This document shows positions 1 to 44,985 of a stretch of DNA of 44,985 nt, piece by piece. Source of the DNA: Fibrobacter sp. (GTDB lineage Bacteria; Fibrobacterota; Fibrobacteria; Fibrobacterales; Fibrobacteraceae); the NCBI GenBank assembly GCA_031271785.1, contig JAISUZ010000023.1, forward strand, positions 1-44,985. The letters are read 5' to 3'. Within the stretch, counting starts at the first letter, position 1; each line of letters begins with the position of its first letter. The position numbers were made by a program, and so were the translations under genes. Under the pieces are notes generated by a model. The model made no database searches. It saw only the letters and a list, made by a program, of their open reading frames with translations, and was not told the origin of the DNA.

Positions 1-45
1 CCTCGCGTTTTTACGCAATCGGGACAATCGCGAGGAACTCAATAG

Positions 46-270
46 CGTGAGGCAGGCGGAGGGCGGCGCAGCCGGTGCCGCAGGCACGGGAGCAAAGCGA
101 ACCCCGGAACCACGCCGACACGGCGCTTTACAGTGGACCCTGATCCCGAACTTGTTTTGCGCATCAATTAAGTCGCACTTTCATGTAAAACTTTCCAAGT
201 CTGCACCGCCGCTTGGTCAGGATCAGGGTGATGGACGACCGGGATGGTTGTGGTGGCGCCGGGGCACGCC
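46..270 (+). repeat. Type B structured repeat, copy B1, with nested C module
   Basis: The element starts at GCGTGAGGCAGGCGGAGGG and ends at the GC box GCGCCGGGGCACGCC (256-270). The interior has a small hairpin around 74-88 (GGTGCC/GGCAC). The terminal stem pairs 121-126 with 256-261, and its long loop holds a second repeat, C (155-230), which is bounded by the perfect 9-bp inverted repeat CCCTGATCC (138-146) / GGATCAGGG (220-228). Other B copies are at 29102, 35670 and 41365. Positions 271-378 hold no gene; 322-347 match a fragment of repeat D (CGCGTTCGCGATGAC). Open frames across this stretch are repeat translations. Confidence 0.85.
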
Positions 271-378
271 CAATTCATTCGGAACAGTGCTTGTATTCAT
301 GATTGACATCCTCCGGAGCGCCACACGCGTTCCGCGTTCGCGATGACAAGAAGGAGTGCGGCTCGTGAAGAGATTACT

Positions 379-711
379 TTACCCTGCGTTTGACTGTTCC
401 TGATATTTTTCGAGAATGCAATTTTCAATGTGTTCCTTTAACTGCCGCGTGACCGGGTTATAAATGGATCGGTATTCTTCTCCTTTATAAAACGGGTCGT
501 TCGGGTAAGCGACAAAGAATCCGTTGGCGCCGTCCACAATGCGAAGCCCCGTTAAAAGCAGTTGATCGTTTAAAAGTACCCGGGCAAACGCTTTTGTTTT
601 GCCGAGGTTCCCTTCTTTCAGCGGATACACTTGAACGTGAGTGACAACCAAACAATCAAAAAGAATTTCCTTTTCGGTTTTGGGTTTGGTTTCTTTTTTA
701 TGGTTAGCCAT
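379..711 (-). CDS. spoVG: SpoVG-family nucleic-acid-binding regulator
   Basis: This is a 110-residue protein of the SpoVG family, small DNA/RNA-binding regulators known from sporulation in Bacillus and also present in many non-spore-formers. The family core is clear: a first beta strand (VTHVQVYPL), the central segment TGLRIVDGANGFFVAYPND at about residues 51-69, and the C-terminal helix that follows YNPVTRQLKEHIE. The N-terminus is a short Lys-rich tail. I chose the ATG at 711 because AGGAGG lies 6 nt upstream; the frame stays open to 798, but the extra residues do not resemble the family. It lies downstream of pilC on the same strand but beyond a terminator, so it probably has its own promoter. 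Its target here is unknown. Confidence 0.85.
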   Translation of the reverse strand: MANHKKETKPKTEKEILFDCLVVTHVQVYPLKEGNLGKTKAFARVLLNDQLLLTGLRIVDGANGFFVAYPNDPFYKGEEYRSIYNPVTRQLKEHIENCILEKYQEQSNAG

Positions 712-777
712 GCGGCGCCTCCTGGTAATAAAGTGAACCCCAAACGGGGCAGCTTTATTAAAGCAAAACGGATGCCA

Positions 778-812
778 CAAAAAAAGCCTCAAATTCATTC
801 AAATTCGAGACT
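778..812 (-). terminator. Rho-independent terminator of the pilT-pilC unit
   Basis: Read on the minus strand, CTCGAATTT / GAATTTGAG form a 9-bp stem (two G-U pairs) with loop GAAT, followed by GC and a run of seven T. It lies about 40 nt after the pilC stop and separates pilTC from spoVG. Confidence 0.7.
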
Positions 813-853
813 TTTCAAAAAATCAATGTGTTTAATCGGCGATTAAGCGGTGA

Positions 854-2056
854 TTAACCTTGAACGGCATCGGACATGCTGAAGATCGGCATATACATGG
901 CAACGAGCATAAAGCCCACGGCGCCGCCGAGCACCACGATAATGAGCGGTTCGATCATGGATGTGACCGCGTCAATGGCCGCTTCTACTTCTTCGTCATA
1001 AAAGTCCGCGACTTTCAAAAGCATTCCGCCCAAGTTACCGGTGCGTTCACCGACTCCCGTCATTTGCACAACCATCGGCGGGAAAATTTTCGTTTCCTTC
1101 ATCGGTTCGGCAATGGGTTTACCGCCCGCAATCGCTGTGGATACTTTTAGAATAGCGGCTTCTACCGCCATGTTGCCGGCCGTTTTGGCGGTGACCTGGA
1201 GTGCGTCGATAATGGAAACGCCCGCGTTCAAGAGTGTTCCCAACGTTCTTCCGAAACGCGCAATGGCGTTTTTGGTTTGCAAGTCGCCGAGTTTCGGTAC
1301 TTTCAGCATTAAGTAGTCAAACTGATAACGGAGCCGCGGCACTTTTAATACGACACGGATAGCGACAATAAAAGCGATCACCAGCAAAATCCAAAAAGCG
1401 GCGTAATCTTTCAAGAGGTTGGAGGCGTTCATCACCATCTGCGTAGGCCACGGGAGCGCGCCGCCGATAGAGTCAAACATTTCCGCAAATGTCGGCACCA
1501 CGAAAGTAAGCATCGCAATCACCACAAACACCGCAACAATCGCGACCATCGCCGGGTAAGTCATGGCTTTTTTCACTTTACGTTTTAAGCGTTCGCTCGC
1601 TTCCTGATAATCGGCTAGGCGAAGCAAAATGCCTTCCAAGATACCGCCCGCTTCGCCGGCGGCCACCATGTTCACATAAAGCGTGTCAAATACTTTCGGA
1701 TGCTGCCCGAGTGCGTCGGCGAGAGTGGAGCCGCCGTTAATGCTCATGCTCACCTTGTGAATTACGCTTTTCAAAGCCGGGTTATCGGTTTGCTCTTCCA
1801 GAATGTTTAAGCACTGAAGCATGGGAAGCCCGGCGGAACACATGACGGAGAACATTCGGGTAAAACGGCTGATGTCTGCGGCCCTGATACCGGTGCCGAT
1901 TTTAAAACTGATTTCGGTCGGTTTTTTCTTTACAAATTGAATCACCAAACGTTTCCGGCGCAGTAACGATTCCGCTTCGGCTTTGCTCGCGGCTTCGATC
2001 TGTCCGTCAAAAACGTTCCCTTGTGCATTTTGAGCTTTATAAAGAAATACGGCCAT
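854..2056 (-). CDS. pilC: Type IV pilus / type II secretion inner-membrane platform protein PilC
   Basis: PilC/GspF is the polytopic inner-membrane platform on which the pilus ATPases act. The 400-residue length fits the family. Two homologous T2SF domains are visible: residues about 65-190 (FTRMFSVMCSAGLPMLQCLNIL) and about 270-395 (FGRTLGTLLNAGVSIIDALQ). Each is followed by hydrophobic segments, about residues 168-190, 220-237 and 370-392. The repeated G-E-x-G/T-G-x-L pattern (AAGEAGGILEGIL and GVGERTGNLGGML) is typical. The start at 2056 has AAGGA 7 nt upstream. It begins one base after the pilT stop, so the two are co-transcribed. No PilB, pilin or secretin gene lies in the window, so whether it serves pili or secretion rests on its pairing with PilT. 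Confidence 0.92.
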   Translation of the reverse strand: MAVFLYKAQNAQGNVFDGQIEAASKAEAESLLRRKRLVIQFVKKKPTEISFKIGTGIRAADISRFTRMFSVMCSAGLPMLQCLNILEEQTDNPALKSVIHKVSMSINGGSTLADALGQHPKVFDTLYVNMVAAGEAGGILEGILLRLADYQEASERLKRKVKKAMTYPAMVAIVAVFVVIAMLTFVVPTFAEMFDSIGGALPWPTQMVMNASNLLKDYAAFWILLVIAFIVAIRVVLKVPRLRYQFDYLMLKVPKLGDLQTKNAIARFGRTLGTLLNAGVSIIDALQVTAKTAGNMAVEAAILKVSTAIAGGKPIAEPMKETKIFPPMVVQMTGVGERTGNLGGMLLKVADFYDEEVEAAIDAVTSMIEPLIIVVLGGAVGFMLVAMYMPIFSMSDAVQG

Positions 2057-2057
2057 G

Positions 2058-3125
2058 CTAGATTCCTTTTTCCATCAACAGTTTTTCCAACTGATCCGGG
2101 TTTGAAGATTTTGCGATCGCATCGAAACGATCCACTTTGCGTTCCGCCACCAAATCACACAGACGCATGTTCATGGTATTCATTCCGAACTTCTGCCCGA
2201 TTTCAATCATGGATTCGATTTGATGCACTTTGTCATCGCGAATCAAGGCGCGAATACCCGGAGTGACGTTCATGACTTCATAACACATGACGCGCCCGCC
2301 GCCGATTTTGGGAATAAGCGTTTGACAAATGACGCCTTGAAGCACAAACGAAAGCTGGGTACGGATGGTTTGCTGTTCGCCTTTCGGGAACGCATCCACA
2401 ATACGGTTAATGGTTTGCACGGAAGAGTTGGTATGCAGTGTGGCAAAAGTCAAGTGACCCGTTTCCGCAATGGTGAGAGCGGCGCGAATCGTTTCCAGGT
2501 CGCGCATTTCACCGATCAGCACCACATCGGGATCTTGGCGAAGCGCCATTTTTAAAGCCTGAGAGAAACTGGATGTGTCGTTCCCTACTTCGCGCTGGTT
2601 GATCATGCAGCCTTGATGTTTGTGCAGAAATTCAATCGGATCTTCTACCGTCAAAATATGATCGTGGCGTTCCTTATTGATTTTATCGATCATCGCCGCA
2701 AGCGTTGTGGATTTACCGGAGCCAGTGGCTCCGGTCACGAGAACGAGCCCTGAAGGACGCGTGGTGAATTCACCCATGATCGGCGGGAGCCCGAGTTCAC
2801 GGAAGGTTTTGATTTCCAGAGGAATAATACGAAGCGCAAGCGCTACGCAGCCGCGCTGCAAATAGGCGTTCGCACGGAAACGCGCGAGGTTCTGAATTCC
2901 GAAAGAAAAGTCGCATTCCTTATTGAGCTCAAACTGCTTTTTCTGCATTTCATTCATGAGCGAATAAGTGATTCTCATGGTTTCATCGGGTTTCAGCTTT
3001 TCCATGCCGAGCGGGGTTAATTTTCCGGATAAACGAATTAAGGGAGGACTGCCGGCAGTAATATGAAGGTCGGAAGCTCCGCGCTTCACCATTTCGGAGA
3101 GAAGTTCTTGAATATTGTAAGCCAT
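2058..3125 (-). CDS. pilT: Type IV pilus retraction ATPase PilT
   Basis: PilT is the hexameric cytoplasmic ATPase that powers pilus retraction and twitching motility. The 355 residues carry the full set of motifs: an N-terminal PAS-like domain (SDLHITAGSPP, about 18-28), Walker A GATGSGKST at 132-140, the Asp box ILTVEDPIEF, Walker B VVLIGEMRDLET, the His box HLTFATLHTNS, and the PilT-type C-terminal GIRALIRD, equivalent to the AIRNLIR motif needed for retraction. This C-terminal motif separates it from PilB/GspE. No Shine-Dalgarno sequence is visible before the ATG at 3125. The 190-bp gap to the divergent padR gene should hold its promoter. It is the first gene of the pilT-pilC unit. Confidence 0.93.
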   Translation of the reverse strand: MAYNIQELLSEMVKRGASDLHITAGSPPLIRLSGKLTPLGMEKLKPDETMRITYSLMNEMQKKQFELNKECDFSFGIQNLARFRANAYLQRGCVALALRIIPLEIKTFRELGLPPIMGEFTTRPSGLVLVTGATGSGKSTTLAAMIDKINKERHDHILTVEDPIEFLHKHQGCMINQREVGNDTSSFSQALKMALRQDPDVVLIGEMRDLETIRAALTIAETGHLTFATLHTNSSVQTINRIVDAFPKGEQQTIRTQLSFVLQGVICQTLIPKIGGGRVMCYEVMNVTPGIRALIRDDKVHQIESMIEIGQKFGMNTMNMRLCDLVAERKVDRFDAIAKSSNPDQLEKLLMEKGI

Positions 3126-3280
3126 GAGGTGAATATACCATAATTTAATTAATTAAGTTTAGGTTTTTTGGGCAAGAAACGAGAAAAATAGCGGATTGCC
3201 CAAAAAGAAACCCGGCAGGTAAGCCTGCGTTTGTTTTTCAAAAAATTCTGTCTTTTCCATAGAAAAAGATGTATATTTTT

Positions 3281-3303
3281 TACAATTATTCCAAGTTGGA
3301 ATA
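3281..3303 (+). promoter_or_regulatory. Putative -10 and perfect palindromic operator upstream of padR
   Basis: A perfect 17-bp palindrome, TATTCCAA-G-TTGGAATA (3287-3303), lies directly after TACAAT (3281-3286), a good -10 match, and 13 bp before the padR start. The site would overlap the transcription start. Binding by the PadR protein is inferred. It does not match the ATGT-N8-ACAT form known for some PadR operators. No convincing -35 is visible. Confidence 0.5.
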
Positions 3304-3316
3304 TATAGGTTTTTTT

Positions 3317-3943
3317 ATGAATCGTTACGATTTGGTCCTTTTAGGGCTCATTTTAGAGCACGAATGCAGCGGTTACGACATCATCACGCAAATCCGCGTG
3401 CGTGAGTTAGACCGTTGGGCAAAGATCAGCACCTCCACGGTTTATAACCGCTTGACCCGTTTAGAAAAAAACGGAGCCATTTCGGGCCGCGTGGAACGCG
3501 ACGGCAACCGGCCGGAGCGTACTATTTTCTCAATTACCGATAAAGGAAGAGAAATCCTCCGCAAGGAAATCGTGAAGCATTTGACGGGTTTTAACGACGA
3601 TCCCCGCACCCTCGGTTACGCGTTTCTTTACGGAATTGTGCCTAAAGAAGTGATTCGCTCGCTTGAGGTGCACGAAAAACGCTTAAATCAGGAAGTGGAC
3701 CGCTTAACGGAAATGATTCAGGCGGAACCCCGCCCGACCCTTTACCCGGAAGGCCCTTTTTTGAATTGTATGTCCCGCGATCATATTTTGGTGGAATTAA
3801 AGTATGTGCGGGCCGCCATCGCTATTTTGAAAGATCCGATTCGCAGCCAAAAATTAAACGGCTATTTCCGGATCAATTTCGGTTCCCGGAACTTTGACGA
3901 TGCCGGCGAATCTTCGAGCTTAAACAAAACAACTCACTCTTAA
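3317..3943 (+). CDS. PadR-family transcriptional regulator
   Basis: This 208-residue protein has a PadR-type winged helix at the N-terminus: LVLLGLILEHECSGYDIITQI, then a recognition-helix region WAKISTSTVYNRLTRLEKNGAI and the wing VERDGNRPERTIFSITDKGREIL. The C-terminal half (about residues 95-190) is mostly helical with Lys/Glu/Leu spacing, as in the dimerising domain of the longer PadR/Vir-type class. The ATG at 3317 begins the domain directly; an upstream in-frame ATG would add 16 residues read through the palindrome. It ends 11 bp before the GH94 gene and is probably co-transcribed with it. It may therefore repress its own operon, but the effector is unknown. Confidence 0.85.
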   Translation: MNRYDLVLLGLILEHECSGYDIITQIRVRELDRWAKISTSTVYNRLTRLEKNGAISGRVERDGNRPERTIFSITDKGREILRKEIVKHLTGFNDDPRTLGYAFLYGIVPKEVIRSLEVHEKRLNQEVDRLTEMIQAEPRPTLYPEGPFLNCMSRDHILVELKYVRAAIAILKDPIRSQKLNGYFRINFGSRNFDDAGESSSLNKTTHS

Positions 3944-3954
3944 ACGGAGACCTC

Positions 3955-6477
3955 ATGGCTAACGAAAAAGCAAAACGCCCCACTCAAAAACCGAGAGCGA
4001 AGAAGCCCGCCAAGTCCGATAAGGCTTGCTGCTGCAATTCGACTCAATACGGTTATTTTGACGACGTTCGCAAAGAATATATTTTGACAAACCCCGCTAC
4101 CCCTATCAAATGGTGCAATTATGTAGGCACTTTGAATTTCGGCGGGATTGTGGATACGACCGGCGGCACGCTGATTTGTAAAGGCGACCCGGCTCTGAAC
4201 CGCATTACCAAATATATCGCTCAAATGCCGAGTTCGGATTTTAAGGCAAGTACGGTTTATATCCGCGTTAAAGACGGTAAGTCTTATCAGGTTTTTTCTC
4301 CGTTTGTAACTCCGACATTGATTCCGATGGACAAGTGGGAATGCCGCATTGGGCTTTCTTATTCGCGCTGGATTGCCGAAGTGTTCGGACTCCGCATTCA
4401 AATTACGATTTTTGTGCCGACAGGCTCTAACACGCTCCTCCAGGATATTCAGGTCACGAACATTTCCCGCGCGGCGAAAGAAATAGATGTTATCCCTGTT
4501 TACGAATTCAGCCATTTTGAAGCCGAAAAGCAGCTCACAAACGCCGACTGGGTTCCGCAAACCATGACTTTGAAGGCGCACCCGGAAAAAACGGGGCACC
4601 TGGTTCTCGAGCAATACGCTTATATGAAACGCGATTACGCGGTGAACTATGTAACCGCCGATGCCAAAGTTTCCAGTTTCGACGGCGATCGCCGCCAATT
4701 CCTGGGCGCGAACGAAATGGGCAGCTGGGCGCTCCCGCTTGCTCTCGGTGAAAAAGAACTCTCGAACAGCGAATGCGACCGCGGCGATAATATCGCGGCT
4801 CTCATGATTCACGCCGGAAAACTTGCTCCGAAAAAAACTTTCCGCACCTGTACCCAACTCGGTCAGGAACAAAGTCTGAAAGTAGCGGCTAAAGCGATTA
4901 AGAAATACCGCGATTTGAAAAATGTTGATAAGGCTTTCGATGAACTCGCCAAGTTCTGGACCGATTATCTTTCCGCTATTGAAGTGAAAACTCCGGATGC
5001 TTCGTTTAACTCTATGGTGAACGTGCATAATCCGCGCCAGTGCCACACTACGAAAAACTGGAGCCGTTATCTTTCTCTGTATCAACTCGGTTACGGTACC
5101 TCACGCGGTATCGGTTACCGCGATTCGAGCCAGGATTTGCTCGGCGTGATGAGTCACATGCCCGAAGAAGCGCTTGAACTCGCGAAAAATCTTCTTTCCG
5201 TACAACGTCCGGAAGGCAACGCCATGCACCAGTATTTGCCTTCCAAACTGATTCTCGGCGAAGGCGATGAAGCAAACGAAGGCGATTCCCGCGAAAAAGC
5301 GGCGGACGGTTACTGCGACTGGTACGGCGATGACCATTTGTGGATTGTTCTCACGATTGCCGGCTACCTGAAAGAAACCGGAAACCTCAATCTCTTGAAA
5401 CAGGAAATTCCGTTCTACGAAAAAGGCAAGAAACGCGCCGAACGCCAAAAAGGTACGGTTCTCGATCACTTGCAGCGGAGCCTCCAATTCACTCACGATC
5501 ACATGGGCAAGCACGGGATTCCGCTTCTCGGTTTTGCCGACTGGAACGATACCATGAATCTCGCTCCGGGCGCCGAATCCACATTCAACGCAAGTCTTTA
5601 CGGAAAAGCGCTTTTGGAGATGATGGATATTTGCGAAGCTACTGGCGATATGAAGTCTCTTGAAAAATACAAGAGCTGGTATCAGGAAGTGAAAAAAGCC
5701 TTGAACGATAACGTTTGGGACGGCGCGTGGTGGAAACGCTGGTTCGACAAAGACGGCGTGGCTTACGGTTCCAAAGATCAGAAATACGGTAAGATTCACT
5801 GTAACGGTCAATCCTGGCCGGTGATCAGCGGCCTTGCCGAAGGCGAACGGGCGCGCAAAGCTCTCGACAGCGTGAACAAGTATTTGAATACATCGAACGG
5901 GATCAAGCTTTCCTGGCCGGGTTATAAGGGTTTCGATCCGAAAGTCGGCGGGATTTCCACGTATCCTCCCGGAGCGAAAGAAAACGGCGGGATTTTCCTC
6001 CACGCAAACCCGTGGGTGATGATTGCCGAAACGATCATGGGCAACGGCGACCGCGCTTACGAATATTACAACCAAATTAACCCGGCGGCTAAAAACGGCA
6101 AGCTGGATGAGTTCGAATCCGAACCTTACTGCTATCCTCAAAATATTTTGGGCAACGAACATAAGCAATTCGGTTTGGCGCGCAACGCCTGGCTTTCGGG
6201 TACGAGTTCCTGGACTTACCAGGCCGCGACTCAGTACATTCTCGGCATTCGCGCAAGTTTCAGCGGGTTGATTATCGACCCGTGCATTCCTTCTTCCTGG
6301 GAAGGTTTTGAAGCGACACGCAAATACCGCGGGGCGACTTACCAAATTACGGTGAAGAACCCTAAGGGAATTTGTAAGGGTGTTGAAAAAATGGTTGTCG
6401 ATGGTAAAGAAATCGACAGTAATGTGGTTCCGTTCTTCAAGAGCGGTACGCATAAAATTGAAGTGACTCTCGGGTAA
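3955..6477 (+). CDS. GH94 cellobiose/oligosaccharide phosphorylase
   Basis: This is a cytoplasmic phosphorylase that would split a beta-linked disaccharide with phosphate, giving a sugar 1-phosphate and saving ATP. The 840 residues carry GH94 landmarks: the N-terminal YGYFDDVRKEYILTNPATP block (about 32-50), a beta-sandwich domain, then an (alpha/alpha)6 domain with GIGYRDSSQDLLG (Arg389) and FADWNDTMNL (DWND 529-532), which holds the family's general-acid Asp. A Lys-rich tail with CCC (about 1-30) precedes the domain and is unusual. Cellobiose is the likeliest substrate in a cellulose degrader, but laminaribiose or chitobiose cannot be excluded by eye. GGAG sits 5 nt before the ATG. The upstream neighbour is padR; a strong terminator follows. 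Confidence 0.85.
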   Translation: MANEKAKRPTQKPRAKKPAKSDKACCCNSTQYGYFDDVRKEYILTNPATPIKWCNYVGTLNFGGIVDTTGGTLICKGDPALNRITKYIAQMPSSDFKASTVYIRVKDGKSYQVFSPFVTPTLIPMDKWECRIGLSYSRWIAEVFGLRIQITIFVPTGSNTLLQDIQVTNISRAAKEIDVIPVYEFSHFEAEKQLTNADWVPQTMTLKAHPEKTGHLVLEQYAYMKRDYAVNYVTADAKVSSFDGDRRQFLGANEMGSWALPLALGEKELSNSECDRGDNIAALMIHAGKLAPKKTFRTCTQLGQEQSLKVAAKAIKKYRDLKNVDKAFDELAKFWTDYLSAIEVKTPDASFNSMVNVHNPRQCHTTKNWSRYLSLYQLGYGTSRGIGYRDSSQDLLGVMSHMPEEALELAKNLLSVQRPEGNAMHQYLPSKLILGEGDEANEGDSREKAADGYCDWYGDDHLWIVLTIAGYLKETGNLNLLKQEIPFYEKGKKRAERQKGTVLDHLQRSLQFTHDHMGKHGIPLLGFADWNDTMNLAPGAESTFNASLYGKALLEMMDICEATGDMKSLEKYKSWYQEVKKALNDNVWDGAWWKRWFDKDGVAYGSKDQKYGKIHCNGQSWPVISGLAEGERARKALDSVNKYLNTSNGIKLSWPGYKGFDPKVGGISTYPPGAKENGGIFLHANPWVMIAETIMGNGDRAYEYYNQINPAAKNGKLDEFESEPYCYPQNILGNEHKQFGLARNAWLSGTSSWTYQAATQYILGIRASFSGLIIDPCIPSSWEGFEATRKYRGATYQITVKNPKGICKGVEKMVVDGKEIDSNVVPFFKSGTHKIEVTLG

Positions 6478-6499
6478 TTTTCTTTAATCAAGTTTCCAA

Positions 6500-6528
6500 A
6501 AGCCCTGCCTTTCGGCAGGGCTTTTTTT
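6500..6528 (+). terminator. Rho-independent terminator after the GH94 gene
   Basis: A perfect 10-bp stem, AAGCCCTGCC / GGCAGGGCTT, with loop TTTC leads into a run of seven T (6522-6528). It closes the padR-GH94 unit. Confidence 0.92.
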
Positions 6529-6846
6529 GTATAGAGAAATTCAAAGGATTGCACATTTCATGCCTGAAAATAAAGATTCCGCGCTTCGAGTCACTAGTTT
6601 TATGAAAACCGAGAATTGCACGCATGGGAATGGGAATAGAAATGTGATTCCGGATTTCGATTCACAATTTAAACAGGACAATAACGATGGGATCATCGCA
6701 GACCTGGAAAATCTTGCACGCCGGACCGAACTATGGGGGTAGCGAAAAACCTGCCGTACGCGCCGGCGACTAACAGAAGCCGATGATGCGCGGACGATCA
6801 GCAGGATTGAAGCGAGGGGGACACTCCCCCTTTTAATTATTTCGGT
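6529..6846. other. Intergenic stretch with a second plus-strand terminator
   Basis: No convincing gene lies between the convergent GH94 and aconitase genes. A 60-codon frame at 6560-6742 has only a weak ribosome-binding site (AAAGGA, 11 nt) and no recognisable family. At 6815-6834 the hairpin AGGGGGA-CAC-TCCCCCT is followed by TTTTAATTATT, a plus-strand terminator shape. The minus-strand side lacks a T-run, so it is a poor terminator for aconitase. The start (ATGCCTGAA) and the segment before the hairpin (TTGAAGCGA) recur near 23967-24015, so this may be a longer form of the repeat found there. Confidence 0.45.
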
Positions 6847-9099
6847 TTATCCGCGGATCAGGTTCAGCGCGCTACCGGCCTTAAACCATTCCCATTGCTG
6901 ATTGTTGTAAGTGTGCAGCAAAAAGATTTCGTCGAAGGTGCCGTCTTCGTGAGTGATCATCAGTGTGAACGGTTTTCCGGGCGCAAAAGTTTCGAGTCCG
7001 AGAATGTCGAACTGATCTTTTTCCCGGATTTTGTCGTAGTCCGCCGGGGTTTCAAACGTGAGCGCGAGCATTCCCTGTTTTTTCAGGTTTGTTTCGTGAA
7101 TGCGGGCAAAACTTTTGACGATCACCGCTTTGACTCCGAGGAAACGAGGTTCCATCGCGGCGTGTTCGCGGCTTGATCCTTCGCCGTAGTTTTCATCGCC
7201 GATCACAATGGAGCCGAGCCCGGCATCGCGGTAATATTTGGCGAGGTCCGGGACCGCCATCCACTCTCCGCTCAAGCTTTGAACGCGGTTTGTTTCTCCG
7301 TTGAACGCGTTGGTGGCGCCGATTAAAAGGTTGCGGGATATGTTTTCCAGATGCCCGCGGTATTTGAGCCAGGGACCCGCCATGGAGATATGGTCGGTGG
7401 TGCATTTTCCTTTTACCTTAATGAGGAGCGGGACTTTTTTCGGGTCCTTGCCGTCCCACGGCGCAAACGGTACGAGAGCTTGAAGGCGGTCGCTCTTTTC
7501 CGGTATCCGGACTTGAATGGCAGAGCCGTCTTTTGCCGGCGCCTGGTAACCTGCGTCGGGCGCTTCGAACCCTTTTTCCGGAAGTTCTTTGGTTTCGGGC
7601 GGCGTTAAACGCACGCTTTCACCGCGTTCGTTTGTGAGCGAGTCGGTGTCCGGATTAAACAGGAGGCTTCCGGAGAGAGCGGCAATAACCGCCATTTCCG
7701 GGCTGCAGACAAAGGCGTGTGTGTTCGGGTTTCCGTCGGCGCGTTTGGCAAAATTCCGGTTAAACGAATGGACGATGGAGTTCAATTCTTTTTTGTCGGC
7801 GCCGAGACGGTCCCACATACCGATACAGGGGCCGCAGGCGTTGGTCATGATGGTCGCGCCGAACTTTTCGAATACCGCCATGATGCCGTCGCGTTCGGCG
7901 GTATGGCGCACGAGTTCCGAGCCCGGGTTGATTATTAAAGGTACTTTCGGTTTTAATCCTTTTTCGAGCGCCTGCCGAATTAAATTTGCCGCCTGATAAA
8001 GGTCTTCATAACTCGAATTGGTGCAACTTCCGATCAAAGCGGCGCTCACCGGCGCCGGGGAATTAAATTCTTTCAGCGATTCGCTCATGTTTTCCACGGA
8101 GAATGCGCGGTCGGGGCTGAACGGGCCGTTGTAATGCGGTTTTAATTCCGAGAGATTGATTTCAATGACGCGGTCAAAATATTTTTCCGGCGCGGTTTCG
8201 ATTTCGGCGTCGGCCCGGAGATGTTCCGCAATTTTGTTTGCCGCGAGAGCCACGGCTTCACGGCCTGTGGATTTCAGATAACGTTCCATGGAGTCATCGT
8301 AACCGAAAGTGGAGCAAGTGGCTCCTGCTTCGGCGCCCATGTTTGCAATTGTCGCTTTCCCGGTGGCGCTAAGACTGCGCGCGCCTTCGCCGAAATATTC
8401 GATAATCGCGTTGGTGCCGCCTTTTACGGTGAGGATTCCGGCGAGTTTTAATATTACATCTTTGGCCGAAGCAAAGCCGGAGAGCTTTCCGGTTAGTTTT
8501 ACGCCGATGATTTTCGGGTATTTCAATTCCCAAGGAAGATCCACCATGGCATCGACGGCATCCGCGCCGCCCACGCCGATAGCGAGCATGCCGAGACCGC
8601 CGGCATTGACCGTGTGAGAGTCAGTGCCGATCATCATGCCGCCGGGGACCGCATAATTTTCAAGAACGACCTGATGAATGATTCCCGCGCCCGGTTTCCA
8701 AAAATCAATACCGTATTTCGCGGAAACCGATTCCAAAAATGCATAGACTTCTTTATTTTCTTCAAGCGCCCGCGGCAAATCTTTGGCAACGCCATCGCGC
8801 GCGGTGATCAGGTGATCGCAATGCACCGAAGACGGTACCGCTGTTTTCGCTTTGCCCGCGGTCATGAATTGGAGGAGAGCCATTTGAGCGGTGGCATCTT
8901 GCATGGCCACGCGGTCGGGATGAAATTCGGCAAAATTCGCGCCGCGCTGATAAACGCAATCCACGCCCGATTCGATCAAGTGTGAATAAATAATTTTTTC
9001 CGCAAGCGTTAAAGGACGGTTTAACATTTTCCGCGCCCGAGCTACGCGCCCCGGAATTTTGGCGTAAAGAGCCCGAATCATTTCCAAATCAAAAAGCAT
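6847..9099 (-). CDS. acn: Aconitate hydratase, mitochondrial type
   Basis: Aconitase isomerises citrate to isocitrate in the TCA cycle with a [4Fe-4S] cluster. At 750 residues it matches the mitochondrial-type (ACO2-like) class and not the roughly 890-residue AcnA or the AcnB class. The cluster ligands are visible in [12 protein letters not shown] and in [13 protein letters not shown] (C-x2-C). Substrate-site stretches [22 protein letters not shown] and the C-terminal swivel-domain [15 protein letters not shown] are intact. I chose ATG 9099 because GAGG lies 6 nt upstream; a GTG at 9105 would overlap that site. It is downstream of the exchanger, with a 175-bp gap holding a long inverted repeat. 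Confidence 0.95.
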
Positions 9100-9191
9100 A
9101 ATCACCTCAAAGTATTAAGCATTTATAGGGCACCCTAAAAATTGCTTTGCGTTCGTGAAATCTAGCAAAAACCGAGCAGAAGCAGGAGTGA

Positions 9192-9222
9192 AAATTGACT
9201 GTATCGGTGATACAGCCAATTT
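9192..9222 (-). promoter_or_regulatory. 14-bp inverted repeat between exchanger and aconitase
   Basis: The arms at 9192-9205 and 9209-9222 (core CTGTATC / GATACAG, flanked by AATTG / CAATT) are separated by 3 nt. One position mismatches on the plus strand, but as minus-strand RNA it is a G-U pair, so the stem is continuous. A TTTT run follows on the minus strand. It could be a terminator for the upstream exchanger or an operator of the aconitase promoter. Confidence 0.5.
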
Positions 9223-9274
9223 GAACGACGAACTGATGCGATGTGTTTTTACAGATTTCATAGGAAATGAATTT

Positions 9275-10219
9275 TTAGCGGGGCCCTATAATTAAATAAC
9301 CGAGATAAATTCCGTAAAGGGCGGCAAACACAACGCCTTCGGGCCTTGAAATGCGGCGCCCCGAAAAGAATATCGGCAAACAAAGTAAAGAAACAAAGAT
9401 CATGACCGGAATATCAAACCGGATAGCCTCCGGCGAAACGGGAATTCCTTGCGGCGTGAGCAAAAGCGAGAAACCGAGTACGCCGAGAATATTAAATATT
9501 CCGCTTCCGACCACATTTCCTACGGCGATATCGTGTTCCCCTTTCAAAGAGGCGACAATGGAGGTGACAAGCTCCGGGAGAGAAGTGCCTGCCGCAACAA
9601 TGGTGAGTCCGATCATTAAATCACTCACTCCGAAAAACTTGGCGATAGATACCGCGCTGCTCACTAAAAATTTTGAGCCGAGCACCAAAAAAGCAAGTCC
9701 GAGAATCACCCAAAAAATATTGAGGAGCAAAGCCGTCTTTTTTTGCGGAGCGGATTCTCCGGTATTGTGCTGTTTTTCGCGGCGGCCCATATAAATTTGA
9801 AACCCGACGTAAAGAAATATCCCGAGCGACAAAATCATTCCCGAAATCCATGTCAATGTACCGCTTCTCGCCATAAAATAAAGCAAAACCGAAACAAAAA
9901 TCATGATGGGGACTTCTACCCGGATCATGCGGCTCGAAACTTTCAGAGGGAGAATGATTGCGGAAATACCGAGAATTACAAGCACATTAAAAATGTTACT
10001 CCCCACCACATTCCCGATGACAATGCCCGCATTTCCGGTGCTTGCCGCTTGTAAACTTACGGCAAATTCGGGAGAGCTGGTGCCGAACGCCACTACCGTG
10101 AGACCGATAATCATGGGAGAAATCCCGATGAACAGCGCCATCCGGGAAGCTCCCAAAACAAGCCTCTCGGCGCCTACCACCAAAAGGAGAAGCCCGGCTA
10201 TTAAATAAAGAACAATCAC
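9275..10219 (-). CDS. Calcium/sodium antiporter, CaCA family (YrbG-like)
   Basis: This inner-membrane cation antiporter of 314 residues has the two inverted NCX repeats expected of the family. Repeat 1 holds IGLTVVAFGTSSPEF and IGNVVGSNIFN (about 35-80); repeat 2 holds IGLTIVAAGTSLPEL and VGNVVGSGIFN (about 200-245). The paired GTS-PE and GNVVGS-FN motifs form the ion site. About ten hydrophobic helices are visible, with a short loop rich in charged residues at about 148-165. The GTG at 10219 has AGAGG five nt upstream. It follows the transketolase gene by 25 bp and is probably co-transcribed. Whether the physiological ion is Ca2+ or another cation is not known. Its stop codon lies inside repeat E. 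Confidence 0.9.
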   Translation of the reverse strand: MIVLYLIAGLLLLVVGAERLVLGASRMALFIGISPMIIGLTVVAFGTSSPEFAVSLQAASTGNAGIVIGNVVGSNIFNVLVILGISAIILPLKVSSRMIRVEVPIMIFVSVLLYFMARSGTLTWISGMILSLGIFLYVGFQIYMGRREKQHNTGESAPQKKTALLLNIFWVILGLAFLVLGSKFLVSSAVSIAKFFGVSDLMIGLTIVAAGTSLPELVTSIVASLKGEHDIAVGNVVGSGIFNILGVLGFSLLLTPQGIPVSPEAIRFDIPVMIFVSLLCLPIFFSGRRISRPEGVVFAALYGIYLGYLIIGPR

Positions 10220-10244
10220 TTTTACCTCTCCCTCACCGAAAAAT

Positions 10245-12329
10245 TCACGAATTCGCGGCTAAAAAGTCACGGCGATGTTGTGCAAATTCCGCTAAATAGG
10301 TTTTCGCTTCTTTTACCATCGCTTCGGGAGTGTAACCGAATTTCTTTTCGAGGACACCGGCCGGAGCCGAGGCGCCGAAGCGGCAAAGTCCGATGGTTTT
10401 TCCAAAGCCGCCCACCACTTTTTGGAATAAAAGCGGAAGTCCGCTCGAAAGCGCGAGCACCGGGGTCCAAGAGGCAATGATGCTTTCCTGATATTCCTTG
10501 CTTTGCTTTTGAAAACGGCTCGGGGAAATCATGGAAACAACGCGCACCGCAAGCCCTTCGCCGCGAAGAATTTCCGCCGTCAAATGGTTCAGGTAAACGT
10601 CGGAACCGTTTGCCACGAGCGTGAGTCCGGGAAGTTTGCCGGCTTCCGTGTTATCGCTTACGATATAAGCTCCTTGACGGCATTTTTTTGCTTCCTGATA
10701 ATGAGTGGATTTTGCGGAAACAGGGAGCGCTTCCACCACCTGGCGCGTTAAAATCAAAGCGGTCGGGCTTTCCGAATTTTCAAAAGCCATTTCCCAAGCC
10801 GTAACGGTTTCCGCGGCATCTGCCGGACGGAGCACGAGCATCTCGGAATCTCCGTTTTTCTTTTCCAAAAGTTCGAGCAGGCGAATTTGAGTTTCGTGTT
10901 CGATCGGTTGGTGAGTCGGGCCGTCTTCGCCGACGCGGAAGCTATCGTGAGTAAACACATACTTTACCGGAAGCCCCATGAGGGAAGCGAGCCGGATCAC
11001 CGGTTTCATGTAATCGCTGAACACAAAAAAGGTGGCGCAAATGGGATAAAGCCCCGGGTACAAAGCGATACCGCAGGCAATTGCTCCCATGGTGAGTTCT
11101 GCCACACCGACCTGAACAAACGCTCCTTTGAAATTCCCCGGACGGAAAATACCGGTTTTATCGAGAAACGCTTGTGTGTTATCGCTGTTGGAGAGATCGG
11201 CGGAGCTGCAAATAATATTTTGGAAATTTTCCGCGAGGTAACCGAGAACCGTGCCCGAGGTCACGCGGGTAGCTACGCCCTCTTTTACGGGGAGTGCGGA
11301 AAGATCGAGAGAGATTCCCTTGCCGGAAATCCAGGAATCCAACTTGGCGGAAAGTTCGGGATTTTTTTCATCCCAGGCTTTTTTCTCCGATTTCCAGGCT
11401 GCAGCGGCTTTTTTTAATTCGGCAAGGCGTTCTTCGAGCGCCGCGCTGACTTCCGGAAAAATCCGGAACGGATCTTCCGGGTTCCCGCCGAGACCTTTGA
11501 TTGTATTTTCGGTAGAAGCTCCCGCCGCATTGAGCGGCTGACCGTGCGTTTCTACCCGGCCTTCAAAAGAAGTTCCGTCTGCCGCCACGGCTCCTTTCGC
11601 CATAGTGGTATGCCCGATGATAATAACCGGTTTTTCGGTTTCCGCCCACGCCGCTTGAAACGCTTTACGGAGCTGCGCAATATCGTTTCCGGCACATTCA
11701 ATAACGCGGAAACCCCATGCTTCATATTGTTTTTTAAAATCGTGGCTCATGACTTCTTTAGTGCAGCAGGAAAGCTGAACCTGATTTGCATCGTAAAAGA
11801 AAATGAGATTCGAAAGTTTTAAATGCCCGGCCACGCGCCCCACGCCGTAAGCGATTTCTTCTTCCACAGAGCCGTCGGAAACCAGCACCACGGTTTTGTG
11901 AGCTAAAATATTTCCGAAGCGTTCCACCATAAAACGTTCGGCAATGGCGGAACCGAGAGCGACCCCATGCCCGAGCCCGAGCGGGCCCGATGTATTTTCA
12001 ATACCTTCGTGAACGGAGAGTTCCGGATGCCCCGGCGTGCGGGAATCCAGTTGTCTGAAATTTTTAAGATCTTCGAGTTGAAGCCTTCCGGTAAGGACGA
12101 GTTCCGAATAGAGGAGCGGCGACATGTGTCCCGGATCCATAAAGAAACGATCGCGGGCAATCCACTCCGGATTTTCCGGATCAAAGCGGAGAAACTCGCT
12201 GAAAAGAAGAGAAATAGCATCTGCAGCACCCATCGCGCCGCCCGGATGACCCGACTTTGCCTTTTGCACCATCGCGGCGGAAAGAATTCGGACATTGTCG
12301 GCCATTTTTCTCACGACTTCATCTTTCAC
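10245..12329 (-). CDS. tkt: Transketolase
   Basis: Transketolase moves two-carbon units in the non-oxidative pentose phosphate pathway using thiamine diphosphate. The 694 residues contain SGHPGGAMGAAD, DPGHMSPLLYS and NTSGPLGLGHGVA in the N-terminal domain, then the cofactor segment LVSDGSVEEEIAYG (usual GDG replaced by SDG) with FYDANQVQLS. The central domain has SADLSNSD and THDSFRVGEDGPTHQP, which carries the catalytic His region. The SDG form and the sequence as a whole resemble transketolases of Bacteroidota, supporting an FCB origin. Translation probably starts at GTG 12329, which has GAGG 6 nt upstream. It heads a minus-strand group with the exchanger 25 bp downstream. Confidence 0.94.
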   Translation of the reverse strand: MKDEVVRKMADNVRILSAAMVQKAKSGHPGGAMGAADAISLLFSEFLRFDPENPEWIARDRFFMDPGHMSPLLYSELVLTGRLQLEDLKNFRQLDSRTPGHPELSVHEGIENTSGPLGLGHGVALGSAIAERFMVERFGNILAHKTVVLVSDGSVEEEIAYGVGRVAGHLKLSNLIFFYDANQVQLSCCTKEVMSHDFKKQYEAWGFRVIECAGNDIAQLRKAFQAAWAETEKPVIIIGHTTMAKGAVAADGTSFEGRVETHGQPLNAAGASTENTIKGLGGNPEDPFRIFPEVSAALEERLAELKKAAAAWKSEKKAWDEKNPELSAKLDSWISGKGISLDLSALPVKEGVATRVTSGTVLGYLAENFQNIICSSADLSNSDNTQAFLDKTGIFRPGNFKGAFVQVGVAELTMGAIACGIALYPGLYPICATFFVFSDYMKPVIRLASLMGLPVKYVFTHDSFRVGEDGPTHQPIEHETQIRLLELLEKKNGDSEMLVLRPADAAETVTAWEMAFENSESPTALILTRQVVEALPVSAKSTHYQEAKKCRQGAYIVSDNTEAGKLPGLTLVANGSDVYLNHLTAEILRGEGLAVRVVSMISPSRFQKQSKEYQESIIASWTPVLALSSGLPLLFQKVVGGFGKTIGLCRFGASAPAGVLEKKFGYTPEAMVKEAKTYLAEFAQHRRDFLAANS

Positions 12330-12372
12330 TGGAACCTCAAAAAGAAGATAAGCATTTGCGCGCCAAAGCTAG

Positions 12373-12431
12373 TTTTTTTTACAATGTTCCGCAAGTTGGT
12401 ACCTCAAAAAAACTATATTCCGGGCATAGTT
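12373..12431 (+). promoter_or_regulatory. Candidate promoter region of the glycosyltransferase operon
   Basis: TTTACAAT (12379-12385) followed by TTCC and AAGTTGG (12387-12398) resembles the sequence just upstream of padR (TTTACAAT, TTCC, AAGTTGG). A second inverted repeat, AACTAT-N9-ATAGTT, lies at 12411-12431. The roles are inferred only. Confidence 0.3.
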
Positions 12432-12464
12432 GTTTTCCTTTGAAGAGAAAGGACTTTTTATTTT

Positions 12465-14993
12465 ATGGCATTTATCCGCAATTTACTGCATCCGGCAGGA
12501 ATTATCGGCACGGTTCTCGCGATACTTATCCCTTTCTTTATTTACCTCGCTCCCCATATCGGGCTTAAAGATTTCCTTGCCTTCGGCGATATGCGGTTTA
12601 CATTCCCGCTATTCTTTATCCAGTTTATCGGCGGGCTTCTCCTTTTTATTTCCCTTTTTAAAGATGCCGCAAGCTGGATCAAAACCCAATTACCCGCCAA
12701 GACATTCCTTATTTTAATCGGAATCTTTGCCCTTGCGGTAACGATTTTTGCCGCAACGAATATCGAAGCGCGGCACCGCGTTCAAAGCGATGAAAGCATT
12801 TTTCTTTCCGTCGCTCAAAATTTTTACAACTCCCATACCTCGGGAACTTGCAATCAGGGCATTTTTGAAGACGGTTCGTTAAACTGCCTCCAGGATACGC
12901 ATACTTTTAAAACCAAAGGGCTTTCGTTCCTTTACTTTTTAGGAATGCCTCTGTTCGGGAGCGATCTGCACTGGATTTTTAATTTCCATCTCGTTCTCCT
13001 GTTTTTCACGATTCTTATATTCTTCTTTGCTCTGAACGCCTGGCTCAAAAGCCCGCTTTTTGCCGCCATTGCCGCATTCCTGCTTGCGCTTCAACCGACG
13101 CTCCTCTTTCAATTCCGGGCAATGTCCGTGGAACCGCTTTATGTATTTCTGCTCGCACTGGCGCTTCTCGTTTGGAAATGGGCGCTCGATCGCAACACGT
13201 TAAAGCACTGGATTTTATTCGCGCTTTTGCTCGCCTTCTTTGCCCAGACCCGGCAGGAAACCGTCTTTTGTTTCCTCGCCTTTATCGTTCTTTCACTCCC
13301 GAAAATCCTCGATAAAAAAGATGCGAAAGCGCCGGCTTTTTTCTTCACGCTTTCTCTTTTCTCCGTTCCCATTCTCTTTACCATCAGCTACTTTCAGGGT
13401 TACGGTTTTCAGGGCGGCGAATACAAAGCGCACGGACATTTCATTGAAAACATCTCCCGCAACTGGGAAGTAATGACAAGACCGCTCGGCGCCGACGGGC
13501 TCCTCGCAAACCCTTTTCTCTCTTACTTTACTTACCTCGCGGCAATCGGGCTTTGCATTTTCCTGTTTATAGTCATCCGGGATTTTTCTCAAAAAAAATA
13601 CGGCAAGAGCATTCCGGTTTTTCTTTTTCTGGTGCTTTACCACATTCAAGCCTATGCGATTTTTGAAAACGTCTCCGGCGATTTCACCATTGAAATCAAC
13701 CAGCGTTATGTACTCGTCCTTTTCCCGCTCATGGCGTTCCTCGCCGCGATCCCGCTTTACTACCTCGTTTATTTCTTATTCCACAAACGTTTTTCGGCAC
13801 AGCTGCAATTTATTGCCGCCGTTGTTTTTGCGGTTCTGCTCTCGGCAAATACTTTCCGATACCATGAAAGTTTCAAGAAAAACATCATGTATAACCGTAA
13901 TCATTTAACCTCGGAACAGGTAGAAATTCACAAGTGGCTTTCCACTCTGCCGGGCGCGAAAAACGCATTATTTGTGTATGCGCGCCCTTATCATTTCGTC
14001 GGTTACGGTTATTCTTCGGTTCACTACGATCACATCCGTTCCATGACGGACAGCGAACTCGAAAAACTGCTTGAAAAATACAACGGCGAAGTTTATTACC
14101 TCCGCGGGCTGGATTGCTGGGACAGTAAAACATATCACGCTAAAGCGGTCGAGCACCGCATTCCCACCACTTGCGATATTTTTGAAAAAGAAAACAAATT
14201 AACGCCAATATATCAATCAAGCGTACTGAACAGTTACCGCTTAAACGTTTCAAAAATTGAAAAAAGGAAACGTTTTCACCCCGAGGATTTTATTGCCTCG
14301 CTTACCTTAAATAACGAAGGCGAAAACGGGATGGTAGTGCGGACGGAAACCAAAGAAGCGGCGGCACAAGAACCCTGGATGTTGCGCGTCACGCTGAATG
14401 AATCCAAAGAACTGTTAAACGTACCTCTCGGAGCATCGAAAATTCAATACGATACTCTCCGGAGCGCCGATTCCCTGATTCCGGGTTACAACCGCTTCCG
14501 CGCCGTTGTATCGAATGCCGTAAGCGGCGATACGCTTTACAACGAAACGTTCGATCAATTTTTTGATAACGGCGGGAAAACCGTTTCGCTCGTTTCTATT
14601 CCTGTTTTCGGAACAAGGCAAGACTGGGGACAACTCCAAAAAAATCTTTCGGTAGAAGGAAACCCGCTCACCATCGACGGTAACGTTTATTCCGAAGGCT
14701 TCGGCACTCACGCGAGTTCAATTATCCAATTCAAACTCGAAAAAGGATATTCTCATTTTGCGGCCGCCGTCGGGCTTGATGATGAAGCGATATGCAGCGA
14801 CGGATTTAAATTCCGTGTTCTCGGCGACGGCGTTCTTTTATACGAATCCCCTCTCGTGGCTCCCCTTCAGGTTTTTTCACTGATGGTCCCGATTCAGCAA
14901 GTGAAAATACTCAGTCTGGAATCCGACCGGGCAGGTTCCATGGACTGCGATCATGTGAATATTGTATTCCCCACCCTAACCCTTGCGTTATAG
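12465..14993 (+). CDS. GT-C membrane glycosyltransferase with C-terminal NPCBM-like domain
   Basis: This 842-residue protein looks like a polyprenyl-phosphate-sugar-dependent glycosyltransferase of the GT39/ArnT-like type. Residues 1-490 hold about ten to twelve membrane helices, with the first periplasmic loop carrying QSDESIFLSVAQNFYNS (Asp-Glu motif about 110) as expected for GT-C catalysis. Residues about 500-690 are soluble and unassigned. Residues about 700-842 resemble an NPCBM carbohydrate-binding module (VYSEGFGTHASS, then a beta-rich stretch with GLDDEA and FKFRVLGDG). This fusion of a membrane transferase to a binding module is uncommon. It is followed after 3 nt by a GT2 that would supply its lipid-linked sugar. 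The acceptor is unknown. Confidence 0.75.
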   Translation: MAFIRNLLHPAGIIGTVLAILIPFFIYLAPHIGLKDFLAFGDMRFTFPLFFIQFIGGLLLFISLFKDAASWIKTQLPAKTFLILIGIFALAVTIFAATNIEARHRVQSDESIFLSVAQNFYNSHTSGTCNQGIFEDGSLNCLQDTHTFKTKGLSFLYFLGMPLFGSDLHWIFNFHLVLLFFTILIFFFALNAWLKSPLFAAIAAFLLALQPTLLFQFRAMSVEPLYVFLLALALLVWKWALDRNTLKHWILFALLLAFFAQTRQETVFCFLAFIVLSLPKILDKKDAKAPAFFFTLSLFSVPILFTISYFQGYGFQGGEYKAHGHFIENISRNWEVMTRPLGADGLLANPFLSYFTYLAAIGLCIFLFIVIRDFSQKKYGKSIPVFLFLVLYHIQAYAIFENVSGDFTIEINQRYVLVLFPLMAFLAAIPLYYLVYFLFHKRFSAQLQFIAAVVFAVLLSANTFRYHESFKKNIMYNRNHLTSEQVEIHKWLSTLPGAKNALFVYARPYHFVGYGYSSVHYDHIRSMTDSELEKLLEKYNGEVYYLRGLDCWDSKTYHAKAVEHRIPTTCDIFEKENKLTPIYQSSVLNSYRLNVSKIEKRKRFHPEDFIASLTLNNEGENGMVVRTETKEAAAQEPWMLRVTLNESKELLNVPLGASKIQYDTLRSADSLIPGYNRFRAVVSNAVSGDTLYNETFDQFFDNGGKTVSLVSIPVFGTRQDWGQLQKNLSVEGNPLTIDGNVYSEGFGTHASSIIQFKLEKGYSHFAAAVGLDDEAICSDGFKFRVLGDGVLLYESPLVAPLQVFSLMVPIQQVKILSLESDRAGSMDCDHVNIVFPTLTLAL

Positions 14994-14996
14994 CTT

Positions 14997-15911
14997 ATGT
15001 TACTATCCGTTATCGTCCCGCTTTACAACGAAGAAGAGGTTGTCGAAAAAACCTTCCGCACCCTCGAAGAAGAACTCCGCTCGGTGGAGCATGAACTCGT
15101 ATTTGTAAACGACGGTTCCAAAGACCGCACGCTTGAAATTCTCGAACCGCTCGTACGGGGAACGCACCATAAAATCGTTTCTTTCAGCAGAAACTTCGGG
15201 CACCAGGCCGCTTTCAGCGCCGGACTCCGGCATGTAACGGGGCAAGCCGTGGTGATTATCGACGGCGACCTTCAAGACCCGCCCGCCCTCATTCACGAAA
15301 TGCTTGAAAAATGGCGCGAAGGCTATCAAGTCGTTTACGCACAACGCCGCAAACGCGCCGGAGAAACTTGGTTCAAAAAAATCACGGCGCATTTTTATTA
15401 CCGCATACTCCATTCCCTAACGAGCATTGAGATTCCGCCGGACACCGGCGATTACCGCTTAATGGACCGCTGCATTGTCGAGCAGCTGAACGGACTCCCG
15501 GAACGCAGCCGCTTTTTACGCGGGCTCGTTTGCTGGGTCGGATTCAAACGCATCGGCGTCACTTACGACCGCGCCGAACGCGCCGCCGGCGTATCCAAAT
15601 ACCCGCTCCGCAAAATGCTCCGCCTCGCTATCGACGGCATCACAAGTTTCAGCACCACGCCGCTGAAAATCAGTTTTATGGCAGGGTGTATCGCTACGAT
15701 CATTGGGCTCGGCGTATTTATTTGGAGCTTCCTTGAAAAAGTGCTCGCCCCGGAAACCACGGTACCGGGCTGGGCATCTCTCATGGCCGCAATCGTTTTC
15801 TTCGGCGGCGTACAGTTAATATCCATCGGCATTGTCGGGGAATATATCGGCCGCATTTACGAAGAGGTTAAACAGCGCCCGCTCTACATTGAGGACAAGT
15901 GTGAAAAATAA
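14997..15911 (+). CDS. GT2 polyprenyl-phosphate glycosyltransferase (GtrB/DPM1-like)
   Basis: This 304-residue enzyme would transfer a sugar from a nucleotide donor onto polyprenyl phosphate at the cytoplasmic face. The GT-A fold motifs are clear: SVIVPLYNEEEVVEKT at the N-terminus, FVNDGSKDRT, SFSRNFGHQAAFSAGL, the metal-binding DGDLQDPP (about residues 89-96) and RSRFLRGLVCWVGF. Two hydrophobic helices close the protein (about 222-245 and 258-285), as in GtrB, ArnC and CsbB. It begins 3 nt after the GT-C gene, which fits a donor-maker and donor-user pair. Its 3' end overlaps the gmk start. The sugar, whether glucose, mannose, aminoarabinose or other, cannot be told from sequence. Confidence 0.88.
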   Translation: MLLSVIVPLYNEEEVVEKTFRTLEEELRSVEHELVFVNDGSKDRTLEILEPLVRGTHHKIVSFSRNFGHQAAFSAGLRHVTGQAVVIIDGDLQDPPALIHEMLEKWREGYQVVYAQRRKRAGETWFKKITAHFYYRILHSLTSIEIPPDTGDYRLMDRCIVEQLNGLPERSRFLRGLVCWVGFKRIGVTYDRAERAAGVSKYPLRKMLRLAIDGITSFSTTPLKISFMAGCIATIIGLGVFIWSFLEKVLAPETTVPGWASLMAAIVFFGGVQLISIGIVGEYIGRIYEEVKQRPLYIEDKCEK

Positions 15912-16464
15912 ACTGTTCGTTATGAGTGCGCCGAGCGGAGCCGGAAAAACAACACTCAAAGACTTGGTCATCACGGAATTTCCCGACATCCATTATTCCA
16001 TTTCCGCCACCACGCGGGCGCCGCGGGAAGGTGAAATCAACGGCGTTCATTATTTCTTCAAGACAAAAGAAGAATTCTTTTACATGATCGAACACAATCT
16101 GTTGGTGGAATGGAACGAAGTTCACGGAAATTACTACGGCACGCCGAAATGTTTCGTGGAAGAAACGCTCGCCGCCGGTTTCCGTGTAATTTTCGACCTC
16201 GATGTTTTCGGAAAAATGAACTTCGATAAAGTGTATCCCGAATCGACGGGAATTTTAGTATTGCCGCCGAACTTTGAAGTTCTCGAGCAGCGATTGCGCG
16301 CCCGCAACACCGATTCCGAAGAAGTGATTCAGCTCCGTTTGAAAAACGCCAAAATGGAAATCGAATTTGCGAAAACATGCGGCAAATATGAATTTATCCT
16401 TATCAACGACAACCTTGAAAAAACTGCCGATGAACTGCGGCAAATTTTACGAAAACAGGATTAA
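15901..16464 (+). CDS. gmk: Guanylate kinase
   Basis: Guanylate kinase phosphorylates GMP to GDP. The 187 residues show the P-loop SAPSGAGKTT (9-18), the GMP-binding SATTRAPREGEINGVHYFF and the later FDLDVFG and RLRARNTDSEE lid region. I place the start at GTG 15901, with GAGG 7 nt upstream, overlapping the GT2 stop by 11 nt; ATG 15922 is the alternative but would leave only one residue before the P-loop strand's SAPSG. An earlier in-frame ATG lies deep inside the GT2 gene and is unlikely. Co-transcription of a nucleotide kinase with glycosyltransferases is odd but may only reflect gene packing. A terminator follows. Confidence 0.93.
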   Translation: MKNKLFVMSAPSGAGKTTLKDLVITEFPDIHYSISATTRAPREGEINGVHYFFKTKEEFFYMIEHNLLVEWNEVHGNYYGTPKCFVEETLAAGFRVIFDLDVFGKMNFDKVYPESTGILVLPPNFEVLEQRLRARNTDSEEVIQLRLKNAKMEIEFAKTCGKYEFILINDNLEKTADELRQILRKQD

Positions 16465-16474
16465 GAATTAAGGA

Positions 16475-16496
16475 AGGGGAGAATCTCCCTCTTTTT
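16475..16496 (+). terminator. Rho-independent terminator after gmk
   Basis: The short stem GGGGA / TCCCT with loop GAATC is followed by CTTTTT. It lies directly before the stop of the convergent PIN gene. Confidence 0.65.
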
Positions 16497-16499
16497 ATT

Positions 16500-16937
16500 T
16501 CACTCCGCCAAATCTTGAAGCGTCACCACGGGAACGTCGAGATAATCTTTCCAGGATTCATTCTCGGTGAGAACCGTGTCGGCGCCCGTATGATAAGCGG
16601 TGGCGAGCTGCAAGGATTCTTCAAAAGTCATGTGATGCTCCGCCCGGTATTCGGCGGCCGCGGCCGCGATGGAAAAATCGACTTCCCGGGTCATCACCAA
16701 CCGCGACCGTGAGAAAAATTCCTGATATTGCCGCGCAAGCACCGGATTCTTTTTCTCGTAGGCCCGGTGCGCCACCAAATGCAAAGTAACCGCGCTGAAC
16801 ACCAGTTTGGACGCTCTTTCGTAAACGGAATCCAAAACTTTAGACACAATGGGATAATAATCGGGATGATATTCCAAAAGCCGGATCAGCGGCGCGGAGT
16901 CCATAAATAAAATGCGGCTGTTCTCAATTCGTTTCAT
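16500..16937 (-). CDS. PIN-domain protein (putative ribonuclease)
   Basis: This 145-residue protein resembles VapC-type PIN ribonucleases. The first acidic residue sits in FMDSAPLIRLLE (Asp13), and the C-terminal half has MTFEESLQLATAYHTGADTVLTENESWKD, where PIN proteins normally carry acidic residues for metal binding; Glu replaces the usual central Asp. The length fits VapC. No antitoxin-like gene is adjacent: the gene upstream on the same strand, 2 bp away, encodes a secreted protein of normal length. It may therefore be a solitary PIN nuclease rather than half of a toxin-antitoxin pair. No Shine-Dalgarno sequence is obvious before the ATG at 16937. Confidence 0.7.
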   Translation of the reverse strand: MKRIENSRILFMDSAPLIRLLEYHPDYYPIVSKVLDSVYERASKLVFSAVTLHLVAHRAYEKKNPVLARQYQEFFSRSRLVMTREVDFSIAAAAAEYRAEHHMTFEESLQLATAYHTGADTVLTENESWKDYLDVPVVTLQDLAE

Positions 16938-16939
16938 TT

Positions 16940-17950
16940 TTAATTCTCAAAGATTTCGGCATAAGCCGCATCGTCGCGCGTTCCGTAACGCACCATTTTC
17001 AGCCGTCCGGATTTCGGGTAATAATACCAAAGCATCCATTCGTTTGCCATGTCGGTTCTTCTGGTTTTGAGAAGAAGCGGTTTTTCCCCTTGATACCAAT
17101 CTTTTTTTGAAGGGATCACGCGTTCGTAAGGGCGGTAAGTATGCACTTGTCCGTCTCCGTGACGTTCGATCAAGCCTTCTCCCCCGGCGCTCCATTTGAT
17201 TTCAACGCCTTTCCCGTTTTCGCCTTTCGACTTTTCGCAGGAGGATGGGCCTTCGGGGCACCAGATAAAAGTTCTGAATCGAAAGTTTTCTTCTTGCATT
17301 TTGAATGTTTCCGCGCGGCGCGCGCCGCCGGTTTGGTAGCGGTCGTAAACGCCTTCCAGCGTTGCGGAACGTCCGTTATATTCCTCACAGCCTTTTTGTT
17401 TTACGGTAGCGACCCTTCCCGAGATCAATACGAGTATGTTGCAAGAACTTTCTTCCTTGTAAATAATTCCTTTCACTCCGTTTTTTTCTTGCATGCCGAG
17501 GTTCCCGGCTTCAAATTCGGCGCGGTCATCGGCAGCTCCGTTAATAATCGTTACATTATATTTTTCAGGATTGTTCGGCGATTTTTGCAAATAAACCTGC
17601 CCGGTGGCGGATTCGTAAATTCCGCTCAAATCCAAAGAACGCTGTTTGAATTCGGCAAGAGCGGCGCGTTTCACATAACCTTTCCCGAATTTGGTTTTGA
17701 CGGGAATATACTCGGGCGGAGAATTTGATTTGACCTCCACATAAGTCACGACTCTTTTTCGTTTTCCTTTTTTATCCTTTTTATAGGAGACTTTTTTCTC
17801 TTTTTTGGGCGGAACCGGAAGTTCGCTCCAAGTATCCGCGTAAGTAAGTTCTCCCAAACGACTTTTTTCGGATGCATCCTTATAAACCCAAAGTCCTTCG
17901 CCGGCGAAACAGGCAAAGGACAATCCTAGAATCAAAATTAAGTATTTCAC
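16940..17950 (-). CDS. Secreted protein of unknown function
   Basis: I do not recognise this 336-residue protein. It starts with a clear signal peptide (MKYLILILGLSFACFAGE), so it is exported, probably to the periplasm or surface. Residues about 50-70 are an extremely Lys-rich tract (KKEKKVSYKKDKKGKRKR). The first 110 residues could be an SH3-like or wall-associated module (GLWVYKDASEKS, VKTKFGKGYVKR). The rest is beta-rich, with four Cys that could form disulfides (SCNI, GCEE, WCPEGPSSC). Translation seems to begin at GTG 17950, where AGGGA abuts the start. It lies 2 bp from the PIN gene and is divergent from the outer-membrane protein gene, 100 bp away. Confidence 0.65.
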   Translation of the reverse strand: MKYLILILGLSFACFAGEGLWVYKDASEKSRLGELTYADTWSELPVPPKKEKKVSYKKDKKGKRKRVVTYVEVKSNSPPEYIPVKTKFGKGYVKRAALAEFKQRSLDLSGIYESATGQVYLQKSPNNPEKYNVTIINGAADDRAEFEAGNLGMQEKNGVKGIIYKEESSCNILVLISGRVATVKQKGCEEYNGRSATLEGVYDRYQTGGARRAETFKMQEENFRFRTFIWCPEGPSSCEKSKGENGKGVEIKWSAGGEGLIERHGDGQVHTYRPYERVIPSKKDWYQGEKPLLLKTRRTDMANEWMLWYYYPKSGRLKMVRYGTRDDAAYAEIFEN

Positions 17951-18050
17951 TCCCTGAACTTAGTTTTTTAAACCGGACAAATAACAGATTTTTCTTCTTT
18001 TTATTCATTTTTTTACTAAACTTATCGAATACATTTAAGGAGACCCCCTC

Positions 18051-19553
18051 ATGAAAAAACTGTTCCTCGCTTCTATCATTGCTATTTCGGGAGCATTTGC
18101 TCAAGAAGTGGCGCCGGCGACGGCTCCTGTACCCGCACAAGCTCCGGCTGCAACCACAGTTACTCCGGCGACTCCCGCACCGGTACAACCCGTTGCAGCA
18201 ACTACCGAAACCGCAACTCACGCTCCGGCAGCGGAACATCCCGTGACTACAGAAGTGGATGCGGCGCACCCTGTTGCAACCACCACCGAAACCGCAACTC
18301 ACGCCCCGGCGGCTGAACATCCCGTAACTACGGAAGCTACTCCGGTCGCTCAAGCCGACAGCACTCCGGCTGCGGAACCGATAGCGGAAGCAGTTCCGGC
18401 AACGGAACCCGCCGCCACAAGCGCTCCGGAAGCAACACAGGAACCCGCGCCGGCTCCGGTAGTAATTGTCAATGTAATTGAACCCGAAAAACCGCATGTC
18501 ACAAAAATCAGAGCCAAAAGAGTTGCTTTGATCGAAATCAATGAATTCAAATTCGATGTAAACGCAAGCTTTGAAATTCAAGCCGGCAAAACATTCTGGT
18601 CAAGCGAAGATGAACCGAGAAAAACCAACCTCGACGAATGGTGGGGGCGCGCCAACCTCGGTTTCGTGGCCGAAGCCAATGACTTCAAAGGACAAATTTT
18701 GCTTCACCTTTACCCGGGCGATTTAAGCAACTATGAGGAATTCAGCCGTAACGACGACAACTTCGCAAATAACGGCGAAAGAGAAGGTTACAAAAATGTC
18801 GATATTTTCGAACTTGAGGAAGCTTGGGCGATGCAAAAAACCCGGTTTGTGAATTTCAAGCTGGGCCGCTGGGAAGAAAACTACAAATCCGGTGATTTCT
18901 TCGGCGGATACCTGAACGGTTACAAAAAAGGTTTCCGTTCCACAACCACCGCTGAAAACCAATTCCAGTTCGGTTTAACTCCCATGAAAGGCGTGGACGT
19001 AAACGTGGCTTTCATCAGTACCGAATCCTTTTTGAATAAAGGCGATTTGCGTTTGATGTTTGAATTCTCGGAACTCAAAGGGCTTGAAAACATGACGTTC
19101 AATTTGGGTTACCGCACCAACGTTTTCGATAAAGTTTACAACTCCAACAGTGATGTGCGCCATCAAATCGCTTTGGCCGTAAAACTTGACGTGATTAAGA
19201 ATACGTTCTCGCTCTTCGCGGAAGGCGCCTTGCTCAATATTGACGCTCAAGAAGTAGACGGCGAAGACAAAATCATCAAACCGAAAAAAGATATCGACAT
19301 GACGCTCCCGGTAACCGGCGGTATCATTCTTCAAACACCGGTAGTGGATAGAGTTATCCTAGAAGCCGAATATATCAAAGACCGCGCCGATACCGAATTT
19401 GCGGAAACAAACAAGCATATCAAAGATGTGCTCGGCGCACTTTATTTGGAGAAAGACCTTACCAGCCGCTTCACACTTTCCGCCGGCTTCCACAGTTTCC
19501 AAAATTCGAGAGACTTTACTCTTTCCGGAAACTTGATCGGGCGCATCAACTGA
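18051..19553 (+). CDS. Outer-membrane beta-barrel protein with Pro/Ala/Thr-rich linker
   Basis: This 500-residue protein has a signal peptide (MKKLFLASIIAISGAFAQ), then about 125 residues almost entirely of Ala, Pro, Thr, Val and Glu, and finally a barrel-like domain from about residue 160 with alternating polar and hydrophobic strands (FKFDVNASFEIQAGKTFW, FKLGRWEENYKSGDFFGGYLNG). The barrel recalls porins with an aromatic girdle, and it ends in a strand, FTLSGNLIGRIN. The linker could span periplasm or peptidoglycan, as in some OmpA-like or TonB-like proteins; that is inference. Within it a 21-residue unit is duplicated. AAGGAG lies 9 nt before the ATG. A perfect-palindrome terminator follows. 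Confidence 0.75.
   Translation: MKKLFLASIIAISGAFAQEVAPATAPVPAQAPAATTVTPATPAPVQPVAATTETATHAPAAEHPVTTEVDAAHPVATTTETATHAPAAEHPVTTEATPVAQADSTPAAEPIAEAVPATEPAATSAPEATQEPAPAPVVIVNVIEPEKPHVTKIRAKRVALIEINEFKFDVNASFEIQAGKTFWSSEDEPRKTNLDEWWGRANLGFVAEANDFKGQILLHLYPGDLSNYEEFSRNDDNFANNGEREGYKNVDIFELEEAWAMQKTRFVNFKLGRWEENYKSGDFFGGYLNGYKKGFRSTTTAENQFQFGLTPMKGVDVNVAFISTESFLNKGDLRLMFEFSELKGLENMTFNLGYRTNVFDKVYNSNSDVRHQIALAVKLDVIKNTFSLFAEGALLNIDAQEVDGEDKIIKPKKDIDMTLPVTGGIILQTPVVDRVILEAEYIKDRADTEFAETNKHIKDVLGALYLEKDLTSRFTLSAGFHSFQNSRDFTLSGNLIGRIN
18192..18336 (+). repeat. In-frame tandem duplication in the Pro/Ala/Thr linker
   Basis: Two 64-nt units, 18192-18255 and 18273-18336, encode VAATTETATHAPAAEHPVTTE and VATTTETATHAPAAEHPVTTE. 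Most nucleotide differences are silent, so the peptide is conserved after duplication. Confidence 0.85.
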
Positions 19554-19571
19554 TTGATGATACTCTTTCCG

Positions 19572-19599
19572 AACGGCTCCCTGCAGGGAGCCGTTTTTT
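19572..19599 (+). terminator. Rho-independent terminator after the outer-membrane protein gene
   Basis: AACGGCTCCCTG / CAGGGAGCCGTT is a perfect 24-bp palindrome running into TTTTTT. The arms are complementary to the centre, so in RNA a 4-nt loop closes a stem of about 10 bp. Confidence 0.92.
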
Positions 19600-19745
19600 G
19601 ATGTGCGAGAAAAGTTTTCGGCGCGATATGTTGCGCCGGCATGAAAGTTAATTACGAATAACGCCGATGCAGAGTCCCCGATCGGAGTCGGGAATAAACT
19701 CCGGAATTAAGCAACATCGCAGGAACACACTTGAAATTTCAAATC

Positions 19746-19879
19746 GGGCAGGGATGGTGACCCGCAGGGCGGAGACGCGCGAGTTACTTGACCGAAGTGA
19801 TCGGTAAGCGCGGCTCCGTTGCACTTGGCTTTAGCCTTAGTGCAATACAGCCCGGCCGGCGCGATGCGCCGGGCACGCC
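19746..19879 (-). repeat. Type A structured repeat, copy A1
   Basis: On the plus strand the element runs from GGGCAGGGATGGTGACCCG to the box GCGCCGGGCACGCC (19866-19879). The central hairpin pairs TTGCACT (19819-19825) with AGTGCAA (19839-19845) and GGC/GCC inside. The terminal hairpin is CCGGCGC-GAT-GCGCCGG (19856-19872). The box end is 5 bp from the rsgA stop codon. The 140 bp between the previous terminator and this element hold nothing I recognise apart from a short match (GCGCCGGCATGAAA, 19633-19646) to the loops of copies A2 and B3. Confidence 0.85.
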
Positions 19880-19884
19880 AAAAC

Positions 19885-20976
19885 TCAATCTTTGGCGTTT
19901 AAAATGCGGAGATAACTTTCATAGCGCGGGCGGCTGATTTTTCCGTTTTCCACTGCGCGAAGCACTGCACAACCCGGCTCGGAGATATGCAGACAATCAC
20001 CGTACTTACAAGTGAATAAATCATCTTCAAAAAAACCGGGGAACGAACGCGCGAGTTCATGCCTGTCCAAATCGAGAATACCGAGTGCGCGAATGCCCGG
20101 CGTATCAATTACCATGCCGCCGCCCGGAAGGTCGAGAAGGCTTGAAGATGTAGTGGTGTGCCGCCCCTTTCCGTCTTTATCGCGCACATAGCCCGTGCGG
20201 AGTTCCGCCGAAGGTACTAACAAATTAATAAGGCTTGATTTCCCTACGCCGCTTTTCCCGCTGAACACCGAAACTTTACCGGCCGTAATGCGTTTCAATG
20301 CATCCAAACCTTCTCCGGTTTTGCAGCTGAAAGGAATAAAGCCGTCCACGAGTTTCACAAAGTCGAGAATCTCATTTGGGATTTCGGCAACAAGGTCGAT
20401 TTTATTCAATACCATCACGAGCGGCAAATGATTCCAATTCGCCGCAAGAAGAAAGCGGTCGGCAAAGCCGTAACTGAATGAAGGCTGTTCCACGGAAGCC
20501 ACGAGAATCACTTGATCGATGTTCGCGGCGAGCGTAAGTTCTTCGCGGATCCGGTCGCGCGGCCCCGGACGTTTCAGTTCCGATCGCCGCGGCTTCACTT
20601 TCACGAGAGAATATTCCCCGGCAAGCGTTACGCCAAGCACCACGGAATCTCCCACCGCCGGAAACTCGCCGAGTTCATCCACCACGGTCGCGCGGTAAAT
20701 CGCACTCACCGTTTCTCCCGTACTCAGCCGCACTTCGAAGGTCCGGCGGTGCACTTCCTGCACCAATCCCTCAACCGTACATTCTTCGGAAAAATCGTTC
20801 ACCGGATTTTTTAAACGCTTTAAACGCGGATTTTTAAACTCGCGGCTCCACCGTTCCTTCACCGGACGTTCGTCAAGAACTCCTTTTTCCCACATTTCCA
20901 TAGCATTTACGCGCTTTGCGCGGTTTTCCCGCCGTGAAACATGAGTCCCTTTTTCATTTTCATTCCGGCTACTCAT
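19885..20976 (-). CDS. rsgA: Small ribosomal subunit biogenesis GTPase RsgA
   Basis: RsgA is a circularly permuted GTPase that checks late maturation of the 30S subunit. The 363 residues show an N-terminal basic tail (about 1-45), an OB-fold (CTVEGLVQEVHRRTFEVRLSTG), then permuted G motifs in the order G4 (LNKIDLV), G5-like (FSCKTGEG), G1 (GKSGVGKSS), G2 (GRHTTTSS) and G3 (DTPG). The C-terminal zinc site has CKYGDCLHISEPGC. The Lys/Arg-rich N-terminal tail is longer than in many homologues. ATG 20976 has no Shine-Dalgarno sequence; later in-frame Met codons (MEMWEKG) are possible starts. The start lies only 25 bp from the divergent prenyltransferase start. A type A repeat follows the stop by 5 bp. 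Confidence 0.93.
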   Translation of the reverse strand: MSSRNENEKGTHVSRRENRAKRVNAMEMWEKGVLDERPVKERWSREFKNPRLKRLKNPVNDFSEECTVEGLVQEVHRRTFEVRLSTGETVSAIYRATVVDELGEFPAVGDSVVLGVTLAGEYSLVKVKPRRSELKRPGPRDRIREELTLAANIDQVILVASVEQPSFSYGFADRFLLAANWNHLPLVMVLNKIDLVAEIPNEILDFVKLVDGFIPFSCKTGEGLDALKRITAGKVSVFSGKSGVGKSSLINLLVPSAELRTGYVRDKDGKGRHTTTSSSLLDLPGGGMVIDTPGIRALGILDLDRHELARSFPGFFEDDLFTCKYGDCLHISEPGCAVLRAVENGKISRPRYESYLRILNAKD

Positions 20977-21001
20977 CGAAGACAAATGTAGTTTTTATCA
21001 C

Positions 21002-21844
21002 ATGAATACCGAAATGAGTCTCCTGTTAAAAATGCTTCGCCCCGGAAATATGCTGATCGCAATCATCACACTCGCCGCCGGTTTTTTTATTTCCGGCGTT
21101 TCCCTCGGGCAACCTCTTTTTTTACTCGAAGCTCTCGCCCTCGCCGCTGCCGTCGGGTTCGCCAATGTTCACAATGATATTCTAGATGTTCCCGCCGATA
21201 AAATAAACCGGCCCGGCCGCGCGCTTGCTTCCGGGAACGTTTCCGTACGCGCGGCAACCGTTCTTGCCGGAATCCTTTTTATACTTCCCGTACTGCTTGG
21301 AATCTTCATTTCTTTCACGCATACGGTTTTCTTTATTCTCCTCCTCGGCGCGCTTTATCTTTACAACGCCCGCTTGAAACACATTCCTTTGATCAAAAAC
21401 ATTTCCGTCGCGCTCCTTTGTATTTCACCGCTCGCGCTCGCTTACCTCGCCGGCAAAAAATTAAACGTCCTTATCCCGCTTGCCTTTTTTGCATTCCTGT
21501 TAACACTCGCTCGGGAAATTCTCAAAGATCTTGAAGATATCGAAGGCGACCGTATCGCCGAAATCACCACGCTGCCGCTCGTGATCGGAATCAAGCCCAC
21601 TCAAAAAATAGTCCAGGCGCTCCTTATTTTAAGCGCCCTGATGCTCCCTCTCCCGGTTTTTGTCAAAATCTATCCGCTGTCCTTTTTGATACTCGGTTTA
21701 CTCTCCGTAGTTCCGTTCCTCGTTCTCGGTTTCCGCCGAAACGCTCAAAACAAGTTTCGGGCAGCGCAGGTTCAAATCAAAATAGCCATGTTCTGCGGGA
21801 TCTTTACCCTCATCCTCTCTTTCGGAATCCGCCGGTTTTTCTAA
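21002..21844 (+). CDS. UbiA-family prenyltransferase, DGGGP-synthase-like
   Basis: This is a polytopic membrane prenyltransferase of 280 residues with about eight to nine helices. The two Asp-rich prenyl-diphosphate motifs are NDILDVPADKINRPGRAL (58-75) and REILKDLEDIEGD (about 170-182). The NRPGRALASG and EDIEGDRIAEITTLP wording is closer to archaeal geranylgeranylglyceryl-phosphate geranylgeranyltransferases than to UbiA or MenA, whose second motif differs. A product such as an ether-lipid precursor or a quinone precursor is possible; the acceptor cannot be settled from sequence. No quinone gene is nearby. No Shine-Dalgarno sequence is visible at ATG 21002, and downstream Met codons (5, 11) are alternatives. 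Confidence 0.82.
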   Translation: MNTEMSLLLKMLRPGNMLIAIITLAAGFFISGVSLGQPLFLLEALALAAAVGFANVHNDILDVPADKINRPGRALASGNVSVRAATVLAGILFILPVLLGIFISFTHTVFFILLLGALYLYNARLKHIPLIKNISVALLCISPLALAYLAGKKLNVLIPLAFFAFLLTLAREILKDLEDIEGDRIAEITTLPLVIGIKPTQKIVQALLILSALMLPLPVFVKIYPLSFLILGLLSVVPFLVLGFRRNAQNKFRAAQVQIKIAMFCGIFTLILSFGIRRFF

Positions 21845-21872
21845 ATTTCAACGACCGTAAAAATTCGGGATG

Positions 21873-21889
21873 CACTTGAGCTTCAAGTG
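21873..21889 (+). other. Hairpin in the ubiA-purF intergenic region
   Basis: CACTTGA-GCT-TCAAGTG is a perfect 7-bp stem with a 3-nt loop. No T-run follows directly, so it is a weak terminator candidate. The rest of 21845-22029 is very AT-rich with T-tracts and probably holds the purF promoter. Confidence 0.5.
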
Positions 21890-22029
21890 TCTGAGGGGAT
21901 GCTTCATATTCTTTTTTCGGATAAATTAATACTGCAAAAAAGATTCTTATTTTTTCATTTTTTTTACCTGTTTTTTATTTTTTCCTTCTATGTTTTTTAA
22001 ATTACTGCCGACATCAACAGAGGGTTCTT

Positions 22030-23415
22030 ATGCTTGACGAATTACATGAAGAATGCGGTATTATCGGAATTTTTAACGGCGAGAATGTGTGCAGGAATGT
22101 GTCGATGGGGCTCTATGCCCTTCAGCACCGCGGTCAAGAAAGCGCGGGCATTGCCTACACCAACGGAGAAAAAGTGCGGGTGCGCAAATCCATGGGGCTT
22201 GTATCTGCGCTTGTCCGCGAGCATAACCCCGATGAATTAAAAGGTTTTGCGGCCATCGGTCATGTGCGTTACGGCACCAGAGATTCCGGTTCGCCGGCAA
22301 ACACGCAGCCGATTCTCGTTACTTGCAAATGGGGTTACCTGGCGGTTGTGCAAAACGGATGCATCACAAACGCCTGCGAACTCCGCGCGGAAATGGAAGA
22401 AGCCGGACACATTTTCCAAACTTCTTCCGACTGCGAAATCCTGCTTCACGAAATCGCCCGTACCAAAGCCGACTGCCTCGCAAGCGCCATCAAAACAGTA
22501 CTTGCCAAATTGAAAGGCTGTTTCTGTTTTACGTTCTTAACCAAAGATACCATGTACGTCGCCCGCGACGGATTCGGGTTCCGCCCGCTCGCTCTCGCCC
22601 GTCTGGGAAAAAGCTGGGCTGTCGCGAGTGAAACCTGCGCGTTCGATTTGCTCGGCGCCGATTACGTCCGCGATATTCAACCCGGAGAATTTTTAACCAT
22701 CGGGCGCGAAGGTATTCTCTCGGAATCATTCATTCAAAAGAACCGCAAAGCACACTGCATCTTCGAATACATTTATTTTGCAAGACCGGACTCCAAAATC
22801 TTTGAGCAAAGCTGCGACAAAATCCGCCGGAAAATGGGTAAAAAACTTGCCGAAGAATGCCCGGTAGAAGCAGACATTGTGATTCCCGTTCCGGACAGTT
22901 CCACCACGGCAGCGCTCGGTTACTCGCAAGCCTCCGGAATCCGTTTTGAAATCGGACTTCTCCGAAACCATTACGTGGGGAGAACATTCATTGACCCGAC
23001 TCAAAACGTTCGGGAACAAAAAGTGCGGCTGAAATTCAACCCGATTGAAGGCATCCTTAAAAACAAGCGCGTATGCGTGGTGGACGATTCCATTGTTCGC
23101 GGAACCACCCTCAAAATTCTCACGAAAATGCTTCGCGACGCAGGAGCTGTGGAAGTTCATATCCGCATCGCCTCGTCTCCGGTAGCTCACCCTTGCTTCT
23201 ACGGCATGGATTTCCCAAGCCCCGGCGAACTTTCCGCAAGCGCCATGACGCCCGTGGAAATCGCCAAAATGCTCGGAGTAGAAACTCTCGGTTATTTAAG
23301 CGTGAACGGCATGCGCGAATGCACCGGCGACCCGGATTCTTACTGCTGCGCTTGCTTTGACGCCAACTACCCGGAATACACCGGCCGCGAAAACGAAAAA
23401 AACCGCTGCGGTTAA
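22030..23415 (+). CDS. purF: Amidophosphoribosyltransferase (Fe-S type)
   Basis: PurF makes phosphoribosylamine from PRPP and glutamine, the first committed step of purine synthesis. The 461 residues begin with an 8-residue propeptide (MLDELHEE) before the catalytic nucleophile Cys9 (CGIIGIF), as in the self-processing Bacillus type. The glutaminase domain has YALQHRGQESAGI and GHVRYGT; the PRTase domain has the PRPP loop VCVVDDSIVRGTT. Likely [4Fe-4S] ligands are Cys in HCIFEYIYF, HPCFYG and YCCACFD. GAGGG precedes the ATG by 5 nt. A type A repeat starts 11 nt after the stop. No other pur gene adjoins it, although purB is elsewhere in the window. Confidence 0.95.
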   Translation: MLDELHEECGIIGIFNGENVCRNVSMGLYALQHRGQESAGIAYTNGEKVRVRKSMGLVSALVREHNPDELKGFAAIGHVRYGTRDSGSPANTQPILVTCKWGYLAVVQNGCITNACELRAEMEEAGHIFQTSSDCEILLHEIARTKADCLASAIKTVLAKLKGCFCFTFLTKDTMYVARDGFGFRPLALARLGKSWAVASETCAFDLLGADYVRDIQPGEFLTIGREGILSESFIQKNRKAHCIFEYIYFARPDSKIFEQSCDKIRRKMGKKLAEECPVEADIVIPVPDSSTTAALGYSQASGIRFEIGLLRNHYVGRTFIDPTQNVREQKVRLKFNPIEGILKNKRVCVVDDSIVRGTTLKILTKMLRDAGAVEVHIRIASSPVAHPCFYGMDFPSPGELSASAMTPVEIAKMLGVETLGYLSVNGMRECTGDPDSYCCACFDANYPEYTGRENEKNRCG

Positions 23416-23426
23416 TTCTTATAAAG

Positions 23427-23588
23427 GGCGTGCCCCGGCGCGCTCATATAATGCCGGCATGAAAACCGCGCCGGGTCGGGCTATATTTTCGGGGCGCTAA
23501 AGCGCCTCCGAAAACGGAGCCGCGCGGAATACCAAACACAAACTTCAAATAGCGCGTCTTCGCCCTTCGGGTCACTATCCTTCACGCG
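23427..23588 (+). repeat. Type A structured repeat, copy A2
   Basis: The box GGCGTGCCCCGGCGCG opens the element 11 nt after the purF stop. The terminal stem pairs 23435-23442 with 23467-23474 around a 24-nt loop. The central hairpin is TTTTCGG (23486-23492) with CCGAAAA (23508-23514), and GGCGC-TAAA-GCGCC inside. The far end, GTCACTATCCTTCACGCG, matches the other copies, but the middle (23525-23552) diverges. Confidence 0.85.
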
Positions 23589-23674
23589 AAGAAAAGGCAT
23601 TCGTATATGCCTCCAAAAACATTGTCAGCACGCAAGCGTATTGACGTTGTTTTACCGCATTAGTTGAGTTGCCC

Positions 23675-24020
23675 GGTCATGTAAAACTTTCTTTATCTGC
23701 GGTGATACCTATTCCGGCATATACAAACGCCTTAAAAATGCTACCGAGTCCTTCGGGATTTGGGAATGAGGACAAAGTGGCGATGAGTTTGTCATGGCAA
23801 GGGCATAGCCCGCGGCCATCAAAACACGGATTATTCCTCTCCGGATCACCGTGATGACAAAGAAATACATTCCGCGTTCGCGATGACATTCACTGCGCGA
23901 ACTTAATGAATGCGCAAGATGAATACTTGAGTTCTTGAATTATCAAATCCCATATCCCTAATTTTTATGCCTGAAGAAACAGAAGCGGGGAATTAGCAGA
24001 GTTGAAGCGAAAGGGCATCC
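23675..24020 (+). repeat. Repeat D, copy 1, with flanking repeat fragments
   Basis: Positions 23769-23974 are an inverted copy of 44731-44937, with long near-identical blocks such as GACAAAGTGGCGATGA, CGCGTTCGCGATGACATT and GAATGCGCAAGATGAATACT. GTCATGTAAAACTTTC (23677-23692) is a piece of repeat C. The segment 23967-24015 resembles parts of 6560-6835. No gene is visible between purF and 24090. Confidence 0.8.
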
Positions 24021-24089
24021 TCTCCGATGCTTTCCGTTTCCGGAGAATATCCATCATCGCGATAAATAATACTACCTTTGCCTTAAACT

Positions 24090-26021
24090 ATGAAACATTT
24101 TGCCGGGTTCCTGTTCTTTTGGGTGTTTTTCGGAGGCGCCGCTTTTGCTTTAGCCGATGTTTCCGCGCCTCACACCACAGGCACCGAAACCGATGCCGGG
24201 CGGTGGATTACCGATATTCCTCTCCTCGGACAACGTACTTATGATCTTTCCGGGCATAAATCCGAATGGGTTTTAGCGAATTCCATTATGGGAAACCCGG
24301 ATTTATCGCGGCTCGCCATGGGGCTTTCTTCTCCCACACTCCGCCTCCCCATGAAACTTGCCGGGATTTACACGGAAAGGCTTTATTATGACCGGACTAC
24401 GCTCGGGTTAAACGGGGAAAACGGCTTGCTTTTGGAACCGCACCGCACCGCTCCGATAGATACGCCGCTTGCCGCCATCGTTTGGGAACGTTACGCTTTC
24501 AGCGGCAATTCTTTCCGCCTTGATTTTAAACGCCTCATGACGGATTCCATACAACTTAATTTGGGGCTCGCGTCCCATTCCGCTTCCGGCTCCAAAGAAT
24601 ACCGTTATCAAGACGTGACTCATCAGCCGTTTTTTGCCCTCGGGCGCGATTCGCTTTCCATTCCGTTCCGCGGGCGCAATCTTTCCATGAGCAGTATGCA
24701 CATGAAACCGGAACTCGTGTGGTACCTTCCGCTTGGGGAACTGAGCGTGCATGCCAGTTTTTTGAACGTCAGTAACGATGATCTGCCGCCCTATGCCACG
24801 GTCCGCAACGAACTCGACCTGACTCAATACGATTACATTTCGGAGCCTTTTGAAACCGAACTGGAGTCGAGAAATTACGGCGCGGCACTCCGTTTCGCGC
24901 CGCACCGAATGATTTATTTTCTCGCAGATATTCAAACCGGAACGCATGACATCCGCTACGAGAATCTTCCGGCATGGGTTCAAAAAATTACGCCCACCGA
25001 TACGATTCCCGACACCACCTGGTTTGACAGAGATCCCCGGATTTCTTACGAAGCGACTTCGGGCTCTTTTGCTCTCGGTTCTCCGCTTATACTCAATCCG
25101 AAAATTCATTTGGAATACGAGTTTTTAAACGCTTCTCCCAATGAGATGCAAAAAAAAGAATATGAGCAAGACAGAGAAACCGGTTACCTGCAACTGAGCG
25201 ATACCATCGGTATTTTGCGGTTCCGGGCGCAAACCGGAATGCAGCGGAACAGTTCGCTGGATGATTCGGTTGTATATAGAGACGCCTATTCTCTCTACGC
25301 AGAGCTCGCTCTCCCCTTTCACATTCATTTGATCGGGCGTTACAAACAGGATACGCGGTTCCCGGATATCGCCGAACTCCGTTACACGAATCTCGGGCGG
25401 TTTGCATTTCCGAACAAAGATTTAAAACCCGAAGAACGCCGGCAACTAAGCGGCGATATTCAATGGAATACCAATGCGATTTTCTATGGACTCGGTATCC
25501 GGCAGGAACACTTGAAGTACCCGATTCGAAAGCGCTGGGTAACGCTTTCCGGAATGGATTCGGCGCAAACGGCGTTTCAATGGGTGAACCTGCGCGAAGC
25601 GGAAACGCTGGACTGGACGGTTTCGGCGGGGTTGAAACTCGGGAATTGGCAGCTTTACTGGGAACGCTCAAGCGTGCTGAATCGCCGGATCCGGCTTGTC
25701 GATACGCCGACCCGCTTTTATAAGGGGAGTATTTTTTGGAGCGACCGCTTTGTGGAAGAGCGGCTCGGCGTAAGCGTTCGTTTTGATTTCCAATGGTTTA
25801 ACGAACGTTACGACTGCGAATTGAACGAAGAAAATATTCCGCAATTTGTGCGGTTGAAGCCTTACCTCGCCCTCAATTTTGAGGCGCGCATGGAAATTCT
25901 TTCTTTCAATTTTTATTCGCGGATCGACAACTTGAATCACAGTATGTATTACCCGGAAGCCGGTTACACGCCGGAGGGCGTGCGGTTCAGTTACGGCATT
26001 CTGTGGACATTTAAGAATTAA
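24090..26021 (+). CDS. Outer-membrane beta-barrel protein, TonB-receptor-like barrel without plug
   Basis: This 643-residue protein has a signal peptide (MKHFAGFLFFWVFFGGAAFALA) and then beta-strand-rich sequence to the end, closing on the aromatic strand GVRFSYGILWTFKN typical of outer-membrane proteins. The middle contains RFPDIAELRYTNLGRFAFPNKDLKPE, which resembles the conserved L-x-P-E barrel segment of TonB-dependent receptors. I see no plug-domain motifs or TonB box in the first 150 residues, so it may be a barrel-only relative or a Bacteroidota-type putative porin. The ligand is unknown. No Shine-Dalgarno sequence is clear. Its neighbours (repeat D upstream, bfr convergent downstream) give no functional hint. 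Confidence 0.68.
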   Translation: MKHFAGFLFFWVFFGGAAFALADVSAPHTTGTETDAGRWITDIPLLGQRTYDLSGHKSEWVLANSIMGNPDLSRLAMGLSSPTLRLPMKLAGIYTERLYYDRTTLGLNGENGLLLEPHRTAPIDTPLAAIVWERYAFSGNSFRLDFKRLMTDSIQLNLGLASHSASGSKEYRYQDVTHQPFFALGRDSLSIPFRGRNLSMSSMHMKPELVWYLPLGELSVHASFLNVSNDDLPPYATVRNELDLTQYDYISEPFETELESRNYGAALRFAPHRMIYFLADIQTGTHDIRYENLPAWVQKITPTDTIPDTTWFDRDPRISYEATSGSFALGSPLILNPKIHLEYEFLNASPNEMQKKEYEQDRETGYLQLSDTIGILRFRAQTGMQRNSSLDDSVVYRDAYSLYAELALPFHIHLIGRYKQDTRFPDIAELRYTNLGRFAFPNKDLKPEERRQLSGDIQWNTNAIFYGLGIRQEHLKYPIRKRWVTLSGMDSAQTAFQWVNLREAETLDWTVSAGLKLGNWQLYWERSSVLNRRIRLVDTPTRFYKGSIFWSDRFVEERLGVSVRFDFQWFNERYDCELNEENIPQFVRLKPYLALNFEARMEILSFNFYSRIDNLNHSMYYPEAGYTPEGVRFSYGILWTFKN

Positions 26022-26027
26022 AGCGGC

Positions 26028-26102
26028 AGGGATGCGACAGGAATTGCGGAGACGCGTTTCGTGGCTCCGTTTTACCGGCATCAGCTTAGTTCGCGATGAC
26101 AA
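26028..26102 (-). repeat. Degenerate fragments of repeats A and D
   Basis: GCAGGGATGCGACAGG, GCGGAGACGCG and GGCTCCGTTTTACCGGC follow the order of the type A element but lack its second half. GTTCGCGATGACAAAA then matches repeat D. The fragments sit 3' of the outer-membrane protein gene. Confidence 0.6.
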
Positions 26103-26178
26103 AAGAATGCGTGGTTCCCGAAACAAAAAATCCCATGCGCGCGGCACAGGATTTTCAAATTCCATAAACGTTGTCGAA

Positions 26179-26649
26179 TTATTTTTCGACTTGCGTTGTC
26201 AAGAACACCGGAAGGGACATTTGCTCAATTTGGCTCTGCAAGCCTTCGATGGCGTCCATGTGAGCATCTTCCTCATTCAAAATTTGCTGCAGGAAATCGC
26301 GAGTGGCAAAATCGCCGACATCGGAAGCGATCTTAATCCCCTGATTGTAAAGGGCAATCGCGCCTTCTTCGGCTTTATGGTCGTTCGCAAGCTGTTTATC
26401 CACCGCCGCGCCAATGAAAATCTTTTTCAAAGCGGAAACATCCGGAAGTCCCTCGAGAAAAAGAATGCGGCCGATCAATTTTTCGGCGTGCTTCATTTCA
26501 TCAATGGCGCGTTTCTCAAAATGCTTGTGGAGTTTTTCGTACCCCCAATCATCACACATTTCCGAGTGAACCATGTACTGGTTAATAGCTGTTAATTCAT
26601 CTGCAAGCAGTTTGTTTAACATATCGACCATTTTTTTATTGCCTTTCAT
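26179..26649 (-). CDS. bfr: Bacterioferritin
   Basis: Bacterioferritin stores iron in a 24-subunit, haem-containing shell. The 156 residues align throughout with the family. The di-iron ferroxidase ligands Glu18, Glu51, His54, Glu94, Glu127 and His130 are all present, and the haem ligand Met52 is in DEMKHAE, so it should be a true Bfr and not a haem-free ferritin. The start at 26649 has AGGAG upstream (TAGGAGATCATCATG). It follows folE by 43 bp on the same strand. The stop codon lies in the loop of the inverted repeat GTCGAA-N6-TTCGAC (26173-26190), which may shape the mRNA 3' end, though no T-run follows. Confidence 0.95.
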   Translation of the reverse strand: MKGNKKMVDMLNKLLADELTAINQYMVHSEMCDDWGYEKLHKHFEKRAIDEMKHAEKLIGRILFLEGLPDVSALKKIFIGAAVDKQLANDHKAEEGAIALYNQGIKIASDVGDFATRDFLQQILNEEDAHMDAIEGLQSQIEQMSLPVFLTTQVEK

Positions 26650-26692
26650 GATGATCTCCTAGGTTTGGTGTTATATCCTCAATAAAAGTAAT

Positions 26693-27265
26693 TTATTCGT
26701 GATCTCGCCTGTGAATTAAACTCATAAATTCCGAACGCGTTTTTTCGCTTTTTTTAAATAACCCGAAAAGTTGGCTCGTAAACATGGTGGCGCCTTGCTT
26801 TTTGATACCGCGGATAGTCATGCAAGTGTGCGAACTTTCAAGAACCACCGCGACCCCCTTTGGGTTCAGCTGCTTTTGAATCAGTTCGGCAATTTGACGC
26901 GTCATGCGTTCCTGCACCTGCGGACGCCGTGCATAAAATTCCACCACCCGCGCGAGTTTCGAAAGTCCTACAATGCGGTCTCCGGGAATATAAGCCACAT
27001 GAGCTTTCCCGATAAACGGCAAAAAATGATGTTCGCAAAGACTCACAAAAGGAATATCTTTCAAAAGAATCATTTCATCGTAGGCTTCCGTGAACTGCGT
27101 TTTCAGCAAATCGTCCTCGGAACTTTGATCTTCAAGCCCGGAAAGCAATTCTTCGTACATTTTCGCGACACGGCGCGGTGTATCCAAAAGACCTTCGCGG
27201 TGAATATCTTCTCCCATGCCTTCGAGCATCATTCGAAAGCCTTGCTCCATTTTCTTCAAATCCAT
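26693..27265 (-). CDS. folE: GTP cyclohydrolase I
   Basis: FolE converts GTP to dihydroneopterin triphosphate, the first step of folate (and pterin or queuosine) synthesis. The 190 residues fit the FolE1 type, with zinc ligands in [11 protein letters not shown] (Cys, His) and [10 protein letters not shown] (Cys), substrate contacts [20 protein letters not shown], and the C-terminal TRSEFMSLI. The start ATG overlaps the argA stop in a TGATG arrangement, with GGAG about 8 nt upstream, so its translation is likely coupled to argA. It is followed by bfr. Folate and arginine enzymes are not functionally linked, so this looks like gene packing. Confidence 0.95.
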
Positions 27266-28626
27266 CAGGAATTCTCCAAAGAAAGCACAAGCACACGGGA
27301 GTTCCGCTTATAATTGTAACTCTCCCGTTTACTCTGCGGCAAATCTTCCACCGAACCGTCCCGGAATCCGAACGGATAAAACCAATCGAGCGCCTGCGTG
27401 GTGAGCAGGAAAATACTTTTAAACCCACGCATTTTCGCCGTTGCAATCAAATGCCGCACAATCACATCGCCCACGCCCGAACTCCGGTAGTTGGCCGCCA
27501 CCGCAACGCCCGCGAGTTCCGCCGTTTGTCCGTCTTCAAAACAATGCAGCGCGCCGCAGCCGTGAATCGCGTTATCAATCGAATACACAACGTAATCACT
27601 CAATTGTTTGGAAATCGATTCCGAAGTCCGCGGCACCAAATAACCTTTCTTAATGTAATCCTGCATAATTTGCAAGATATCCGGAATATCGTCGATAGAA
27701 GCAGGGCGCACGCAGGAATACTGGTTTGCATAAACCATGGTGCCTTCGCCGCGGCCGGAGAAAACTTCTTCCAAAATACTGCCTTGAGTTTCGCCGTTCA
27801 CCAAGTGGACCCGGTTGGCGCCGGCCTTGCACGCCCGAATGGCATTAGCCAAATAATCTTTTTGAGCGTAATTCAAATGTTCCGCATTCAAACTCAAAAG
27901 TTCCTCGGCCTGCTCAATATCGATAGCCGACACAATCCCGCTTTCATTGGAGTCGAGATACTGCGTTTTGGGTCCGGTAATCAAACCGTCCTTATGAACC
28001 CCATCTTCGTTCCCAATGAAAAAAAGTTTCCCGACTTGCAAATACTTACAAAGTTCCGTCGCAAGTTCCGTACTCGAAATATTGTAAGCATGCCCGAGCT
28101 TGTTCCAGCCGATCGGCGGAATAATCGGAATAAAATTTTCAGCGAGCAGCGATTCGAGAATATCTTTTTGAATCCGTTCGATCCGCCCGGTACGCATAAA
28201 ATCCACACCGTCGATAATCCCGAGGCTCCGCGCCGAAATCCAGTTCCCTTGAATCCCGCGGCAACCGTCCGCCGTAAGATAACTCATGATTTTTTGAGCC
28301 ACGCCGAGAGAAGCGAGTTCCGTTAAAGGAAGCGCCGCCTCGCTTGTGAGCCGCACGCCCTCGTGAAAACTCGAATCGATGTTCCAAACCTTAAGCTGAT
28401 CGTCGATGCTTTTTCGGGTACCCGGAATAATTACCACCTTAATACCCGCGCGATGCAAATGAATAATATCGCGGATCAGCACCGGAAAAAGCGGATGGTT
28501 CATAAGGCTGTCTTCAATTTTCAGAATAAACAGCTGCCCTTTAAACCGGTGAATATAACTGAACACTTCGCGAATAAAACTCGCTCGTTCCAGCTTCTGC
28601 TCGGAAAAATCGGAAACGGATGTCAT
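27265..28626 (-). CDS. argA: N-acetylglutamate synthase (amino-acid kinase + GNAT)
   Basis: ArgA acetylates glutamate with acetyl-CoA to start arginine synthesis. The 453 residues match the classical two-domain form: an amino-acid-kinase-like domain (about 20-295; [32 protein letters not shown]), which in this family usually binds feedback arginine, and a C-terminal GNAT domain (about 305-450) with the acetyl-CoA loop [19 protein letters not shown] and the late FYPFGFRDG. It leads the argA-folE-bfr group. No other arg gene is in the window. Upstream (28627-28787) I see no clear operator; a type A repeat begins 160 bp before the start. Confidence 0.92.
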
Positions 28627-28787
28627 GTGAATAAATATAAGAAAGAAAAGTGGGTTTGAAGAGATTCGGAGGCAAGGAATTAAAAATCCGGGAAATGATA
28701 CAAGATTGCGATACGGACTTAAAACGCCTTACAGGAAACCGCAAACTCCGTTGACGCGGTAAATGTTTAGAAACTTTACCGGAATCA

Positions 28788-28925
28788 GGCGTGCCCGGCG
28801 CGAAGCGCCGGCCGGGCTGTATTTTGGGGGCAACAAGTGGCCTCCCAAAACGGAGCCGCGCTTACCGATCACTTCGGTCAAATAACTCGCGCGTCTCCGC
28901 CCTTCGAGTCACCATCCCTCACGCG
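28788..28925 (+). repeat. Type A structured repeat, copy A3
   Basis: It starts GGCGTGCCCGGCGC with the terminal hairpin CCGGCGC-GAA-GCGCCGG (28795-28811). The central hairpin pairs TTTTGGG (28822-28828) with CCCAAAA (28844-28850) and an inner GGCAAC/GTGGCC with one mismatch. An ACCGA/TCGGT hairpin follows at 28864-28878, and the element ends GTCACCATCCCTCACGCG. The segment 28627-28787 holds nothing recognisable. Confidence 0.88.
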
Positions 28926-29036
28926 TAAACCGGGTCGAAAAGATTCGACCCCTACCGCGGTTCTCAATGCTTTTTGCGCATTTATCAAGCACGAACAGGC
29001 ATGGAAGACTTTCTTCATCTGCGCCGCCACTTGGTG

Positions 29037-29386
29037 GGACAAATTTTCAGGCTGGAAGCCGCTCCAATTTGTCGCAAAGCGTTGGAATCGCGCGAACATT
29101 GCGTGAGGCAGGCGGAGGGTGCGCGCGAAGCGCGCAGTGCGCAGCACCGACTGGAGGGCAGCCCGGAGATACGCCGACCCGGCGCTTTAGAGTGTTGGAT
29201 TCTGAAACATCCTGATCCTGAAACAAGTTCAGGATGGCGAAGAAATATCATTCAGGAAAATTCTCTTCTGTTTATTCTCGGGCTTATTTTGCGCATCAAT
29301 TAAGCTGCGCTTTCATGTAAAACTTTCCAAGTCTGCGCCGCCGCTTGGTCAGGATCAGGGTGACTGTGATTGCGCCGGGGCACGCC
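29037..29386 (+). repeat. Type B repeat, copy B2, with nested C module
   Basis: GACAAATTTTCAGGCTGG (29037 on) leads into GCGTGAGGCAGGCGGAGGG (29102 on). The interior hairpin is TGCGCGC-GAA-GCGCGCA (29120-29136). The terminal stem pairs 29178-29185 with 29372-29379; its 186-nt loop contains the palindrome TCCTGAA-ACAAG-TTCAGGA (29216-29234) and module C (29287-29362), which is 72/76 identical to 155-230 and flanked by CCTGATCC (29211) / GGATCAGG (29352). The box ends 1 nt from the stop codon of the next minus-strand gene. Confidence 0.88.
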
Positions 29387-29387
29387 A

Positions 29388-29942
29388 CTACTTGATTTGA
29401 ACGCTGTTCACTATTTTTTCGGTTAACTTTTTCCAGGAAGAAAAATATTCGGGGGAGGCGGTCAATGTGAATAAATAGGCTTTTTCATCGATAAGCGTGA
29501 TATATTGCAAGAAAGCCAGTTTGTAATCGGCCGTCGTTCCCGTGTACTCAAGTTTTGCCCACGGTTTGCCGTCTCTCGTAAACTTTTCGGTTTTCTCCAT
29601 GACTCCGTCTTTGAAGAGGGCTTTAATCTGCTCTTCCGTAAGTTTCAAATAATCTTCAAAGGAAAAATTCATGCCTTTCAAATCCTGAACAATGATATTG
29701 ATGTTTGTCCGGAAGGGTAGCCTGCTGAGGGTGTCCGGTTTTCCGAAAAGAATAAGGCTCGTTCCCATCATTCCGGATGAATCCGCTACCAAAGTGTCCG
29801 GACTATACAAACTGAACGCTTCGCGTTCGATCTTTTTCCAATTATCCGGATACGATCCTTTGCCTTCACCCGCTTCCGTTTCATTGCAGGCGATCAAAAA
29901 CATAATAGAGAGAAGAATTGCGATCCACCGAAAATTTTTCAT
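29388..29942 (-). CDS. Lipoprotein, PsbP/DcrB-like fold
   Basis: This 184-residue protein has a lipoprotein signal peptide with lipobox FLIAC (lipidated Cys at about 19), so it should be anchored to a membrane. The mature part begins with a poorly ordered ETEAGEGKGSYPD stretch, then a single domain (about 35-184) whose pattern, NINIIVQDLKGMNFSFEDYLKLTEEQIK followed by WAKLEYTGT and a strand pair ending in AYLFTLTAS, recalls PsbP/DcrB-like proteins. The function is unknown. GAGG sits 5 nt before the ATG. It follows smc by 29 bp and is probably the last gene of that unit. A type B repeat abuts its stop codon. Confidence 0.7.
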   Translation of the reverse strand: MKNFRWIAILLSIMFLIACNETEAGEGKGSYPDNWKKIEREAFSLYSPDTLVADSSGMMGTSLILFGKPDTLSRLPFRTNINIIVQDLKGMNFSFEDYLKLTEEQIKALFKDGVMEKTEKFTRDGKPWAKLEYTGTTADYKLAFLQYITLIDEKAYLFTLTASPEYFSSWKKLTEKIVNSVQIK

Positions 29943-29971
29943 AAGAGCCTCGGAGTTAATGTAATTACTTT

Positions 29972-32900
29972 CTACAATGCAAAGCCGACGGCATCATCTA
30001 ACTTCACCGAAGCGATTCTTGAAATGCCTTTGATTTCCTGAGTCACTCCGTAGAGCATATCGGAAGCGGCCATGGTACGTTTGTTGTGAGTTACGAGCAC
30101 AAATTGAGTTTGTCTTGAGAAATGGCGGAGGAGTTCCACAAAGCGCCCGATATTCGCGTCGTCCAGCGGGCCATCGACTTCGTCCAGTACGCAATATGGC
30201 GATGGCTTTTCCATGTAGATCGCAAACAGGAGCGATACCGCCGTGAGCGCGCGTTCGCCGCCGGAAAGCGCTCTTACGCCGCGCATTTTTTTGCCGGTCG
30301 GGCGGGCGTTGACTTCAATTTCCGCTTCAAGCGGGTCCACGCCTTCCTGGAGGGTAAGTTTGGTGCCGCCGTCGTGCATGAGGCGCGAGAAAACTTCCTG
30401 GAAGTTTTTTTGGATACGGTGGAACGTATCCATGAATCTCTCTCGCGCAATGGCATCAAGTTTGTTGATGGTGCGCTCGAGAGAGGCTCGCGCCCGGTCA
30501 AGGTCGTCGAACTGCGTTTCGACTTCAAGCAGGCGCTGTTTTTCGCCTTCGTAATCTTCCATGATGCCCTGATTCACAGGGCCGAGCGCTTTTATTTTTT
30601 CCCGGAGTTCGCTCATTTCACGGCGGGCTTCCCGTTCTTCGTATTCGATCCGCACCGCATTTTCCGGAGAATCCAAATCCACTTCCCATTCCGAGAAAAT
30701 CCGTTCACGCAACCGTTCGATATTCATGCCGAGTGAATCAATACGGCGGCTGACATCGCTGAGTTCGTTGGCGCGTTCGAGAAGCGAAGCATTGATGCTC
30801 CGCACTTCGCTCCGCCAGTCTTCCAAGTCTCCGGAAACCGCTTCGTAGCGTTCCCGAGCCACATCGCGATCGCGTTCCTGCGCGGAGAGTTCTTCGTGTT
30901 TGGCTTGAATCCCGTCGGCAAGCGATTCCACGTTCACTTCCATTTCACCGAGTTTCACGGTAAAATCGGCGATTTCCCGCGTGCGGATGTCGATCATTTC
31001 CCGGAGCATTTTCGTTTGTTCGTCAATGGAACGAATGCGGGAAACTTTTTCGGCGATCAGGGTTTGCGCCATGCCGAGGTAAGTTCTCAAATCTCCGACT
31101 TCGTCTTCTTTATTGCGGTAAAGCATGGTCTGTTCGGCAAGGCGGCCGGTTAATTTTTGATATTCCGTTTCCGTTAAAGCGGCGGCCGCTTCGGCAAGCG
31201 CAAGTTCCTCATCGGAGTTTCTTTCAAGCGTTACCGTTTCCATACGGAGGCGCACTTGCGATAAATCGTTTTCAAGGCGGGCGAGCCGCTGTTCCAAATT
31301 CCCGAGTGTGTTGCGCTCCACCGCACCTGCGGATTCTTCAATACGAATTTGTCTGCTCTTTTCGGCGAGGTCCTCGGTGAGGGAATTCAGAGCGAGAATT
31401 CCACTATCCAGAATGGAGCGGTGGCGTTCAAGCGCGGTTTCTTTGGTTTGAATTTCCTGAATCAGGGTTTCCTGCAGGCGTTCCGTTTCCCGGATTTCCG
31501 TACGCCGCGAAAGGAATCCTTGCCCCTTGCCTGCACCGCCGCGAATAAGACCCGAGGTGTGAACCGCTTTTCCTTCTGCCGTAAAGAACCAGTAATCTTC
31601 GGCGGCATATTCTTCGGAAAGCCGGAGGGCGCTCGCCAAATCTTCTACAAGAACCCACCGCGAAAAGAGGCGTTCCGAAAGCGCAGACAGCTTCCCCTGG
31701 GCGCGGATCCATTCCGAAGCGAGTCCTTTCACTCCCGGCACATTCTCAAAAGAAACACCCGGATTCCCGCGGATTCCCCGGTCGAGAGCCATTAACACCT
31801 GACCGGCGTTTGCATTGTCAAGGCTTTCCAAAAGTGCGCTCACTTCTTCGGCGCGCTGCGCAATGACCGCGTTTAAAACATCGCCGAGGAGCGATTCTAC
31901 CGCCGCCAAATAACGCGGATCCACTTCCACGTTTTCGCCGAGAAGGCCGCTTACAAGACCGCTTCTGTTTTCCAAAAGCCATTGCGAAGCATCGGAATCC
32001 GAAACATCCATGGAACGGAGTACTTCAAGCCGCGAGAGCAGTCCCGCCTCTTTCTTTTTATGCTCGTGAAAAGAACGCTCCAACGCAAGAATTTCCTGCC
32101 GCAGCGTTTCGTTACTTTCCAGCTGAACAAGGCGTTTTTCTTCCAGAAGTTCCGTTTCTCTTTGAAGCGTGTTCAAACTTTTTTCCAATGTTTCCAAGCG
32201 AACGGTTGCTTCTTCTTTTTGATTTTCAAGAATTATTTTTTCTTCCGTCCACTTTTCGGCATTACTTTCCAAAAGTCCGACTTCGGCATCCACGCGCTGC
32301 CAGCGGCTTTTGAGAGAATTTAATTTATTGAGAATCGAAATGCGCTTTTCCGAAAGCACCCTTTCTTCGGCGCGCAGTTCATCACAGCTGTCGCGAAGCA
32401 CTTGAAGCATTTCCTGTTCACGCTCAAATTCGCGCGTTTTTTCCTCAATTTCACTGCCGCTCCCTTCGCGGACAATAGCTTCGCATTCCGTTTTTTCCTT
32501 AAAGAGCGATTCCATTCTCAATTTGGAACTTTCAATTTCTTCTTCGTTCTTTTCAATGGAAGCGTTCAGGCTCGCCACATTTTCCCGGTAACGCATTAAA
32601 CGGTTGTTCAAATCATTCAGGAACAGTTCGGTCTGTTTTACAATCCCTTCCAATTCCCGCAAATTTTCTTCATCTCCGCTGATAGCGAGGCGTTTTTCTT
32701 CGATCTGCGTTTCCAAAACCGTCAAACGCGTTTTCGCGCTTTCCTGATCGCTCGAAATCCGGCGGCGCGCGTCTTCGAGAATTTTCATGTTCTGCTTGTG
32801 ATCGTCATAACGGTCGAGACTGAGCGAAAGATCCAGTTCCCGGAGGCGGCTCCGGAGCAATTTCCATTCCCGCGTTTTATCGGCTTGCTTTTCGTACTGG

Positions 32901-33511
32901 CGCACGCTGGAACGCACATGGCGCAAATTATCTTCCACGCGTTCCATATCCAGGCGCACGCGTTCGAGTTGCCGGACAGTTTCTTTCCGCTGTTGTTTAT
33001 ACTTGCTCACGCCGGCGGCTTCTTCGAACAAAACGCGGCGTTCTTCGGCTTTATCCGAAAGCACGGCGTTGATCATCCCCTCGTTCATCTGGGAATAAGA
33101 ACCGGTGCCGAGCCCCGAATCAAAAAACAGATTTTGAATATCTTTCAGGCGGCATTCCTGATTGTTGATCAGGTATTCGCTGACCCCGCTCCGGTGTGCG
33201 CGGCGCGTAAGCATCACTTCCGTGTATTCGGAAGGGAGCTCTCCGTTATTATTTTCGAGAATCAGCGAAACTTCCGCCATGCCCATGGCCGCGCGCTCTT
33301 CCGTACCGGAAAAAATCACGTCTTGCATTTTAGACATCCGGAGTTGCCCGGCGCGCTGTTCCCCGAGCACCCAGCGAATCGCATCCACAATATTGGACTT
33401 CCCGCAACCGTTCGGTCCGACAATTGCCGTCAAGCCGTTCCCCGGAAAATTAATCTCCGTTTTTTGGGCAAAAGACTTGAAGCCGAATATTTTAAGCTTT
33501 GAAATTCTCAC
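29972..33511 (-). CDS. smc: Chromosome segregation protein SMC
   Basis: SMC is the ATP-driven DNA-organising protein of bacterial condensin. With the start at GTG 33511 (VRISKLKIFGFKSF) it has 1179 residues, close to the usual length. Walker A GPNGCGKS is at 32-39; long coiled coils follow, with a hinge in about 500-650 rich in Gly (GLVSGLLGENVEVDPRYLAAVESLLG, RGGAGKGQGFLSRR). The C-terminal head has the signature LSGGERALTAVSLLF and Walker B CVLDEVDGPLDD. The frame stays open a further 60 codons upstream but only across the preceding lipoprotein gene in another frame, so those residues are not real. ScpA and ScpB are not in the window. Confidence 0.95.
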   Translation of the reverse strand: MRISKLKIFGFKSFAQKTEINFPGNGLTAIVGPNGCGKSNIVDAIRWVLGEQRAGQLRMSKMQDVIFSGTEERAAMGMAEVSLILENNNGELPSEYTEVMLTRRAHRSGVSEYLINNQECRLKDIQNLFFDSGLGTGSYSQMNEGMINAVLSDKAEERRVLFEEAAGVSKYKQQRKETVRQLERVRLDMERVEDNLRHVRSSVRQYEKQADKTREWKLLRSRLRELDLSLSLDRYDDHKQNMKILEDARRRISSDQESAKTRLTVLETQIEEKRLAISGDEENLRELEGIVKQTELFLNDLNNRLMRYRENVASLNASIEKNEEEIESSKLRMESLFKEKTECEAIVREGSGSEIEEKTREFEREQEMLQVLRDSCDELRAEERVLSEKRISILNKLNSLKSRWQRVDAEVGLLESNAEKWTEEKIILENQKEEATVRLETLEKSLNTLQRETELLEEKRLVQLESNETLRQEILALERSFHEHKKKEAGLLSRLEVLRSMDVSDSDASQWLLENRSGLVSGLLGENVEVDPRYLAAVESLLGDVLNAVIAQRAEEVSALLESLDNANAGQVLMALDRGIRGNPGVSFENVPGVKGLASEWIRAQGKLSALSERLFSRWVLVEDLASALRLSEEYAAEDYWFFTAEGKAVHTSGLIRGGAGKGQGFLSRRTEIRETERLQETLIQEIQTKETALERHRSILDSGILALNSLTEDLAEKSRQIRIEESAGAVERNTLGNLEQRLARLENDLSQVRLRMETVTLERNSDEELALAEAAAALTETEYQKLTGRLAEQTMLYRNKEDEVGDLRTYLGMAQTLIAEKVSRIRSIDEQTKMLREMIDIRTREIADFTVKLGEMEVNVESLADGIQAKHEELSAQERDRDVARERYEAVSGDLEDWRSEVRSINASLLERANELSDVSRRIDSLGMNIERLRERIFSEWEVDLDSPENAVRIEYEEREARREMSELREKIKALGPVNQGIMEDYEGEKQRLLEVETQFDDLDRARASLERTINKLDAIARERFMDTFHRIQKNFQEVFSRLMHDGGTKLTLQEGVDPLEAEIEVNARPTGKKMRGVRALSGGERALTAVSLLFAIYMEKPSPYCVLDEVDGPLDDANIGRFVELLRHFSRQTQFVLVTHNKRTMAASDMLYGVTQEIKGISRIASVKLDDAVGFAL

Positions 33512-33539
33512 CGGAGCAAAAATAATTTTTTCAAAGGAA

Positions 33540-33953
33540 TCATTTGATTCGGATCGTCCAAGTTCCGTCTTTTTGAGCGATTTTCGCCACTCGGCTGCCG
33601 CCGTCCAGCGTTTCCGAAGGGAACCGGACACGGCGCCAAAGCGTATCTCCGCCGGCGAGAACGGAATCCCGCACGGAAATTTCCAAATCAAAAATACCGC
33701 TCCAGGGGCCGTTCACCACTTCGGATTTTTTCCCGGGCGGAATCGTATCGGAAATCCAGTCGGAGGCTACGGAATCCCCCACCACGCGAAGGCGTGCGAT
33801 TTCAAAAGAAGACCGGTTTTCGATTTGCAAACGCACCTCGCCCTCCACAATCCAATGCGCAACGCACCCGGAAAAAAGAAACCCGAAAAAGGTTAAGAGG
33901 AAAAAACAGGAAAATGGGATACGGGTTACATGTCCCTTATCCCTGACTTTCAT
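33540..33953 (-). CDS. Small lipoprotein of unknown function
   Basis: I do not recognise this family. From ATG 33953 the protein has 137 residues: a signal peptide (MKVRDKGHVTRIPFSCFFLLTF) with lipobox FLFSGC, then one beta-rich domain (about 35-137) with EVRLQIENRSSFEIARLRV and a possible beta-sandwich pattern. The frame continues upstream to 34028, but that part runs through repeat E and lacks protein-like features, so I chose the inner Met; VTRIPF could also be near the true start. The DNA coding for the first residues resembles repeat D edges (CCCTTATCCCTGA). It ends 28 bp before smc on the same strand. Confidence 0.6.
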   Translation of the reverse strand: MKVRDKGHVTRIPFSCFFLLTFFGFLFSGCVAHWIVEGEVRLQIENRSSFEIARLRVVGDSVASDWISDTIPPGKKSEVVNGPWSGIFDLEISVRDSVLAGGDTLWRRVRFPSETLDGGSRVAKIAQKDGTWTIRIK

Positions 33954-33990
33954 GCAGGCACGAACCGAATCAATACAACGTATTATTGCG

Positions 33991-34015
33991 GATTTCATAG
34001 AAAATGAATTTTTAG
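33991..34015 (-). repeat. Repeat E, copy 2 (copy 1 at 9254-9278)
   Basis: The 25-bp sequence starting GATTTCATAGAAAATGAA is 24/25 identical to 9254-9278. Each copy contains the small inverted repeat TTCAT-N5-ATGAA. Copy 2 lies 9 nt after the stop of the gene at 34025; copy 1 includes the stop codon of the exchanger gene. The orientation relative to the gene is the same in both. Confidence 0.75.
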
Positions 34016-34024
34016 AGGCGTTCT

Positions 34025-35137
34025 TCATTTGCTTTCCTTGACATCTTTGATTCCTTCAACCGTGGTTCCTTTGGGCGGAATAAGCGGCTGATCCTGCATC
34101 GGAGCCGCTTTCGGAGCGCGCAGTCCGAAAAAGCCGCCGTTTGCCGTAGAAAGTGAAATCTGAAATTCCAGCATGACCGTACCGCGGCTCCCGAACAGGC
34201 GATCCATATCGTAAGGGTGATTGTAAGCAATCCGGATAAACGGAAGTTTCAAACCGCCGCCCCAGACAAAATTCCCGTTCGGAAGCCTTGTACAGGAAGC
34301 GTCGAGCGCGACAATCTGCGAAGGATCCAGATAGTAAGACAAAACAAGCGAACGGAAACCGTAATTCGGCGCATAAAACGTACCGCTCAAATAAAGATAC
34401 TGCCGGAAAATATTTTGGGTAATCACGATTTTTGCGGAATCGCTATCTCCGGCGCCGTTGTATAAAGTAAAGTCGAGATCCGGAAAATAAGTGGAGACAC
34501 CCGAAGAAGCGCCGCCCCAAATTTTCCGGGATTGCAAATCGAGCGAAAGACGCACATGACGCCAATCGGCATGGTGAAACGACGTCTGAAGACTCGCGCG
34601 GCCAAAAACCAAATGCGCCCACTCATACAAACTATCGGATTCCGCCCGGTAAATAGAACTCACGAGCTCCGGATGCGTATATTGAACGCCTGCGCCGAAA
34701 CCCCATTTTCCTTTCGGAGAAGCGATCGTCGCGCCCCAGGTATGCACGCTCCGCACCAAAGAAAACCGCCCGTAATTCGGAAACACCAAAAAATCTTCGT
34801 TATCCCAGCCGTGACGCTCCGCCCACCACAAAATACCGAGATCAAGCCCCGTATCACCGATAGGCTGCGCGCCGTAGTAAGCGAAATGATGACGGAATGC
34901 ATAACCGTTATGGAGCCCGTAAGGCGAACGAAGGCGCGTCTGAGAAGAAAACGGAAGGTAATGAACGCCCGCGCCCCAATAACCGGAAGTCCCCGGCTTA
35001 AACGCCTGCCCGAATTCCAATAATTGAAAATCCCGGGCCGCCCCCGGCGCCGCCTCAAGACCCGAAACGGAAATCGCACCCGCACTCCCGAAGGAAAAAC
35101 AGGCCAGTAAAAACAACAACGGCAATTTTAGCGGCAT
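34025..35137 (-). CDS. Outer-membrane beta-barrel protein of unknown function
   Basis: From ATG 35137 the protein has 370 residues. It has a signal peptide (MPLKLPLLFLLACFSFGSAGA) and then a run of short amphipathic, aromatic-rich strands (GYWGAGVHYLPF, WGFGAGVQYTHPEL, YGFRSLVLSYYLDPS, GNFVWGGGLKLPFIRIAYNHPYD), as in a UPF0164/PorV-like or other barrel of about 14 strands; I cannot name the family. The open frame upstream to 35350 is repeat sequence. The tail after the barrel (about 330-370) is a Pro/Lys-rich extension, so the usual C-terminal aromatic strand may be QISLSTANGGFF. It heads the minus-strand group leading to the lipoprotein and smc. Confidence 0.65.
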   Translation of the reverse strand: MPLKLPLLFLLACFSFGSAGAISVSGLEAAPGAARDFQLLEFGQAFKPGTSGYWGAGVHYLPFSSQTRLRSPYGLHNGYAFRHHFAYYGAQPIGDTGLDLGILWWAERHGWDNEDFLVFPNYGRFSLVRSVHTWGATIASPKGKWGFGAGVQYTHPELVSSIYRAESDSLYEWAHLVFGRASLQTSFHHADWRHVRLSLDLQSRKIWGGASSGVSTYFPDLDFTLYNGAGDSDSAKIVITQNIFRQYLYLSGTFYAPNYGFRSLVLSYYLDPSQIVALDASCTRLPNGNFVWGGGLKLPFIRIAYNHPYDMDRLFGSRGTVMLEFQISLSTANGGFFGLRAPKAAPMQDQPLIPPKGTTVEGIKDVKESK

Positions 35138-35265
35138 AAACGGAAATATAACTATTGCGTTCGCAGGAATTGGAAACGGAAGATTCGGAACAAGGGATAG
35201 AGGGATATAAAAAATAAGGACATTCTCTTTGACCCGGAAACCTAAACTTTCCATTCTTTTTAATC

Positions 35266-35428
35266 GGCGTGTCCCGGCGGGTTCCTGTACCGCATGCCTA
35301 AAAACCGCGCCGGGCCGGGCTGTATTTTTGCGGTAACAAGTTACCGGCAAAAACGGAGCCGCGCTTACCGATTACTTCAGGCAAGTGACTCGCGCGTCTC
35401 CGCCCTTCGGGTCACCATCCCTCACGCG
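35266..35428 (+). repeat. Type A structured repeat, copy A4
   Basis: It opens with GGCGTGTCCCGGCGG; the terminal stem pairs 35273-35279 with 35308-35314 around a 28-nt loop. The central hairpin is TTTTTGC (35325-35331) with GCAAAAA (35347-35353), and GGTAAC-AA-GTTACC inside. The far end is GTCACCATCCCTCACGCG. Positions 35138-35265 hold no gene. Confidence 0.88.
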
Positions 35429-35606
35429 TAAATCGGCTCGAAAATATTCGACCCCTGCCATCGTTATTGTCCTGTTTCAATTGTAGATCGGTGTCATTAA
35501 ATTGTCATGCTGATCCTGAAACTGTCATTGCGCCCCCTGCATTTCATACCTAAAGAGAACCTCAATGCCATTTTTTACCCATGAGCGCGGTTTTCAATGC
35601 TTCGAG

Positions 35607-35794
35607 ACAAATTTTTAAGCTGGAAGCCGCTCCAATTTGTCGCGGAGCGTTGGAATCGCGCGAACATTGCGTGAGGCAGGCGGAGGGTGCGCGCGAAGCG
35701 CGCAGTGCGCAGCACCGACCGGAGGGTAGCCCGGAGACACGCCGACCCGGCGCGGTTTTCATGCCGGTAGTGTATGGACGCGCCGGGGCACGCC
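35607..35794 (+). repeat. Type B structured repeat, copy B3
   Basis: It begins with the same lead as B2 (GACAAATTTTTAAGCTGG), then GCGTGAGGCAGGCGGAGGG (35670 on) and the same TGCGCGC-GAA-GCGCGCA hairpin. The terminal stem pairs CCCGGCGCG (35746-35754) with CGCGCCGGG (35779-35787); the 24-nt loop contains TTTTCATGCCGG, which matches, inverted, the loop of A2. The box ends 10 nt from the znuC stop. Confidence 0.88.
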
Positions 35795-35804
35795 CTTCTT
35801 TTTG

Positions 35805-36554
35805 TTACGAGCAGCAACCGCCGTGGGTATGGTCGTGGCTGCCGAGAATCCGGTGCGGGATGCCGTGGCCGATGAGGTCGATCTCACAGCCGTAAACTTC
35901 TTCGAGGATTTTACTTGTGATTTTGGAGTTCGGGTGAAAATGAACGGTGCGGTTGACGCAGACGATGCTTTTGATGCGTTTCGACAGCGCCGCCATGTCA
36001 TGACTCACAACAACGATGGTCATTCGGCTGTTCAGTTTTTCGAGGAGCCGGTAAAATTCATCTTGCCCGAGAAAATCGATATTGCTCGAGGCTTCGTCTA
36101 AGAATAGAATTTGCGGGTCACTCACGAGGGCGCGGGCGATTAAGATGCGCTGGCGCTCTCCGCCGGAGAATGAACTCAAGCGTTTTCCCGCTCCGTTTTC
36201 CATGTTCACGAGTTCCAGCGTTTCGAGGACTTTTTTGGAGTTCTTTTTCATGCCCACGAGCCCGGTGGCGACACATTCCGCGGCGGTGATGGGAAAACTG
36301 ACGTTCTGGTGCGTGTTTTGCGGAACATAACCGACCCGGTTTTTATTGCTGAGCGGTTTTTCGGAGAATATTTTTACTTCTCCGGTATCCGGTTTTAAAA
36401 GTCCGAGCATGAGTTTCAGGAGCGTTGTTTTGCCGCCGCCGTTGGGGCCGATGATTCCTAAAAAATCGCCTTCACTCACGCTGAACGATACATTCTCCAA
36501 GGCGGGTGTGTTCCCGTAAGAGAAATTCATATTCCGGATTTCAATGGCGTTCAT
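35805..36554 (-). CDS. znuC: Zinc/manganese ABC transporter ATP-binding protein
   Basis: This is the ATPase of a metal-uptake ABC transporter. The 249 residues carry Walker A GPNGGGKTT (36-44), the Q-loop (GYVPQNTHQN), the signature SSFSGGERQR, Walker B ILFLDEASSN and the switch His (VVSHDM). The C-terminal tail is rich in His and Cys (HGIPHRILGSHDHTHGGCCS), a plausible metal-binding end. The start overlaps the znuA stop by 4 nt (ATGA), giving translational coupling. After its stop there is only a repeat and no permease gene, which is unusual. Zinc is the likeliest substrate; manganese or iron are alternatives. Confidence 0.9.
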   Translation of the reverse strand: MNAIEIRNMNFSYGNTPALENVSFSVSEGDFLGIIGPNGGGKTTLLKLMLGLLKPDTGEVKIFSEKPLSNKNRVGYVPQNTHQNVSFPITAAECVATGLVGMKKNSKKVLETLELVNMENGAGKRLSSFSGGERQRILIARALVSDPQILFLDEASSNIDFLGQDEFYRLLEKLNSRMTIVVVSHDMAALSKRIKSIVCVNRTVHFHPNSKITSKILEEVYGCEIDLIGHGIPHRILGSHDHTHGGCCS

Positions 36555-37423
36555 TTATTTTGAACCGATTGGAGAAGCGCTTCTCCGAATTCCCGAAGAC
36601 TTTTGTCAAAGTCGTAAGCGAGCGCATTGTTGACGATAATCTTCGCGCCGAGTTCTTTAGCAAGGGTTTCGGCGGCGCGTTTATTAAATTGCGGCTGCAC
36701 AAAAATAACTTTCACCTGATGTTCCCGCGCTTTTTGCACAAGCTTTTTCATGTCTTGCGGTTTGGGCTCTTTGCCTTCGGTTTCGATCGCCATTTGTTCG
36801 AGTCCGTAATCGCGGGCAAGGTAGCCGTAAGAGGGGTGAAACACGACAAAGGTGCGTCTGTTTTCCGGGAGTTCGCTCGCAATCTTTTTAAAATACGCAT
36901 CCAGTTTTTTGATTGTTTCATCGAATTTTTTGAAACGTTCTTCGTAATAAGTTTTTCCGGCGGGGTCTTCTTGAATCAGTGCGTCCAAAATATTTTGAGA
37001 GAGAACGAGCAGTACGCGCGGCGATGTCCAAAGGTGCGGATCAAGTTCCGCCGCTTCCTGTTCGGAATGTTCGCTTTCGTTTCCGTGGTGATGATCTTCC
37101 TCTTCGATCCATGAAATTCCTTTGGATATATCCACGGATTTGACTTTCGGATTCACACCGAGAAAACGCGGTTTCCAAGCGGCGTCCATGTTGGAGCCGT
37201 CGCTCAGGTAAATCTTGACTTTCGAAAACTGTTTGAGGATCGCCGGTTTCGGTTCAAAGGTGTGCGGGTCCGCATTCGAAGGCACGAGCGACAACGCTTC
37301 CACGCGGTCTCCCCCGATCTCTTCGAGTATTTTGGCGTACGGCGGGAGCGTTACGCTCACGATCAAAGGATCTTCAGCGAATGCCCACGAGAAAAAGAAC
37401 AGCAAAGCCAAGAGTTTTTTCAT
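36551..37423 (-). CDS. znuA: Periplasmic metal-binding protein of the zinc ABC transporter
   Basis: This cluster 9 (cluster A-I) solute-binding protein captures the metal in the periplasm and delivers it to the permease. The 290 residues have a signal peptide (MKKLLALLFFFSWAFAE), the first metal-ligand His in SNADPHTFEPKP, an acidic His-rich loop (EEEDHHHGNESEHSEQE, about 107-123) typical of zinc-type members, DPHLWTSP, FHPSYGYLARDYGL and a late acidic region. The His-rich loop favours zinc over manganese. AGGTG lies 4 nt before ATG 37423. It follows the phosphatase gene by 3 nt and is coupled to znuC. Confidence 0.92.
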   Translation of the reverse strand: MKKLLALLFFFSWAFAEDPLIVSVTLPPYAKILEEIGGDRVEALSLVPSNADPHTFEPKPAILKQFSKVKIYLSDGSNMDAAWKPRFLGVNPKVKSVDISKGISWIEEEDHHHGNESEHSEQEAAELDPHLWTSPRVLLVLSQNILDALIQEDPAGKTYYEERFKKFDETIKKLDAYFKKIASELPENRRTFVVFHPSYGYLARDYGLEQMAIETEGKEPKPQDMKKLVQKAREHQVKVIFVQPQFNKRAAETLAKELGAKIIVNNALAYDFDKSLREFGEALLQSVQNK

Positions 37424-37426
37424 GAT

Positions 37427-38230
37427 TCACCTACCTGTTGATGTTAATAATTCCTCGAAAGGGATGTCCCGTACCAAATCCGCTACGATTTCCGGTTTTT
37501 CGGATAAATGAATTAAATCATCCTGTTTCGTTTCTCCGCAGAGCGTGAGCGCAAACCGGGAACCCGCGCGGCGGGAGAGTTCAAAATCCGTGTAAAGCCG
37601 GTCGCCCACCAAAAGTATTTCTTCCGGCGCGAACTTCGCGAGCACGGGAGAAAGCATTTCCGGATTCGGTTTCCCGAAATACAGTTCCGGCCGAATATGA
37701 TACGCTGTTTCGAGCATTGCTAAAAAACTACCAATATCCGGAACAGGTCCGAGCACATCGGGGCATACAAAGTCCGTGTGAGTGACCCAAAACCGCGCAC
37801 CGCGCTGCAATCGCCAGGAAAGTTCGCAAAGTTCCCGGTAAGTGAACGCGTTATGGTAAGCCATGAGCACCAGTTCGGTCTCATTCATGTCCGGGTTCAA
37901 ATTCAAAGAAGGATCCTGAGCGGCAAACCATTCGGAGACTTCGGCGTTCGCAAAAAGAAACACATTCCCGATTTTTTGTTCGTGAATCATGGCAAGCGCA
38001 TTCGTGAGAGCGGAGAGAAGTCCGTCTCCGGAAAGCGGGAACCCCATGCGCCGTAAATGATTTTCATAAAACACGGGCGATTTGGAGGTGTTGTTGCTCA
38101 AATAAAAAACAGGTACTTGTTCCGCGACTTTTTTTACCGTTTCCACCGCGCCCGGATAAGGCTTTCCGCTGAGGTAAAGCGTGCCGTCCAAATCAAAAAC
38201 CACAGCGCGCACCGGCTTAGATTTCTCCAC
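37427..38230 (-). CDS. HAD-family phosphatase, NagD-like
   Basis: This 267-residue cytoplasmic hydrolase has the HAD motifs in order: VVFDLDGTLYLSG (motif I, nucleophile Asp and DxD), FYLSNNTSKS (motif II), GKPNPEM (motif III Lys) and LLVGDRLYTDFE (motif IV). The cap type and the LSNNTSKS and GKPNP wording fit the NagD/PGP-like group that acts on small phosphates. The substrate is unknown. I start at GTG 38230, with GGAGG 6 nt upstream; it overlaps the end of rfbD by 14 nt. It lies between rfbD and znuA in one tight minus-strand unit, without a clear shared pathway. Confidence 0.85.
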   Translation of the reverse strand: MEKSKPVRAVVFDLDGTLYLSGKPYPGAVETVKKVAEQVPVFYLSNNTSKSPVFYENHLRRMGFPLSGDGLLSALTNALAMIHEQKIGNVFLFANAEVSEWFAAQDPSLNLNPDMNETELVLMAYHNAFTYRELCELSWRLQRGARFWVTHTDFVCPDVLGPVPDIGSFLAMLETAYHIRPELYFGKPNPEMLSPVLAKFAPEEILLVGDRLYTDFELSRRAGSRFALTLCGETKQDDLIHLSEKPEIVADLVRDIPFEELLTSTGR

Positions 38231-39101
38231 GTTCAGCCTCCGATTTTAGATATTCGAAAAGTGATGTCTCCCATAATGGGATCGAAATTCCGAAAGTTTC
38301 TTTCAGCTTTTCTTTGGAAAGCGCCGACCAGTGCGGGCGGCGCGCCGGCGTGGGATATTCCGAACTCGGAATGCCGATCACGGACACTTTCCGCGTGAGG
38401 AGCCCGAGTTCCAAAGCAAATTCCCGAATTTTTAGGGCAAATTCAAACCAACTTGTAATGCCTTCCCCGCTGAAATGATAAGTCCCGAAATGCGAACCGT
38501 TCTCGAGTATTTGAAGAACGGCGCGCGCGAGGTCGCAAGTCCAGGTGGGGTTTCCGAATTGATCGTTCACCACGCGAACCTCGTCGCGGGTTTTCATCAG
38601 GGAAAGCATGGTTTTCACAAAATTCTTTCCGTGAATGCCGTAAAGCCACGCCGTGCGGAGAATCCAGCTTTCGGCGCCCGATTCTTTTAAGAACACTTCG
38701 CCGCGGGCTTTTGCTTTTCCGTAAGCGTTCACGGGAGCGAAAAGTGCATCGGGAAGAAGCGGCTGCGGCGCTTCTCCGCTTAATACATAATCGGTAGAAA
38801 TATGAAGCAAAGGAATTTGAGCGCGCGCGCAGCACTCGCCCAAGACTTTGGGGCCAAGCGCATTCACTTTTTCATTGAGTTCCGTTTCCGTTTCGGCCAA
38901 ATCCACCGCCGTATAAGCGGCGGCATTCACTGCATAATCAGGCTCGTGAGCGGCAAGAAACGAAGAAACCGGCGCGGCATCCGTAATATCGAGTTCCCGA
39001 TCCGTCGGAAAAACCCGGTGCCCTCGCGAAACAGCAAGCGCCTGCAAATCTTTTCCGAGCATTCCGCTTGCACCGGTAATCCAAATCTTTAAAGCCTTCA
39101 T
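38217..39101 (-). CDS. rfbD: dTDP-4-dehydrorhamnose reductase
   Basis: RfbD reduces dTDP-4-keto-L-rhamnose in the final step of dTDP-rhamnose synthesis, for surface polysaccharide. The 294 residues show an SDR fold: GASGMLGKDL near the N-terminus for NAD(P)H, VNAAAYTAVDLAE, STDYVLSGE (usually STDYVFDG) and the catalytic YGKAKARGE, followed by RTAWLYGIHGKNFVKTML and NDQFGNPTW. No rfbA, rfbB or rfbC is in the window, so the pathway is split. It is the first gene of the unit running to znuC. Its start is 31 bp from the divergent rsmE start. Confidence 0.92.
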   Translation of the reverse strand: MKALKIWITGASGMLGKDLQALAVSRGHRVFPTDRELDITDAAPVSSFLAAHEPDYAVNAAAYTAVDLAETETELNEKVNALGPKVLGECCARAQIPLLHISTDYVLSGEAPQPLLPDALFAPVNAYGKAKARGEVFLKESGAESWILRTAWLYGIHGKNFVKTMLSLMKTRDEVRVVNDQFGNPTWTCDLARAVLQILENGSHFGTYHFSGEGITSWFEFALKIREFALELGLLTRKVSVIGIPSSEYPTPARRPHWSALSKEKLKETFGISIPLWETSLFEYLKSEAERGEI

Positions 39102-39132
39102 AGTTATTTAATTTAATAAATTCCCCTTTGTT

Positions 39133-39858
39133 ATGAAATCGCCGGATACTCATTTTTATCATCGCCCGCTCACTGCCGGAATCCTCACGCTCTCGCCCGA
39201 AGAAAGCGCTCACGCCGTTCGCGCCTGCCGTGTGCGCCCGGGAGACACCATCCGGCTCTGCGACGGCGAAGGACATTTCGCCGAAGGAACCGTGACGGCG
39301 GCAAGTGCCGCCGCTTGCAGCGTTCAAGTGGATTCCGTACAAACTTCCGAAATTCCGAAACCGCATTTTCACTTGGCTCTCGCCTGCTTGAAAGACGACG
39401 GAAACGAAGAAACGGTCTTTCACGCCTCACAGACAAACTTGGGTTCCGTCATTTTCTTACGCACCGAACATTCCTCCGAACCCAAAAATTCGGATTTGGG
39501 AAAAATGAAACGCCGTTCGGAAATGAAAAGTCTCGTGAGCTTAAAACAATCGCTCAAACCCTGGCTCACCGAAATACAAGGGCCTTTTGAAATCAAGGAC
39601 TGGCTTAAAAATTATCGCGGAAACCTGATTTTGTGCGACATTGACGGGAACGAAACCATTCCCGCAGAAGATTTACTCGCTTTGAAAAACAGCAAAACAC
39701 CCGCCACGCTTTTAATCGGCCCGGAAGGCGGATTCTCCGAAAGCGAAATTCAAAGTATTAGGAATTATTCACACGGCAAAGTCTTTTTACTGCGCCTCGG
39801 CAGCACGCGGCTCCGCGCCCGCACCGCCGCCATCATCGCCCTCGGAAAACTGTCTTAA
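39133..39858 (+). CDS. rsmE: 16S rRNA m3U1498 methyltransferase RsmE
   Basis: RsmE is a SPOUT methyltransferase that methylates U1498 of 16S rRNA. The 241 residues comprise an N-terminal PUA-like domain (about 1-70; [20 protein letters not shown]) and the SPOUT domain, whose knot has [14 protein letters not shown] and [18 protein letters not shown]. In most members the last motif reads LG-x-R-I-L-R-x-E-T-A; here Arg replaces Glu and Thr sits before the Arg, a mild deviation. No Shine-Dalgarno sequence is visible. The last 4 nt overlap the end of the convergent purB gene. Confidence 0.9.
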
Positions 39859-41288
39859 ACCTTCAATTCTCCGGCATGAACCGTTTGCCAATCCGAACGG
39901 CGTGCGAGAACCGGAACCACTTCTTCGTTCACAAAACGCGTCACCTGCCCCGGAGCGCGCCCTACAAACTTTTTCAAATCGAGGATTTCTTTCAAATCGG
40001 CTTCGGTAATATCGAACTTCGGATTTTTAAGAATACGTTCCAAAAGATCGTTATCCTTCCCTTCGTTCTTCACCACGGAAGCCGCTTCCATACTCATCTT
40101 GCGGATTTCTTCGTGAAGTTCCTGACGGTCGCCGCCTTTTTTCACGCCCGCCATAATAATGTTTTCCGTCGCCATAAACGGAAGCTCCGCGAGAATCCGC
40201 TTTTCGAGAACTTTCGGATAAACCACCATCCCGTCGGAAACATTTTCGGCAATAATCAGCATTGCATCCATTGCAAGAAACGCCTCGGGAATGGCAAGGC
40301 GCTTGTTTGCGCTATCATCGAGCGTGCGTTCAAACCACTGTGTCGCCTGCGTAAAAGCGGTACTGTCGGGGAGCGTCATCACAAAACGCGCCAGAGAGCA
40401 AATACGTTCGCTCCGCATGGGGTTTCGTTTATAAGCCATCGCGCTCGAACCGATTTGAGTGGATTCAAAAGGTTCCTCCACCTCTTTCAAGCCCTGCATC
40501 AAACGCATATCCGTTGCAAATTTGTGAAGGCTCTGCGCAATCGAAGCGAGCGTTTGGTTCACGCGGTTATCCCATTTGCGCGTATAAGTCTGCCCGGTAA
40601 TCGTGAGGCAGCGCGCAAAACCCGCGCGTTCCGTCACCATTTTATCCAAACGAATAATTTTATCTTCATCGCCCTCAAAAAGTTCCATAAAAGAAGCCTG
40701 CGTACCGGTAGTCCCTTTCACACCGCGGAACGGAAGCACCTCAATTAAAAATTCAAGCTCCTCCAAATCAATCAGCAAATCCTGAATCCAAAGACACGCG
40801 CGCTTCCCGACCGTAGTGAGCTGCGCTGCCTGAAAATGAGTCGCGCCGAGCTGCGGCAAATCTTTGTACTGCAGCGCAAATTTGGAAAGCTTATCAATCA
40901 CGCGCATCAAACGGCGGCGCACATAAATCAAACCCTCGCGCATTTGAATCAAATCGGTATTATCGCCCACGTAAGCGCTCGTAGCGCCGAGGTGAATAAT
41001 CCCTTTCGCCTTCGGACACTGCACGCCGTAAGCATAAACATGGCTCATCACATCATGGCGGCGCTTTTTTTCTTCCGCCGCGGCCACCTCAAAATTAATA
41101 TCGAACTCATGCGCCTTCAGCTCGCTGATCTGCTCGTCCGTAATCGGAAGCCCAAGCTCCTTCTCACTCTCGGCCAAAATAATCCAAAGCCGCCGCCAAG
41201 TCTGAAATTTATACTGCGGACTAAAAAGAAAACTCATCTCTTCGGAAGCATAACGGCTGATCAGCGGACTCTCAAATTGATTTCTCAT
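39855..41288 (-). CDS. purB: Adenylosuccinate lyase
   Basis: PurB acts twice in purine synthesis, cleaving SAICAR and adenylosuccinate. From ATG 41288 (MRNQFESPL) it has 477 residues and the fumarase/aspartase fold, with [26 protein letters not shown], the TGTQASF region and the signature [20 protein letters not shown] lies 6-7 nt upstream of this start. The frame stays open upstream to 41483, but that part is a translation of the type B repeat and of untranslated leader, so it is excluded. It stands alone on the minus strand and is convergent with rsmE. Confidence 0.95.
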
Positions 41289-41364
41289 CAAAAACCTCAG
41301 GGCAAAAAATTCGAAGTAAATGTAGTAAAACAGCGTTTTCCGGGCATGAAATAATGGAAATGCG

Positions 41365-41461
41365 GGCGTGCCCCGCGCAAAGCGCGGGTCGGCGAGCTCC
41401 GGGGTTCTCTTCGCTCCCGTGCCTGCGGCACCGGCAAAGCCGCCCTCCGCATGCCTCACGC
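41365..41461 (-). repeat. Type B structured repeat, copy B4 (shortest form)
   Basis: The box GGCGTGCCCCGCGC starts at 41365 with the terminal hairpin CCCGCGC-AAA-GCGCGGG (41372-41388). The interior matches copy B1 (GGTGCCGCAGGCAC on the minus strand), and the element ends at CCTCACGC (41454-41461). At 97 bp it has no inserted loop and may show the basic form. It lies 76 bp upstream of the purB start. The rest of the gap to 41603 holds nothing recognisable. Confidence 0.88.
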
Positions 41462-41602
41462 ATTTGAGTACCTCAAGCATCAAACTCCGGGAAAGGATAA
41501 ATCATTTCCCCAATCCCCTGCCCTTATCCCAAGAAGAACATACCGAAAAACCTTCCCTCTTTTTATTATCTTATACATTCACTTCCCATTTCAGGTGTTT
41601 CT

Positions 41603-42061
41603 ATGCTTGCTTTTCTTTCCGAATACTGGGTCTATTTAGTTGTACTCGTCGTCGTTGTGATCCTCGCCGCCGTCGTTCGGGGCGTCATCAAATTTTTACG
41701 CGACGGTGGCGGAGCGTTCCGCTTATCGGACATTCAAAAAAACTCGGAACCCAATAAAGCCGCTCTCAAAGAAAAGTCCAAAGCATTATTACAAGACGCC
41801 GATATGATCTGCGAAGTCCAAGGAGACCGCGTCGCCCCAAGCAAAGAAGACCTCATGCTTTTCCGCCGCGCCGTCGGCGCGCGCTACAAAGTCGCCATGT
41901 TTTTAATCCCCGAATCCACACAAGTGGTTTACTTCTTCTGCAAAACCGAAGCCGGACTCAAACGCCGTTTTGAAAACCTGATGCCGAACGTCAAAAGCAA
42001 AAGCAATCGCTTCCCTTATCTGGACCCGGAAACCGGGAAAAAATTGAAATTCCCCAAATAA
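41603..42061 (+). CDS. Small membrane-anchored protein of unknown function
   Basis: I do not recognise this 152-residue protein. One N-terminal membrane helix (about residues 7-28, VYLVVLVVVVILAAVV) precedes a cytoplasmic domain of about 120 residues. The domain is rich in charged residues with a possible alpha/beta pattern (ADMICEVQGDRVAPSKEDLMLFRRAV, then YKVAMFLIPESTQVVYFFC) and a basic C-terminus (YLDPETGKKLKFPK). AGGTG precedes the ATG by about 6 nt. It ends 4 bp before hrpB, so the two are co-transcribed, but hrpB gives no clear hint to its role. Confidence 0.65.
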   Translation: MLAFLSEYWVYLVVLVVVVILAAVVRGVIKFLRDGGGAFRLSDIQKNSEPNKAALKEKSKALLQDADMICEVQGDRVAPSKEDLMLFRRAVGARYKVAMFLIPESTQVVYFFCKTEAGLKRRFENLMPNVKSKSNRFPYLDPETGKKLKFPK

Positions 42062-42065
42062 ATTC

Positions 42066-44504
42066 ATGATTTCTGCCTTTCGGAATCTCCCGCTCTACGC
42101 CTCGCGAGAGGAAATCTTAGCGGCCGCTAATTCCCGCCGGAATCTCCTCATCACCGCTCCCACCGGGAGCGGTAAATCTTCGTTTATCCCGCTCCTCTTA
42201 AAAGGCGAAGACACAGACAAACGAATCGCAGTACTCCAGCCGCGCCGCCTGGCCGCCCTCACGCTCGCACGCTACCTCGCTCAAAAAATCGGAGAACCCT
42301 GCGGCGAAACCATCGGCTACCAATTCCGTTTCGAATCCTCTCACGGCGCCAACACGCGCATCCTCTTTGAAACTTACGGCAGTTTCCTGCAGCGGCTCAC
42401 CCGGCTGAACCCGCTCCCCCATTGGATCCTCTTCGATGAATTTCACGAACGGCGCAAAGAAATGGATCTCCTCATGGGGTACTTTCTCGCGCTTCAGAAA
42501 ATAAACCCGGAAGCGCCGCGCATCGCCGTCCTCTCTGCCGAACTTCAAAAAGAGGTTCTCGAAAAATATCTCGGAACGCCTTGCCTCTCGTTATCCGTCC
42601 CGGCTTATCCCGTGCAAATGATTCACCAAAACCCGCGCCTCGGAGAACCCCTCGAAACCCAAGTCATTCGCGCCTTACGCACGCTCTCATTCAACGGCTA
42701 TCAAAAAACAACGCTCGTATTTCTCCCCGGAAAACGGGAAATTTTCAAAACGCACAACGCCGTAGAATCCGCACTCGGCAACCATTACGCCGATTACTTC
42801 GACCTTTACGGCGGGCAAAGCTCGAGCATTCAAACCGAACTCTTTCAAACCTCCGAAAAACCGCGCGTTATCTTCTGTACAAACATCGCCGAAACGTCGC
42901 TCACCATTCCGGGCGTCACAGGCGTCATCGACTCGGGGCTTGAAAAAACAAGCGACTACCAAACCGAAAAAAACCGCGAACAATTATCCCTCGGGCGCAT
43001 CTCTTTGCAAAACGCCTTGCAGAGAACAGGGCGCGCCGGCAGAACGGAACCCGGACTCTGCGTGCGCTTGTGGAGCGAAGAAGAAGAACACCTGTTCCCC
43101 AAAAATATCATTCCGGAAGTCCTCCGCACAAACATCACCGAATGGATATTAAAACGTGCGATCCTCGCCGAAAAATTGAAATTAAAACCCGAACAAATCC
43201 CGCTGTTAACGCACCCCAAAACCGAAATCGAAAACAAAGCCTCGGAAAAACTAAAAACCTTAAAATTCCTGGATGAAAACAACCGCGTCACTTTACTCGG
43301 AATGCAAACGGAAAACCTGCCGGTATCCGATCCGGACTTTTCCGCGCTCCTCTTAACGGCGCCCGCTCTCTCGGACCTCACCCTCGCCGCCGTCGCCCGG
43401 ATACTCGAAACGCCGGAAAAAGAAACCGCCAAAACCGCATTGAACCTCGGAGAAACCCTCCCTCTATTTTTAGAAAATCCATCGCAAAGCGTACCGGAAG
43501 TTAACCGCCTTTACTCAAGACTCTTGCGTTACCGCCAAGAAAAAGCACCGCATTTAAAAAGCCCGGATTCACTCGAAGAAACAGCGCGAATACTCTACCA
43601 AACGTTTCCATTGAACCTCGCCACCATCGCCAAAGAAAATTACCGCCTCGGGAACGAAACGCTCACTCTCAAACTCCCGGAAGAAACCCGCCCCGAAACC
43701 ATTCTCACGTTCCGCTTGATCCGCACCGGAAACGGCGCCAAATCGGAACTCAAAACCTCCCTGTATTTCCCTGTCCCGCCACAAATCTTCAGCAACACGG
43801 AAACCGTCCGGTATGAACTCATCTGGAAAAATGCGGGCGAACGTTACATCGGGCTTGAAATCCGCAAAAACGGAGAACTCGAAATCTCCCGAAAAGAAAT
43901 CCTCCCCGGAGAAACGAGCGAAGCCATTTTGGAAACCCTTAAAAAAGAAACCGCCGCCGTATGGATCGCGCGCCACAACAAAGAAGACCTGTCGCATCTC
44001 TGGTTCGACGAAGAAAACCAAACGCTGTTCCGGAAAATGAAACTCGCCGCCGCCCTGTTCCCGGAATACGGATTCCCCGCGTGGACGGAAGAAGACTTGC
44101 ACCTCGTCACCGACGACTTCATGACGGGAATATTTCTCCTCCGCGATCTCTCCCCCGCCCGCTTCCGCGAAAGCCTCGAAGAATATTTCGGAAAAAGCAT
44201 GCTCCCGTGGCTGCACAAAATGTTTCCGGAGAACTTCACACTCCAAAACGGCCGCAAAGCCAAATACCAATATTTCGACGACGTCGTGGAACTCTCCGCC
44301 CGCCTCGGCGACCTGATCCCTTACCGCGGCGAACATTTCATCGCCGAAGGCAAACTCAAAGTCCGCTACGACATACTCGCGCCCAATTACCGCACCGTCC
44401 AAAAAACATGGGACCTCACCGGCTTCTGGAAAAACACCTACCCCGAAATCCGCAAAGAACTGCGCGGCCGCTACCCCAAACACCCCTGGCCCGAAAGCGT
44501 TTAA
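42066..44504 (+). CDS. hrpB: ATP-dependent helicase HrpB
   Basis: HrpB is a DExH-box (DEAH/RHA-like) helicase; its cellular role is poorly known. The 812 residues have Walker A TAPTGSGKSS (GSGKS at 34-38), motif Ia LQPRRLAAL, motif II DEFHERR (DEFH form, usual for HrpB), motif III SAELQ, motif V TNIAETSLTIPGVTGVIDSG and motif VI QRTGRAGRTEPG. The C-terminal half holds the HrpB-specific region (LWFDEENQTLFRKMKLAAALFP; ending RGRYPKHPWPE). The family ending PKHxWP is intact, so it is full length. The sequence after the stop holds no clear terminator. Confidence 0.92.
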   Translation: MISAFRNLPLYASREEILAAANSRRNLLITAPTGSGKSSFIPLLLKGEDTDKRIAVLQPRRLAALTLARYLAQKIGEPCGETIGYQFRFESSHGANTRILFETYGSFLQRLTRLNPLPHWILFDEFHERRKEMDLLMGYFLALQKINPEAPRIAVLSAELQKEVLEKYLGTPCLSLSVPAYPVQMIHQNPRLGEPLETQVIRALRTLSFNGYQKTTLVFLPGKREIFKTHNAVESALGNHYADYFDLYGGQSSSIQTELFQTSEKPRVIFCTNIAETSLTIPGVTGVIDSGLEKTSDYQTEKNREQLSLGRISLQNALQRTGRAGRTEPGLCVRLWSEEEEHLFPKNIIPEVLRTNITEWILKRAILAEKLKLKPEQIPLLTHPKTEIENKASEKLKTLKFLDENNRVTLLGMQTENLPVSDPDFSALLLTAPALSDLTLAAVARILETPEKETAKTALNLGETLPLFLENPSQSVPEVNRLYSRLLRYRQEKAPHLKSPDSLEETARILYQTFPLNLATIAKENYRLGNETLTLKLPEETRPETILTFRLIRTGNGAKSELKTSLYFPVPPQIFSNTETVRYELIWKNAGERYIGLEIRKNGELEISRKEILPGETSEAILETLKKETAAVWIARHNKEDLSHLWFDEENQTLFRKMKLAAALFPEYGFPAWTEEDLHLVTDDFMTGIFLLRDLSPARFRESLEEYFGKSMLPWLHKMFPENFTLQNGRKAKYQYFDDVVELSARLGDLIPYRGEHFIAEGKLKVRYDILAPNYRTVQKTWDLTGFWKNTYPEIRKELRGRYPKHPWPESV

Positions 44505-44659
44505 GTTCTCCGGGAACGTTATTGTTTTCGGCGAGCTCCTCCGTGCCGTATTTTGGGGGCGGCACCGACCTCGCGCTTATTCTTTCCGCTGAATGAAATG
44601 AAGCGAGAGAGCCCCCTCCCAATAAGCATCACCGCAGGTTTGAAAATTTTTACATGACA

Positions 44660-44945
44660 TCGCAAACTGAACCGATGCGGTAAAAGTCTCCGCCCTTCGG
44701 GTCACGATCCCTGCCCGAAATCGGGTTCTTCAGGTATGAAATTTAGGGATATGGGAAACGGGATAAGGGATAAGAAAATTCAAGAACTCGAGTATTCATC
44801 TTGCGCATTCATCAAGTTCGCGCAGTGAATGTCATCGCGAACGCGGGACGCGTGCGGCGATCCGGTAAAGAACAATACAGAATCCGGATGGCCGCGGGCT
44901 CTGCTCTCGCCATGACAAATTCATCGCCACTTTGTCCCTAATTTT
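44660..44945 (-). repeat. Repeat D, copy 2, joined to a partial type A end
   Basis: Positions 44731-44937 are the inverted counterpart of 23769-23974. Just before it, GTCTCCGCCCTTCGGGTCAC (44685-44704) followed by GATCCCTGCCCG is the outer end of a type A element without its hairpins. The stretch 44505-44660 holds nothing I can name, and no gene begins before the window ends. Confidence 0.8.
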
Positions 44946-44985
44946 TATGTCCGAAGCACTTAAGTTAAGAAACCGCGGTGATCCC

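Follow-up and report, generated by a model that had tools for sequence, protein, structure and literature searches.

The open reading frame at 21002-21844 of the window (the whole 44,985-nucleotide stretch of Fibrobacter sp. DNA that was analysed) encodes a UbiA-superfamily prenyltransferase of the DGGGP-synthase type rather than the quinone type, a reading supported by profile scores, conserved residues and its position in trees in which the attachment of the quinone group is not fixed. The gene is old in the phylum Fibrobacterota and is vertically inherited. The donor of the enzyme is probably a prenyl diphosphate (C15 or C20), which it would ether-link to the prenylglyceryl phosphate from the host's own GGGP synthase (GGGPS), giving diprenylglyceryl phosphate. 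Genes of this kind have already been published, by Coleman et al. 2019 for Fibrobacteres (PMC6431249) and by Villanueva et al. 2020 for Cloacimonetes (PMC7852524). What is new is that nearly all Fibrobacterota, the cultured F. intestinalis among them, have the genes and that EgsA is missing throughout the class, together with the question of C15 or C20 supply and a gene cluster in Poribacteria. The problem of the lipid divide is an old one, for which bacteria that have archaeal-type lipid genes but no G1P dehydrogenase provide a sharp test.

The prenyltransferase, its family and its inheritance

The open reading frame is intact and begins with ATG, and both motifs quoted in the earlier note are found in its translation. 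The gene, its motifs (assigned by alignment with the DGGGP synthase of Methanocaldococcus jannaschii, MjDGGGPS) and its neighbours are as follows.

21002..21844, plus strand: DGGGP-synthase-like UbiA-superfamily prenyltransferase, a multi-pass membrane protein of 280 aa (ORF, PF01040, NCBIfam DGGGPS models, 6m31 as nearest solved structure by sequence, and fold Z-score)
21164..21220, plus strand: motif 1, N55-VHNDILDVPADKINRPG-R73; N58, D62 and D66 correspond to MjDGGGPS N62, D66 and D70 (Mg2+ and acceptor site)
21362..21379, plus strand: motif 2, Y121-x4-K126; Y121 and K126 correspond to MjDGGGPS Y125 and K130
21512..21550, plus strand: motif 3, R171-EILKDLEDIEG-D183; D176, D179 and D183 correspond to MjDGGGPS D180, D183 and D187
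19885..20985, minus strand: rsgA, divergent neighbour, context only (outside the pathway); PF03193 8e-49, TIGR00157 207 bits (cut-off 100)
22030..23415, plus strand: purF, downstream neighbour, context only; TIGR01134 480 bits (cut-off 350)

Further out, the ORFs at 16500-16937 (minus), 16940-17950 (minus), 18051-19553 (plus) and 24090-26021 (plus) had no match in Pfam at 1e-4 or in NCBIfam at 1e-3; by eye, the two on the plus strand have the look of outer-membrane proteins.

The 280-aa protein matched Pfam UbiA (PF01040) with 117 bits (cut-off 34; E 1e-33), far above chance. Among NCBIfam models the order was PRK12884, an unspecified prenyltransferase (166 bits), PRK12882 (DGGGPS; 154 bits) and PRK12883 (DGGGPS; 112 bits), with ChlG (57), EboC (51; cut-off 250) and MenA (28) lower. 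The DGGGPS models outscored all the listed models for quinone, chlorophyll and heme enzymes and for EboC, and none of the NCBIfam models reached its equivalog cut-off, which is 269 bits for PRK12884, 296 for PRK12882 and 353 for PRK12883. A sequence search of the PDB returned DGGGP synthase 6m31 as the sole strong relative (E 1.9e-24), followed by chlorophyll synthase (7e-8); a profile match to 6m31 at 4e-87 is circular, the 6m31 sequence having been in the profile. The archaeal enzyme of M. jannaschii (PDB 6m31, 6m34, 7bpu; 27-29% identity) is the nearest characterised relative by sequence. It differs from the Fibrobacter protein, which has a bacterial host, a putative acceptor and donor, scores below the equivalog cut-offs and no EgsA or CarS match in its genome.

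Eight residues are named as important in MjDGGGPS, N62, D66, D70, Y125, K130, D180, D183 and D187 (PMC9385802). All eight are present in the Fibrobacter protein and invariant in a 19-row alignment, and several of them are general to the UbiA superfamily. When the alignment was extended to 44 rows, seven of the eight, including N58, D62, D66 and Y121, were found in every row, and K126 in 41. The motif 3 positions R171, E172, K175, D176, D179, G182 and D183 were likewise present in 44/44 rows, a conservation that is partly circular, since many of these rows were fetched using motif 3. At the same place, the four MqnP-type loci inspected (L003, L188, L191 and L196) have YATQD...D instead of RE..KD..D..GD.

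An AlphaFold2 model, built with 44 sequences (the window protein and its homologous loci), had a mean pLDDT of 95.9 over the whole chain. Its Z-scores were 28.9 against 6m31 (275 residues aligned), 25.2 against A. pernix UbiA, 21.2 against A. fulgidus UbiA and 21.1 against UBIAD1. The Foldseek TM-score was 0.77 for both DGGGPS 6m31 and A. pernix UbiA 4od4, and the rmsd was lower for UbiA (2.7 to 4od4 vs 3.8 to 6m31). Because the TM-scores tie, the fold alone does not discriminate DGGGPS from UbiA.

Trees were built from 66 UbiA-like proteins chosen for spread from 131 matching ORFs, together with the window protein, MqnP and PDB rows; MenA and CyoE were left out. In the first tree (78 rows; the MqnP-type row L003 was lost, with less than 10% of the kept columns filled), the window protein was placed with Fibrobacteraceae rows (99/93), which are part of a Fibrobacterota group of 24 rows (91/89). 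The archaeal DGGGPS mostly formed another group, MqnP and A. pernix UbiA formed yet another (100/99), and support was weak for the branch that sets other UbiA families apart from the DGGGPS-like rows (75/94). The second tree was built without L003 and without five long rows (ChlG, A. fulgidus UbiA, L100, L173 and L138). The Fibrobacterota group then had a support of 97/90, and a 100/100 branch separated the window protein, on the side of the DGGGPS, from the MqnP and A. pernix UbiA group (100/100), which holds the MqnP rows of its relatives; in this tree the 15 archaeal rows need two changes. An AU test rejected the arrangement in which the Fibrobacteria rows and the quinone enzymes form one side (p 0.033). 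When all Fibrobacterota were placed with the quinone enzymes as one side, the arrangement was not rejected (p 0.325), so the attachment point of the quinone group, and hence the rooting of the DGGGPS-like set, is not fixed.

In the ~1.5 kb flanks of 30 loci of the family, its own included, RsgA was found in 23 and PurF in 15, a synteny that points to vertical inheritance. Recent transfer from archaea is rejected, since the gene falls inside a group that spans the phylum and many relatives share the rsgA-purF synteny. The earlier note had presented the gene as an archaeal-type UbiA in a bacterium, closer to the geranylgeranyl transferase of archaeal ether lipids than to quinone enzymes, with related genes in the FCB group. 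The family assignment stands, on the model scores, 6m31, the eight residues and the trees, and the host is itself an FCB-group bacterium. An archaeal-type gene in a bacterium is nothing unusual here, given its age and vertical descent in the phylum and a pathway idea that is already published (PMC6431249, PMC7852524).

Companion genes in the host genome and in Fibrobacterota

The host assembly (2.28 Mb, 95.5% complete, 0.16% contamination), in which the window is contig C75, contains a GGGPS that is not adjacent to the UbiA-like gene, the two lying on separate contigs.

C92:9188-9826, strand not given: GGGP synthase, group II; PF01884 130 bits, TIGR01769 181 bits (cut-off 161.55)

This protein keeps the Tyr...Tyr-x-Glu positions with spacings of 44 and 46, which match the numbers in PMC9385802. 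The EgsA model NF002022 had no match at 1e-12 in the 95.5% complete genome; the same search on 14 controls gave matches in nine, including B. subtilis and four archaea, but also E. coli. The sole PF13685 match (L002), a candidate G1P dehydrogenase, was rejected as an Fe-ADH (244 bits on the alcohol dehydrogenase model vs 24 on EgsA). Of the two genes on whose presence the earlier note made ether-type or mixed lipids conditional, a GGGP synthase was found and a G1P dehydrogenase (EgsA/AraM) was not. As for the outcomes that the earlier note had set against its reading, the protein did not cluster with UbiA or MqnP in trees that hold no MenA row, and a GGGPS is present.

A search of the host genome for CarS (PF01864) gave no match. 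Two matches to TIGR02032 lie above cut-off (207 and 163 bits) and are, by sequence, geranylgeranyl reductase (GGR) homologues. There are two polyprenyl synthases: the first scored 331 bits on the FPPS model (cut-off 275) and 318 on the GGPP model CrtE (cut-off 460), and for the second, the heptaprenyl synthase model was nearest by rank, with 190 bits, under its cut-off. The sole TIGR01475 match at 1e-30 (L003, also L190; 280 bits, cut-off 180.8) is an MqnP-type quinone gene adjoining UbiE (TIGR01934 192 bits, cut-off 158) and UbiX (TIGR00421 206 bits, cut-off 109). A third, very distant UbiA-like protein (L005; contig C14, 1420-2499, minus strand) scored 33 bits, under the PF01040 cut-off; its frame and the end of an acyl-CoA-ligase-like ORF (PRK09274, 341 bits) overlap.

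We then surveyed 150 Fibrobacterota genomes, comprising 94 Fibrobacteraceae, 15 others of the same class (Fibrobacteria) and 41 from outside the class. A UbiA-like match at 1e-3 was found in 145 (89/94 in the family and 56/56 outside it), and at 1e-15 in 135; the ten weaker ones (G098, G090, G009, G013, G015, G017, G041, G055, G059 and G065) may be other UbiA genes or fragments. GGGPS was present in 141/150 genomes and in 90 of the 94 of the family. With both genes this frequent in the family, assembly contamination is unlikely as their source. Outside the class, all 41 genomes had a UbiA-like match (33 at 1e-15 or better) and 36 had GGGPS. Homologues within the family were 34-49% identical in stretches among the matches listed, and nine Fibrobacterota-type relatives from a scan of named genomes (L108-L116) were 39-43% identical. 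The Fibrobacteraceae surveyed include the cultured F. intestinalis ATCC 43854 and Fibrobacter sp. UBA1313.

At 1e-12, an EgsA-type G1P dehydrogenase was found in 18/150 genomes, all among the 41 outside the class; none was found at that threshold in the 109 genomes of class Fibrobacteria, and hence in none of the 94 Fibrobacteraceae. The gene content outside the class agrees with Coleman et al. 2019, who reported the full set of three archaeal genes for Chitinispirillum and Chitinivibrio (PMC6431249). The Fibrobacteres DGGGPS orthologues listed in that paper share phylum and gene family with the Fibrobacter gene; the difference lies in the G1P dehydrogenase, found in none of the 109 genomes of class Fibrobacteria. 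CarS (PF01864) was over cut-off in two of the 150 genomes.

GGR was matched at 1e-30 in 138/150 genomes. All ten genomes of one genus of the family (g7: G072, G094, G106, G112, G127, G128, G131, G133, G141 and G142) are without a GGR match at this threshold yet have both the UbiA-like gene and GGGPS. GGR is thus not obligatory, and the genus offers a natural contrast for lipid saturation. TIGR01475 was matched at 1e-30 in 104/150 genomes, in 91/94 of the family and in 0/41 outside the class (MenA was outside the search). Classes outside Fibrobacteria thus hold both ether-type synthases and have no TIGR01475 match at that threshold, and this speaks against a quinone role of the UbiA-like gene.

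Two genomes of genus g21 (G009 and G013) had no GGGPS match and a weak UbiA match (about 1e-11), and a joint loss of both genes is possible there. At one locus (L101, 774-2219 in G077), the open frame runs to 482 aa, with the UbiA-like domain at residues 200-479; the first 200 residues may be either a fused domain or no more than a frame that stays open upstream.

Proposed function and competing readings

The reaction that we consider likely would run as follows. A prenyl diphosphate, C15 or C20, would serve as the donor of the UbiA-like enzyme, and its diphosphate would be activated by Mg2+ held by D62/D66 and by the second Asp motif, D176/D179/D183. The acceptor would be the free hydroxyl of the prenylglyceryl phosphate presumably supplied by the genome's own GGGPS, positioned by N58 and Y121. 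The product would be diprenylglyceryl phosphate. Its backbone might come from G3P, or from G1P of a source not among the known enzymes; an ordinary bacterial CdsA could carry out the activation in place of CarS, and the ether lipids would then enter a mixed membrane. The computed part of this explanation consists of the family, the fold, the catalytic residues, the GGGPS, the GGR homologues, the polyprenyl synthases, and the lack of EgsA/AraM and CarS matches in the host genome.

Among the closest known systems is that of Candidatus Cloacimonetes, FCB-group bacteria that also have GGGPS, a DGGGPS-like gene, GGRs and two polyprenyl synthases and no EgsA/AraM or CarS, according to PMC7852524. 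The Cloacimonetes, known from metagenomes, hold the bacterial GGGPS-DGGGPS pair with shown activity in the literature considered here: expression of the two genes in E. coli gave mixed membranes (PMC7852524). Their genes are co-localised, whereas in the Fibrobacter host they lie on separate contigs and their activity is predicted. The Fibrobacteraceae differ from them in having a cultured member. Because the family includes F. intestinalis ATCC 43854, whether the lipid is made, on which backbone and with which chain length are directly testable in pure culture. The literature matches listed contain no report of an isoprenoid ether lipid from a Fibrobacter. If archaeol itself is made, the use of faecal archaeol as a proxy for ruminant methanogens (PMC7397718) would have to be checked for a contribution of bacterial ethers.

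The acceptor cannot be read from a DGGGPS-like sequence: UbiA-297 (EboC) farnesylates quinolines (PMC9235831). An enzyme of DGGGPS-like sequence could use some other lipophilic or aromatic acceptor, as this flavobacterial protein does, with the GGGPS monoether being used separately, as in Bacillus; we regard this as unlikely. UbiA-297 is, like the Fibrobacter protein, a UbiA-superfamily member from FCB bacteria, and it prenylates 8-HQA though its closest characterised relatives include a putative Sulfurisphaera DGGGPS (PMC9235831). The Fibrobacter protein, moreover, falls under every equivalog cut-off, and its gene sits between rsgA and purF rather than beside GGGPS. Against this, UbiA-297 belongs to an ebo cluster (PMC9235831), whereas no ebo model matched in the ten flanking proteins searched with Pfam or the seven searched with NCBIfam (four match neither library). 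The score of 51 bits against a cut-off of 250 leads us to reject an identity with EboC/UbiA-297 itself. The retention of GGGPS and the UbiA-like gene by nearly all genomes of the phylum, and the proximity of the two genes in Poribacteria, also weigh against a different acceptor.

For FCB genomes that lack G1P dehydrogenase, Coleman et al. 2019 proposed degradation or salvage, with GGGPS and the UbiA-like enzyme working in reverse on archaeal ether lipids of neighbouring methanogens (PMC6431249). At least one relative (L112, yak) comes from the rumen, a methanogen habitat. We consider this reading very improbable for the Fibrobacter gene: retention is near-universal in the phylum, including genomes that have G1P dehydrogenase, and the host has two GGR homologues, enzymes of a kind more in keeping with synthesis than with degradation.

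That the protein is the quinone prenyltransferase (UbiA, MenA or MqnP) of the host is scarcely credible, and we reject it: superfamily and fold are shared and the AU test does not reject an attachment of the quinone enzymes beside the whole Fibrobacterota branch, but the host has a separate MqnP-type gene of the same superfamily beside ubiE and ubiX, with a different motif 3, relatives of the UbiA-like gene occur in classes without a TIGR01475 match at 1e-30, and a clade of Fibrobacteria rows with quinone enzymes is rejected.

Prenyl chain length and the Poribacteria gene cluster

The short-chain polyprenyl synthase of the host resembles FPP synthases more than GGPP synthases, by 331 vs 318 bits only, so that a C20 donor is not evident. 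This synthase has Phe at position -5 of the first Asp motif together with a two-residue insertion (DDLPCID). Of 46 polyprenyl synthases inspected across the phylum (mostly the best-scoring ones), 42 share this combination; the other four have Ala. Bacterial FPP synthases combine the insertion with an aromatic residue. Archaeal GGPP synthases have a bulky residue at -5 and no insertion, and type-II enzymes have the insertion and small residues (PMC9385802). The Fibrobacterota combination fits none of the three GGPP-synthase types described in that paper, whose rule does not by itself predict FPP for it. Exactly one polyprenyl synthase was found at 1e-20 in 24 of the 41 genomes outside the class.

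From these sequence features, a C15 donor for the UbiA-like enzyme is a live possibility. The full proposition, that culturable Fibrobacteraceae make isoprenoid diether phospholipids without a known G1P dehydrogenase and from farnesyl (C15) rather than geranylgeranyl chains, is unlikely when taken as a whole. If it were true, the membrane would be mixed, and its ethers would differ from archaeol in tail length and perhaps in stereochemistry.

In 11 of 12 Poribacteria loci, the homologue shares its strand with GGGPS at a distance of 1.26-1.91 kb. Co-localisation of bacterial GGGPS and DGGGPS genes seems restricted to Cloacimonetes according to Villanueva et al. (PMC7852524), and no report of it in Poribacteria was found among the literature matches listed. 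One of the loci, L183, has the following arrangement.

L183 3980-7082 (OY282444.1), one strand: Poribacteria cluster of DGGGPS-like, ferredoxin-like, GGR-like and GGGPS genes
L183 4863-5078, same strand as the cluster: ferredoxin-like protein, 72 aa, between the DGGGPS-like and GGGPS genes
L183 5081-6274, same strand as the cluster: GGR-like gene, between the DGGGPS-like and GGGPS genes

The reductase of this cluster contains one in-frame TGA, at 5216, at the place of the Cys of a PVRC-type motif in the reductases L080, L081, L230 and L231. If the TGA is taken as U, a full-length protein results, which scores 234 bits on TIGR02032 (cut-off 158.8) and 291 bits on a Thermoplasmatales digeranylgeranylglycerophospholipid reductase model. 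Rfam gave no match at E 1 in the region of the TGA. The RNA immediately after it can form a hairpin that beats 199 of 200 shuffles over 45 bases (z -2.9); over 60 bases the signal is less clear (z -1.6). The L183 reductase may be a selenoprotein, or else a broken or misread gene. At another Poribacteria locus, L153, an rRNA-methyltransferase-like gene lies between the homologue and GGGPS.
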